This document shows, one piece after another, positions 1 through 34,942 of a stretch of DNA of 34,942 nt; position 1 is the first letter of the stretch, and every line of letters starts with the position of its first letter. Both the position numbers and the translations under genes were made by a program. The notes under the pieces are model-generated. The model was not told the origin of the DNA, did no database searches, and was given only the letters and a program-made list of their open reading frames with translations. The stretch lies in the IMG/VR virus record IMGVR_UViG_3300006919_000188, positions 1 through 34,942 of that record; one strand, given 5' to 3'. The stretch is from a virus.

Positions 1-1
1 A

Positions 2-235
2 CAATATGTAATTCTAAATGCTGATGAAGTAAGTACCGTCAACTTTGATGATGTGCTTGAGACATCAGCAGATACACTGAGATACAATGTAGCAGGGGAC
101 AAGACATTCGTTAAATACGAAGGCGAGACCCCAAGCTTCTTGGTCGGCAAGCCTAGCTTTTCGCATTCAGAAATTTTAGAAATCCTGTCCAACGAAAACT
201 GGACTGCTCCAATAGAGGAGTTATCTGCTGAATAA
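2..235 (+). CDS. Small phage protein, 5' end cut by window edge
   Basis: The frame is open from base 2 to the stop at 233-235, with no ATG before a GTG at 53. The true start is therefore probably outside the window, and the GTG at 53 would remove a well-formed N-terminus (QYVILNADEVSTVNF). The visible 77 residues are mixed and soluble, without a signal peptide or membrane segment. The sequence around VGKPSFSHSEILEIL resembles short phage proteins I have seen near tail genes, but I cannot name a family. It abuts the next gene directly, stop TAA followed by ATG, so the two are probably co-transcribed. Confidence 0.6.
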   Translation, partial: QYVILNADEVSTVNFDDVLETSADTLRYNVAGDKTFVKYEGETPSFLVGKPSFSHSEILEILSNENWTAPIEELSAE

Positions 236-559
236 ATGATCTTAAGGATTGAGGCCGCACTTTGTGAGCCTCCATCCTCAATATCCGCGTTCCGGGATAC
301 AACGCTTTACGCAACCGTATTCCGCCAGCTCGATGTTTTACTTGAATGCGAGGAGGGTACTAGATCCTCATATTGGCATTGGTTAAAGAAAAACGGGGCT
401 CATGATTTTGTGCGGGATTTAATATTTCCCTACGAAGAAATCTATACACCAAAGCTTGGTACCCGAGATGCAAATATTAGAGTCGATCGATTAACCGCTG
501 AGTCACTCCCTTTTGTGACAGAATCAATCCGAAGTCTTACAGAGGGGTGGTATTTATAA
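236..559 (+). CDS. Hypothetical protein, 107 aa
   Basis: Starts at the ATG immediately after the preceding stop (TAA-ATG), which suggests translational coupling. The protein is soluble and mildly acidic, with many aromatic residues (SSYWHWLKKNG, IFPYEEIY). No domain is recognised. Its end meets, and overlaps by 23 bp, the end of the minus-strand gene at 537-734, so the two are convergent. Position among tail genes suggests a virion or tail-assembly role, which is inference only. Confidence 0.6.
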   Translation: MILRIEAALCEPPSSISAFRDTTLYATVFRQLDVLLECEEGTRSSYWHWLKKNGAHDFVRDLIFPYEEIYTPKLGTRDANIRVDRLTAESLPFVTESIRSLTEGWYL

Positions 560-734
560 CCACCCAGGATCCAGATCCGAGATGTACATATAATTTATTC
601 GTATCAGTACCAAGAGCTAAAGAACCGACAGGGTCTGAATTTCTAGCGGATATTTTACTTTCGGTATCTATAATTTTTACAAGCCCGCGAATAGAATTTA
701 CCGCGGACCCGATAGAGCTTGCTAAATTACTCAA
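537..734 (-). CDS. Small tail-fibre-like protein on the opposite strand
   Basis: 65 aa with a TTG start. The N-terminus, MSNLASSIGSAV, closely resembles that of the plus-strand fibre gene at 1069 (MSNILSQIGSAV), so both may use the same virion-anchoring motif. The C-terminus carries GSLALGTDTNKLYVHLGSGSW, written here as GSLALGTDTNKLYV followed by HLGSGSW. This is the beta-hairpin type 'GTDTxKLYVxxGSxW' element common in phage tail and fibre proteins. It overlaps the upstream HTH gene by 8 bp and is probably coupled to it. A fibre-anchor protein encoded antisense to the structural operon is unusual. The tail role is inferred from the motif and neighbours. Confidence 0.6.
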   Translation of the reverse strand: MSNLASSIGSAVNSIRGLVKIIDTESKISARNSDPVGSLALGTDTNKLYVHLGSGSWVVINTTPL

Positions 735-909
735 AGGACACCCCCAGACTATTCTCTACATCTGACGCCGAATATCTAATGACGCGCGCGTTTATTTCTT
801 TCCTCCCCCATCCGTACTGTTTCGCCCAACGCCTAACAGTTCCGGCCGAAACATCCATACGTTGTCGGATCTGTCTTGGAGATAGGTACCGATTTTCTCT
901 TACACCCAT
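727..909 (-). CDS. MerR/AlpA-like helix-turn-helix DNA-binding protein
   Basis: 60 aa. Residues 8-50 have the layout of the HTH_17/excisionase family: YLSPRQIRQRMDVSAGTVRRW forms the HTH, split here as YLSPRQIRQRMDV and SAGTVRRW, followed by a wing-like IRYSASDVENSL. Such proteins act as excisionases or as small transcription regulators. An AACCGATT half-palindrome overlaps its own start region at 908-916, and two more similar sites lie between it and the divergent fibre gene at 1069. Autoregulation and control of the fibre gene are therefore plausible. It is co-oriented with the small fibre-like gene downstream. Excisionase is an alternative role, although attP is 13.7 kb away in this linear view. 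Confidence 0.65.
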   Translation of the reverse strand: MGVRENRYLSPRQIRQRMDVSAGTVRRWAKQYGWGRKEINARVIRYSASDVENSLGVSFE

Positions 910-971
910 AACCGATTAGTAACGCTCATTTACGGTTGTTGCGACCGGTTGTAAAACCGGGCAACCGATTG
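908..971. promoter_or_regulatory. Cluster of three AACCGRTTG-type palindromic sites
   Basis: Near-palindromes at about 908-917 (TAACCGATTA), 945-954 (GACCGGTTGT) and 962-971 (CAACCGATTG) lie between the divergent HTH gene and fibre gene. CAACCGGTTG is a perfect 10-bp palindrome. Operator sites for the neighbouring HTH protein, or a late-promoter element, are inferences. Confidence 0.4.
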
Positions 972-1068
972 AGAAACCTTTAGGAATGCCCGATTATTCA
1001 CCTTACGGGAAGCACAGGCTTTTCGAGTTTAACCCAGATTAATCTAACCCAAAAATACATATAAAACT

Positions 1069-2073
1069 ATGTCTAATATTCTATCACAAATCGGTAGTGC
1101 AGTAAAAACCAAGATCGACGGAGTTAATTCCGCAATCTCGGATGAAGAAGCAGCTCGTATAGCCGCTGACAGCACTCTTACCACCAACCTTGCAACCGAA
1201 GCATCAACCGCTAGAGCGGCTGAAGCAGCTAACGCAACCGCAATCAGCGACGAGGAAACTCGTGCAACTGCTGCTGAAGGCGTATTGACCTCCAATCTCA
1301 ACACTGAGATTTCTGATCGTACCACCGCAGTTTCCAACGAAGCATCCGCTCGTGCATCTGCTGACACCACTCTTCAAAGCAACATTGACGCTGAAGCTAC
1401 CACCGCTAGAGCTGCAGAAGCTGCTAACGCTACTGCTATCTCTGACGAAGAAACTGCTCGTATCGCTGCTGTTTCTTCCGAAGCTAGCACCCGTGCGTCC
1501 GCTGACACCGCTCTTCAAAGTGAAATCGACGCTGAAGAAACTCGCGCAATCGCTGCTGAAGGTGTTTTAACAACTAACCTCGCACAAGAAGTTACTGATC
1601 GCCAAGCTGCAGTTTCTGCTGAAGCTTCCACCCGTGCGGCTGCTGTTTCTAACCTTGATAGCACAAAAGCTAACCTTAGTGGTGCTTCCTTCACAGGAGA
1701 CGTAAGCGGAACAAACCTTGTACTTACCGGTAACTTAACCGTTCAAGGTACCACCACAAGTCTTGAAACCGTTAACTCTCAAGTTAAAGACTCGATCATG
1801 CTTCTCAATGATGGAGCAGCAAGCAGTGCAAACAACGGAAACGATGTTGGGCTTATCATGGAGCGTGGATCCAGCGAAGACAATGTTGCATTGGTATTCG
1901 ACGAAGGTGAAGACAAATTCGTCTGCTACAAAACCAGCGCATCTGCATCCTCCACTGACATATCCAGCGATGATTCAACCGCAGAGCTTATGGATATCAA
2001 AGTCAAAGATGTATTCATCGGAGCCGATAACCTCGGATCCCTCGCTGAGTTCACCAATGCATTGAATGCATAG
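1069..2073 (+). CDS. Tail fibre or spike protein with long coiled-coil shaft
   Basis: 334 aa. After a short N-terminal anchor (MSNILSQIGSAV), residues about 20-200 are an Ala/Glu/Thr/Ser-rich array with recurring 'AISDEETARIAA', 'EASTRASADTALQSEI' and 'AEGVLTTNL' units. This is the heptad-like shaft seen in trimeric phage fibres and bacterial stalk proteins. The C-terminal part, from about 210, has the 'LTGNLTVQGTTT' beta motif and 'VKDSIMLLNDG', typical of marine phage structural proteins. Start: ATG without an SD sequence. A strong intrinsic terminator follows at 2103-2138. The role in host contact is inferred from the architecture. Confidence 0.75.
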   Translation: MSNILSQIGSAVKTKIDGVNSAISDEEAARIAADSTLTTNLATEASTARAAEAANATAISDEETRATAAEGVLTSNLNTEISDRTTAVSNEASARASADTTLQSNIDAEATTARAAEAANATAISDEETARIAAVSSEASTRASADTALQSEIDAEETRAIAAEGVLTTNLAQEVTDRQAAVSAEASTRAAAVSNLDSTKANLSGASFTGDVSGTNLVLTGNLTVQGTTTSLETVNSQVKDSIMLLNDGAASSANNGNDVGLIMERGSSEDNVALVFDEGEDKFVCYKTSASASSTDISSDDSTAELMDIKVKDVFIGADNLGSLAEFTNALNA

Positions 2074-2102
2074 TACGGCACGCCCCGTATATTGAAACTC
2101 TT

Positions 2103-2138
2103 AAGGGGCTGGAGGCAATTCCTTCAGCCCCTTTTTTT
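2103..2138 (+). terminator. Rho-independent terminator after fibre gene
   Basis: A 13-bp stem (AAGGGGCTGGAGG / CCTTCAGCCCCTT) has one G-U pair, a CAATT loop and a run of T. It ends the fibre transcription unit 30 bp after the stop codon. Confidence 0.9.
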
Positions 2139-2144
2139 ACTCTA

Positions 2145-2558
2145 GTGAAAATAATACTCCTGTCGGCACTCTTGATACTACTATCATCATCCTGTAGTTT
2201 TAAAAAGCTTTACCCGGTTGCCGGTGCAACTGTAGGTGGTGGAGTAGGGGCTTTGGTCGGAGGACCTGGGGGCGGTGCCCTCGGAGCATTTGCAGGAGCT
2301 GCAAGTGGGGAAGTTCTAAAGTCAGAAGAGGAAGTAAAAGAAGCCGTCGCAAAAGTTGAAGCTTTAACTACCGGGGATGTACAAAAGATGGTGGAGCTCG
2401 GTTTAAATGAACACAAGGGGTGGTTCCAGAAGACAATCGATGGTATTTATGATGTACTGATGCTCGGTGCTTTAGCCTCTGTTATGTACTTCATCTTTCA
2501 ATTTTGGTACGGCAGACATTTCGTAAATAAAAAACTTAAAACAGATAACTTAAAATGA
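2145..2558 (+). CDS. Lipoprotein with C-terminal membrane segment, candidate u-spanin
   Basis: 137 aa with a GTG start. Residues 1-16 are a lipoprotein signal peptide ending in the lipobox LSSSC with acylated Cys17. Residues 101-121 (IYDVLMLGALASVMYFIFQF) are a hydrophobic membrane segment followed by a Lys/Arg-rich tail. An N-terminal lipid anchor plus a C-terminal transmembrane segment, in about 130 aa, is the layout of unimolecular spanins such as phage T1 gp11. These tie the outer to the inner membrane and fuse them at lysis. Unusually, residues 26-54 form a glycine zipper (VGGGVGALVGGPGGG). A holin-like gene follows with ATGA overlap, which supports a lysis role. Alternative: a glycine-zipper envelope lipoprotein. 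Confidence 0.6.
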   Translation: MKIILLSALLILLSSSCSFKKLYPVAGATVGGGVGALVGGPGGGALGAFAGAASGEVLKSEEEVKEAVAKVEALTTGDVQKMVELGLNEHKGWFQKTIDGIYDVLMLGALASVMYFIFQFWYGRHFVNKKLKTDNLK

Positions 2559-2707
2559 GTGATACGCCTATGATTGTTGGATTTGGTGGGACCGTAGCAA
2601 CTGTTTCTTTGGGACAGTGGAGTGATATAATTGCAATCGTTTGCGGTATAGCAACGACTGCTTATATGATCACTAAACTTATTCAAACACTAAAGAAAAA
2701 AGACTGA
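2555..2707 (+). CDS. Small holin-like membrane protein
   Basis: 50 aa. ATG overlaps the stop of the preceding gene (ATGA). After a short polar N-terminus, residues about 19-42 (GQWSDIIAIVCGIATTAYM plus ITKLI) form one transmembrane helix, and the protein ends in a basic tail, LKKKD. This is the usual plan of small phage holins with few membrane segments. Position right after a candidate u-spanin supports lysis. No endolysin is visible nearby, so holin remains inferred from size, topology and context. Confidence 0.6.
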   Translation: MSDTPMIVGFGGTVATVSLGQWSDIIAIVCGIATTAYMITKLIQTLKKKD

Positions 2708-2844
2708 TGGCTAAAGACTTTAAACCCTGCGAAAACTGCGACCCTGCTCGCAAAAATCTTTGTGCTAAATTTGGAACTTGCTTAGGCAAAGACAAAACTA
2801 AAAAAGGCGACAAGAAACCTGTTCGTAAAGGTACTTACGGGTAA
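2707..2844 (+). CDS. Cys-rich, Lys-rich small protein
   Basis: 45 aa. ATG shares one base with the preceding stop (TGATG). Four cysteines (CENC near residue 8, then two more at about residues 19 and 25) could bind a metal ion. The rest is strongly basic (KDKTKKGDKKPVRKG). I do not recognise a family. It closes the small lysis-region operon before the intergenic region at 2845-2898. Confidence 0.55.
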   Translation: MAKDFKPCENCDPARKNLCAKFGTCLGKDKTKKGDKKPVRKGTYG

Positions 2845-2856
2845 TTTTATTTCTTC

Positions 2857-2883
2857 CAACCGGTTACATTACCGTAACCGATT
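2857..2883. promoter_or_regulatory. Two AACCGRTTR-type sites upstream of scaffold gene
   Basis: CAACCGGTTA and TAACCGATTG lie about 16 bp apart, just ahead of the scaffold-capsid unit (start 2899). They match the sites near 908-971, 12,089 and 13,082. Operator or late-promoter function is inferred from position only. Confidence 0.4.
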
Positions 2884-2898
2884 GTATATCTTCGCGTT

Positions 2899-3960
2899 AT
2901 GGAAACATCAATCGCGGAGGTTGAATCCCCGCAAGAAATAGGACAGGAACAGTTCAGCATTGAGAATGCGTCAACCGACGATCTTCGCAATGCTTTAGGT
3001 ATAACGCAGGAGCCTCAAGCCCAGGAGCCAGAGCCCGTAGCCGAGGAGCAAATCCCGGAGACCCAAGCCGAGGAGCCGTTGCCGCAAGCCGAAAGCCAAG
3101 AGCCGGAGGTCGAGGCAGAGAGCCCAGAGGAAACAGAGGAGGAAAAGCTCGGAAAGCGGAGGATAAGACCTCGAAACGAGCTGGATCAGCAAGTCATCGA
3201 TCTCTACAGATCGGAAGGATTTAGCGGATCATTTGCCGACGCATCTCGTGTAATATACGGACAAGAAACTGCTCCCACCCCTAATTCAAATCAAAATTTA
3301 ACGGCCACACAGGATGAAGTCGAGGCGAACGAGCCCGACCCAATCGCAGGCATAGATCAACAGGCTGACGACATTCGCGCTACCATTCTTGAGCTTGAAG
3401 GAAAAGTTGAGAAAGCAGCGGAAGATCTTGAAACCACTGAAGCACTTAGGCTCCAGCGGGATATAATGAAACAAGAGCTTCAACTGCAAAACTTAACTCT
3501 CCGTAAACAGCAGATGGAGCAGGAAAGAGAGCAGCAAGTTTATCAAACCCATCGCAGCAAAGCGATGGAAAGCCGAGACAGAGTTTACGATCGTTATCCC
3601 GCTCTATCCGACAAGCAGTCAGTTTATCGGAAACAGTTTGATGACTATGTCGCGAACGCTCAATCGGACCCCGACTACGCAGCAGTTTTCAATTCGCCAA
3701 AATGGCCTGAATTACTTGCCAACGAATTTGCATCTTTAGTGCCCGCTCCGCAGGAAGCACAACAGCCACAGGCCGTTGCTCCTCAGGCGCAGGCTCCACA
3801 GATGGGAACTCAGGCAAAGGTCTTGACGACGGGAACTGCAGCACAACCTGTAAACACTCCCGTGACTCGCGAAGGTTTACTCCAGCAGGTTCCGACTATG
3901 AGCAATGAAGATTTATACGCATTGCTCGGGAATCCTGGCGGAGCCCAGCCTTTAAGATAA
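2899..3960 (+). CDS. Capsid scaffolding protein (putative)
   Basis: 353 aa. The N-terminal 100 residues are very acidic with Pro/Gln/Glu repeats (EPQAQEPEPVAEEQ). The middle, about 150-215, is a charged coiled coil (LEGKVEKAAEDLETTEALRL). The C-terminus is Gln/Ala-rich and ends in a short conserved-looking segment (NEDLYALLGN). Low-complexity acidic, helical proteins directly upstream of the major capsid gene are typical scaffolding proteins, which direct procapsid assembly and then leave. The assignment rests on composition and gene order, since scaffolds diverge too fast for motif recognition. No SD sequence; ATG follows the palindromic sites. Confidence 0.65.
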   Translation: METSIAEVESPQEIGQEQFSIENASTDDLRNALGITQEPQAQEPEPVAEEQIPETQAEEPLPQAESQEPEVEAESPEETEEEKLGKRRIRPRNELDQQVIDLYRSEGFSGSFADASRVIYGQETAPTPNSNQNLTATQDEVEANEPDPIAGIDQQADDIRATILELEGKVEKAAEDLETTEALRLQRDIMKQELQLQNLTLRKQQMEQEREQQVYQTHRSKAMESRDRVYDRYPALSDKQSVYRKQFDDYVANAQSDPDYAAVFNSPKWPELLANEFASLVPAPQEAQQPQAVAPQAQAPQMGTQAKVLTTGTAAQPVNTPVTREGLLQQVPTMSNEDLYALLGNPGGAQPLR

Positions 3961-3996
3961 GCGGGGAAATCTAAAACCCTATAATTACTTAATACA

Positions 3997-5511
3997 ATGG
4001 CTGAAAAAATTATACCAGCAAACCCAAATCCAATTGCCGCAGCACAAGCCGCTGGTAATGTGGATCTCGTATCAAACACAACTTCCTATCAAGGCCTTCT
4101 TGATGGTCCTAACTCCGATTTGCGTTCACGCCTCTGGTCTGAGCTCGTATCTCGCGACGCTCGGGAAAAAAACGTATTCGCAAAGTTCATCGGCGGAGAA
4201 GGAAGCGGTAAACCAATCACTGAAAAACGCGATCTTAGCGCAGGCGGATCAGACAAAGTAACATTCACTACTGTTGCTCCAATTCGTGGGCAAGGTGTAC
4301 GCGGGGAAGCTATCCTCAAGAACGCTACCGACACCCTCGATTTCGGAACCTTCAGCATCGAAGTTGACCTTGTTCGTCACGCTGTGTCTTGGACCCAAGT
4401 TCTTAAGCTTATGCGTTTCACCGGTAAAACCATCGATCAGCTTTCTGCTGAGGTTATGTCCGAGTGGATGTCACGCACCGAGCAAGACCAAATCCAATAC
4501 TCCCTTCGTCAAATCTGCTTGAACACAGGCGGAAACTTGATCAGCGGATACGGAACCGGCGCAAATGGCGACCTTAAATATGTTGACGGCTTAAGCACCG
4601 ACATCATCCAGGAAGCTAAACAAGCTCTTATCGCTAATGGCGGTGAGCCTATGAGCACTGGTGGTGACATCAACCAAGAAATCCCTGGTTACTTGTTCTT
4701 CGCTCCTGACGCTTGCTTACGCCCTCTCCGTTCTGACCCCGACTACTTAGAAGCAATCACTCAAGCTGACGCTAGAAGCGACAACAATAAGTTGTACAAC
4801 GGTTCATACGCTAAGTGGGACAACAACATCATCGCTAATCACAACGTTCTTATCGACACAGCTCGTGGACGCCAAGGTTCTCCATTACTTCCTACCTTTT
4901 ATGCTTACTCAGCAATCGCTGACGCAAGCGCATTAATTGGTGACACCAATGGCGATTTCATGGCTAACTTCCGCGGAGCATTCATCGACATCCCTGGTGG
5001 TGGCGGTGTTGACCTCGTTGAAGAAGCTGGAGCTACCTACTTTATCTTAGGTATCGATACCGACGGAACCGTTGCGCTTTACTCTTACGATGCTGCTGCG
5101 GCTGCTACTGCTGGAGATTTCTCCAACATAAGCGGTGGTGCTTTAGCTCGTGTTTTAAACGCAGACACCGGTTTTGATGTTGCTAATATGGCAAACCTTA
5201 AAGCTGACGGATCAAACTCATTCTCCGCTGGCGCATTGTTCGTACAAGCCAACGCTCTTGGTACTCCTATCGGATACGCATTGGCGATGGGTAAAGACGC
5301 GATGTACTACGCAAAAGGAAAAATTTACGGTGAGCAAATCTTCCATTACGACGATTTCGCTAACTCCGGAAACGAAGCACACCTCTCCGCGGTCGGCGTT
5401 CAGTCGGTTTACGGAATGGGAGCTCGCAAGGACACCCGTGGCCGCGTTCCTTCCGTTCAACTTGTTGAAGTTGTTCGTCAGGTTCCTGGTCTTTCCATTA
5501 CTCAAGCGTAA
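3997..5511 (+). CDS. Major capsid protein, N4-gp56 family
   Basis: 504 aa. Residues about 45-130 carry the family's signature order: LWSELVSRDAREKNVFAKFIG, split as LWSELVSRDAREKN and VFAKFIG, then DLSAGGSDKVTF, then RGQGVRGEAIL and a DLVRHAVSW segment. This corresponds to the HK97-fold N4-gp56/DUF4043 major capsid proteins, which build the icosahedral head. The length is somewhat above the roughly 400 aa of N4 gp56. The extra material, about residues 310-400, is a Gly/Ala-rich insertion that may form a surface domain. The gene follows the scaffold, has no SD sequence and ends at a strong terminator. Its even, GC-richer codon use suggests high expression. Confidence 0.88.
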   Translation: MAEKIIPANPNPIAAAQAAGNVDLVSNTTSYQGLLDGPNSDLRSRLWSELVSRDAREKNVFAKFIGGEGSGKPITEKRDLSAGGSDKVTFTTVAPIRGQGVRGEAILKNATDTLDFGTFSIEVDLVRHAVSWTQVLKLMRFTGKTIDQLSAEVMSEWMSRTEQDQIQYSLRQICLNTGGNLISGYGTGANGDLKYVDGLSTDIIQEAKQALIANGGEPMSTGGDINQEIPGYLFFAPDACLRPLRSDPDYLEAITQADARSDNNKLYNGSYAKWDNNIIANHNVLIDTARGRQGSPLLPTFYAYSAIADASALIGDTNGDFMANFRGAFIDIPGGGGVDLVEEAGATYFILGIDTDGTVALYSYDAAAAATAGDFSNISGGALARVLNADTGFDVANMANLKADGSNSFSAGALFVQANALGTPIGYALAMGKDAMYYAKGKIYGEQIFHYDDFANSGNEAHLSAVGVQSVYGMGARKDTRGRVPSVQLVEVVRQVPGLSITQA

Positions 5512-5551
5512 GCTTAATGGCATTTCCCCTGCCCACAAATCCCTAAAACTG

Positions 5552-5585
5552 GCCTCTCCCCGGCAATGCTGGGGGGAGGCTTTTT
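5552..5585 (+). terminator. Rho-independent terminator after capsid gene
   Basis: GCCTCTCCCC pairs with GGGGGGAGGC around a short GC-containing loop, followed by TTTTT. It lies about 40 bp after the capsid stop. The next gene starts only about 7 bases later, so some read-through or a separate promoter must supply the adaptor genes. Confidence 0.88.
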
Positions 5586-5592
5586 ATATATC

Positions 5593-5916
5593 ATGAAAAT
5601 CATAATTATTGGAAAGAGAGATCAGATGGGAACTACTCCCGCTATTCGTGTTAAAGGTATGTCTCAAGTGAGGTATCAGTTCTTATGGGACAAAGAAATT
5701 AGGCATTACGCTTACGAGCCTAAGAATCAGAAAGAAGTGGATGACATTTTTAGAACGCAGGGGAAGCTTTATAAGTCGATGTTTTTCTCCGTATGGCTCC
5801 CAGAGCCAGAGCCAATGCAAAAGCCCGAGGCTCAGGTTAGTGCAGGATCGAAATCAAGGCCCACTTCCAAGGCCAAGAAAAAGCAACCGGTAGAAAAAGA
5901 AGTCGTATCCGCATAA
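5593..5916 (+). CDS. Hypothetical protein, 107 aa, basic tail
   Basis: I take the ATG at 5593 (MKIIIIGKRDQMG) as the start. A longer frame begins inside the terminator stem and is unlikely. The N-terminal 70 residues look folded, with a VRYQFLWDKEIRHYAY beta-rich stretch. The last 35 are Pro/Lys/Ser-rich and disordered (SKAKKKQPVEKE). It sits between the capsid and adaptor genes, where head-completion or decoration proteins are usual. The family is not recognised. Confidence 0.65.
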   Translation: MKIIIIGKRDQMGTTPAIRVKGMSQVRYQFLWDKEIRHYAYEPKNQKEVDDIFRTQGKLYKSMFFSVWLPEPEPMQKPEAQVSAGSKSRPTSKAKKKQPVEKEVVSA

Positions 5917-5925
5917 AATCGCTTA

Positions 5926-6678
5926 ATGGCTGCGATTACATATTTAGCATTGCGGGATCAGCTCGCTTCCATGCTTGGGGCGGACTCTCTCGCAGACCTC
6001 CCTCCTGTAGATCAGGACAGAGTTGGTATATTTGTAAACCAGGCATATCGGGAGTGCTACTCACCTATTGATGGTAAAAGGCCTATGTGGGCCCAGAAAG
6101 GCTTTACACTAGACTTTTTAGCAGACCAAGCGGGAGCAGATCTATCCCCAGATGTTGTGTCCGTTGACAAAATACCTGAGCTTGTGGGTGAAGGCCCTTT
6201 GTCACCAATGACCGGGCCGGAAGCGGAAATTAAAGCGAGATCTATATTCGCTTACGATTTTCGCGCTCCTTCCGGAAGAGGTCTAAATTTCCCACACTAC
6301 AAGGACAACGAACCGGAAAAAGGGAGACCGATCTGGTATTATCTAGACAATCGTGATCAGGGAGCTGATACGAAAGTAATACCCCGCTTCTATCTCTACC
6401 CTGTGCCAGATAAAGCGTATCAGGTAGAACTGTATGCGAATGTTGTTCCTTCCGATCTCGTCGCTGATGCTGATGAGCCCAGACTACCTGCTGATTTAGT
6501 CTGGGATATTTTATTCCCGATTGCACAGGTAAAGCTTTTGGCTGACCCGAGATATAACGGTGCAAACCGTGAGCTCCTTGTTCGGAATGCGGAGGAAGCT
6601 AGAAAAAGATTGAGAACATTAATCAGCCCGCAAAAACACAAAGGCTCTCTTAGATTGACCAAGAGACCAGGGTTCTAA
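5926..6678 (+). CDS. Head-tail adaptor protein (putative)
   Basis: 250 aa. Helical N-terminus (TYLALRDQLASMLG) with VNQAYRECY, a middle insertion, then a beta strand with RFYLYPVPDKAY and a C-terminal helical bundle (LPADLVWDILFPIAQ ... ANRELLVRNAEEARKRLRTL). The order 'helix, NxAyRe, YP-P, helices' is characteristic of phage adaptor or connector proteins such as the T7 gp11/P22 gp4 type, which bind below the portal. Position just after the capsid gene agrees. The assignment rests on pattern, not on a conserved catalytic motif. Confidence 0.55.
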   Translation: MAAITYLALRDQLASMLGADSLADLPPVDQDRVGIFVNQAYRECYSPIDGKRPMWAQKGFTLDFLADQAGADLSPDVVSVDKIPELVGEGPLSPMTGPEAEIKARSIFAYDFRAPSGRGLNFPHYKDNEPEKGRPIWYYLDNRDQGADTKVIPRFYLYPVPDKAYQVELYANVVPSDLVADADEPRLPADLVWDILFPIAQVKLLADPRYNGANRELLVRNAEEARKRLRTLISPQKHKGSLRLTKRPGF

Positions 6679-6682
6679 GCCA

Positions 6683-8008
6683 ATGGCCAAAGACCTGACA
6701 ATTCGGGAGTTGAACCGTCCGCAAATCTCGCAGGACAACCAACTCGGATTCCAGAAGATTGTACGTAAGTATGTGGTCGAAGGCGATCGCGTAAATCAGG
6801 CAGAGCTAAACTCCCAGGCCGACCCTTTATTCTTACCTGTCGGTACCACCGATACAGAATACACCGACCATTACTTAGTTAATCAGCAAATAGCCCCGGC
6901 GACCGGAGATATGGACCGAGCTTATTTGACGAGAGAGTTTATACAGCTTCGGATTAATTTCTTTTCGGAGTCCACCAATGAGTCTAACGACTTAATTCGG
7001 GTTAACCGAAAATACGCAGTCCTCCGTTCCGATAACGCAGTTCATGGATACGGGTCTAACTGGGAAAAGCACCCAAATAATACAAACAGTGCTTCCTACA
7101 TATCTTCGTACACCCCGTGGGATTACCCGCCCGCAAAAGTATCTGCACCTGGAAGAGTTATATACAATTACGCAAACAGTTCGGGGTTTACTGATACACC
7201 ACAGGTTTTAATAAATGGTGCGGTTCAATCTTTAAATGATTATTTAGTCACCGATGTTGGAACTTCCGGTATGGGTAGTTGGCTGCCGGGCCGTGCTTCC
7301 GTTTCTCAGTATATGCCAGGGTTGGACATATGGGATGTTGAGTGGATTACACACGCAACTCCATATTGGACATTAGGAACCGCCAAAGGGGGAGGTTCAA
7401 AATCTATTCCTATAACTGTTGTAGATTTTGACGAGCACGGGATGAAACTTGAGCAGTATGGGAGGTCTTCGCAGACCCAATATCTGACCGTAGCCCGAAC
7501 AAATGTGTTTTTTTATGTGGGTGATGACATCCCTACATCTCTCGGAAATATAACTGGCGGTGTTGATAGCTCATTTTCTACCTCCCAAGTCCATGTAGAT
7601 TTTACGATGCTTACTAACGAGGGTAGGGCGATTTCGTATAAAAAAGACTTTAAGAACGCGGTCTATAAATGGTACTCTTCCAATATCCAAAACGGTAATA
7701 TGGTGTTCCCTAATTACGACCCTAATCTCGACCCTCACGAAGTTGGAACCCGAAGAGATAACGAAATTATTTTCGACAAAACCCCCAGCAATGGATGGAG
7801 TACCGGAACAGGTTCGGGAGCCCCAAAATTTCAAGGTCAACCTATCCTTAGAATCGGTGGCCGCATAAGCTGGACAAAATCCAGTGTGGTAGGGCGTACA
7901 TTAGGAGATTCATCTCAATATTTCGGTTCGGTTGGTACCAAAATAACACCGCTATTCTCCCACAGGGGGACAAAAATCTGGAAAATTGAAATCACCTATA
8001 TCGGATGA
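6683..8008 (+). CDS. Virion structural protein, 441 aa, unrecognised
   Basis: Starts 4 bp after the adaptor gene. The protein is rich in beta-prone, Gly/Ser/Tyr/Asn sequence with no signal or membrane segment, as in tail and spike proteins. Segments such as PLFLPVGTTDTEYTDHY and ILRIGGRISWTKSSVVG suggest beta-sheet folding. It overlaps the next gene by ATGA. It is not assigned to a family; a tail or neck role follows from gene order. Confidence 0.65.
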   Translation: MAKDLTIRELNRPQISQDNQLGFQKIVRKYVVEGDRVNQAELNSQADPLFLPVGTTDTEYTDHYLVNQQIAPATGDMDRAYLTREFIQLRINFFSESTNESNDLIRVNRKYAVLRSDNAVHGYGSNWEKHPNNTNSASYISSYTPWDYPPAKVSAPGRVIYNYANSSGFTDTPQVLINGAVQSLNDYLVTDVGTSGMGSWLPGRASVSQYMPGLDIWDVEWITHATPYWTLGTAKGGGSKSIPITVVDFDEHGMKLEQYGRSSQTQYLTVARTNVFFYVGDDIPTSLGNITGGVDSSFSTSQVHVDFTMLTNEGRAISYKKDFKNAVYKWYSSNIQNGNMVFPNYDPNLDPHEVGTRRDNEIIFDKTPSNGWSTGTGSGAPKFQGQPILRIGGRISWTKSSVVGRTLGDSSQYFGSVGTKITPLFSHRGTKIWKIEITYIG

Positions 8009-8991
8009 ATGAGGATTTCGAGGACAAGATAGACTCCAACGAGTCGAGCATACAAAGCTTAAAAGCTGAGATAGAAGACATTCTAAACAACCTTGGCGAT
8101 TTAGAAAATCAATTAACTGACTTAGGGGCGGAACCTGTAATAGCTGAAGGTGTGCAGGGCAAGTTTGCAATTCACTGGATCGACCCTGCTATTGAAGCGG
8201 AGACCGACTGTGCAGATATAAAAACCGTGCAGCAAGCACAGAGAGTGTTTTCTGAAGCTGCCATATACCGTGATAAATTTGGTACTACCCGTCGTATGAT
8301 TCAACACGGGGATGTACTTGTTTTAATGTGCAAAAACCCAGGTAAAGATGCAGAAACTACTGAAATTTATGATGACAGCGCGAGCTCCTGCTATTTTATC
8401 GGTATGTGCGTTGAAAACGACGACTCTATTCAACTAAGCCCTGAAGATGAAGACCCTGTACTCGCTCATACTGAAGACGCCAGGTCTGAAGATCTATATC
8501 AAGCGAGGAATAAAAGACATTTCATAGCATGGCAGACTTGCGGCGGGGGTGATAATTTCGCATTTAAAGAACCGGAATTTCAAAGCGGTACTTTTTGTTT
8601 AAACGGATCTCAAGCTACAGGCATCAAACTGAAATTTGAAGATCGTGAGGGGGGAGACCCATACTTACAGCAGACGGCTTTTGTGCCGCTACTCCCTCAA
8701 AGCATCGACTGTCCGGAGACAGGGGATATCGATTATATTTCCGACATAACTTCGGAAACGATTGCAGGAAGTGCGGGTGAAGCCGACACCGTTGTTTTAA
8801 GTAAAACGGTCAGAACTCTAAGGTTTTCAGGGGGTGTTCTTATCGACGATGTAGAAAATACCGCGGCTAGCGGAGTTATAACTAACCTTAACGGTTCTGG
8901 TTTTCAAAACTTTAAAGAAATAGAAATATGCGAAAACGGATCTGCTACCACTATTTTCGTACCATATTTTACCGACAACCCTAACCCTTAG
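8005..8991 (+). CDS. Structural protein with N-terminal coiled coil
   Basis: 328 aa. ATGA overlap with the preceding gene. Residues about 5-45 form a short coiled coil (SSIQSLKAEIEDILNNLG). The rest is acidic and beta-rich, with Cys residues (SSCYFIGMCV). The layout suggests a trimeric tail or appendage protein. I do not recognise the family. The start is fixed by the overlap and no SD sequence is present. Confidence 0.62.
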   Translation: MNEDFEDKIDSNESSIQSLKAEIEDILNNLGDLENQLTDLGAEPVIAEGVQGKFAIHWIDPAIEAETDCADIKTVQQAQRVFSEAAIYRDKFGTTRRMIQHGDVLVLMCKNPGKDAETTEIYDDSASSCYFIGMCVENDDSIQLSPEDEDPVLAHTEDARSEDLYQARNKRHFIAWQTCGGGDNFAFKEPEFQSGTFCLNGSQATGIKLKFEDREGGDPYLQQTAFVPLLPQSIDCPETGDIDYISDITSETIAGSAGEADTVVLSKTVRTLRFSGGVLIDDVENTAASGVITNLNGSGFQNFKEIEICENGSATTIFVPYFTDNPNP

Positions 8992-8993
8992 CC

Positions 8994-9614
8994 GTGGCTA
9001 AGTTAATTCACACCGCTGTAAAACAACAGTTGGATCCTAATGAGGGACCAAGTGAGTGGGCGACAGTATCACTACCTGTTTACGAGTCCTGCTTTGATGC
9101 TAACGGTTTTGGGGATTGGTCTTTCGTAGGGGCTATAGGCCCTACAACATTTACCTCATCCAAAATAGGTGCTTCTGCTAGTATAACTTTGCTGGATGTG
9201 GGAAATGGAACTAACGCTCTTCAACGAGCTGATATATTCATAGCTAACCCTGGATGTACACCCGCTGAATACGAATTAGACATTTCCGGAGTTATTGAAA
9301 CGTACAATGTCGGGTTTGAAGAACTGTCGGTTGGGGTGGACGGGGTTTTTCTCGATCTTGCAGGCACCACCCTCTCTCACGCCAATGGGGTTGACACATT
9401 TGTTTACCCTGCCGGATCTTTCGAAATTACCTCTCAGTTTGGCGACCAAGACAGTAACGATCTCGGCTCTACGGTTTTGGTCCCTACAAAAAGTATAATA
9501 TTAGAAGGCCCGTGTTTTACTCAAATTACTTTTTGGTCCAGTACCGTGGACGCACAGCACAACACCACTACTTTAGGAAATGTGAAATATGAAATCGAGA
9601 TAACCAAAATATGA
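8994..9614 (+). CDS. Structural protein, 206 aa, beta-rich
   Basis: GTG start two bases after the preceding stop; no better start exists near the junction. The sequence is soluble and acidic, with a run of beta strands and many Thr/Asp/Gly (SASITLLDVGNGTNAL), similar in style to phage tail or decoration proteins. It overlaps the next small gene by ATGA. The family is unknown. Confidence 0.6.
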   Translation: MAKLIHTAVKQQLDPNEGPSEWATVSLPVYESCFDANGFGDWSFVGAIGPTTFTSSKIGASASITLLDVGNGTNALQRADIFIANPGCTPAEYELDISGVIETYNVGFEELSVGVDGVFLDLAGTTLSHANGVDTFVYPAGSFEITSQFGDQDSNDLGSTVLVPTKSIILEGPCFTQITFWSSTVDAQHNTTTLGNVKYEIEITKI

Positions 9615-9763
9615 GCGATAAAGAAAAATCTAAAGGTCTCGGCGATACCGTAAAAAAGGTAACTGAAGCCCTTAAAATAAAGCAATGTTCAGCGTGTAAA
9701 CGCAGACAGGAAAAGCTCAACCGATTGTTTCCGTACAAACAAAAGCGTACAACTAAAGAGTGA
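9611..9763 (+). CDS. Small CxxC phage protein
   Basis: 50 aa, coupled on both sides: ATGA overlap upstream, and its stop overlaps the GTG of the next gene. The body LGDTVKKVTEALKIKQC followed by SACKRRQEKLNRLFPY matches a small protein type I know from many phage tail regions ('GLGDTV.K.T...GIK.C..C..R...LN..FPY'). Its function is undescribed. The CxxC pair could bind metal or form a disulphide. A CAACCGATTG palindrome lies inside the gene at 9722-9731, ahead of the large tail gene. Confidence 0.7.
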   Translation: MSDKEKSKGLGDTVKKVTEALKIKQCSACKRRQEKLNRLFPYKQKRTTKE

Positions 9764-12081
9764 GGTTTTTCCGGATACCATCCTTCACCGGGATCGAGTC
9801 GCATCGCGATGACGCCGATCGCGGGTCTCTTCGTTCAATCGAAGGTTGCTTGCCACATGGGCCGGGTGGCGTGCGCTCTGCTCCCGTGTGGGAAGAGGTA
9901 GGTGAGGTCGATATGTATTCTGAGACAGAGTATAATATGGTCTCAGCCGCTGATGACGGGAATGGAAACTCTCTATTGTTCGTATCCCGCCTTGGGCAGG
10001 TCACAGACATTGCCATACTATCATCAGAAAATACAGAAGTCGGACCTTTTGGTGCTAACTATCTCGTTTCTGACTCTATTGTTCACAACCAGAAAACCGG
10101 AGCCATCTCCCCAATAGGTGACCGGAAATTTGCGGTAGGTGACGGCACCGCTGAAGCTGTCTATGTAGGAAAAGGCCCTCCAGGTGGATCCGCTTCAGTT
10201 TTTCCTGATGAAGTGCTTTACCGCCAAGAATGGTCGCGATTCCCTAACTGTAAGCACTATGTGCAAGGACCTAACAAAACAATTTACGCTGCGGGTAACC
10301 CAGAAAAACCTTTAACTGTATACATTTCAGAACCCGCTGGATCGACTAACCCCAATGTAGACTCTCCTTACTCTACTGAACTTACACCTCCGGCAAACAA
10401 GCCAGGAAAGTTAAGCACGGTTGATATTTTGGCCAGTAAAGCAAGCAAGATTACTGCACTAACATCTAATGGGAATCAGGTAATTGTCCACACCGATAAA
10501 GGTTGCCATGTTCTATACGCCCCCTCTGCTGATCAGGCGAATACCGGATACCGAGTGGAGCAAGCCCCGTCTTCTGTTTTTTCCGCGGCTGTATCATCTC
10601 GAACAGCAATCTCAGATAACGGGTCTATGATCTTTTGGCTCGGTCACGACGGTCAAATATATAAGGACGAGTCCGCTAGTCGAGGGTCGGAGGACGCTAA
10701 AAAATTCACCGACCCTGAACAAGCAAACTGGAAGTCTAAAGGTGTATGGGAGAAGTCGCACCCTAAAGACTTGTCGGACTCTTTTTCATTTTATGACCCG
10801 CAATCTGGTTATTACTGGGTCTTTATAAAATCACTAGCTTCTCTCGATCACGCAGGATCTCTAAGCCCTAACCGACCCACTATGCTAGAAGCTTTACCGG
10901 CCGCCCCGAGCATTCCCGGGAATTTACAGGCTTCTATAGTAGCACCGTCGGAGCCTTTAACTTTAGCAGCTTTACCTCAAGCTCCAGCTCAACCCGGAGA
11001 TCTTCAGTCGCTAGTACAAGCACCTAGCTCCCCCACAGATTTTGTAGCTTTGCCAACCAATGCACCGGCAACGCCAACTGATCTAGTCGCATCACTCAAC
11101 CCACCACTTATCGGACCGGGATCGTTAGTCGCTAGCCTAATGCCTCCAGTTGCAGGTCCTACCAGTCTAAATACCTTACAATTGAACGCACCCACAGCGG
11201 GACCCTCAAGTTTGTCTAGTACTTTGCTGGCTCCGGCTGCAGGGCCAGTTGGTTTAAATGCTGGTTTTGCCGCTCCAGCAGCCGGCCCAACAGGTTTAAC
11301 CGCATCTAATGACTTTTTGTGGACGCAGTCTGATGCTTTTAGTGAGAGAAACTCTCTTTTAGCACTTAATACTACGTTCAATGCCGGCGGAACTATTCTT
11401 AACGCCACGGAATACACATGCGGCCTTAGTATTGCCAACACAGTACCAGCTACTACCCGTGTAGGTTTAGCTAATACTGGGGACGGAACCGCGACCAACC
11501 CAGATATGACTGCGTGGTACCCAGGTTCTATTAGGTCCGATAGAGCTGTGGCTTTTAATGACGGATTGGGTCGAGACAAGCAAGCTGTGTGGACCGGCTT
11601 TAATTATATAGGAACGCGAAATTTAGACGACTTTGACCCGAGCCTACTTCAGTGGAACGCTACTAATGGATCACAACATGCCTGGTCTTTTGATAAGGCG
11701 CGGGGTTTTGGGAGTACTGCTTCAGGTAGAACTTTTTTTCTAGTATATAACCCTACAGACGGGCGTTACTGCGTGCTTTCTGCGGAATGGCGCGATGTTG
11801 TCAACGGTGAGGCAGTAAATAATGGCGCTTACTCGTCGTTCCGAATTCTGGATAAACTAAACCACTTTAATAATGCGATGGACGCTGACAACCCTTACGG
11901 TTCCTACACCACACTAGACTTCAACCGGTACAGTGTTTATGTCGGCAACGGAGCGGTGGATAACACAATGGCACAGCAAGCCCAAAGCTTCCCCTTTAAT
12001 TTGAAATACACTATCCCAAACAGCACAATCCAGGGTGTGGAAGTCCGGGGGTTTGATAATACGGTTCTATCTACTTTCTAA
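9760..12081 (+). CDS. Large tail protein with ~10-copy degenerate repeat array
   Basis: 773 aa with a GTG start overlapping the preceding stop. Residues 1-360 resemble a beta-propeller-like tail tube or stabilisation protein (DNGNGNSLLFVSRLG, SDNGSMIFWLGHDGQIY), perhaps functionally like T7 gp12. Residues 378-517 (10,891-11,310) are about ten units of 13-16 aa of form 'AP..P..L.AS', for example LPAAPSIPGNLQAS and FAAPAAGPTGLTAS. Residues from about 520 form a Tyr/Asn/Gly-rich C-terminal domain. The repeat unit matches the first strand of fibronectin type III domains without the rest of the fold. A long minus-strand frame here is a shadow of the repeats. Confidence 0.7.
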   Translation: MRFFRIPSFTGIESHRDDADRGSLRSIEGCLPHGPGGVRSAPVWEEVGEVDMYSETEYNMVSAADDGNGNSLLFVSRLGQVTDIAILSSENTEVGPFGANYLVSDSIVHNQKTGAISPIGDRKFAVGDGTAEAVYVGKGPPGGSASVFPDEVLYRQEWSRFPNCKHYVQGPNKTIYAAGNPEKPLTVYISEPAGSTNPNVDSPYSTELTPPANKPGKLSTVDILASKASKITALTSNGNQVIVHTDKGCHVLYAPSADQANTGYRVEQAPSSVFSAAVSSRTAISDNGSMIFWLGHDGQIYKDESASRGSEDAKKFTDPEQANWKSKGVWEKSHPKDLSDSFSFYDPQSGYYWVFIKSLASLDHAGSLSPNRPTMLEALPAAPSIPGNLQASIVAPSEPLTLAALPQAPAQPGDLQSLVQAPSSPTDFVALPTNAPATPTDLVASLNPPLIGPGSLVASLMPPVAGPTSLNTLQLNAPTAGPSSLSSTLLAPAAGPVGLNAGFAAPAAGPTGLTASNDFLWTQSDAFSERNSLLALNTTFNAGGTILNATEYTCGLSIANTVPATTRVGLANTGDGTATNPDMTAWYPGSIRSDRAVAFNDGLGRDKQAVWTGFNYIGTRNLDDFDPSLLQWNATNGSQHAWSFDKARGFGSTASGRTFFLVYNPTDGRYCVLSAEWRDVVNGEAVNNGAYSSFRILDKLNHFNNAMDADNPYGSYTTLDFNRYSVYVGNGAVDNTMAQQAQSFPFNLKYTIPNSTIQGVEVRGFDNTVLSTF
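10891..11310 (+). repeat. Degenerate in-frame repeats in the tail gene
   Basis: About ten units of 39-48 bp code for 'AP..P..L.AS'. The protein pattern is conserved while the DNA has diverged, so the array is old and selected at protein level. Confidence 0.75.
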
Positions 12082-12088
12082 AAAATCA

Positions 12089-12098
12089 ACCGATTGAA
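12089..12098. promoter_or_regulatory. CAACCGATTG site upstream of FN3 gene
   Basis: CAACCGATTG followed by an AT-rich stretch (AAAAAATATTAATTTAAAA) lies 31 bp before the FN3 gene. It is the same near-palindrome as upstream of the fibre and scaffold genes. A promoter or operator role is inferred. Confidence 0.4.
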
Positions 12099-12128
12099 AA
12101 AATATTAATTTAAAACCAAAATACTGAT

Positions 12129-12413
12129 ATGGCATCGATTACTTTAACCTGGACAGCTTCGGATACTGCAACTGGCGGAACACCAACGCATTACGATATT
12201 TACCGTGTTCTTGGCGACGCGACCGAGCAAGTGGTGGACGATTCATCTACGGGAGCGTCTAATAAAATAGCTGATGTCGCAGGCACTATTTTAACTTATG
12301 ACGACGCCACCGTAGTCGCAGGTTCATCCTATTCATACACGGTGATCGCGAGAAACGCTGGCGGAAGCAGCGCGCCTGCCGACAACATAACCGCTAAGAA
12401 TATTTTAGCGTAA
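12129..12413 (+). CDS. Free-standing fibronectin type III domain
   Basis: 94 aa, nearly all of it one FN3 domain: ITLTWTASDTATGG (strand B), THYDIYRVLGD (strand C), a middle strand, SYSYTVIARNAGGSS (strands F and G). FN3 and Ig-like domains decorate phage virions and may bind carbohydrate. The protein begins at strand B; the usual A-strand 'P..P..L.A' is absent. That A-strand pattern is exactly what is repeated in the upstream tail gene. A CAACCGATTG site precedes the gene. Confidence 0.8.
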   Translation: MASITLTWTASDTATGGTPTHYDIYRVLGDATEQVVDDSSTGASNKIADVAGTILTYDDATVVAGSSYSYTVIARNAGGSSAPADNITAKNILA

Positions 12414-12418
12414 CCCTG

Positions 12419-13081
12419 ATGGGACTCACGACTCCAGCCGGGTTTGGAGCCTATGCTTTTAATGAGCGTACAAAATCCTTAGCCGGCCCGATTGCGAACG
12501 AAGACATTACCGCAGTCGCTAATCGGGAAAACTCGTCTGAAATTTACTGCGTAACCGCAGACCGGAAAATAAAAAAAACCGACCTTCTTGATTTAAACGA
12601 CGCATCATTTCCTGAATTTATTGATCCTTTTACAGATCTGGTGACACCTATTACTGAAGGTGTTATTGCCTCAGAATCAGGCCAAGGGTTTCACTACCGA
12701 GGGCTTTTTAGACCCGCCCCGTTTGAGGACGAGAGTACAGCCAACACGGCGATCAGCGACCCACTTTATTTCCCCGACTCTTACCTAGCGATTACAGAAA
12801 CCCACTGGATGCATTTAGGTGATGAGCACAACGAAAAACAGGTTCATCGGGTAGACCTCGCGTTCCACAAAAACTCATGTGGGCACCTTTGGCTTTATGT
12901 AAAAAATGAAGCCGGTAAGATATCCGGGCAATATAAAGGCATGCTAAAAGAGCACATGAAGGTCTTTACCAACATCCGAGGACGCCGGTTTAAGATTCAA
13001 ATGCTTATAGCGACCCATAAAAACTTCCCGTGGGCTCTACGGGAAATGACCGTAGGGCACCTGTACGGAAAAAGTTTTTAG
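12419..13081 (+). CDS. Virion-associated protein, 220 aa, unrecognised
   Basis: ATG five bases after the FN3 stop. The N-terminus (AGFGAYAFNERTKSL) and the C-terminal half (VHRVDLAFHKNSCGHLWLYV ... REMTVGHLYGKSF) look like a folded tail protein. The 'G.L.Gk' ending is common in phage tail-associated proteins found beside tail tubular genes. No enzymatic motif is seen. A structural role is inferred from its place between the FN3 gene and the end of the late block. Confidence 0.6.
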   Translation: MGLTTPAGFGAYAFNERTKSLAGPIANEDITAVANRENSSEIYCVTADRKIKKTDLLDLNDASFPEFIDPFTDLVTPITEGVIASESGQGFHYRGLFRPAPFEDESTANTAISDPLYFPDSYLAITETHWMHLGDEHNEKQVHRVDLAFHKNSCGHLWLYVKNEAGKISGQYKGMLKEHMKVFTNIRGRRFKIQMLIATHKNFPWALREMTVGHLYGKSF

Positions 13082-13091
13082 GCAACCGGTA
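13082..13091. promoter_or_regulatory. CAACCGGTA site upstream of last late gene
   Basis: GCAACCGGTAG lies 35 bp ahead of the start at 13,126. TATACCTTAATATACA follows and could supply a -10 element. It is a variant of the late-block palindrome. Confidence 0.35.
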
Positions 13092-13125
13092 GAGTTTTAC
13101 TTTCGTATACCTTAATATACAAAAC

Positions 13126-13362
13126 ATGGATGACGAAAAAGAGCAGGAAAATAAAACTACTATATTAATCGACGAGGTTGAGCATGTTTACGAAGACATG
13201 ACCGATGAGCAGAAAGTGATCATCGAACACATTACCGATCTTGGCCACAAGTCTAGAAAAGCTCAGTTAGAGCTAGACCAGTTAAATGTGGCCAAAAACG
13301 GCTTTGTCTCTATGCTTAAAGAATCGCTCGCTACGCAACCTGAAGAGTCCACAGACTCTTAA
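13126..13362 (+). CDS. Small acidic helical protein (DUF6447-like)
   Basis: 78 aa. EEHVYEDMTDEQKVIIEHI-type start (VEHVYEDMTDEQK), then 'HITDLGHKSRKAQLELDQLNV' (split HITDLGHKSRKAQLE and LDQLNV) and 'AKNGFVSMLKESL'. This resembles short phage proteins with an N-terminal strand followed by two helices (DUF6447-like), of unknown function. Its 3' end overlaps the convergent integrase gene by 32 bp, so transcription of the late block runs into the antisense of int. Confidence 0.6.
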   Translation: MDDEKEQENKTTILIDEVEHVYEDMTDEQKVIIEHITDLGHKSRKAQLELDQLNVAKNGFVSMLKESLATQPEESTDS

Positions 13363-14524
13363 TATCTTCGTCGATTATAGCGTCAGCGTAGCTGTCGTTT
13401 GTCGTACTAGCGTCAGCATGCCTTAAGAATTTCTGGGAGATGTAAATTCCTTCGGTGCTTGCTATATAGCTTCCGAACAATTTTCTTAACTCATGCAGAG
13501 GGTTCGCACGCTCCCATCCGATCGCACGAAGCTGATCCAGGCATTTTTTAAACGCTGTGTTTCCTTTGTCCATTCGATGAGACATTAAATAATCATCGCC
13601 CGACGCTTTATTAATTATAGCTTTAGCTATTGAGCTTGAGCCCATGGTAAAACCCTCATGACCTCCCTTAGGTTTAAAGGAATTTTCGGACACTATATTA
13701 ACACGCGCGCGAGAATCTCCCGCCCCAAGATCAAACCAATCCGCTCTAGCGTGATAAATCTCATTCCGGCGAAGACCGAAATAAAGGGCTAGGCCGATGA
13801 GCGTGTGAGTATCACCCTCGGTCTTTGGCCAAAGGTCGAAGGTCTTAAGTATTAGGTCAGTAGGCGGAAGTCGGTATTGTTTCTTTAAACCTCTAAAGAA
13901 TTCCTGCTTTTTAATAGAGTCTACAAAATCCATATTATAATCCTCGAACATAGAAATTCGGGTGAATACTGCTTTCATAGACCTAATGATGGAATTTATA
14001 GTCCTCTTCTTAGACGCGATTAAGCCCTGATCTGCTATACCGCTAAGGGATTTAAGCTTAAAATCTCGGAACATATTATCGTTAATACACCCTAGATCAA
14101 AGTCATCAACCTCTTGCTCTCCGGTTACCACCCGGGCAAACCGCTTCAACCCGTCTGTATAAACCCGAACTGAGCTTTGACTAAGCCCAGAAGAAACTCG
14201 GTTATCTTGTAAAACCTTAACTACCTGCGAAAGGGTAGGGGTCGGGTCTTTAGACATGGCGAACTTTTTCTTATTATACATCTCCAGAACTTCTTGATAA
14301 GGATTAAGAATTAGATGAGCTCGAATTTGATCGGCTAGCGCTAATGCTTTTTTCTTTTCGGTTCCGAGAGGCCAATAATTTTGAACTCCTCCGAATTGAC
14401 TTTTATATGTCCAGCTCCCTTTTTCCGTCCTCCGGAAAATCCGCGTACCCGACCGGGAACGCGCGACTGAATTGTGACTGCTTATGGTGTGTGGCATACC
14501 ATTATATATATTGTGTTTTTTCAT
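13331..14524 (-). CDS. int: Tyrosine recombinase integrase
   Basis: 397 aa. All catalytic elements are present: Arg252 in FGLRRNEI, beta-hairpin Lys (284 or 286 in NSFKPKGG), His344 and Arg347 in LHELRKLFGSY, His369 in LRHADAST, and nucleophile Tyr379 in TTNDSYAD. The N-terminal half has an arm-binding-like start (RIFRRTEKGSWTYKSQFGG) and a core-binding SAM-like region at about 95-200. It cuts and joins phage attP with the bacterial attB. An alternative ATG is at 14,497. The gene points away from the adjacent attP core (14,577-14,627), and an arm-like repeat overlaps its 5' end. It marks the phage as temperate. Confidence 0.95.
   Translation of the reverse strand: MKKHNIYNGMPHTISSHNSVARSRSGTRIFRRTEKGSWTYKSQFGGVQNYWPLGTEKKKALALADQIRAHLILNPYQEVLEMYNKKKFAMSKDPTPTLSQVVKVLQDNRVSSGLSQSSVRVYTDGLKRFARVVTGEQEVDDFDLGCINDNMFRDFKLKSLSGIADQGLIASKKRTINSIIRSMKAVFTRISMFEDYNMDFVDSIKKQEFFRGLKKQYRLPPTDLILKTFDLWPKTEGDTHTLIGLALYFGLRRNEIYHARADWFDLGAGDSRARVNIVSENSFKPKGGHEGFTMGSSSIAKAIINKASGDDYLMSHRMDKGNTAFKKCLDQLRAIGWERANPLHELRKLFGSYIASTEGIYISQKFLRHADASTTNDSYADAIIDEDIKSLWTLQVA
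14463..14484 (+). repeat. Arm-type direct repeat, left of attP core
   Basis: GCGACTGAATT-GTGACTGCTTA: two related 11-bp units one helical turn apart. It matches 14,694-14,715 at 19 of 22 positions. Lying about 100 bp left of the tRNA core, it is a candidate integrase arm site. It overlaps the 5' end of int. Confidence 0.55.
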
Positions 14525-14576
14525 TCTGTCCAGTAATCATGCGGGTTTTCATTATATACAGGGTGCCTGTTAAAAA

Positions 14577-14627
14577 TTTAGGATCTGGTATCCCATGGAT
14601 GTGAGGGTTCGACCCCCTCCTCGGGCA
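14577..14627 (+). other. attP: attP core: 3' half of a tRNA-Leu(UAG) gene
   Basis: The 51 bases read as a tRNA from the anticodon loop onward: TTTAGGA loop with anticodon TAG, TCTGG stem strand, class II variable arm ATCC-CAT-GGAT, T-arm GAGGG-TTCGACC-CCCTC, acceptor strand CTCGGGC and discriminator A. No 5' half is present upstream (CCAGA is missing), so it is not a functional tRNA. Phage tyrosine integrases commonly recombine at tRNA anticodon or T loops, and the phage copy restores the host gene. The intact host tRNA-Leu should begin GCCCGAG. Confidence 0.85.
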
Positions 14628-14647
14628 TTCCTTTGATTATCAACGAT

Positions 14648-14676
14648 TTGACACTTCTGTGTTATTTTGTTATACA
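14648..14676 (+). promoter_or_regulatory. Sigma70-type promoter for regulator pair
   Basis: TTGACA (14,648-14,653), a 17-bp spacer and TATACA (14,671-14,676) stand upstream of the gene at 14,731. The -10 lies inside a TGTTATACA dyad, so a repressor there would block it. Confidence 0.6.
14668..14676 (+). promoter_or_regulatory. TGTTATACA dyad, site 1
   Basis: TGT-TAT-ACA overlaps the -10 of the promoter for 14,731. It is one of five intergenic copies in the window. Confidence 0.5.
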
Positions 14677-14693
14677 TAGTGATAACGCAGAAT

Positions 14694-14715
14694 GTGACTG
14701 AATTGCAACTGCTTA
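14694..14715 (+). repeat. Arm-type direct repeat, right of attP core
   Basis: GTGACTGAATT-GCAACTGCTTA, the partner of 14,463-14,484. It lies about 70 bp right of the attP core and just before the gene at 14,731. Confidence 0.55.
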
Positions 14716-14730
14716 ATTTATATTAGGGAT

Positions 14731-15012
14731 ATGAAAGATTGGTTGGAGAAACAAAAATTGCAGGAAAACGATGTGCTTGATTCCGTAGGAATTCAGGCAA
14801 GACAGATAGCGGAGGATCTAATTCCACAGATTAGATTATGCGCTTTAGAGAACGAAAATGTCTCAGACATTTTGATCAAGGTGCATTTCGAATTCGACAG
14901 CGAAAAGACTGAGATATGGTCCGAGGGCGCGGTTAATTTCCCCCCAAAACAGAGCACATCAGAACTTCACGCCATTACCTATGTCGAAAAGCAAGACCTC
15001 GAAGGTTCTTGA
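14731..15012 (+). CDS. Hypothetical protein beside attP, 93 aa
   Basis: ATG 55 bp after the sigma70-like promoter. A predicted amphipathic helix (ARQIAEDLIPQIRLCALE) is followed by a short beta region (ILIKVHFEFDSEKTEIW). There is no DNA-binding motif I can name. It overlaps the HTH gene behind it by 32 bp, so the two form one operon, the only plus-strand unit between int and the replication block. That position suggests a role in the lysis-lysogeny decision or in integration control, which is inference. Confidence 0.6.
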   Translation: MKDWLEKQKLQENDVLDSVGIQARQIAEDLIPQIRLCALENENVSDILIKVHFEFDSEKTEIWSEGAVNFPPKQSTSELHAITYVEKQDLEGS

Positions 15013-15268
15013 TAAACTAGGTCTCACCAAGGAAGAAGTCCGTGCGGCTTTTTCTGTGGAGAAACCGGCATCTGAAAATAAACCTAAAAAAGGTTATCTT
15101 TTTCGCGCGGACCAGGCTCGTATGAGTAAACGCATGAAGCGTTGGAATAATATGATTTTTGCCCGGTTTATGGGAGGCACGCACCCAAAGGATATAGCTG
15201 ATGCAATTGGCGTAACCGAAGAATCTGTTCGTGTTCGGTTACGCCGGGCTAAATTCTTTTCGAATTAG
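14981..15268 (+). CDS. Helix-turn-helix regulator (sigma4/LuxR-like HTH)
   Basis: 95 aa. The C-terminal segment FARFMGGTHPKDIADAIG followed by VTEESVRVRLRRAKFF is a helix-turn-helix of the sigma region 4/LuxR type. The N-terminal half is basic and probably flexible (SENKPKKGYLFRADQARMSKRMKRW). It likely binds DNA near its own promoter or attP. It overlaps the upstream gene by 32 bp and converges with the nuclease gene at 15,265 with a 4-bp overlap. No CI-like repressor is seen elsewhere, so this is a candidate lysogeny regulator. Confidence 0.62.
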   Translation: MSKSKTSKVLDKLGLTKEEVRAAFSVEKPASENKPKKGYLFRADQARMSKRMKRWNNMIFARFMGGTHPKDIADAIGVTEESVRVRLRRAKFFSN

Positions 15269-15675
15269 ATAAGATCCCAGGCTTCTCTATACTTCTCGAA
15301 TTTAGCAGTCGATTCGGGGTTATCGGGGTAAAACCACAACGAAACTTTCCCGTCTAAAGCTTTGCACGGGATTATATACCAAGTGTCAGCATTTTTTAAG
15401 TAAACCGCTAAGATATCGACTTCGCGGCAGTCGATTGGCTTTTTCGAGCTGTGACCTGTTCCGGCTATTATTTTATAACGTCCGAAACCTTTGCTGTCCT
15501 CCTGATTTTTCGTCGTTCCTTTAACCTGCACTCTTTTAAGACTCCCTTCTGAACTAAGAATGCAGTCAACCGGGAGATTATCACCCGCCGGAATGTAAAG
15601 CCCGTGACCGAGCTCTAATGCTTTCGTAAAAAACTGGTACTCCCACAGAGTACCTAATGATTTATTACTCTTCAT
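15265..15675 (-). CDS. PD-(D/E)XK endonuclease
   Basis: 136 aa. The fold's catalytic set is visible: Glu12 in GTLWEYQF, Asp37 in NLPVDCIL, and Gln50-Val-Lys52 in KRVQVKGT. This is the pattern of small Hjc-like or PDDEXK_5 nucleases. They cut branched DNA or act as homing-type endonucleases; in phages they are often placed with replication genes. The ATG overlaps the stop of the primase-helicase (4 bp), so it is translated last in that operon. The specific substrate cannot be told from sequence. Confidence 0.78.
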   Translation of the reverse strand: MKSNKSLGTLWEYQFFTKALELGHGLYIPAGDNLPVDCILSSEGSLKRVQVKGTTKNQEDSKGFGRYKIIAGTGHSSKKPIDCREVDILAVYLKNADTWYIIPCKALDGKVSLWFYPDNPESTAKFEKYREAWDLI

Positions 15676-17765
15676 TTACCCCCTAATATTACCCAACTAG
15701 CTCTTTTTTGACTCCGAGAAACCCACGAAAAACCTTTAGACAACATGTGACTCATGCCCCAACCTAGTTTCTTAGGGCTTAGCTCTTTTAAAAGAATACG
15801 GTTAAGCTCGTTAGCCGACAAAACAACCATGAGCTCAGAGCAGGTGCCCTCCCAACTATCATCTTTTAATGTACGCCGGAACATAGAAAGGAGCTCGATG
15901 ATGTGCGAATACCGACTATCTGCTTTTGCCTGAGACTCTAAGTCAGGGTTCACATAAGCTTTAACCCCAAACCTCACCTCCCGAAGCTCTTCAGGAATGT
16001 CGTAATCCAAAAGCCATCGGGCGAAGGTCGGGAGCTCTTTTTGAACAGTACCCTTAGTCTCCCATTTAAAATTAAACCCGTCGTTACATTTAAATAGCAT
16101 GAGTTTATCTTTGATACTCATGTCTAGATCGGGAAGCAGTCGCATCGAAACCGGGTCATCATTAAGTGTGATGCTTATCCTCCCCCGCCAATAAGCTCTA
16201 CCGGCTTTAAGAAACTTCCCTTTTATTAAAAATGTGTCGTTGGCAATATGCTCCTTCAGCCTGGCCGTGAAAGCGGTGTGCATAGATGTGCTCGCTGTTG
16301 GGGCCTCATCGTCCACTAGCCAAGCACCGAACTCGAAAAGGTGATCGGTCCAATCATCTTTACCGGTCAAATAATCCGAGGCCTTGATTCCACCACCGAA
16401 TAAACCACCTAAAATCACACTGTTATACAGAGTCTTCCCGCAATTAGGAGGACCTACGAGAAAATGCGCATGCCCCCGTTTTGGCTGACCGGCGTATGCA
16501 TTTTTGTAGGCATAGGCCAGCCAAGTCAGTTCGTGTTTCAGTTGTTCGTCTCCCAGCATGTGAGTCATCCATGCGGCAATGGTGGGAAAGCCATCCCCCC
16601 ATTCGCCTGATGAATCAGCAGGAGAAAGTGGTCTAACCCGTGCAGTGTTAAAATACGTGTTATTCTCATGTTTAACGATTCGACTTTTCGTGAAACAAAA
16701 AGGGACGCCTGCCTCCACCCGCTTGCTGATGTTAATCATATGTAACGCTCTTCGAGCCTCGCTTACATTTTCGCTTCTGCCGGGTCGGGAGGTTAAATCA
16801 TGCCGGCATTGAAGGTCGAGAAGGGTATCATCCTTGGAGTTTACTAAAAATCCACCGGTCTCATCCTCAATGAAATAATTCTTCCCGTCGGTCCAATAAT
16901 TCTTAATAGCTTCACCTATTCGACCGACTTCATATTGTCGGACAAATCCCGGGCTTAATATTTCGGCCCATGTATAGAAACCTTTGGGCATGTTAAATAC
17001 CTGCATGCCGGCTTCGCGAACAATAGCGGAATTTACTGTCTTATGATGCCCACCTGGATCCCAATAAGTCGGTCCACGGCTTCCCTCCACAAATTCACCG
17101 GGCCATTCATGATTCGGCCATACTTTTTTAACCTCTTCAAATACAACATCAAGGGGGATGATCGGCCCTTGGCCTGTAAAATCTGAGCTTTTCGATTCCT
17201 CGTACTGCCAGTACTGAAGCAAACTCTCAGAAATTCTAGCTTTAGGGACGACCGGACGCCACCCGTCTCCGTGCAGAAGGTAGTGCTGCTTCTCAAAATT
17301 CCCCATGTCGAAACCACGGGCGATCGCATCACGACCGTCCAGCTTCATTTCTTTAGATAACCTCTTTAAGAATCGAGCATTGCTCTTTGGCCCGTGCATA
17401 AAAATAGGGCTCTCGAAAAACCAAACGGCGTGAATGCCACCACTAAAACTTCGGCTGATGTAATTGACCGGGTATTCGTGATCAATTAAGCGGCGAACAA
17501 TGTCCTCAAACTCATCGTCGTTAAATGTCGCGTCCCAATCCACGCACACGCCATGCAGAAATCTGACAGGGTTCTGTGAGCTAACTCTTTGGTGGGGGTC
17601 AACTCCTTCGGCTGTGCTGTGCGCGCCATATCTTGTGCTCGGTCTCGCCGCCCACTGCTTATACTCGTTCGAGCTGCGAAATTCCGGAAGCTCATAAGAG
17701 AGCTCCCACGGTTTGGTTTTAGTTACCTGACTAGCTGACAGGTTCGGTATCGTAAATAGTTCCAT
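15672..17765 (-). CDS. Primase-helicase (AEP primase plus SF3/D5-like helicase)
   Basis: 697 aa. The N-terminal domain has the archaeo-eukaryotic primase pattern: Asp76 and Asp78 in VCVDWDATF, then the SGGIHAVWFF segment with His112, and HYLLHGDGWRP. The C-terminal domain is a P-loop ATPase with Walker A GPPNCGKT (438-445) and Walker B AWLVDDEA (481-488), as in SF3/D5-type replicative helicases. It would unwind the fork and lay primers for the family A polymerase. It overlaps the nuclease gene downstream by 4 bp and the dNMP kinase upstream by 35 bp. Confidence 0.85.
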   Translation of the reverse strand: MELFTIPNLSASQVTKTKPWELSYELPEFRSSNEYKQWAARPSTRYGAHSTAEGVDPHQRVSSQNPVRFLHGVCVDWDATFNDDEFEDIVRRLIDHEYPVNYISRSFSGGIHAVWFFESPIFMHGPKSNARFLKRLSKEMKLDGRDAIARGFDMGNFEKQHYLLHGDGWRPVVPKARISESLLQYWQYEESKSSDFTGQGPIIPLDVVFEEVKKVWPNHEWPGEFVEGSRGPTYWDPGGHHKTVNSAIVREAGMQVFNMPKGFYTWAEILSPGFVRQYEVGRIGEAIKNYWTDGKNYFIEDETGGFLVNSKDDTLLDLQCRHDLTSRPGRSENVSEARRALHMINISKRVEAGVPFCFTKSRIVKHENNTYFNTARVRPLSPADSSGEWGDGFPTIAAWMTHMLGDEQLKHELTWLAYAYKNAYAGQPKRGHAHFLVGPPNCGKTLYNSVILGGLFGGGIKASDYLTGKDDWTDHLFEFGAWLVDDEAPTASTSMHTAFTARLKEHIANDTFLIKGKFLKAGRAYWRGRISITLNDDPVSMRLLPDLDMSIKDKLMLFKCNDGFNFKWETKGTVQKELPTFARWLLDYDIPEELREVRFGVKAYVNPDLESQAKADSRYSHIIELLSMFRRTLKDDSWEGTCSELMVVLSANELNRILLKELSPKKLGWGMSHMLSKGFSWVSRSQKRASWVILGGK

Positions 17766-18297
17766 AATAAATTAAATCTTCTAATGTTTTAATAGCTGTG
17801 TGCTCCAGATCGGTCACATAACATGATGAATTTCGCAGCTCGCAATCAATCTGCTCAGAATCCAAACCTGACTCGGACACATGTTTGTCTTTTGCCGCGG
17901 CCTCTTCCTGTGCTGGACGATAAACGCGAACTATTTTTCCACCTCTCGCATGAATCATGGCCGCCTCATTCGGGAATCGCACATCATCGATTACATAATT
18001 TTTACCATCCTCTATACGCTTCTCTAAAGCCCTGACCCATATATTCTGCGAGACGAGCTCACGCCCAAACTCAGTCCCCAAAATTTGCATGAGCTCTCGT
18101 GGGCTTTTTCCATACTCATCAAGAGGTATTTCTTTAATCGTGGGATCATTCAGTTCCGCATCCCCCAGACCAAGAACCCTAAGCATGTCCTTGATCGGGG
18201 AAGCGAAACTTAAGATTTCGTAACCCAGACGATCTCTAAAAATATTAGCGACTGATGATTTCCCACATCCTTTTCTTCCGGTTAATCCTATAATCAT
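17731..18297 (-). CDS. Deoxynucleoside monophosphate kinase
   Basis: 188 aa when started at MIIGLTGRKGCGKSS, whose ATG overlaps the polymerase stop (ATGA); a longer upstream frame is unlikely. The P-loop is GRKGCGKS (7-14). FASPIKDMLRVLG and SPRELMQILGTEFGRELV are typical of phage T4 gp1-type dNMP kinases, followed by YVIDDVRFPNEA, which holds the second ATP-site segment. The enzyme turns dNMPs into dNDPs to feed phage DNA synthesis. It sits directly behind the DNA polymerase in the operon. Confidence 0.88.
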   Translation of the reverse strand: MIIGLTGRKGCGKSSVANIFRDRLGYEILSFASPIKDMLRVLGLGDAELNDPTIKEIPLDEYGKSPRELMQILGTEFGRELVSQNIWVRALEKRIEDGKNYVIDDVRFPNEAAMIHARGGKIVRVYRPAQEEAAAKDKHVSESGLDSEQIDCELRNSSCYVTDLEHTAIKTLEDLIYYGTIYDTEPVS

Positions 18298-20189
18298 TTC
18301 GTATACTCCTTTGATATTATTGCCTCTGAAGCCAACGGAACGCGGTCCATCCACTCAGGCGGTTGGCTCATTATTTTCTGAATGGCTGATTTTGACTCTT
18401 CCGCATAAGCCTCATCCACTTCCACGACAACCTCGTCATGAACATGGAGCACTACATCAAAACCCGCATGATCCAAGTTTGTAAGAATTCTTCCGAATGC
18501 ATCACGAGCCAATGCCTGTACCTTATTTTGAAATAGGTTGGCCCCGTACATTTTTACCCTGCGTATAGAACCTTTCTGAGTTGCGCATGTTACGCCGTCA
18601 GGCTCATGTCGGCAGCGATAATATTTTAACTCTCTTCCCGACTCAATCGGTACATTGAAATCCGCTCCTTCTCCAGCGGCTGACTTTAATTGACGGTCGA
18701 GATCTTTCCATTGGCCCACAATCCTTTGGTTTTTATCGCGGAAATCTTGAACCTGGATGAAGGCGTTGACCCATTGCCGACGGTCTTCGGTCGAAAGATT
18801 TGGGTACATAGCACCTTTTGCGGGCTGATAACTGTTCGCGAATTTCTGAAACCTTATCTCATCCTCGCGGCTGAAATCATTATCGAGAATTTGTTGTTGG
18901 CCATAAAGTTTTACAGTCTCCGCAAATTTAAACCAACCACTCCCGTATCCAAGCTGCAGAACACGGACTTTAGCGAGAAGGTAAAGCTCCGGGTCTTCAT
19001 CCTTTAATTTACCTCCGGTCCAGCCCATGGTCTGCCGAGCGTGGGCCTCATACGGGCTCATCCCTTTTCGAATCAAATCTAGAAAGTCGAAATCTCCCGA
19101 TGCAAAAGCAGTAAGCCGAGGCTCGATCTGCGAAAGGTCAGAAATTATTAAGGTTTTACCTTCACCGGCGGATACCATGTTTCGAATATTAACGCCGTAT
19201 TTTGTGTCCCTCGGCATATTCTGAACATTAAACCCCGCGTCTCCACTCCATCTCCCGGTAGCATCTGCACCGAAATATTTAAGGTTATAAGACATCCGAT
19301 CTTCTGTGGTCAGCCTGTCCTTTATAGAGCGTAACCGCTGCAGATGCATATTAATACGATTATGATTTTGCATGGCGGCGACAAAGGTAAGCTTGTCACC
19401 GTGCTCCTTTATCCATTCCGCTAGAGCAGGAGAGTCCTTAGCGAGACTTTTAGGCGGTTCAACCCCTGCCTTTCTACACTCAATCGCCATCGCTTTTTTC
19501 GAATAAACTACATACTCCTTTTTCGTATCGGGATCCACCTCCCCATACCACGGCAACGCTTTCTTTGCCTCGAAAAGGTGCTTTTCTAATTTGTCTATAC
19601 CGTCAGCCAAAGCCCGTTGGTCGATGGGCAAGCCGCGATAGGCCATGGCTCGGGTCATTTCTGAAAGTCTACGCTCGTGCTCGGGCCACTTAGCCCAAAA
19701 CTTTTCCCATATTTGATATGTATACTTAGAGTCATCGAGGGCGTACTGAAGGACCGCTTTGCTTTCGTCCATAGCAATCATGTCAGCCCATGTTTTCCCT
19801 TTCATGTTTGTTCGGACTCCTTTATCCATCTCAACCCCAAGAATCTCTTTAGCTGAACCTTTTAAATTTCTCTGGAACTGAAAATAGACGCACATGTCTG
19901 CAGTGCATATCCATTTAACTTTTATGTCGGGAATAATCCCAAGCTCCTGGCATCGCTCAAAGCATCGTTGGTCGAAGGATGCGTTATGTGCGATGAAGGT
20001 ATACCCATCTAACTTTTCCCAATCTTTAAAATCCTCCGTTCTGCCGACATAAGCTAAATCCGGGCTCCACAAGGAGACAAGATATGCGTCGAATTCCGGA
20101 TGGTGTACATACTGATATGTACTGCTGCCCGCTATCGAATAATCTTTCGAATAGTAGGTCTCAAAATCTAGCGCCAATACTTTATTCAT
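18294..20189 (-). CDS. polA: DNA polymerase, family A, with 3'-5' exonuclease domain
   Basis: 631 aa from the ATG at 20,189 (MNKVLALDFETYYS). A start at 20,267 would read through the hairpin and the ACCACACACC motif and is rejected. Exo I (LDFETYYS, Asp8/Glu10), an Exo II-like IAHNASFD and Exo III (YALDDSKYTY) are present. Polymerase motif A is SDLSQIEPR, motif B lies around LQLGYGSGW, and motif C is VHDEVVVEV. No 5' nuclease domain is present, as in T7-like phage polymerases. The start motif sits 10 bases ahead of the ATG. Confidence 0.93.
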   Translation of the reverse strand: MNKVLALDFETYYSKDYSIAGSSTYQYVHHPEFDAYLVSLWSPDLAYVGRTEDFKDWEKLDGYTFIAHNASFDQRCFERCQELGIIPDIKVKWICTADMCVYFQFQRNLKGSAKEILGVEMDKGVRTNMKGKTWADMIAMDESKAVLQYALDDSKYTYQIWEKFWAKWPEHERRLSEMTRAMAYRGLPIDQRALADGIDKLEKHLFEAKKALPWYGEVDPDTKKEYVVYSKKAMAIECRKAGVEPPKSLAKDSPALAEWIKEHGDKLTFVAAMQNHNRINMHLQRLRSIKDRLTTEDRMSYNLKYFGADATGRWSGDAGFNVQNMPRDTKYGVNIRNMVSAGEGKTLIISDLSQIEPRLTAFASGDFDFLDLIRKGMSPYEAHARQTMGWTGGKLKDEDPELYLLAKVRVLQLGYGSGWFKFAETVKLYGQQQILDNDFSREDEIRFQKFANSYQPAKGAMYPNLSTEDRRQWVNAFIQVQDFRDKNQRIVGQWKDLDRQLKSAAGEGADFNVPIESGRELKYYRCRHEPDGVTCATQKGSIRRVKMYGANLFQNKVQALARDAFGRILTNLDHAGFDVVLHVHDEVVVEVDEAYAEESKSAIQKIMSQPPEWMDRVPLASEAIISKEYTK

Positions 20190-20199
20190 TAATATTTGT

Positions 20200-20210
20200 G
20201 GTGTGTGGTT
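20200..20210 (-). promoter_or_regulatory. ACCACACACC start motif, polymerase gene
   Basis: AACCACACACC on the minus strand, 10 bases before the polymerase ATG. It supports the start at 20,189. Confidence 0.65.
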
Positions 20211-20231
20211 GTAAAATTTATGCGGCGGTCT

Positions 20232-20273
20232 GAGTGGGCACCGAGGAGAAAAAACAAAACTCGGCACCCACTC
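20232..20273. repeat. Inverted repeat between SSB-like gene and polymerase
   Basis: Arms GAGTGGGCACCGAG and CTCGGCACCCACTC are 14 bp with two central mismatches around a 14-base A-rich loop. On the minus-strand transcript the loop is U-rich. It has no U tail, so it may be a partial terminator, processing or stability hairpin that separates the two genes. Confidence 0.5.
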
Positions 20274-20301
20274 TCACACCACATGAACTAATCTAATATG
20301 A

Positions 20302-21012
20302 TCAGCAGAAATCCTTTAGCCATTCGATGAACTTAGGATCATTTTTTGACCCTCTTCGAATCTTAGGAACATGAACGGACTTTCCTCCGAAGGTTGCTTT
20401 CTCTGTATTTAAAAGAAAGCTTCCGGTATTTATCCCGTCGCGATAATACATCCGGGCGGCTGTAAAAATCGGTACCGCAGCACGCTTGTATGCAGTTCCT
20501 TTTATTCTCCAGAGTGCAAATGCGTAATTGTTTCCTTCGTACTCAAAAGGAAACACATCCGGATCATCGCCTTTAATGCAGATCAAAGCATCCGCGATAG
20601 GTAACCAATTAGGTTTCTCACCATTCGGACCCCACTCAAAGCTTCCGCCGATTTCAACGGCTTCGGTCTTTGATACAATTCGTGGAATCTCACCGGAGTC
20701 CCAATCCACATTCTCCTCAAACTGTTTGCCGATACGGCACACGGTGAACTCCACTGGAGTCGGGCCGTCAGATATTAGAGACTCGCCGTCTAAAACGATC
20801 TCCCCCTTTTTATAGTTTTCGGAAAGGTTTCCCATTCCTTGAACGATCTGCAATCTCGGGAATGATATGTCGGATGCGTCCAAATCACCTGTAATACCCG
20901 CGCCGGTTGGTCCCGCCAGAGCACCGGTTGGTGATCCCTCTATGATGTCGCCGGATGCTTCCGCTTCCGCTGTCTTTTCACTTACTTTTTCACTTAATGC
21001 TGTCTTTGCCAT
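20302..21012 (-). CDS. ssDNA-binding-like phage replication protein
   Basis: 236 aa. A disordered Ala/Gly/Glu N-terminus is followed by DASDISFPRLQIVQGMG and NLSENYKKGEIVLDGE, a segment I associate with a common phage replication-region family. The C-terminus has NYAFALWRIKGTAYKR and a final EWLKDFC. Position before the DNA polymerase suggests an SSB-like function. No OB-fold signature is certain. Upstream lies an 80-bp leader with a duplicated 12-bp unit (TTTGTATTGTTG on the plus strand) and a TGTTATACA dyad. It has a weak SD (AGGA). Confidence 0.55.
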   Translation of the reverse strand: MAKTALSEKVSEKTAEAEASGDIIEGSPTGALAGPTGAGITGDLDASDISFPRLQIVQGMGNLSENYKKGEIVLDGESLISDGPTPVEFTVCRIGKQFEENVDWDSGEIPRIVSKTEAVEIGGSFEWGPNGEKPNWLPIADALICIKGDDPDVFPFEYEGNNYAFALWRIKGTAYKRAAVPIFTAARMYYRDGINTGSFLLNTEKATFGGKSVHVPKIRRGSKNDPKFIEWLKDFC

Positions 21013-21072
21013 TTTTATTTTCCTATTTTGTATTGTTGTATTTTGTATTGTTGTTTATCATTTGTCGAATAG

Positions 21073-21081
21073 TGTTATACA
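21073..21081 (-). promoter_or_regulatory. TGTTATACA dyad, site 2
   Basis: Within the inverted repeat AGTGT-TAT-ACACT, 60 bp ahead of the SSB-like gene. On the coding strand it reads TGTATAACA, where TATAAC could be a -10. Confidence 0.5.
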
Positions 21082-21092
21082 CTAAGGACAAA

Positions 21093-21935
21093 TTAAAGAT
21101 TTCGGGATTTCCTTAAATACGGGCTGCGGTCACGCTCCTCTTCAGGAGGTAATACTTCAGCCTCTTCCAGGCTAAGCTCAATAACAGCCCGAGCATTTTT
21201 CTTCTCTCCACGCTCAAGTTTCTCAGCGTACTTTTTCGCTAGTGCTGATACGCTAACTTTACAAGCACCCATAAAATCATCGGGGCTCATGATATGTGAC
21301 ACGGCGTCAAACGCTTCCTGTGCATCCTCAATCCCCATGCTCGCGTTTCTGTAATGCAGATCATAACCTGGAATCTCTACACCTTCTTCAACCGCAAGCT
21401 TTAATGCCTGCTCCTTTGCAGCCGCCTGCCATTTGTCAACAACCTGCGCCACATTTAACATCTTGGACAATACCATTGGATCATCTACTTTTTCCGGGCT
21501 GTAATTGCCCCACAAGCTCATCTCAAAGTCTTCAACGCTGGCACTGTACTTCTTGGCTAACGGAAGCATTTTGTCTGAAAGGGCAGGGCAGGAAAGCTTG
21601 TGCTTACAGTACCTACACCCCTCGGTATTAGGTATCGCTTCTGCGTTCTCAAGCTCTGCCTTTTCTACTATCATGTTTATACGCAACCGGATATCTTCCA
21701 TGTCTGCGCGAGTGTAATCATGAGTTAATACCTCATCACGCCGGGGTATTAGAAAGTGAACCGTGGCCGTCTGTAGCTCCGGGAATTTATCCATAACCCC
21801 CAAAAGATACGCCTGGCCCTGTATGTTCATGTCAGCATCATCGATCTCTCCGATGCCGAATTTAAAATCCACGAGATCAACATGATCTCCCTTAATTATA
21901 ACTCTATCAACTGTTCCAAATATCGTAGTGCTCAT
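21093..21935 (-). CDS. C-terminal part of a split Cas4/RecB-like Fe-S nuclease
   Basis: 280 aa from MSTTIFGTVDRV. It holds the catalytic core of the RecB/Cas4-type PD-(D/E)XK fold: Asp10 in GTVDRV, Asp23-Phe-Lys25 in DLVDFKFG, Gln41 in IQGQAYL. It also holds three of the four iron-sulphur cysteines (Cys107, Cys110, Cys116 in GCRYCKHKLSCPAL). The first cysteine and the 'EEGT..H' motif normally precede this region in the same chain; here they are in the separate gene at 22,076-22,348. The DUF2800-like family acts as a DNA exonuclease. The start overlaps the inserted gene by 29 bp. Confidence 0.78.
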   Translation of the reverse strand: MSTTIFGTVDRVIIKGDHVDLVDFKFGIGEIDDADMNIQGQAYLLGVMDKFPELQTATVHFLIPRRDEVLTHDYTRADMEDIRLRINMIVEKAELENAEAIPNTEGCRYCKHKLSCPALSDKMLPLAKKYSASVEDFEMSLWGNYSPEKVDDPMVLSKMLNVAQVVDKWQAAAKEQALKLAVEEGVEIPGYDLHYRNASMGIEDAQEAFDAVSHIMSPDDFMGACKVSVSALAKKYAEKLERGEKKNARAVIELSLEEAEVLPPEEERDRSPYLRKSRNL

Positions 21936-22089
21936 GCAAAATCCTTTGTAAATTTTTATCCATTTTGAACATGTAGATTGGAATGTTCCCATTCAATGTT
22001 TCCACATGAACCATGCCATCGATCATTATTATCGAGACCCCTTCAACCGGCTCGCTGAAATCCAAAAGCCTTAGCTTATTGTCCGCCAT
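21907..22089 (-). CDS. 60-aa protein inserted between the nuclease halves
   Basis: From MADNKLRLLDF. It overlaps the N-terminal nuclease gene by 14 bp and the C-terminal one by 29 bp, both in other reading frames. No known domain: two short beta segments (GVSIIMIDGMVHVE, NIPIYMF) and a helix (KNLQRILHEHYDIW). It lies exactly where the nuclease is broken, between strand LRVSI and strand FGTVDRV. It could bridge the two halves, regulate them, or be a late passenger. The longer upstream start (22,125) reads into the N-terminal gene and is less likely. Confidence 0.6.
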   Translation of the reverse strand: MADNKLRLLDFSEPVEGVSIIMIDGMVHVETLNGNIPIYMFKMDKNLQRILHEHYDIWNS

Positions 22090-22348
22090 GCCGAATACTG
22101 ACCCGTAATTCTTTATGGATATCATCTGCTACATCCTCCAAAGGTTTAATATAATCCAAGCATGATATAACCAGACGAAGCTGTTCTTCGTTTAACCCGT
22201 CCAGGTTCCCTGTCTCAGCGGCTGTGTGAAGCATGGTGCCTTCCTCCGCGTAAATATTAGTCTCGTTGCTGGACCGGTACGATGGGCAGATCTCCACATA
22301 TTTTAATGTGCTCGGCCCGAGCTCGTGATGTTCTTCCGGGCTACTCAT
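22076..22348 (-). CDS. N-terminal part of a split Cas4/RecB-like Fe-S nuclease
   Basis: 90 aa from MSSPEEHHELGPS; the ATG overlaps the previous stop by 8 bp. ELGPSTLKYVEICPSYR with Cys21 and AEEGTMLH with His41 are the usual N-terminal motifs of DUF2800/Cas4-like nucleases: the first iron-sulphur cysteine and motif I histidine. The chain then stops after HKELRVSI-RHGGQ, before the catalytic Asp and DxK, which are in the gene at 21,093. It is useless alone and probably assembles with that protein. Confidence 0.75.
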   Translation of the reverse strand: MSSPEEHHELGPSTLKYVEICPSYRSSNETNIYAEEGTMLHTAAETGNLDGLNEEQLRLVISCLDYIKPLEDVADDIHKELRVSIRHGGQ

Positions 22349-22568
22349 CGTAATTATCAAATTCAGATGTTTTCGGTTTCTCATCAGTTTGGCTAAACGC
22401 TTCGCTGATACCCCAATCATCAGGCAGCATGTGCTGATCCGCATTGACCGGGTGAAAACCCGCAGAAACAACCAAGCCCTTCAACGCAATCATTATACGA
22501 TCAAGGCTTGAGTCTTCCGGTATGGAGGCACTCACCTCATTGCCGTATTGCTTAATACTAATTTCCAT
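22341..22568 (-). CDS. Conserved small phage protein, unknown function
   Basis: 75 aa from MEISIKQYGNEVSASIPED; an in-frame ATG one codon earlier is equally possible. The order 'beta strand, SSLDRIMIALKGLVVSAGF, acidic tail' is a pattern I know from phage replication operons, without a known role. It overlaps its neighbours on both sides (11 and 8 bp), so it is translated as part of a tight chain. Confidence 0.65.
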   Translation of the reverse strand: MEISIKQYGNEVSASIPEDSSLDRIMIALKGLVVSAGFHPVNADQHMLPDDWGISEAFSQTDEKPKTSEFDNYDE

Positions 22569-22791
22569 CATCTCCCTCGGCATCCGTACCATCTTTTTTA
22601 TCCTCCTCGTCTAATTTTTTTATGTAATTATTTAAACCCTCACGGATCGCGATATTTACAAAGTCCTCGTCTGTCGCAATATCCCGGCCCCAATCCGTCA
22701 GCATTTTAAAAGTGTCATCCTCCATCGCCAAATCCAACTCGGAGTACACCACATCCCGAAACTCTAAGAGTTTAATTATCGGTAGATCCAT
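22558..22791 (-). CDS. Hypothetical acidic protein, 77 aa
   Basis: Overlaps the upstream gene by 20 bp and the downstream one by 11 bp. The N-terminal helix (LPIIKLLEFRDVVYSEL) and a second helix (FVNIAIREGLNNYIKK) precede a very acidic tail (DEEDKKDGTDAEGDD). Not recognised. Possibly a DNA-mimic-like or partner protein, by charge alone. Confidence 0.6.
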   Translation of the reverse strand: MDLPIIKLLEFRDVVYSELDLAMEDDTFKMLTDWGRDIATDEDFVNIAIREGLNNYIKKLDEEDKKDGTDAEGDDGN

Positions 22792-23065
22792 CGTCGATCG
22801 CTCTCGCTAACAGGATTAACATTTTGTGGACATTCGCGATCTCCGCCTGCAAGGCATGAATCTGAAACTCTTGGAAAGCGAAGTAAGTAACCAAAGAATC
22901 ACGGTCTTTTGTATCCTCTTCGTGCTTTAACATTTCTACTACTCGCTCACGAATCTCTTCGAGCTGAGCAGACGCTTCCTCGGGCAAATCGTCCAAGGTA
23001 TCTAGGGTTTGAAACTTCTCCCTGCTTAATTCAGGGTCGGGCTCATAATCTGGATTGAATCTCAT
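22772..23065 (-). CDS. Hypothetical helical protein, 97 aa
   Basis: First gene of the operon that runs to the split nuclease. A proline-acid N-terminus (NPDYEPDPEL) is followed by two long helices (EEASAQLEEIRERVVEML and VTYFAFQEFQIHALQAEI), probably a coiled coil. It is preceded by the ACCACACACC motif 18 bases before the ATG and by a perfect 20-bp palindrome at 23,105. No family is recognised. Confidence 0.62.
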   Translation of the reverse strand: MRFNPDYEPDPELSREKFQTLDTLDDLPEEASAQLEEIRERVVEMLKHEEDTKDRDSLVTYFAFQEFQIHALQAEIANVHKMLILLARAIDDGSTDN

Positions 23066-23083
23066 ATTTATTCAGTTTTAGGT

Positions 23084-23094
23084 GGTGTGTGGTT
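23084..23094 (-). promoter_or_regulatory. ACCACACACC start motif, operon leader
   Basis: AACCACACACC, 18 bases before the ATG at 23,065, just downstream of the palindrome at 23,105-23,124. Confidence 0.6.
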
Positions 23095-23104
23095 TGTAAT
23101 AAAG

Positions 23105-23124
23105 TGTTATACTAATGTATAACA
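23105..23124 (-). promoter_or_regulatory. TGTTATACA dyad, site 3: 20-bp palindrome
   Basis: TGTTATAC-TAAT-GTATAACA is a perfect inverted repeat upstream of the operon starting at 23,065. It contains the dyad in both orientations, so it is the best candidate operator of the set. TATAAC could be the -10. Confidence 0.6.
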
Positions 23125-23132
23125 AAAATCAA

Positions 23133-23267
23133 TTATAAAAAAGGTCTCATATGTAAAGTTTCCTCAGAAGGCGCTTTTTTACAAGCTTTCCGGTCATAAG
23201 TTTTTTTCATTAGCCGACGGACCAAGGTCAAGGGTCGGAGGATTATAGCTATTATTTTTGTTTTCAT
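23133..23267 (-). CDS. Possible 44-aa basic membrane-type peptide
   Basis: Reads MKTKIIAIILRPLTLVRRL and onward, with a short hydrophobic start and a basic body (LMKKTYDRKACKKAP). It begins 7 bp after the tRNA-Thr and ends before the palindrome at 23,105. It has no SD sequence, no start motif and no family. It could be a real peptide or chance; it otherwise fills the gap between the tRNAs and the next operon. Confidence 0.3.
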   Translation of the reverse strand: MKTKIIAIILRPLTLVRRLMKKTYDRKACKKAPSEETLHMRPFL

Positions 23268-23273
23268 ATTAAA

Positions 23274-23349
<76 letters not shown>

Positions 23350-23357
23350 GAATAAAA

Positions 23358-23433
23358 TGGTGGAGCCGGACGGGATCGAACCGACGACCTCCTGAATGCA
23401 AATCAGGCGCTCTTCCAACTGAGCTACGGCCCC
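23358..23433 (-). tRNA. tRNA-Ala (anticodon TGC)
   Basis: 76 nt with the CCA encoded. Acceptor GGGGCCG/CGGCTCC with one G-U pair, anticodon stem CCTGA/TCAGG with loop TTTGCAT, T-loop TTCGATC. It lies 8 bp from tRNA-Thr and 23 bp behind the helicase stop, so it is probably processed from the helicase transcript. Confidence 0.95.
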
Positions 23434-23456
23434 GTGAATTTTCATGTAACATTTTG

Positions 23457-24800
23457 CTACAAGATCGGATTCATCTCATCGTCATTGATGAGATCTAAAT
23501 TGTTGAGTTTCTGCCTCACCGCCCGGCACACACGCATCTCAACGGTGTCATTAGCGAACACTATTTTCTGAACGGCATGGCTCTTAGCACCAGCCCGATG
23601 AATACGACCAAGAACCTGACGCAAATCTACCGCACTAAAGCTAGGGCTTACCAATGATACCCGAGCATAATTACCGGTCTCATCATGCAGGCTAATCCCG
23701 GTACCCCCCGCCTGTGTCATGCACAGACAGATACGGGTCTTGCCCTCCTGGAACTTTCGAATCTCTAAGGTTCGCTCATAATCATCCTGGCCGCCGTGGA
23801 TTAAACTAATCTCATGCTCGCCGGCCAAGCGCCGAAGCAAAGCCTCCATGGTATCCCGAAAATTTACAAAGATCGCCACAGCATTCCCCTCCTCCAATGC
23901 ATCGCGAGACAAGGACTCAAACAAAGGAACCTTTAAAAGCTCAACCTCCTGCCGTGCACGAAGCTGTAATATTAAAGGGCTGTCCAACTCATCGCCCTCA
24001 CGCTTCTCGTCCAATGCCTCAAGGTCAGCCTTTAAATCTGAATACGCCAGCTCAATAGCAGCACGGCTCTCAATATCATAACCGTCAGCCGATATTATAG
24101 AGTCGGGGAACGAGCCGGGAGGCAGGTCTCTAACCCGAATCCTGCTCCCCCGTCCCTGCTTGTAGATGTGATCGTGAATCCTCTTTAAGGCCGCTTTCGT
24201 TCCCATGAATTTTAGCCCGCCAAAGGTTCCCCTTTTACACCCGTTCTTAATGCACCAATTCCACCAACCCCGATCATTATGAAAATCAAGCACATATCCC
24301 ATGGCTCTCATCTCGACGGGGTTAGTACAGCTAGTTGCCCCAAGCATTAAAATTTTAAAACCTCCCCGCTTAGCCGCTATCATCATCTTTGCGTTCTCAC
24401 TCTTCGCCCCTTTGCATCGATGATCCTCGTCGAATATTATAAGAACACTCTTCGAGTTTATTCGGAATTCACTCTTCTGATAAAAATCAGTGTTACCACG
24501 ACGGAGCTTTTCATAATTCCATGCGTGCACATTTTTATACCCGAAGCGTTTTATCCACTCCTTCCATGATGGGACGACAGCCTTTGGACAAACGACGAAG
24601 GGCGTAAGCCCAAGGGCTTTGGCGACTGCTATCGATACAACCGTTTTGCCCGTGCCGGTGTCACTCCCGTCCTTCGCGTACCCATTCTGCACAAGCGAAT
24701 CAATCAGATGAGCAGCATGATCTTTCTGCCACTCAAATAATTCCGGAGGACCGCTATCCTGGGAAGTAAACTGTGTCTCCATCTCCGCCACCATCATCAA
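23457..24800 (-). CDS. SF2 DNA helicase (SNF2/DEAD-like)
   Basis: 447 aa; ATG at 24,782 (METQFTSQ) is an alternative start. Motif I SDTGTGKT (46-53), motif II DEDH (124-127), motif III GATS (154-157), and motif VI QVLGRIHRAG at about 395. A Gln-motif-like LFEWQKDHAAHLI lies ahead of motif I. The two RecA-like domains are complete. It is an ATP-driven duplex DNA translocase, as found in many phage replication modules. Two tRNAs follow at its 3' end. The start overlaps the sigma4-like gene by 47 bp. Confidence 0.88.
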   Translation of the reverse strand: MMMVAEMETQFTSQDSGPPELFEWQKDHAAHLIDSLVQNGYAKDGSDTGTGKTVVSIAVAKALGLTPFVVCPKAVVPSWKEWIKRFGYKNVHAWNYEKLRRGNTDFYQKSEFRINSKSVLIIFDEDHRCKGAKSENAKMMIAAKRGGFKILMLGATSCTNPVEMRAMGYVLDFHNDRGWWNWCIKNGCKRGTFGGLKFMGTKAALKRIHDHIYKQGRGSRIRVRDLPPGSFPDSIISADGYDIESRAAIELAYSDLKADLEALDEKREGDELDSPLILQLRARQEVELLKVPLFESLSRDALEEGNAVAIFVNFRDTMEALLRRLAGEHEISLIHGGQDDYERTLEIRKFQEGKTRICLCMTQAGGTGISLHDETGNYARVSLVSPSFSAVDLRQVLGRIHRAGAKSHAVQKIVFANDTVEMRVCRAVRQKLNNLDLINDDEMNPIL

Positions 24801-25047
24801 AAATACTAAGCCAATCCTGCTGGTTTAGATTCTCCCGCTTACTCATTATATCCAGAAGCCGCCAAAGCTTCCTGAGACTATGCTCCTCAATCTGACGAAC
24901 ACGCTCACGGCTAACACCCATGACGCGCCCAATCTCCTCTAGCGTATACTGCCGACCTAAATCAGGATTATAAGTTTCACCATCCAGCTCAAGCTCGCCG
25001 CGCATGAAAGCACGCAGCCTTTCATCCGCTGTACTCCGCTCAATCAA
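24754..25047 (-). CDS. Sigma70 region 4-like DNA-binding protein
   Basis: The C-terminal part has YTLEEIGRVMGVSRERVRQI followed by EEHSLRKLWRLLD, a close match to sigma70 region 4.2, which recognises the -35 element. No region 2 is present, so it cannot act alone as a sigma factor. It may redirect host RNA polymerase as an appropriator or anti-sigma-type factor. The start is uncertain: the frame is open to an ATG at 25,263, but that would overlap the zinc-ribbon gene by about 210 bp with low-complexity sequence. TTG at 25,047 (MIERSTADERL) or ATG at 25,005 fits better. The end overlaps the helicase start. Confidence 0.75.
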   Translation of the reverse strand: MIERSTADERLRAFMRGELELDGETYNPDLGRQYTLEEIGRVMGVSRERVRQIEEHSLRKLWRLLDIMSKRENLNQQDWLSIFDDGGGDGDTVYFPG

Positions 25048-25054
25048 TGTATTC

Positions 25055-25312
25055 TTAAAGCTGGAGCCTTCCGCCAAGGGCGATGCTTTCGATGGCTTCT
25101 TGGAACCGTCTAAGCTCTCTAATTTCGGCTTTCGCAACTTCAAGCCTTTCGTCGTACCTTTGCGTTTCGATCTGCCGGATTTCTTCGACGCTGTACTCGC
25201 GAGTACTGAATCGACTGCCGCATGATACGCACTCTCGTCTTCGGTATTTATATGACTGCACATCGGTAGTCTCCTTCGTTCGAGTTTTTTCTCCGCACTT
25301 CTTGCATTTCAT
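25055..25312 (-). CDS. NrdR-like zinc-ribbon protein
   Basis: 85 aa. MKCKKCGEKTRTKET followed by YKYRRRECVSCGSRFSTREY is the CxxC...CxxCxxRFxTxE zinc ribbon of the NrdR N-terminal domain, which binds DNA at nucleotide-reductase promoters. The NrdR ATP-cone is missing. Instead a charged helix follows (VAKAEIRELRRFQEAIESI). Phages carry similar short NrdR-like proteins of unknown target. ATGA overlap joins it to the upstream coiled-coil gene. Confidence 0.72.
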   Translation of the reverse strand: MKCKKCGEKTRTKETTDVQSYKYRRRECVSCGSRFSTREYSVEEIRQIETQRYDERLEVAKAEIRELRRFQEAIESIALGGRLQL

Positions 25313-25518
25313 ACATTCTCCAACTTTCGTTTGATAAATTTAATATCCGCTTCCTCGGAAGATAATAAGCAGGTCTCCTCATCGACATAGACAACCGGCT
25401 TCCTGATCGCACCCGATTCGAATTCTTTGAGCTGGGCCTCAAGGGCAGCAATCCTTTCAAGGGCTCCCGACATTGCGACTTGAACTTGTTCCATCTGATT
25501 TTCCATCCTTTTAAACAT
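25309..25518 (-). CDS. Coiled-coil protein, 69 aa
   Basis: MENQMEQVQVAMSGALERIA and ALEAQLKEFESG form a coiled coil at residues about 5-35, with a beta-type tail (KPVVYVDEETCLL). An AAGGAA lies 7 bases before the start, one of few SD-like sites here. The stop overlaps the zinc-ribbon ATG. Function unknown; possibly an oligomerising partner of the next gene. Confidence 0.6.
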   Translation of the reverse strand: MFKRMENQMEQVQVAMSGALERIAALEAQLKEFESGAIRKPVVYVDEETCLLSSEEADIKFIKRKLENV

Positions 25519-25535
25519 TTAAATATTCCTTTCAT

Positions 25536-25673
25536 TTACTGTTGTGCTACGGCGGTTAACTTCCGCCCGATTAATTTACAAAACTCCTCCGCCTTTTTTC
25601 TCGCATCCGCATCATCCCGCGCCTCCACGGACGCGACGAGATCGGGAGCGAATACATGATATGTTCTAATCAT
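25536..25673 (-). CDS. Hypothetical protein, 45 aa
   Basis: MIRTYHVFAPDLVASVEARD followed by DADARKKAEEFCKLI: a strand followed by a helix, of a type seen in short phage proteins with an 'A..A...A..I' helix. Its ATG lies inside the end of the upstream gene (8-bp overlap), which supports translation. Not recognised. Confidence 0.5.
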   Translation of the reverse strand: MIRTYHVFAPDLVASVEARDDADARKKAEEFCKLIGRKLTAVAQQ

Positions 25674-25866
25674 AATTCTTCTGATGATCGAAATCTATGC
25701 ACGGCTCGCACTGAGGATCCCCGGGCGATACCGTTACCGCCATCTCACGAAAAATATCAGGCATGGCACTCGGCCCACGCTCAGCTAATTCATCAAGCCA
25801 GCGCTCCAACTTGGCGGATAATAAATCATACCCGCGATCGGTCTTCTCGAATTGCTCGCTCATCAT
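25666..25866 (-). CDS. Hypothetical protein, 66 aa
   Basis: Helical N-terminus (SEQFEKTDRGYDLLSAKLER) and a Cys-containing C-terminus (GDPQCEPCIDFD). ATG overlaps the upstream stop (ATGA) and its 3' end overlaps the 45-aa gene. The CEPC pair may bind metal. Family unknown. Confidence 0.55.
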   Translation of the reverse strand: MMSEQFEKTDRGYDLLSAKLERWLDELAERGPSAMPDIFREMAVTVSPGDPQCEPCIDFDHQKNYD

Positions 25867-25988
25867 AGCCGGCCCTCCAGAAAATCAGCGCGGCTATTAA
25901 TCCGGCCAATCAGGCCCCGCAGGACCCGCAGCGTTTTTTCTAACGAGGCGACACGCGCCTCAAGATCTTCGATTGTACATTTTCTCAT
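25863..25988 (-). CDS. Short coiled-coil protein, 41 aa
   Basis: I choose the ATG at 25,988 (MRKCTIEDLEARVASLEKTL), because the AACCACACACC motif sits 6 bases upstream. A longer frame to 26,057 would translate the motif. Almost the whole protein is one heptad-repeat helix. First gene of its operon, under the TGTTATACA dyad at 26,068. Confidence 0.65.
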   Translation of the reverse strand: MRKCTIEDLEARVASLEKTLRVLRGLIGRINSRADFLEGRL

Positions 25989-25994
25989 ATTTGT

Positions 25995-26005
25995 GGTGTG
26001 TGGTT
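25995..26005 (-). promoter_or_regulatory. ACCACACACC start motif, coiled-coil gene
   Basis: AACCACACACC, 6 bases before the ATG at 25,988; it decides the start. Confidence 0.65.
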
Positions 26006-26067
26006 GATTTTTTTTTAACGCCGACTGTAACCAGCGATTAAAAGTTAATGAATCCAACGAATCACAA

Positions 26068-26076
26068 TGTTATACA
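26068..26076 (-). promoter_or_regulatory. TGTTATACA dyad, site 4
   Basis: Reads TTGTATAACATTG on the coding strand, 80 bp ahead of the coiled-coil gene at 25,988. It could be a -10 (TATAAC) or an operator. Confidence 0.5.
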
Positions 26077-26104
26077 ATCGTCAAACTTTTTCTAAAAAAA
26101 GTTT

Positions 26105-26362
26105 TTACATACCCTTCTCCCGGGCAAGCGCCTCAATCAAGGCGCCCCTAATTCCAGCCGATAACAGATCAATGTTACCAAAAACCTCAGACCCATATTT
26201 TACCAACTCACCGGTCAAATGCTCAGGCACATTCAGCTCCAGATGATACGGACGCGCCGCACCCTCATCATGCTCAACCTTTACAACCTCAAGGCTGCCA
26301 AGGATCTCGTTACCATCACCATCGAACTTTGCTACTTCTACTTCTGCTTCGCTATCTGTCAT
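26105..26362 (-). CDS. Hypothetical protein, 85 aa
   Basis: An acidic, beta-type N-terminus (EVEVAKFDGDGNEILG) and a helical C-terminus (NIDLLSAGIRGALIEALA) are joined by YHLELNVPEHLTGELVKY. Overlaps the upstream gene by 11 bp. The family is not recognised; it sits in the cluster between the RuvC-like gene and the coiled-coil gene. Confidence 0.6.
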   Translation of the reverse strand: MTDSEAEVEVAKFDGDGNEILGSLEVVKVEHDEGAARPYHLELNVPEHLTGELVKYGSEVFGNIDLLSAGIRGALIEALAREKGM

Positions 26363-26561
26363 AATTTAAAAATACATACACCGGGGTATCCTCGCCCATA
26401 TAAGCCCCGTCTATATTAAACCAAAAAAACTCCTCCGCATCCTCCCGGCTCATATCATCACGCTCAACCATGACCGATATCATAGCATCGGCATCATAAA
26501 TCGCCCGCTCCTTACTGTCCTTGCCTATAAGGCAACTATCAAAACCATCCGCTGTTAACAT
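26352..26561 (-). CDS. Conserved small phage protein, unknown function
   Basis: 69 aa. The layout 'FDSCLIGKD...AIYDADAMISVMVE...SREDAEEFFWFNIDGA' (continuous in the protein, shortened here) with a closing GEDTPVYVF is a familiar small phage protein pattern ('EA.eyf.FNv.ga..Ge.TP.f'). No function is known to me. It is preceded by a 28-aa membrane peptide gene and overlaps the gene after it. Confidence 0.72.
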   Translation of the reverse strand: MLTADGFDSCLIGKDSKERAIYDADAMISVMVERDDMSREDAEEFFWFNIDGAYMGEDTPVYVFLNYDR

Positions 26562-26564
26562 AAT

Positions 26565-26651
26565 CTACTGATCCCCCCTTATAAATATATCCAATAAAAT
26601 CATCCCCATCACCAATAGGGTAAATACAAACATTAAAATATCAGACCCCAT
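26565..26651 (-). CDS. 28-aa single-helix membrane peptide
   Basis: Begins MGSDILMFVFTLLVMGMILL and ends DIFIRGDQ: an almost pure transmembrane helix with an acidic-basic tail. The ATG lies inside the end of the RuvC-like gene (11-bp overlap), and the stop is 3 bp from the next start. The tight fit between two confident genes supports translation. Function unknown. Confidence 0.5.
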   Translation of the reverse strand: MGSDILMFVFTLLVMGMILLDIFIRGDQ

Positions 26652-27099
26652 GATTTAAAAAATGATGCAGCACAAGCACCGCATCCGCCGTTGCATTTGT
26701 TATCTTTAAATCAGGATACAACCGAACCGCATTATCCTTAAGCATACGCTTACGCTCCGTATAACCCATTTTAGGCTTAAGACCACTCAAACCCTTCTGC
26801 CACTTTTGAGGTTTGACCAAATGCACACGAAACTTTAATGCACGCAGACAGCCCATTATATAACCAAAATTATAACCCAACTTAAAACTAGACGCATTCG
26901 AGGTTAACGACGATACATACGCCGGCACATCCTCGACAACCGCATCGTACCCAACTGGATTTATACTATGCAAATATTCAACCAACTCATGCTCAACAGT
27001 CCAGGGCCGAAGGACGATATCCGAAGGCCCAGAGCCGGGGGCCAAATGCGCAAGGCCTCCCGCCTTACCCGGATCAAACGCTATTATTCCGCCGCTCAC
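26641..27099 (-). CDS. RuvC-like Holliday junction resolvase
   Basis: 152 aa. RNase H-like fold with acidic residues in order: Asp9 in IIAFDPGKAGGLA, Glu56 in AVVEDVPAY, Asp139 in NATADAVLVLHHF. VHLVKPQKWQK is the usual segment before the last helix. RuvC-type enzymes resolve four-way junctions and debranch phage DNA before packaging. The start overlaps the RHH gene by 26 bp. Confidence 0.85.
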   Translation of the reverse strand: MSGGIIAFDPGKAGGLAHLAPGSGPSDIVLRPWTVEHELVEYLHSINPVGYDAVVEDVPAYVSSLTSNASSFKLGYNFGYIMGCLRALKFRVHLVKPQKWQKGLSGLKPKMGYTERKRMLKDNAVRLYPDLKITNATADAVLVLHHFLNHGV

Positions 27100-27241
27100 G
27101 CTCCCGAACCAACAAGGTTATCGATTTCCGCACAAGCTGACTTGTAGTAGTCACCTCTTCCTCCGCAATCAATCGCAAAGCATCCAAAAGCTCAGAGGAA
27201 ATCCGTATATTTATCTGGGTATCTTTCTTATCAGATGTCAT
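27074..27241 (-). CDS. Ribbon-helix-helix DNA-binding protein
   Basis: 55 aa from MTSDKKDTQINIRIS. The ribbon strand TQINIRIS is followed by helix SSELLDALRLIAEEE and helix TTSQLVRKSITLLV, the Arc/CopG fold. It dimerises and inserts the strands in the DNA major groove. A TGTTATACA dyad ends 5 bases before the ATG. Whether the first codon is this ATG or the one at 27,256, inside the dyad, is open; the dyad position argues for 27,241. Confidence 0.78.
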   Translation of the reverse strand: MTSDKKDTQINIRISSELLDALRLIAEEEVTTTSQLVRKSITLLVRERERRNNSV

Positions 27242-27246
27242 GCAAA

Positions 27247-27255
27247 TGTTATACA
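27247..27255 (-). promoter_or_regulatory. TGTTATACA dyad, site 5, at RHH start
   Basis: AATGT-TAT-ACATT is a 13-bp palindrome directly before the RHH ATG. If TATAAC is a -10, the transcript starts near the ATG and would be leaderless. If it is an operator, the RHH protein is autoregulated. Confidence 0.5.
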
Positions 27256-27417
27256 TTATTTATACAAAGATATGCAACCGGATGCCAGACTTTTATTTCA
27301 AAAACCGGGCCGCAGTAGGATCGGTCAATACGCCCGCAAAGCAAAGACGATAAAAAACCACAAAAAAAAAATAATAAAAAATTCGCATAGGGAAAACAAT
27401 TGTGCAACATTGTATAT

Positions 27418-27428
27418 ACACCACACCA
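27418..27428 (+). promoter_or_regulatory. ACACCACACCA variant start motif
   Basis: A shifted version of the motif, 4 bases before the ATG at 27,433. Confidence 0.4.
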
Positions 27429-27432
27429 TAAT

Positions 27433-27705
27433 ATGATTACAGATATGAAAAAAAAGAACACAGCCCCAACAAAAAAAAGAGGCCTTGAGCGAGAGCACAA
27501 AGATGTAACATGTGCTGTCAGACTACCAGAGTCTATGTACAGCAGGTTATACAAACTCGCAAAGTCAGAAGGCTCATCTCTCTCAGACATAATCCGTGAG
27601 GCTCTTGTCATCAAAATGGATGAGATGGAAGAGACCATTATGGAGCGGAAGCTTAAGAAGGCTCGATACGAGGCCGAGATGGCTAAACTGACTGCGGAGT
27701 CCTAG
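27433..27705 (+). CDS. Second ribbon-helix-helix protein
   Basis: 90 aa from MITDMKKKNTAPTKK. The ribbon is DVTCAVRLPE, with helices SMYSRLYKLAKSEG and SLSDIIREALVIKM, then a charged C-terminal helix (MEETIMERKLKKARYEAEM). Divergent from the first RHH gene across 190 bp that includes a poly-A tract. An ATG at 27,445 is possible, and an upstream TTG at 27,400 is less likely. A regulator or partition-type role (ParG/CopG-like) beside the repeat-rich region is plausible. A minus-strand frame covering it is a shadow. Confidence 0.72.
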   Translation: MITDMKKKNTAPTKKRGLEREHKDVTCAVRLPESMYSRLYKLAKSEGSSLSDIIREALVIKMDEMEETIMERKLKKARYEAEMAKLTAES

Positions 27706-27807
27706 AGGGATTTAAGTCTTGCGAGAGGGCCCTTCCCGGCCCTGCAATGGCGTATTACAGAATAATACGTAGGGGTAACGCTGTTTTGCTGTTGGTCGAA
27801 GGGTGCT

Positions 27808-27839
27808 AGCCATCAGCCATCAGCCATCAGCCATCAGCC
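27808..27839 (+). repeat. AGCCATC heptamer tandem repeat
   Basis: 4.6 perfect copies of the heptamer, at the left edge of the non-coding region. This is a simple sequence repeat, and copy number may vary between isolates. Confidence 0.9.
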
Positions 27840-27882
27840 TTTGGACTCTGGTCGAAGGGCGGAAGACGAAGGGCGAGAGTCG

Positions 27883-28201
27883 TGTAGTTTTATTTACTCG
27901 TAAGTACCTATAAATCAAGGACTTAAAAATAACAATGCAGTTCTAAAACGTTTTATATTTTAAAACTACATCTCGTAAGTCGTTGATAATCAAGGAAATG
28001 TATCTTGCTATGTAGTTTTGTAATTATATATATATAAAAGTATATATATATATATTAGTATAGGGGCTGGGATTTACCCCCAGAAAAAACACCCCCCCGT
28101 AATACCGAACGATTATACCGAAAATAACTACCAAAACTACATTATCGCACTTAAGTTCATGTTTACCAACGACTTATGTCATGTAGTTTTGCTGTAGTTT
28201 T
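27883..28201. repeat. Six TGTAGTTTT iteron-like copies in both orientations
   Basis: Copies at 27,883, 28,011, 28,182 and 28,193 are on the plus strand; those at 27,962 and 28,133 are on the minus strand. The last two are 11 bp apart, one helical turn. The set brackets the TA-rich tract at 28,023-28,058. Confidence 0.65.
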
Positions 28202-28354
28202 ACTTTTAAAAGTGTAGAAACTGCACGAGTCAGGTCTGTTTTATTATATTTTTGAGCGTTTCTATCCAATTTATACCATCGGATTTGCTATACACGACCA
28301 CGACGAAGCCGTTATCGTAATCTGCTAACACATGGGTGTGTGTGACTTCTTGGC

Positions 28355-28633
28355 TCACTTTTTCCCCTTGCGAGGAAAACTTCTATTCTTCGACTTTGAG
28401 ACAACTCTGAGATTTTTCTTCCGGTTATCAGCAGTATTTCGATTTTTGTGGTCGACATCTTTGCCATCGCCTTTTCTGACTCGACCAGCTTTTGCCATCT
28501 TTGACCTGGCGGCATTTCGCTGAGCCCTCCTTTTTTTCTGGGTGGGCTTGCTGTGGTACTTTTTGTACTCACGCTTGTAGTCTCTTGGCTTAGTCACGTT
28601 AATAATTATTTGACTAACATTGTTGACTTGCAA
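28355..28633 (-). CDS. HNH-type endonuclease-like protein
   Basis: 92 aa with a TTG start. A basic N-terminus (KREYKKYHSKPTQKKRRAQR) precedes GKDVDHKNRNTADNRKKNLR, then VVSKSKNRS. The 'VDHKN...DN...NL....' segment matches the His-Asn part of small phage HNH proteins, with Asp61, His62, Asn70 and Asn74. The first CxxC pairs of classical HNH proteins are absent, so activity is uncertain. It lies alone on the minus strand beside the repeat region. Confidence 0.68.
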   Translation of the reverse strand: MQVNNVSQIIINVTKPRDYKREYKKYHSKPTQKKRRAQRNAARSKMAKAGRVRKGDGKDVDHKNRNTADNRKKNLRVVSKSKNRSFPRKGKK

Positions 28634-28670
28634 TCGTTTGTTCTACAAATCGGTACATTCAATTAACAAA

Positions 28671-28698
28671 AAGGGCCGAGGTTACAGCCTCAGCCCTA
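28671..28698 (-). terminator. Hairpin with T tail, minus-strand direction
   Basis: On the minus strand, AGGGCTGAGG-CTGTAA-CCTCGGCCCT is followed by TTTTTG, one mismatch in ten pairs. It stands about 40 bp upstream of the HNH gene. It could end antisense transcription or attenuate the HNH gene. Confidence 0.55.
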
Positions 28699-28710
28699 AG
28701 TATCTATGAC

Positions 28711-28721
28711 AACCACACACC
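28711..28721 (+). promoter_or_regulatory. ACCACACACC start motif at 28,724
   Basis: AACCACACACC, 2 bases before the ATG of the small leader frame. Confidence 0.55.
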
Positions 28722-28723
28722 AT

Positions 28724-28840
28724 ATGAGGATATCAACAGATGACTCTTTCTCTACGTTCAAAGCTTTTGCTCTGTCAATCGCATTTTATAACGCATGCGA
28801 TCCGCTAGCTACTATCATTAAAGCTAGTTTTTTAAGGTAA
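28724..28840 (+). CDS. Possible 38-aa leader peptide
   Basis: MRISTDDSFSTFKAFALSIA and onward (FYNACDPLATIIKASFLR). The ACCACACACC motif lies 2 bases before its ATG, which supports translation. Its last third overlaps the duplicated promoter-like block, and its stop falls 1 base before the outer stem of the leader structure at 28,842. The second copy of that block has a one-base shift, so this peptide is not conserved there. It may be a leader peptide linked to the structure, or chance. Confidence 0.3.
   Translation: MRISTDDSFSTFKAFALSIAFYNACDPLATIIKASFLR
28800..28824 (+). promoter_or_regulatory. Promoter-like block, copy A
   Basis: ATCCGCTAGC-TACTATCATTAAAGC; 25 of 26 positions match 34,130-34,155 apart from one missing base. 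ATCATTAAAG resembles the T3-type single-subunit RNA polymerase promoter core (CTCACTAAAG, 8 of 10). No such polymerase is visible in the window. Confidence 0.5.
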
Positions 28841-28841
28841 A

Positions 28842-28901
28842 CCCGTTCCGTTTCCCCATTTCATGGGGTGTAATGAATGAATTCATTCCATGTGGAACGG
28901 G
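28842..28901 (+). ncRNA. Structured leader RNA, copy A
   Basis: Outer stem CCCGTTCC (28,842-28,849) / GGAACGGG (28,894-28,901). Inner hairpin CCCCAT-TTC-ATGGGG (28,854-28,868). Second hairpin GAATG-AATT-CATTC (28,875-28,888). Together a three-way junction. The same fold is at 34,169-34,232 with changed bases in the stems. Upstream is the promoter-like block, downstream the accessory operon. Confidence 0.55.
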
Positions 28902-28932
28902 TAGGTGCAGTCTACCTAACACATTAACTAAC

Positions 28933-28943
28933 AACCACACACC
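28933..28943 (+). promoter_or_regulatory. ACCACACACC start motif at 28,947
   Basis: AACCACACACC, 3 bases before the ATG of the 21-aa membrane peptide. Confidence 0.6.
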
Positions 28944-28946
28944 AAT

Positions 28947-29012
28947 ATGAACTACGACATACTAATACTACTCATGCCATGGGCCATCGTGCTCTACATG
29001 ATCCACCTATAA
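28947..29012 (+). CDS. 21-aa single-helix membrane peptide
   Basis: Starts MNYDILILLMPWAIVLYMI and ends HL. It is one hydrophobic helix. The start motif is 3 bases upstream, and its stop TAA overlaps the next copy of the motif (TATAACCACACACC). Tight bracketing by two motifs is the main evidence. It is the first frame after the structured leader. Function unknown. Confidence 0.5.
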   Translation: MNYDILILLMPWAIVLYMIHL

Positions 29013-29021
29013 CCACACACC
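29011..29021 (+). promoter_or_regulatory. ACCACACACC start motif at 29,037
   Basis: AACCACACACC, 15 bases before the ATG; it overlaps the stop of the 21-aa peptide. Confidence 0.6.
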
Positions 29022-29036
29022 AACACCAAAACCATC

Positions 29037-29435
29037 ATGACAACATTAGATACAAATACTGATACGCTAAACAGCATACCAAAACTTAAACAAGCAGGAT
29101 TCACCGGTCCTGACGCAAGCCTCGATGTATCACTCTTCGACTACGGCTTAGCATACAAAGTAACCAATGATGAAATACTATTCATATACGGAACTCAGTA
29201 TGGATTCAACGAGTACATACGCTTCGACCGCTGCACAATCAAAAGAAACATAAATATCCAAGAAGAATACGATTGGGCTGATCTACCGGCTGTTCACTCG
29301 ACGATGGGATATTCCAACAATGATTGGAATGCACTGCCGCTCGAACAACAAATAACCGATCTTCTCAATTACTATGGCTACGAAAATATCTTCGGATCCA
29401 GCTATTGGGAAGGCTTCGAAATCAAACCATCATGA
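29037..29435 (+). CDS. Hypothetical protein, 132 aa
   Basis: Start at ATG (MTTLDTNTDTLNS). The chain is acidic and aromatic (YDWADLPAVHSTMGYSN, LLNYYGYENIFGSSYW), with no signal or membrane segment. No domain is recognised. It ends with ATGA overlap into the next gene. The accessory position and small size fit host-takeover or anti-defence proteins, but nothing in the sequence proves this. Confidence 0.6.
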   Translation: MTTLDTNTDTLNSIPKLKQAGFTGPDASLDVSLFDYGLAYKVTNDEILFIYGTQYGFNEYIRFDRCTIKRNINIQEEYDWADLPAVHSTMGYSNNDWNALPLEQQITDLLNYYGYENIFGSSYWEGFEIKPS

Positions 29436-29677
29436 CAACTATCAACTACAAAGGCTTCACAATTGATGCCGAGCTCGGAGAAGATCCCCGTGTAGACATC
29501 ACCATAACAAAAACTGTTCGTGGTGAACGATACATCGGCTCAATCGGTGCAGCCGAACACGAAGGCTTAAGTAATCACGATTGGACTAACCAAATACAAG
29601 TACCGATCAAAGTTCTAAACAAAGCGTATGAACTCGAAACATCTCTACTAAAAAATAACCACACACCAAATAACTAA
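29432..29677 (+). CDS. Hypothetical protein, 81 aa
   Basis: True start at the ATG overlapping the preceding stop (MTTINYKGFTIDAELGED). A longer frame upstream is a shadow. The N-terminal half is beta-type, with a VDITITKTVRGERYIGSI strand pair, and the C-terminus is helical. Its last codons (NNHTPNN) are the ACCACACACC motif of the next gene read as protein. Function unknown. Confidence 0.58.
   Translation: MTTINYKGFTIDAELGEDPRVDITITKTVRGERYIGSIGAAEHEGLSNHDWTNQIQVPIKVLNKAYELETSLLKNNHTPNN
29657..29667 (+). promoter_or_regulatory. ACCACACACC start motif at 29,681
   Basis: AACCACACACC, 13 bases before the ATG, inside the 3' end of the preceding gene. Confidence 0.6.
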
Positions 29678-29680
29678 CAT

Positions 29681-30067
29681 ATGACAAACGAAATCGAACA
29701 GATTGGCGTACTTACACGCTACCCATATCGAATGAGCCGACCCGGCAATGTACTCATGCAAATGCATCGTAATGACCTCGTCAATATCGAAGCAGCCATG
29801 GCAAACGAACTAAAAAAACCAACCGATAATCACACCGGTTACATACTAACTACCTATAATGAACCAGATCTCAACAGTACACTACAGTGCCACAATCGCA
29901 TCTGCTACTTCTTCGCAGATTCCCAAGCATATCTATGTACAAATCTACAAACAACCAACGAACTAAACTACAGTCTCGTTGTACAAAAACCAATCTATCA
30001 TCGAATACACGCCGACGACTTAGAACCATTACGCTCGGTCGATCTATTCTTAAACCTAACAAACTAA
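29681..30067 (+). CDS. Hypothetical protein, 128 aa
   Basis: MTNEIEQIGVLTRYPYRMSR, then VNIEAAMANELKKPTDN and several beta-type stretches (GYILTTYNEP). Cys residues at LQCHNRICYFF. No family. The motif precedes the start by 13 bases. A minus-strand frame over it is a shadow. Function unknown. Confidence 0.58.
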   Translation: MTNEIEQIGVLTRYPYRMSRPGNVLMQMHRNDLVNIEAAMANELKKPTDNHTGYILTTYNEPDLNSTLQCHNRICYFFADSQAYLCTNLQTTNELNYSLVVQKPIYHRIHADDLEPLRSVDLFLNLTN

Positions 30068-30091
30068 TATCATGAACATAATCGAACTAAT

Positions 30092-30102
30092 AACCACACA
30101 CC
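30092..30102 (+). promoter_or_regulatory. ACCACACACC start motif at 30,112
   Basis: AACCACACACC, 9 bases before the ATG. A 12-codon frame (30,072-30,110) reads through it and is not called. Confidence 0.6.
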
Positions 30103-30111
30103 AAAAATAAT

Positions 30112-30393
30112 ATGAAAACTACAAAACAACAAATCACAGCATTATTAGGCAAAATAACAGACGCAAATGAAATGTTAATAATCGCTAACCTCGCAAATAA
30201 CGCCGCTAAAGAATTAGCACAAACAATCAAATATAATCTATCTATCGGACAAAAAGTAAAAATCTCAAGCGGCCCTAACAACCTAAATGAAACAGGTGAA
30301 GTAATCAAAATCAACCGTACTCGTGCTGTCTGTAAAATCGATGGTCGTACAGAAAAATACAACGTGCCATTCAGCATGCTAACTATCATCTAA
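30112..30393 (+). CDS. KOW-like small protein
   Basis: 93 aa. A helical N-terminus (TKQQITALLGKITDANEML) is followed by a beta-barrel-like C-terminus: IGQKVKISSGPNNLNETGE and VIKINRTRAVCKIDGRTE. This has the KOW/SH3-like alternation found in short phage proteins of the 'GtVvKiNrk.a.V' type. Such domains bind nucleic acid or RNA polymerase. The domain call is by pattern. Confidence 0.58.
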   Translation: MKTTKQQITALLGKITDANEMLIIANLANNAAKELAQTIKYNLSIGQKVKISSGPNNLNETGEVIKINRTRAVCKIDGRTEKYNVPFSMLTII

Positions 30394-30397
30394 TACT

Positions 30398-30408
30398 AAC
30401 CACACACC
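30398..30408 (+). promoter_or_regulatory. ACCACACACC start motif at 30,419
   Basis: AACCACACACC, 10 bases before the ATG of the DUF932-like gene. Confidence 0.6.
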
Positions 30409-30418
30409 ATAAAATATC

Positions 30419-31276
30419 ATGTACTATATTAATCAATCCCAAGAAGTATCCTACGATCAACTCAAACAAGTTCCTGCAGCCCCTACATGCGACATCAATC
30501 CAAGCAAGCGTTGGAAACCAGTCCATCACCATACACTCGTTGACCTAGTCAAAGACAGTGTTCGCTCATGCGGATTCAATATCCATAGCGAAAAATACGG
30601 TATCGATAAACATCGTGACATGTTCGCCATGCTCAAGCTCGAACGCGAAGACTATGACAACGGTACATTCCGCAATGTCATCGGCATAAGAAACAGTCAC
30701 AACCAACGATTCAGTGCTCAACTTGTTGGCGGATCAAATGTCATGGTCTGCGACAATCTTGCATTCTCAGGTGAATTCAACTGTCGTCGTCAACACACCA
30801 CGCACATCATGCGCGACTTACCTCGTATCGTATACCAATTAACAAACGATGTAGTGTCTTCCTATAATGTACAATCTAACCGTTACGACGGTTACAAAAT
30901 GACCGAACTAGACAACTCAGATGTCGCTAACATCATGAACAAAGCTACTCGTAACAACTTCGCCATCTCCGGCGGTCAGTACAACAAAGTACTAGATGAA
31001 TATGAAAATCCGCAGCATGATGTATTCGAACCAGGCAACGCATGGTCACTATTCAATGCGTTTACTGAAATATACAAAAATTACAACGGTGCTGATGTTC
31101 GCAAATCAATCAACTTGCACAACATCTTCGATAATCACTGTGCCGATGCTATCGAACATCTCAATACCAGCTACAATCCTGGATACAATTACGACGGTGA
31201 CCTACTCGACGACGATCTAGACCCACAAGATGTACACGCTGCTCAAACACAAAACGCACAGCCAGCACTAATATAA
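30419..31276 (+). CDS. DUF932-like phage/plasmid protein
   Basis: 285 aa. KLEREDYDNGTFRNVIGIRN, SHNQRFSAQLVGGSNVMVC, then DNLAFSGEFNCRRQHT match the core of DUF932 (TIGR03299-type) proteins carried by phages and plasmids. Some DUF932 relatives inhibit host recombination or CRISPR-type defence, but the role of this one is unknown. A long helical middle and an acidic tail follow (YDGDLLDDDLDPQD). The start motif lies 10 bases upstream. Confidence 0.72.
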   Translation: MYYINQSQEVSYDQLKQVPAAPTCDINPSKRWKPVHHHTLVDLVKDSVRSCGFNIHSEKYGIDKHRDMFAMLKLEREDYDNGTFRNVIGIRNSHNQRFSAQLVGGSNVMVCDNLAFSGEFNCRRQHTTHIMRDLPRIVYQLTNDVVSSYNVQSNRYDGYKMTELDNSDVANIMNKATRNNFAISGGQYNKVLDEYENPQHDVFEPGNAWSLFNAFTEIYKNYNGADVRKSINLHNIFDNHCADAIEHLNTSYNPGYNYDGDLLDDDLDPQDVHAAQTQNAQPALI

Positions 31277-31282
31277 AAATTA

Positions 31283-31489
31283 GTGGACTACGGCCGTGCA
31301 GTTAAGATCCTCCGCAATCGTAAAAAATATACACCTGCAGAGATCAAAAAAGCTACACAGGTCTACAACAGCGTAAACAGAATAAGCCGCTGCCCTACAT
31401 GCAATGCTTACCAGTATTCATATAGCAAAGCGCCCTGTTTCCAGTGCCTCACAATATACTCAACAAAATTAAATAAATATTATCCATGA
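31283..31489 (+). CDS. Zinc-ribbon small protein, 68 aa
   Basis: GTG start (MDYGRAVKILRNRKKYTP), 6 bp after the DUF932-like stop. A helical, basic N-terminus is followed by CPTCNAYQYSYSKAPCFQC, a CxxC-x(12)-CxxC zinc knuckle. It overlaps the gp88-like ATG (ATGA). Small nucleic-acid-binding protein by motif; partner unknown. Confidence 0.6.
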   Translation: MDYGRAVKILRNRKKYTPAEIKKATQVYNSVNRISRCPTCNAYQYSYSKAPCFQCLTIYSTKLNKYYP

Positions 31490-32238
31490 CAACAAAACTC
31501 AATTGGCAACAAGGTAATGCAAAATTACCTAAACGCATTATTCACTTCTCATTAGCATCGGGGCATTCGTGCCCTGCTGCTAAAGAGTGTCTATCCAAAG
31601 CCGATCCTACTACCGGTAAGATCACAGACGGTCCTGAAACAATCTATCGTTGCTACGCTGCAACAATGGAAGCCCGACACAGTGCAGTACGACGCAATCG
31701 TAATATTAACTTCAACATCTTACGCAAATGCTCAAGCAAGCAGATGTTCACAAAGTTACATGCAAGCTTACAACCACTGCATGACAAATACATCAAAAAC
31801 CACGGCCAGCGACCTATCATCCGCGCCCATGTCGGTGGTGACTTCTTCAATAAAAGTTACTTCCTTGCGTGGATGCGCTTAGCCAAAGAGTTCAAGCCTA
31901 CAAAGTTCTATGCATACACCAAACGCATCGACCTCTGGCTTCAGAACCTCGACCTGATACCTTCAAACTTCGAACTCAATGCTAGCCGTGGCGGACGGTT
32001 CGATCATTTAATTGATGAGCATAACCTCAAGTCAGCAGAAGTTATCTACTCTTATGAAGAAGCCGTAAGAAAAGGTCTCGAACTTGATCACGACGACAGT
32101 CATGCATACACCCCTGGACCATCCTTCGGTCAATTAATCCACGGCACCCAACCTGCCGGATCTGATGCAAGCAAAGCATTGCGTAACCTCAACAAACACC
32201 ACGGATACACCGGCTATTCTGCTGCCAAGTCCGTATAA
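31486..32238 (+). CDS. Gp88-family phage protein
   Basis: 250 aa. IIHFSLASGHSCPAAKECLS, KADPTTGKITDGPETIYRC, then RAHVGGDFFNKSYFLAWMRL and KFYAYTKRIDLWLQNL. This is the gp88-type order (conserved Cys pair, 'VGGDFF', 'YAYTKR'), found in mycobacteriophages and marine phages, of unknown function. The conserved Cys/His could hold a metal. A 4-bp overlap couples it to the zinc-ribbon gene. Confidence 0.78.
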   Translation: MTTKLNWQQGNAKLPKRIIHFSLASGHSCPAAKECLSKADPTTGKITDGPETIYRCYAATMEARHSAVRRNRNINFNILRKCSSKQMFTKLHASLQPLHDKYIKNHGQRPIIRAHVGGDFFNKSYFLAWMRLAKEFKPTKFYAYTKRIDLWLQNLDLIPSNFELNASRGGRFDHLIDEHNLKSAEVIYSYEEAVRKGLELDHDDSHAYTPGPSFGQLIHGTQPAGSDASKALRNLNKHHGYTGYSAAKSV

Positions 32239-32251
32239 CACATAACTACAT

Positions 32252-32776
32252 ATGAATAACAATAAAAACTATCATCAAACACGCGCTGCTAAAATTGTTG
32301 ATGAGCCAAAAGTAACAGATGATGACGGCTGTCTAGACTCATGCAGTAACAATGAAGGTAAATGTCCTAACGGATATATATGCGAACTTCACGAAGACGA
32401 ACGCGATGAACCAAAAATAACCAACGACTTCGATCACTGGATCACAGAACTCGAAAAAATAAAAATAAATATGACTGACTGGTTATCATATAATACAGAA
32501 AACTTCCAAGAAGAGTATCTCATCGATGAAGCACGGAAAAAAGTAAAAAGAGCTGTACAATCGATCCAAGAAAACAAAACAAAAAATGTCACAGCCTTAC
32601 CCACAGCAAACTGTGTAACCGCCGTACTTGATTACATCTTATACAGCGAAATGGGTGGCACCTATGACGCCACTGACTCCTGGCATTCAACCTATCAACT
32701 ATTAATGGAGCTACGCAACGACAAGATCGACCCCGACGATCTATCATATGTCTCCGATCTCAAACCTCTGCATTAA
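32252..32776 (+). CDS. Hypothetical acidic protein, 174 aa
   Basis: Cys-rich start with CLDSCSNNEGKCPNGYIC, then a helical body (WITELEKIKINMTDWLSYN, ARKKVKRAVQSIQENK) and an acidic end. Cys spacing suggests a metal site or disulphides. The family is not known. Starts 13 bp after the gp88-like gene. Confidence 0.55.
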   Translation: MNNNKNYHQTRAAKIVDEPKVTDDDGCLDSCSNNEGKCPNGYICELHEDERDEPKITNDFDHWITELEKIKINMTDWLSYNTENFQEEYLIDEARKKVKRAVQSIQENKTKNVTALPTANCVTAVLDYILYSEMGGTYDATDSWHSTYQLLMELRNDKIDPDDLSYVSDLKPLH

Positions 32777-32777
32777 T

Positions 32778-32786
32778 CCACACACC
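32778..32786 (+). promoter_or_regulatory. CCACACACC motif, remote from start
   Basis: Just after the stop of the 174-aa gene; the next ATG (32,844) is 57 bases away. It is the only copy not within 20 bases of a start codon. Confidence 0.45.
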
Positions 32787-32843
32787 ATCGACCTGAGCAT
32801 GTCGTAACAACTGCTCATATATTAACTATAACATTAAATAATC

Positions 32844-33194
32844 ATGAGCAATCTAATCATCGACCCAGCCATCGAACAAAAACTAATCGATCTAGCTATT
32901 GATCACATCAAAAAAGTAGAAGCCAATCCTGAAGTAAAAACTAATGGCGACAACTTCGACTATTGGGACAGTTACAAATTACCTGACGGTAACTTCATCG
33001 ACTACAATATCTACTGCGGTGACGAATGGTGCGAAATCAAACAAGACTCATCAGGCGAATATGTTTATACAAATCCTAAAACATGGAGTTGGGATGTAAC
33101 CTGTTACCATGTAGACCCGCCAAACAAACATAATAAATACCATCAAATAGATACCGGTATATACAAACACATATTACACTACTCAAACAATTAA
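32844..33194 (+). CDS. Hypothetical protein, 116 aa
   Basis: MSNLIIDPAIEQKLIDLAID helix, then an acidic, aromatic beta region (NFDYWDSYKLPDGNFIDYN, DEWCEIKQDSSGEYVY). Rich in Asp/Tyr/Trp/Asn, like many small phage takeover proteins. Not recognised. The next start motif follows its stop directly. Confidence 0.55.
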   Translation: MSNLIIDPAIEQKLIDLAIDHIKKVEANPEVKTNGDNFDYWDSYKLPDGNFIDYNIYCGDEWCEIKQDSSGEYVYTNPKTWSWDVTCYHVDPPNKHNKYHQIDTGIYKHILHYSNN

Positions 33195-33203
33195 CCACAC
33201 ACC
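33193..33203 (+). promoter_or_regulatory. ACCACACACC start motif at 33,206
   Basis: AACCACACACC, 2 bases before the ATG; TAA of the preceding gene is its first half. Confidence 0.6.
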
Positions 33204-33205
33204 AA

Positions 33206-33436
33206 ATGAATAACCAAATAAAACAAATACCAATAACAGAACTAATCAAAATACAAGACTTCGTAAATGAAACACCGTCATGCTCAAGTGACAGCTCATA
33301 TCTAAGCGACGGAGAAATCTTAGATCATATAATGGATAAACTTAATCATCTAACAACAGATACTCCATACATTGATCAATGGGCTAATGAACGCTTCATA
33401 GACAAAACATATAACAATCAACTACACACCAAATGA
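33206..33436 (+). CDS. Hypothetical acidic protein, 76 aa
   Basis: MNNQIKQIPITELIKIQDFV then SDSSYLSDGEILDHIMDKL. Its last codons (QLHTK) are a copy of the next start motif read as protein. ATGA overlap with the next gene. Function unknown. Confidence 0.5.
   Translation: MNNQIKQIPITELIKIQDFVNETPSCSSDSSYLSDGEILDHIMDKLNHLTTDTPYIDQWANERFIDKTYNNQLHTK
33422..33430 (+). promoter_or_regulatory. CTACACACC variant start motif at 33,433
   Basis: 2 bases before the ATG and within the coding region of the preceding gene, which shows that the motif can be kept inside an ORF. Confidence 0.5.
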
Positions 33437-33627
33437 ATATAACAACCTTACAAATAGCTGTATCAGGCAAAGCTGAAGACTTCTATGTATTCGAAGGATG
33501 GCATGATGACGATGCTCTCAAGCCTTCCATCCAATTATGGTGTAATCAAAACGGTCTAAACTACGAAGACCATGACCAATCCTGGTATATGATGATGAAC
33601 CATACAACCATTGATAAATTGATATGA
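33433..33627 (+). CDS. Hypothetical protein, 64 aa
   Basis: MNITTLQIAVSGKAEDFYVF strand-type start, EGWHDDDALKPSIQLWCNQN, and a Trp/Tyr-rich end. Coupled by ATGA to both neighbours. Function unknown. Confidence 0.5.
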   Translation: MNITTLQIAVSGKAEDFYVFEGWHDDDALKPSIQLWCNQNGLNYEDHDQSWYMMMNHTTIDKLI

Positions 33628-33686
33628 AAGAAATAGCTATACCAACAAAAGACGCTTACCTTAAAGAAAGAGAATACATACGATGA
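33624..33686 (+). CDS. 20-aa linker ORF in an ATGA chain
   Basis: MKEIAIPTKDAYLKEREYIR. It overlaps the previous stop (ATGA) and the next start (ATGA), so it joins the two genes without a gap. Real peptide or re-initiation spacer cannot be distinguished. Confidence 0.4.
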   Translation: MKEIAIPTKDAYLKEREYIR

Positions 33687-34045
33687 CGCACGAAGAATTA
33701 ATCATATGGGCATCCGGTACATTCCTTACCGAACCGTTGCCTACCAACTATAACATCTGGACTGATGATCAATTCAATGAATTCATAGAAAATCACGCAA
33801 CAGATGCATTCGAAAACTGGCCCGCAGCAGACATCTATGAAGCAATACAAGGTCTAGCACACGATGCAGAATACAATCTCATTCGTAAGTTAATACCGCT
33901 CAAAGCTAGTCATAGTTTTCAATGCCATTACGAAGCCTACATAGAATCCATGCTAACCGGTAAATATTCTTACGAAGACATACTTAAATACGCACACATC
34001 GCATGCCACGATCAAGCATGGCTCATGCAAGCACTAAAATCGTAA
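33683..34045 (+). CDS. Hypothetical protein, 120 aa, last of the cassette
   Basis: Helical, acidic, with Trp/Ala-rich segments (THEELIIWASGTFLTEPLP, DAFENWPAADIYEAIQGLA) and ICHDQ-like end (IACHDQAWLMQALKS). No family. Followed 32 bp later by a strong terminator, which closes the accessory operon. Confidence 0.55.
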   Translation: MTHEELIIWASGTFLTEPLPTNYNIWTDDQFNEFIENHATDAFENWPAADIYEAIQGLAHDAEYNLIRKLIPLKASHSFQCHYEAYIESMLTGKYSYEDILKYAHIACHDQAWLMQALKS

Positions 34046-34077
34046 CGCCTTTGTTCAGTAGTTAGTCCAATACACAC

Positions 34078-34113
34078 GCCTCGTCAGCCTCACCCGCTGA
34101 CGGGGCTTTTTTT
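34078..34113 (+). terminator. Rho-independent terminator closing accessory operon
   Basis: GCCTCGTCAGC pairs with GCTGACGGGGC (one G-U) around CTCACCC, then TTTTTTT. Confidence 0.92.
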
Positions 34114-34129
34114 ATACCGAGTCAATGCC

Positions 34130-34155
34130 ATCCGCTAGCATACTATCATTAAAGC
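34130..34155 (+). promoter_or_regulatory. Promoter-like block, copy B
   Basis: ATCCGCTAGCATACTATCAT followed by TAAAGC; same as copy A plus one A. It stands between a terminator and a single-gene unit, where a promoter is needed. Confidence 0.55.
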
Positions 34156-34168
34156 CTCTCTCTTCTAA

Positions 34169-34232
34169 AGTTAGTTCATTTCCTCATTACATGAGGCGTA
34201 TTGAATGAAATTCTTTCACTCAAACACTAACT
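34169..34232 (+). ncRNA. Structured leader RNA, copy B
   Basis: Outer stem AGTTAGT (34,169-34,175) / ACTAACT (34,226-34,232). Inner hairpin CCTCAT-TAC-ATGAGG (34,182-34,196). Second hairpin GAATG / CTTTC with one mismatch (34,203-34,217). Compared with copy A, the outer stem is all different yet paired, and one inner pair changed C-G to T-A. Confidence 0.55.
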
Positions 34233-34250
34233 ACAAAAAATATATAAATT

Positions 34251-34562
34251 ATGGCTAATTCACATATAGTAAGTAAAAAAGACCTCTCATCCTTCGAAGT
34301 CTTCAGCGTAGGCGAATCAAGTATCCTCTCAGTCTCCGACCTCAACGATAACTTAATTCACTACGGTATAGTCGGCGAAGCTGACACAAGTGTCAGCATC
34401 CCCGCCCACTCCATCTCGGTCAAGACCAAGAATGGAGATAAACTCAGCCGTGCTTTTGACGACAAGCTTACAAAAGCAGGCCTCGAAGAAGGTGACGAAT
34501 TCATCGCCTCCTTCATTGAAAAGAGTGGCTACGCCAATCTTTCCAAAATCGCAAAAAGATAA
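34251..34562 (+). CDS. Hypothetical protein in its own transcription unit, 103 aa
   Basis: MANSHIVSKKDLSSFEVFSV. The sequence alternates beta-type (ESSILSVSDLNDNLIHYG, TSVSIPAHSISVKTKNG) and a helical end (DDKLTKAGLEEGDEFIAS). It may be a small barrel. It has a private promoter-like block, a structured leader and a terminator, so it is probably strongly or specially expressed. No family recognised. Confidence 0.6.
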   Translation: MANSHIVSKKDLSSFEVFSVGESSILSVSDLNDNLIHYGIVGEADTSVSIPAHSISVKTKNGDKLSRAFDDKLTKAGLEEGDEFIASFIEKSGYANLSKIAKR

Positions 34563-34581
34563 TCAACAAGTTGATCATCCC

Positions 34582-34615
34582 AGGGTCACAGGCTTGCGCC
34601 TGTGGCCCTTTTTTT
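34582..34615 (+). terminator. Rho-independent terminator after 34,251 gene
   Basis: AGGGTCACAGGC pairs with GCCTGTGGCCCT (one G-U) around TTGC, then TTTTTTT. The text after the T run (CTCCGAGTCAA) is close to that after the previous terminator (ACCGAGTCAA). Confidence 0.92.
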
Positions 34616-34942
34616 GCTCCGAGTCAAACCGTTGACTTAAGGCCACTGCCACACAAAATTCCATCTGATGCTTCTCAGGGATCAAGGGACGCGAAATGTT
34701 CCATTTCGGCCCGCTTAATCTCCTGATCAGTAACCAGATTCGGAATCTAGTGTGTCACCGCCCCTAAGTCGTTGACTCTAGGCTACTTGCTACACCAGCC
34801 CCATCACGATGTGACTGCTTTGCAACTAACCTTGCGATTGTGACCGCTATTGACACCGGCACACAGCCTACAGTGGGGCTACCCCCCACCTCCGCCCGGG
34901 TACCACTATCACTACCACTCGCAATCGCCTATCAATCACAGA
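34616..34942. other. Non-coding right end with direct repeats
   Basis: No gene is seen. It holds two copies of CGTTGACT..AGGC.ACT.GC.ACAC (34,630-34,654 and 34,770-34,795) and GTGACTGCTTT-GCAACTAACC (34,811-34,831), which resembles the arm repeats at attP, then GCGATTGTGACCGCTA (34,834). A GC-rich tail follows. Candidate for genome end, control region or part of a distant att system. Confidence 0.45.
34811..34850 (+). repeat. attP-arm-like repeats at right end
   Basis: Two imperfect copies of GYGACTG...GYRACTG-type units, with the same roughly 11-bp spacing as at 14,463 and 14,694. Confidence 0.4.

What the first reader, a model, noticed from the sequence alone, without database searches (positions are those of the whole stretch)
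28800..34232. Duplicated promoter-like block plus structured leader with compensatory base changes
A near-identical 25-26 bp block occurs only at 28,800 and 34,130. In both cases it is followed at 17 to 14 bp by the same three-way-junction design: outer stem, inner 6-bp hairpin, second hairpin. The outer stems are different in sequence but both pair (8 and 7 bp). The inner hairpins differ by one compensated pair (CCCCAT/ATGGGG against CCTCAT/ATGAGG). This supports an RNA structure under selection in the 5' leaders of the accessory operon and of the last gene. The block contains ATCATTAAAG, close to the T3-like promoter core, which hints at a phage RNA polymerase encoded outside the window.
Basis: partly seen in the sequence, partly recalled or inferred. 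Interest (0 to 1): 0.85.

Follow-up and report, generated by a model that had tools for sequence, protein, structure and literature searches.

The report
Phage promoter-leader cassette beside sRNA
A family of uncultured bacterial viruses carries a reusable promoter with a folded RNA leader, and right beside it a probable small RNA whose pairing sequence matches a short tag in front of many of the virus's own genes, which suggests how the virus could turn all of those genes up or down together.

Summary
The block GCTAGC-N(1-2)-ACTATCATTAAAG occurs only at 28804 and 34134, each followed by a three-way-junction leader. Both recur in about a dozen related phage contigs, with compensatory changes at nearly every outer-stem and second-hairpin pair. 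The phage-RNA-polymerase idea is not supported: none was found in 16 related contigs (up to 71 kb), while T7 rang. The block reads better as a host-type promoter (-10 TATCAT). Copy 1 opens the accessory operon; copy 2 is a portable terminator-promoter-leader-small-gene cassette before the packaging genes.

On the opposite strand beside copy 1 is a probable ~75-nt sRNA gene: TTGAC 55-57 nt from the seed, seed hairpin, intrinsic terminator, in 13 loci (about ten distinct sequences). Its seed GGUGUGUGGUU is complementary to AACCACACACC, which sits at about ten early and accessory gene starts, DNA polymerase included, where Shine-Dalgarno sites are mostly missing. In one phage the seed and all exact start copies changed together (AACAACACACC). 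Most likely this is a GcvB-like translational switch over a start-associated-sequence regulon. No expression data exist.

The parts
28804..28823 (+). promoter block, copy 1 (GCTAGC-T-ACTATCATTAAAG; proposed -10 TATCAT 28813-28818)
   Evidence: conserved upstream of the accessory operon in relatives
28841..28902 (+). three-way-junction leader 1: outer stem 28842-28849/28894-28901, inner hairpin 28854-28868, second hairpin 28875-28888; UUUCC 28851-28855
34134..34154 (+). promoter block, copy 2 (GCTAGC-AT-ACTATCATTAAAG)
34169..34232 (+). three-way-junction leader 2: outer stem 34169-34175/34226-34232, inner hairpin 34182-34196, second hairpin 34202-34222
34078..34106 (+). intrinsic terminator of the accessory operon, directly upstream of copy 2
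34251..34562 (+). 103-aa cargo gene of cassette 2; replaced by other small genes in close relatives
34582..34609 (+). intrinsic terminator closing cassette 2
28668..28741 (-). candidate small RNA (about 75 nt; 5' end inferred), hairpin carrying the seed plus terminator
28773..28778 (-). TTGACA, proposed -35 of the small RNA promoter, 55-57 nt from the seed in 13 of 13 loci
28711..28721 (-). seed GGTGTGTGGTT of the small RNA (complement of AACCACACACC)
28672..28697 (-). intrinsic terminator of the small RNA
28933..28943 (+). start motif AACCACACACC before a short ORF (ATG 28946)
29011..29021 (+). start motif before 29037-29435
29657..29667 (+). start motif before 29681-30067
30092..30102 (+). 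start motif before 30112-30393
30398..30408 (+). start motif before 30419-31276 (DUF932)
33193..33203 (+). start motif before 33206-33436
33420..33430 (+). start motif variant AACTACACACC (G-U compatible) before 33433-33627
25995..26005 (-). start motif on the leftward operon
23084..23094 (-). start motif before 22772-23065 (97 aa); motif kept in its orthologues
20200..20210 (-). start motif before DNA polymerase (631 aa from the ATG after the motif)
24754..25263 (-). sigma-region-4-like protein, 169 aa, candidate phage transcription factor

Best explanation
The finding is the rightward half of a conserved early control region. (1) GCTAGC-N(1-2)-ACTATCAT is a phage promoter read by host RNA polymerase (-10 TATCAT, no conserved -35, so probably helped by a phage factor; inferred). 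Its transcripts begin with a folded leader: outer stem, inner hairpin headed by UUUCC, second hairpin. The leader's structure is under selection (shown by compensatory changes); its job, most likely protection of the mRNA 5' end or a hold on the elongating polymerase, is inferred. Copy 1 opens the accessory operon. Copy 2 is a portable cassette (terminator, promoter, leader, exchangeable small gene) in front of the packaging genes. (2) Diverging from copy 1 is a gene for a ~75-nt small RNA: fixed TTGAC, seed hairpin, intrinsic terminator (shown by sequence, fold and covariation; transcription inferred). Its seed can pair over 11-12 nt with AACCACACACC placed 0-18 nt before the start codons of a set of early and accessory genes, DNA polymerase included, in phages that mostly lack Shine-Dalgarno sites. 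The motif probably acts as a C/A-rich translation enhancer, and the small RNA covers it and lowers translation of the whole set, as GcvB does with ACA motifs in enteric bacteria (direction of the effect inferred).
For: Block and leader recur together in relatives; outer stem 9/10 and second hairpin 9/9 positions with double changes; shuffle z down to -5.2. Block with <=2 mismatches: 33 hits in 486 kb against 6 in reversed sequence. Close relatives carry different small genes behind the same cassette. Small RNA: TTGAC 55-57 nt from the seed in 13/13 loci while its distance to the block varies; CATATGGTGTGT(G/T)GTT almost invariant; terminator pairs covary, 8 pairs with double changes; in all 11 loci tested the seed hairpin folds in the leftward strand (-8.8 to -15.9 kcal/mol) far better than in the opposite strand (0 to -4.3); an opposite-strand terminator occurs at the small RNA loci but almost never at the other ~110 motif sites; a covariance model finds one strong hit per phage, E <= 1e-13, next best about 1e-6. 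Regulon: 12 motif copies in the window against 0.5 expected; mostly start-proximal in the phages that have it; orthologous targets keep it. Coupled change: in G009 the small RNA locus and all exact copies read AACAACACACC, 7/7, with no AACCACACACC, while its nearest kin (100/100 support) have AACCACACACC. Predicted duplex -21 to -25 kcal/mol with own seed, -17 to -19 with the seed swapped. Functional precedent: PMC3879156.
Against: No RNA data: neither promoter nor the small RNA has been shown to be transcribed. The coupled change is seen completely in one phage; L159, with the same altered motif on a separate branch, lacks the small RNA locus in its contig. G013 has about eight motif copies but no detectable small RNA (54 kb, perhaps incomplete), so the motif can exist without it. 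Part of the seed lies in a hairpin that must open; the hairpin alone is only modestly better than shuffles (z -0.7 to -3.0). Two other loci (G001 6328-6393, G010 9634-9703, minus strand) resemble the small RNA weakly. The -10 element of the small RNA promoter is not canonical. The leader is missing or cut down in several relatives.
Confidence: 0.7

Rival explanations
1. AACCACACACC is bound by the host ribosome or by a phage or host protein as a translation signal. The copy in the divergent region is just one more gene start on the + strand, and the leftward hairpin is an attenuator of the leftward operon; there is no trans-acting small RNA.
For: The motif sits where a ribosome binding site would be; G013 has the motif without a recognisable small RNA; a protein could also co-evolve with the motif in G009.
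Against: The ORF behind the divergent copy is not conserved (it stops after 4-7 codons in L047, L003 and L004). The structure forms in the leftward strand only. Promoter-like TTGAC and terminator are at fixed places around the seed. Conservation extends on both sides of the 11-mer.
Confidence: 0.2
2. The block is a promoter of a phage-encoded single-subunit RNA polymerase.
For: Short conserved block, few copies, AAAG resembling the T3 promoter core.
Against: No PF00940 match in the window or 16 related contigs while T7 rings; AAAG not conserved; variable 1-2 nt spacer.
Confidence: 0.04
3. The block is an operator for a repressor or activator, and the true promoter lies elsewhere.
For: GCTAGC is palindromic; tandem copies in L008, L043, L045, L047 and L148; phages encode ribbon-helix-helix-like regulators (reading of the sequence).
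Against: Tandem spacing of 26-41 bp shows no helical phasing; the block always points at a leader and a gene; TATCAT is a near-consensus -10.
Confidence: 0.2
4. The leader structure is an antitermination element (like HK022 put RNA) that carries polymerase through terminators downstream.
For: It lies just after the promoter, is structured, and has a sequence-conserved UUUCC-n-CAUU segment.
Against: No + strand terminator-like site was found between 28823 and 34078 that would need reading through; the leader also precedes single-gene cassettes closed by a terminator.
Confidence: 0.2

Closest known systems
Start Associated Sequences (SAS) of cluster K mycobacteriophages (PMC3203893; PMC11373665)
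   Same: Short asymmetric sequence repeated 11-19 times just before start codons of non-structural genes; function unknown; K1 phages have one reverse copy not at a gene start.
   Different: Different sequence; SAS contains a Shine-Dalgarno core, this motif does not. Here the reverse complement lies in a promoter-seed-terminator unit that changed together with the motif in one phage.
GcvB small RNA and translation-enhancing ACA motifs (PMC3879156)
   Same: G/U-rich seed pairing with C/A-rich elements near the start codons of many mRNAs; the target element itself enhances translation.
   Different: Phage-encoded and aimed at the phage's own genes; no sequence relation (no Rfam hit); targets lack Shine-Dalgarno; repression not tested here.
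Phage regulatory RNAs acting on phage mRNAs (OOP, sar, P1/P7 c4, VpdS; review PMC12197685)
   Same: Small phage RNA with possible control of the phage programme by pairing with phage mRNA; c4 pairs near a ribosome binding site.
   Different: OOP, sar and c4 act on one main target; here one seed matches about ten start sites of the same phage through a repeated tag.
T7/T3-type promoters
   Same: Short repeated block in front of phage genes.
   Different: No cognate polymerase gene; variable spacer; different sequence.

Membership tests
Single-subunit phage RNA polymerase promoter (T7/T3 type) | cognate single-subunit RNA polymerase gene in the phage | tested here: not met
   PF00940: no match in the window and 16 related contigs; T7 control E=1e-109; contigs may be incomplete
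Single-subunit phage RNA polymerase promoter (T7/T3 type) | rigid contiguous recognition sequence | tested here: not met
   1-2 nt spacer between GCTAGC and ACTATCAT
Host sigma-70-type promoter | -10 hexamer close to TATAAT | tested here: met
   TATCAT in all full copies listed
Host sigma-70-type promoter | -35 hexamer at 16-18 nt | tested here: not met
   not in the promoter scan; the conserved box is GCTAGC, 3-4 nt before TATCAT
Trans-acting small RNA | own promoter, discrete size, intrinsic terminator | tested here: inconclusive
   promoter-like TTGAC at fixed distance and covarying terminator; no transcript data
Trans-acting small RNA | conserved seed complementary to several mRNAs near the start codon | tested here: met
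Trans-acting small RNA | regulation abolished by seed mutation and restored by a compensatory target mutation | not testable with these tools
   natural analogue only: seed and targets changed together in G009
GcvB family (Rfam) | match to the Rfam model | tested here: not met
   no Rfam match at the locus with E <= 1
Start Associated Sequences | repeated asymmetric motif within a few nt of starts of non-structural genes | tested here: met
   different sequence from cluster K SAS

The most novel reading that the evidence does not exclude
These phages run a self-contained translational regulon: start-associated tags replace the Shine-Dalgarno sequence, and a phage small RNA that co-evolves with the tags sets translation of the whole early gene set. 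It could even act positively, as a trans-acting adaptor that brings ribosomes to the tags. The same logic may explain the start-associated sequences of other phages.
Probability: 0.3. Interest if true: 0.9.

Novelty: new variant of a known kind. Interest (0 to 1): 0.72.

Why it matters
Start-associated repeats in phages have been an open puzzle since 2011, the authors leaving open whether an RNA or a protein reads them. Here is a phage family in which a candidate RNA reader lies in the same genome and, in one lineage, has changed together with the tags, so the question becomes testable with reporter genes. The promoter-leader cassette also marks a portable expression unit for small accessory genes in phages with no cultured close relative found.

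Tried and rejected
Phage RNA polymerase: searched with a T7 positive control, not found. Coding explanation for the block (it lies in a 38-codon ORF): rejected, as frame and length change between relatives. Leader-peptide reading of the second hairpin (an ATG follows GAGG in several): not conserved. GTCAA as part of the rightward promoter: rejected, since its distance to the block varies but its distance to the seed is fixed. Copies in bacterial genomes: one genome scan gave a single hit without the surrounding elements, judged chance. Near matches L022, L023, L025, L031, L033: judged chance. RNAalifold on a MAFFT alignment of the leaders failed because the outer stems misalign, so helices were aligned by hand. 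Cluster K mycobacteriophages as a second case: in subcluster K1 the anti-SAS forms the loop of a strong conserved hairpin in a mostly non-coding gap, but in Ekdilam, Shandong1 and ShedlockHolmes the loop differs while SAS stays the same, so it is not counted as support.
Full report
What was checked. The window is a whole IMG/VR record (34,942 bases, linear, probably about half of a ~68 kb phage: related contigs are 68.4, 68.8 and 68.9 kb). The block GCTAGC-N(1-2)-ACTATCATTAAAG is present twice, at 28804 and 34134, and nowhere else.

Relatives of the block and leader. Pattern scans and protein-guided scans of viral contigs gave many related sites. The block is followed by UUUCC-n-CAUU-n-CAU and a second hairpin in most close relatives, and the outer stems are rebuilt with other sequences: CCCGTTCC/GGAACGGG, GCCCCTTTC/GAAAGGGGC, GTTCTGTTCC/GGAACAGAAC, GACCGTCCT/AGGACGGTC, AGTTAGAT/ATCTAACT. 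Hand-aligned counts give double changes at 9 of 10 outer and 9 of 9 second-hairpin positions; shuffle z-scores reach -5.2. The inner hairpin is mostly sequence-conserved and in several phages no longer pairs fully, so a sequence reader (protein or RNA) of UUUCC-n-CAUU is likely. In more distant phages (L043, L047, L144, L148) the block GGCTAGCNACTATCAT is kept, often in tandem 26-41 bp apart, without this leader.

Genes behind the block. Copy 1 precedes the accessory operon. Copy 2 lies between the operon's last gene and the packaging operon (a ~590-aa protein that resembles a large terminase; assignment from the sequence and position, not tested by a profile) and carries different small genes of 103-125 aa in close relatives. 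It has its own terminators on both sides and looks like a moron-type cassette (inference).

Which polymerase. PF00940 is absent from the window and 16 related contigs, with T7 as positive control. A 169-aa sigma-region-4-like protein is conserved in the family. I read the block as a host-polymerase promoter with -10 TATCAT and an upstream GCTAGC box.

The opposite strand. The region 28668-28778, next to copy 1, contains on the minus strand TTGACA, then CATATGGTGTGTGGTT, then an intrinsic terminator. In 13 loci (about ten distinct sequences) TTGAC is 55-57 nt from the seed, while its distance to the block varies, so it belongs to the leftward unit. The terminator stem covaries (8 pairs with double changes). 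The seed hairpin forms well only in the leftward strand. The unit in the window has z -5.7, in G009 -6.6. A covariance model finds one strong copy per phage.

The start motif. AACCACACACC, the complement of the seed, occurs 12 times with <=1 mismatch in the window (0.5 expected), mostly 0-18 nt before a start codon and only on early and accessory genes; Shine-Dalgarno sites are rare in this phage. Orthologues of DNA polymerase, the 97-118-aa protein, the DUF932 protein and a ribbon-helix-helix-like protein carry it. In G009 the small RNA locus and all exact gene-start copies read AACAACACACC; its nearest relatives G010 and L148 have AACCACACACC (100/100 support). L159, on another branch, has the same altered motif before DNA polymerase and the 113-aa protein; its small RNA region is outside the contig. 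Variants inside the core are mostly A to G or C to T, which keep G-U pairing (AACCGCACACC, AACTACACACC), but these are also plain transitions, so weak evidence.

Mechanism. Shown: conservation, structure, complementarity, one coupled change. Inferred: transcription, pairing in the cell, and direction of the effect. The closest precedent is GcvB, whose C/A-rich target elements enhance translation and are silenced by pairing (PMC3879156). The phage precedent for the tags is SAS (PMC3203893; PMC11373665). Among the phage small RNAs surveyed in PMC12197685, as far as I read it, I found none that reads a repeated start tag.

Caveats. G013 has the tags but no visible small RNA. Everything rests on uncultured contigs; searches of cultured phages found no DNA match to the control region and no match to the capsid.

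Noticed in passing
32776-32830 (+); also L125 3093-, L129 2200-, L133 8335+, L136 14240+, L052: Conserved element (A/T)CCACACACC-AUCGACCUGAGCAUGUCGUAACAACUGCUC in at least five phages; CGAC/GUCG stem with loop GAGCA complementary to downstream UGCUC, which suggests an H-type pseudoknot; L052 has GGAC/GUCC instead. No Rfam match.
   Followed up: partly
L174 (Adephagia JF704105) 28655-28725 and eight other cluster K phages: In subcluster K1 mycobacteriophages the single reverse SAS copy is the loop of a strong, covarying hairpin on the early strand in a mostly non-coding gap; the loop is not kept complementary in Ekdilam, Shandong1 or ShedlockHolmes.
   Followed up: partly
L041 6328-6393 (-), L129 9634-9703 (-), L154 10108-10182 (-): Weaker second copies of the small RNA pattern, antisense to the start of a leftward gene; several leftward target genes have a hairpin with a CUGCAA loop upstream of the motif.
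   Followed up: partly
34078-34126 and 34582-34626: CCGAGTC directly after the terminator T run, also seen after terminators in related phages (L005, L008, L028), with or without the promoter block.
   Followed up: no
23277-23433 (-): Two tandem tRNA genes between the helicase and other replication genes.
   Followed up: no
L159 2243, 4452, 7401: A second, separately placed phage with AACAACACACC gene-start motifs and no AACCACACACC.
   Followed up: partly
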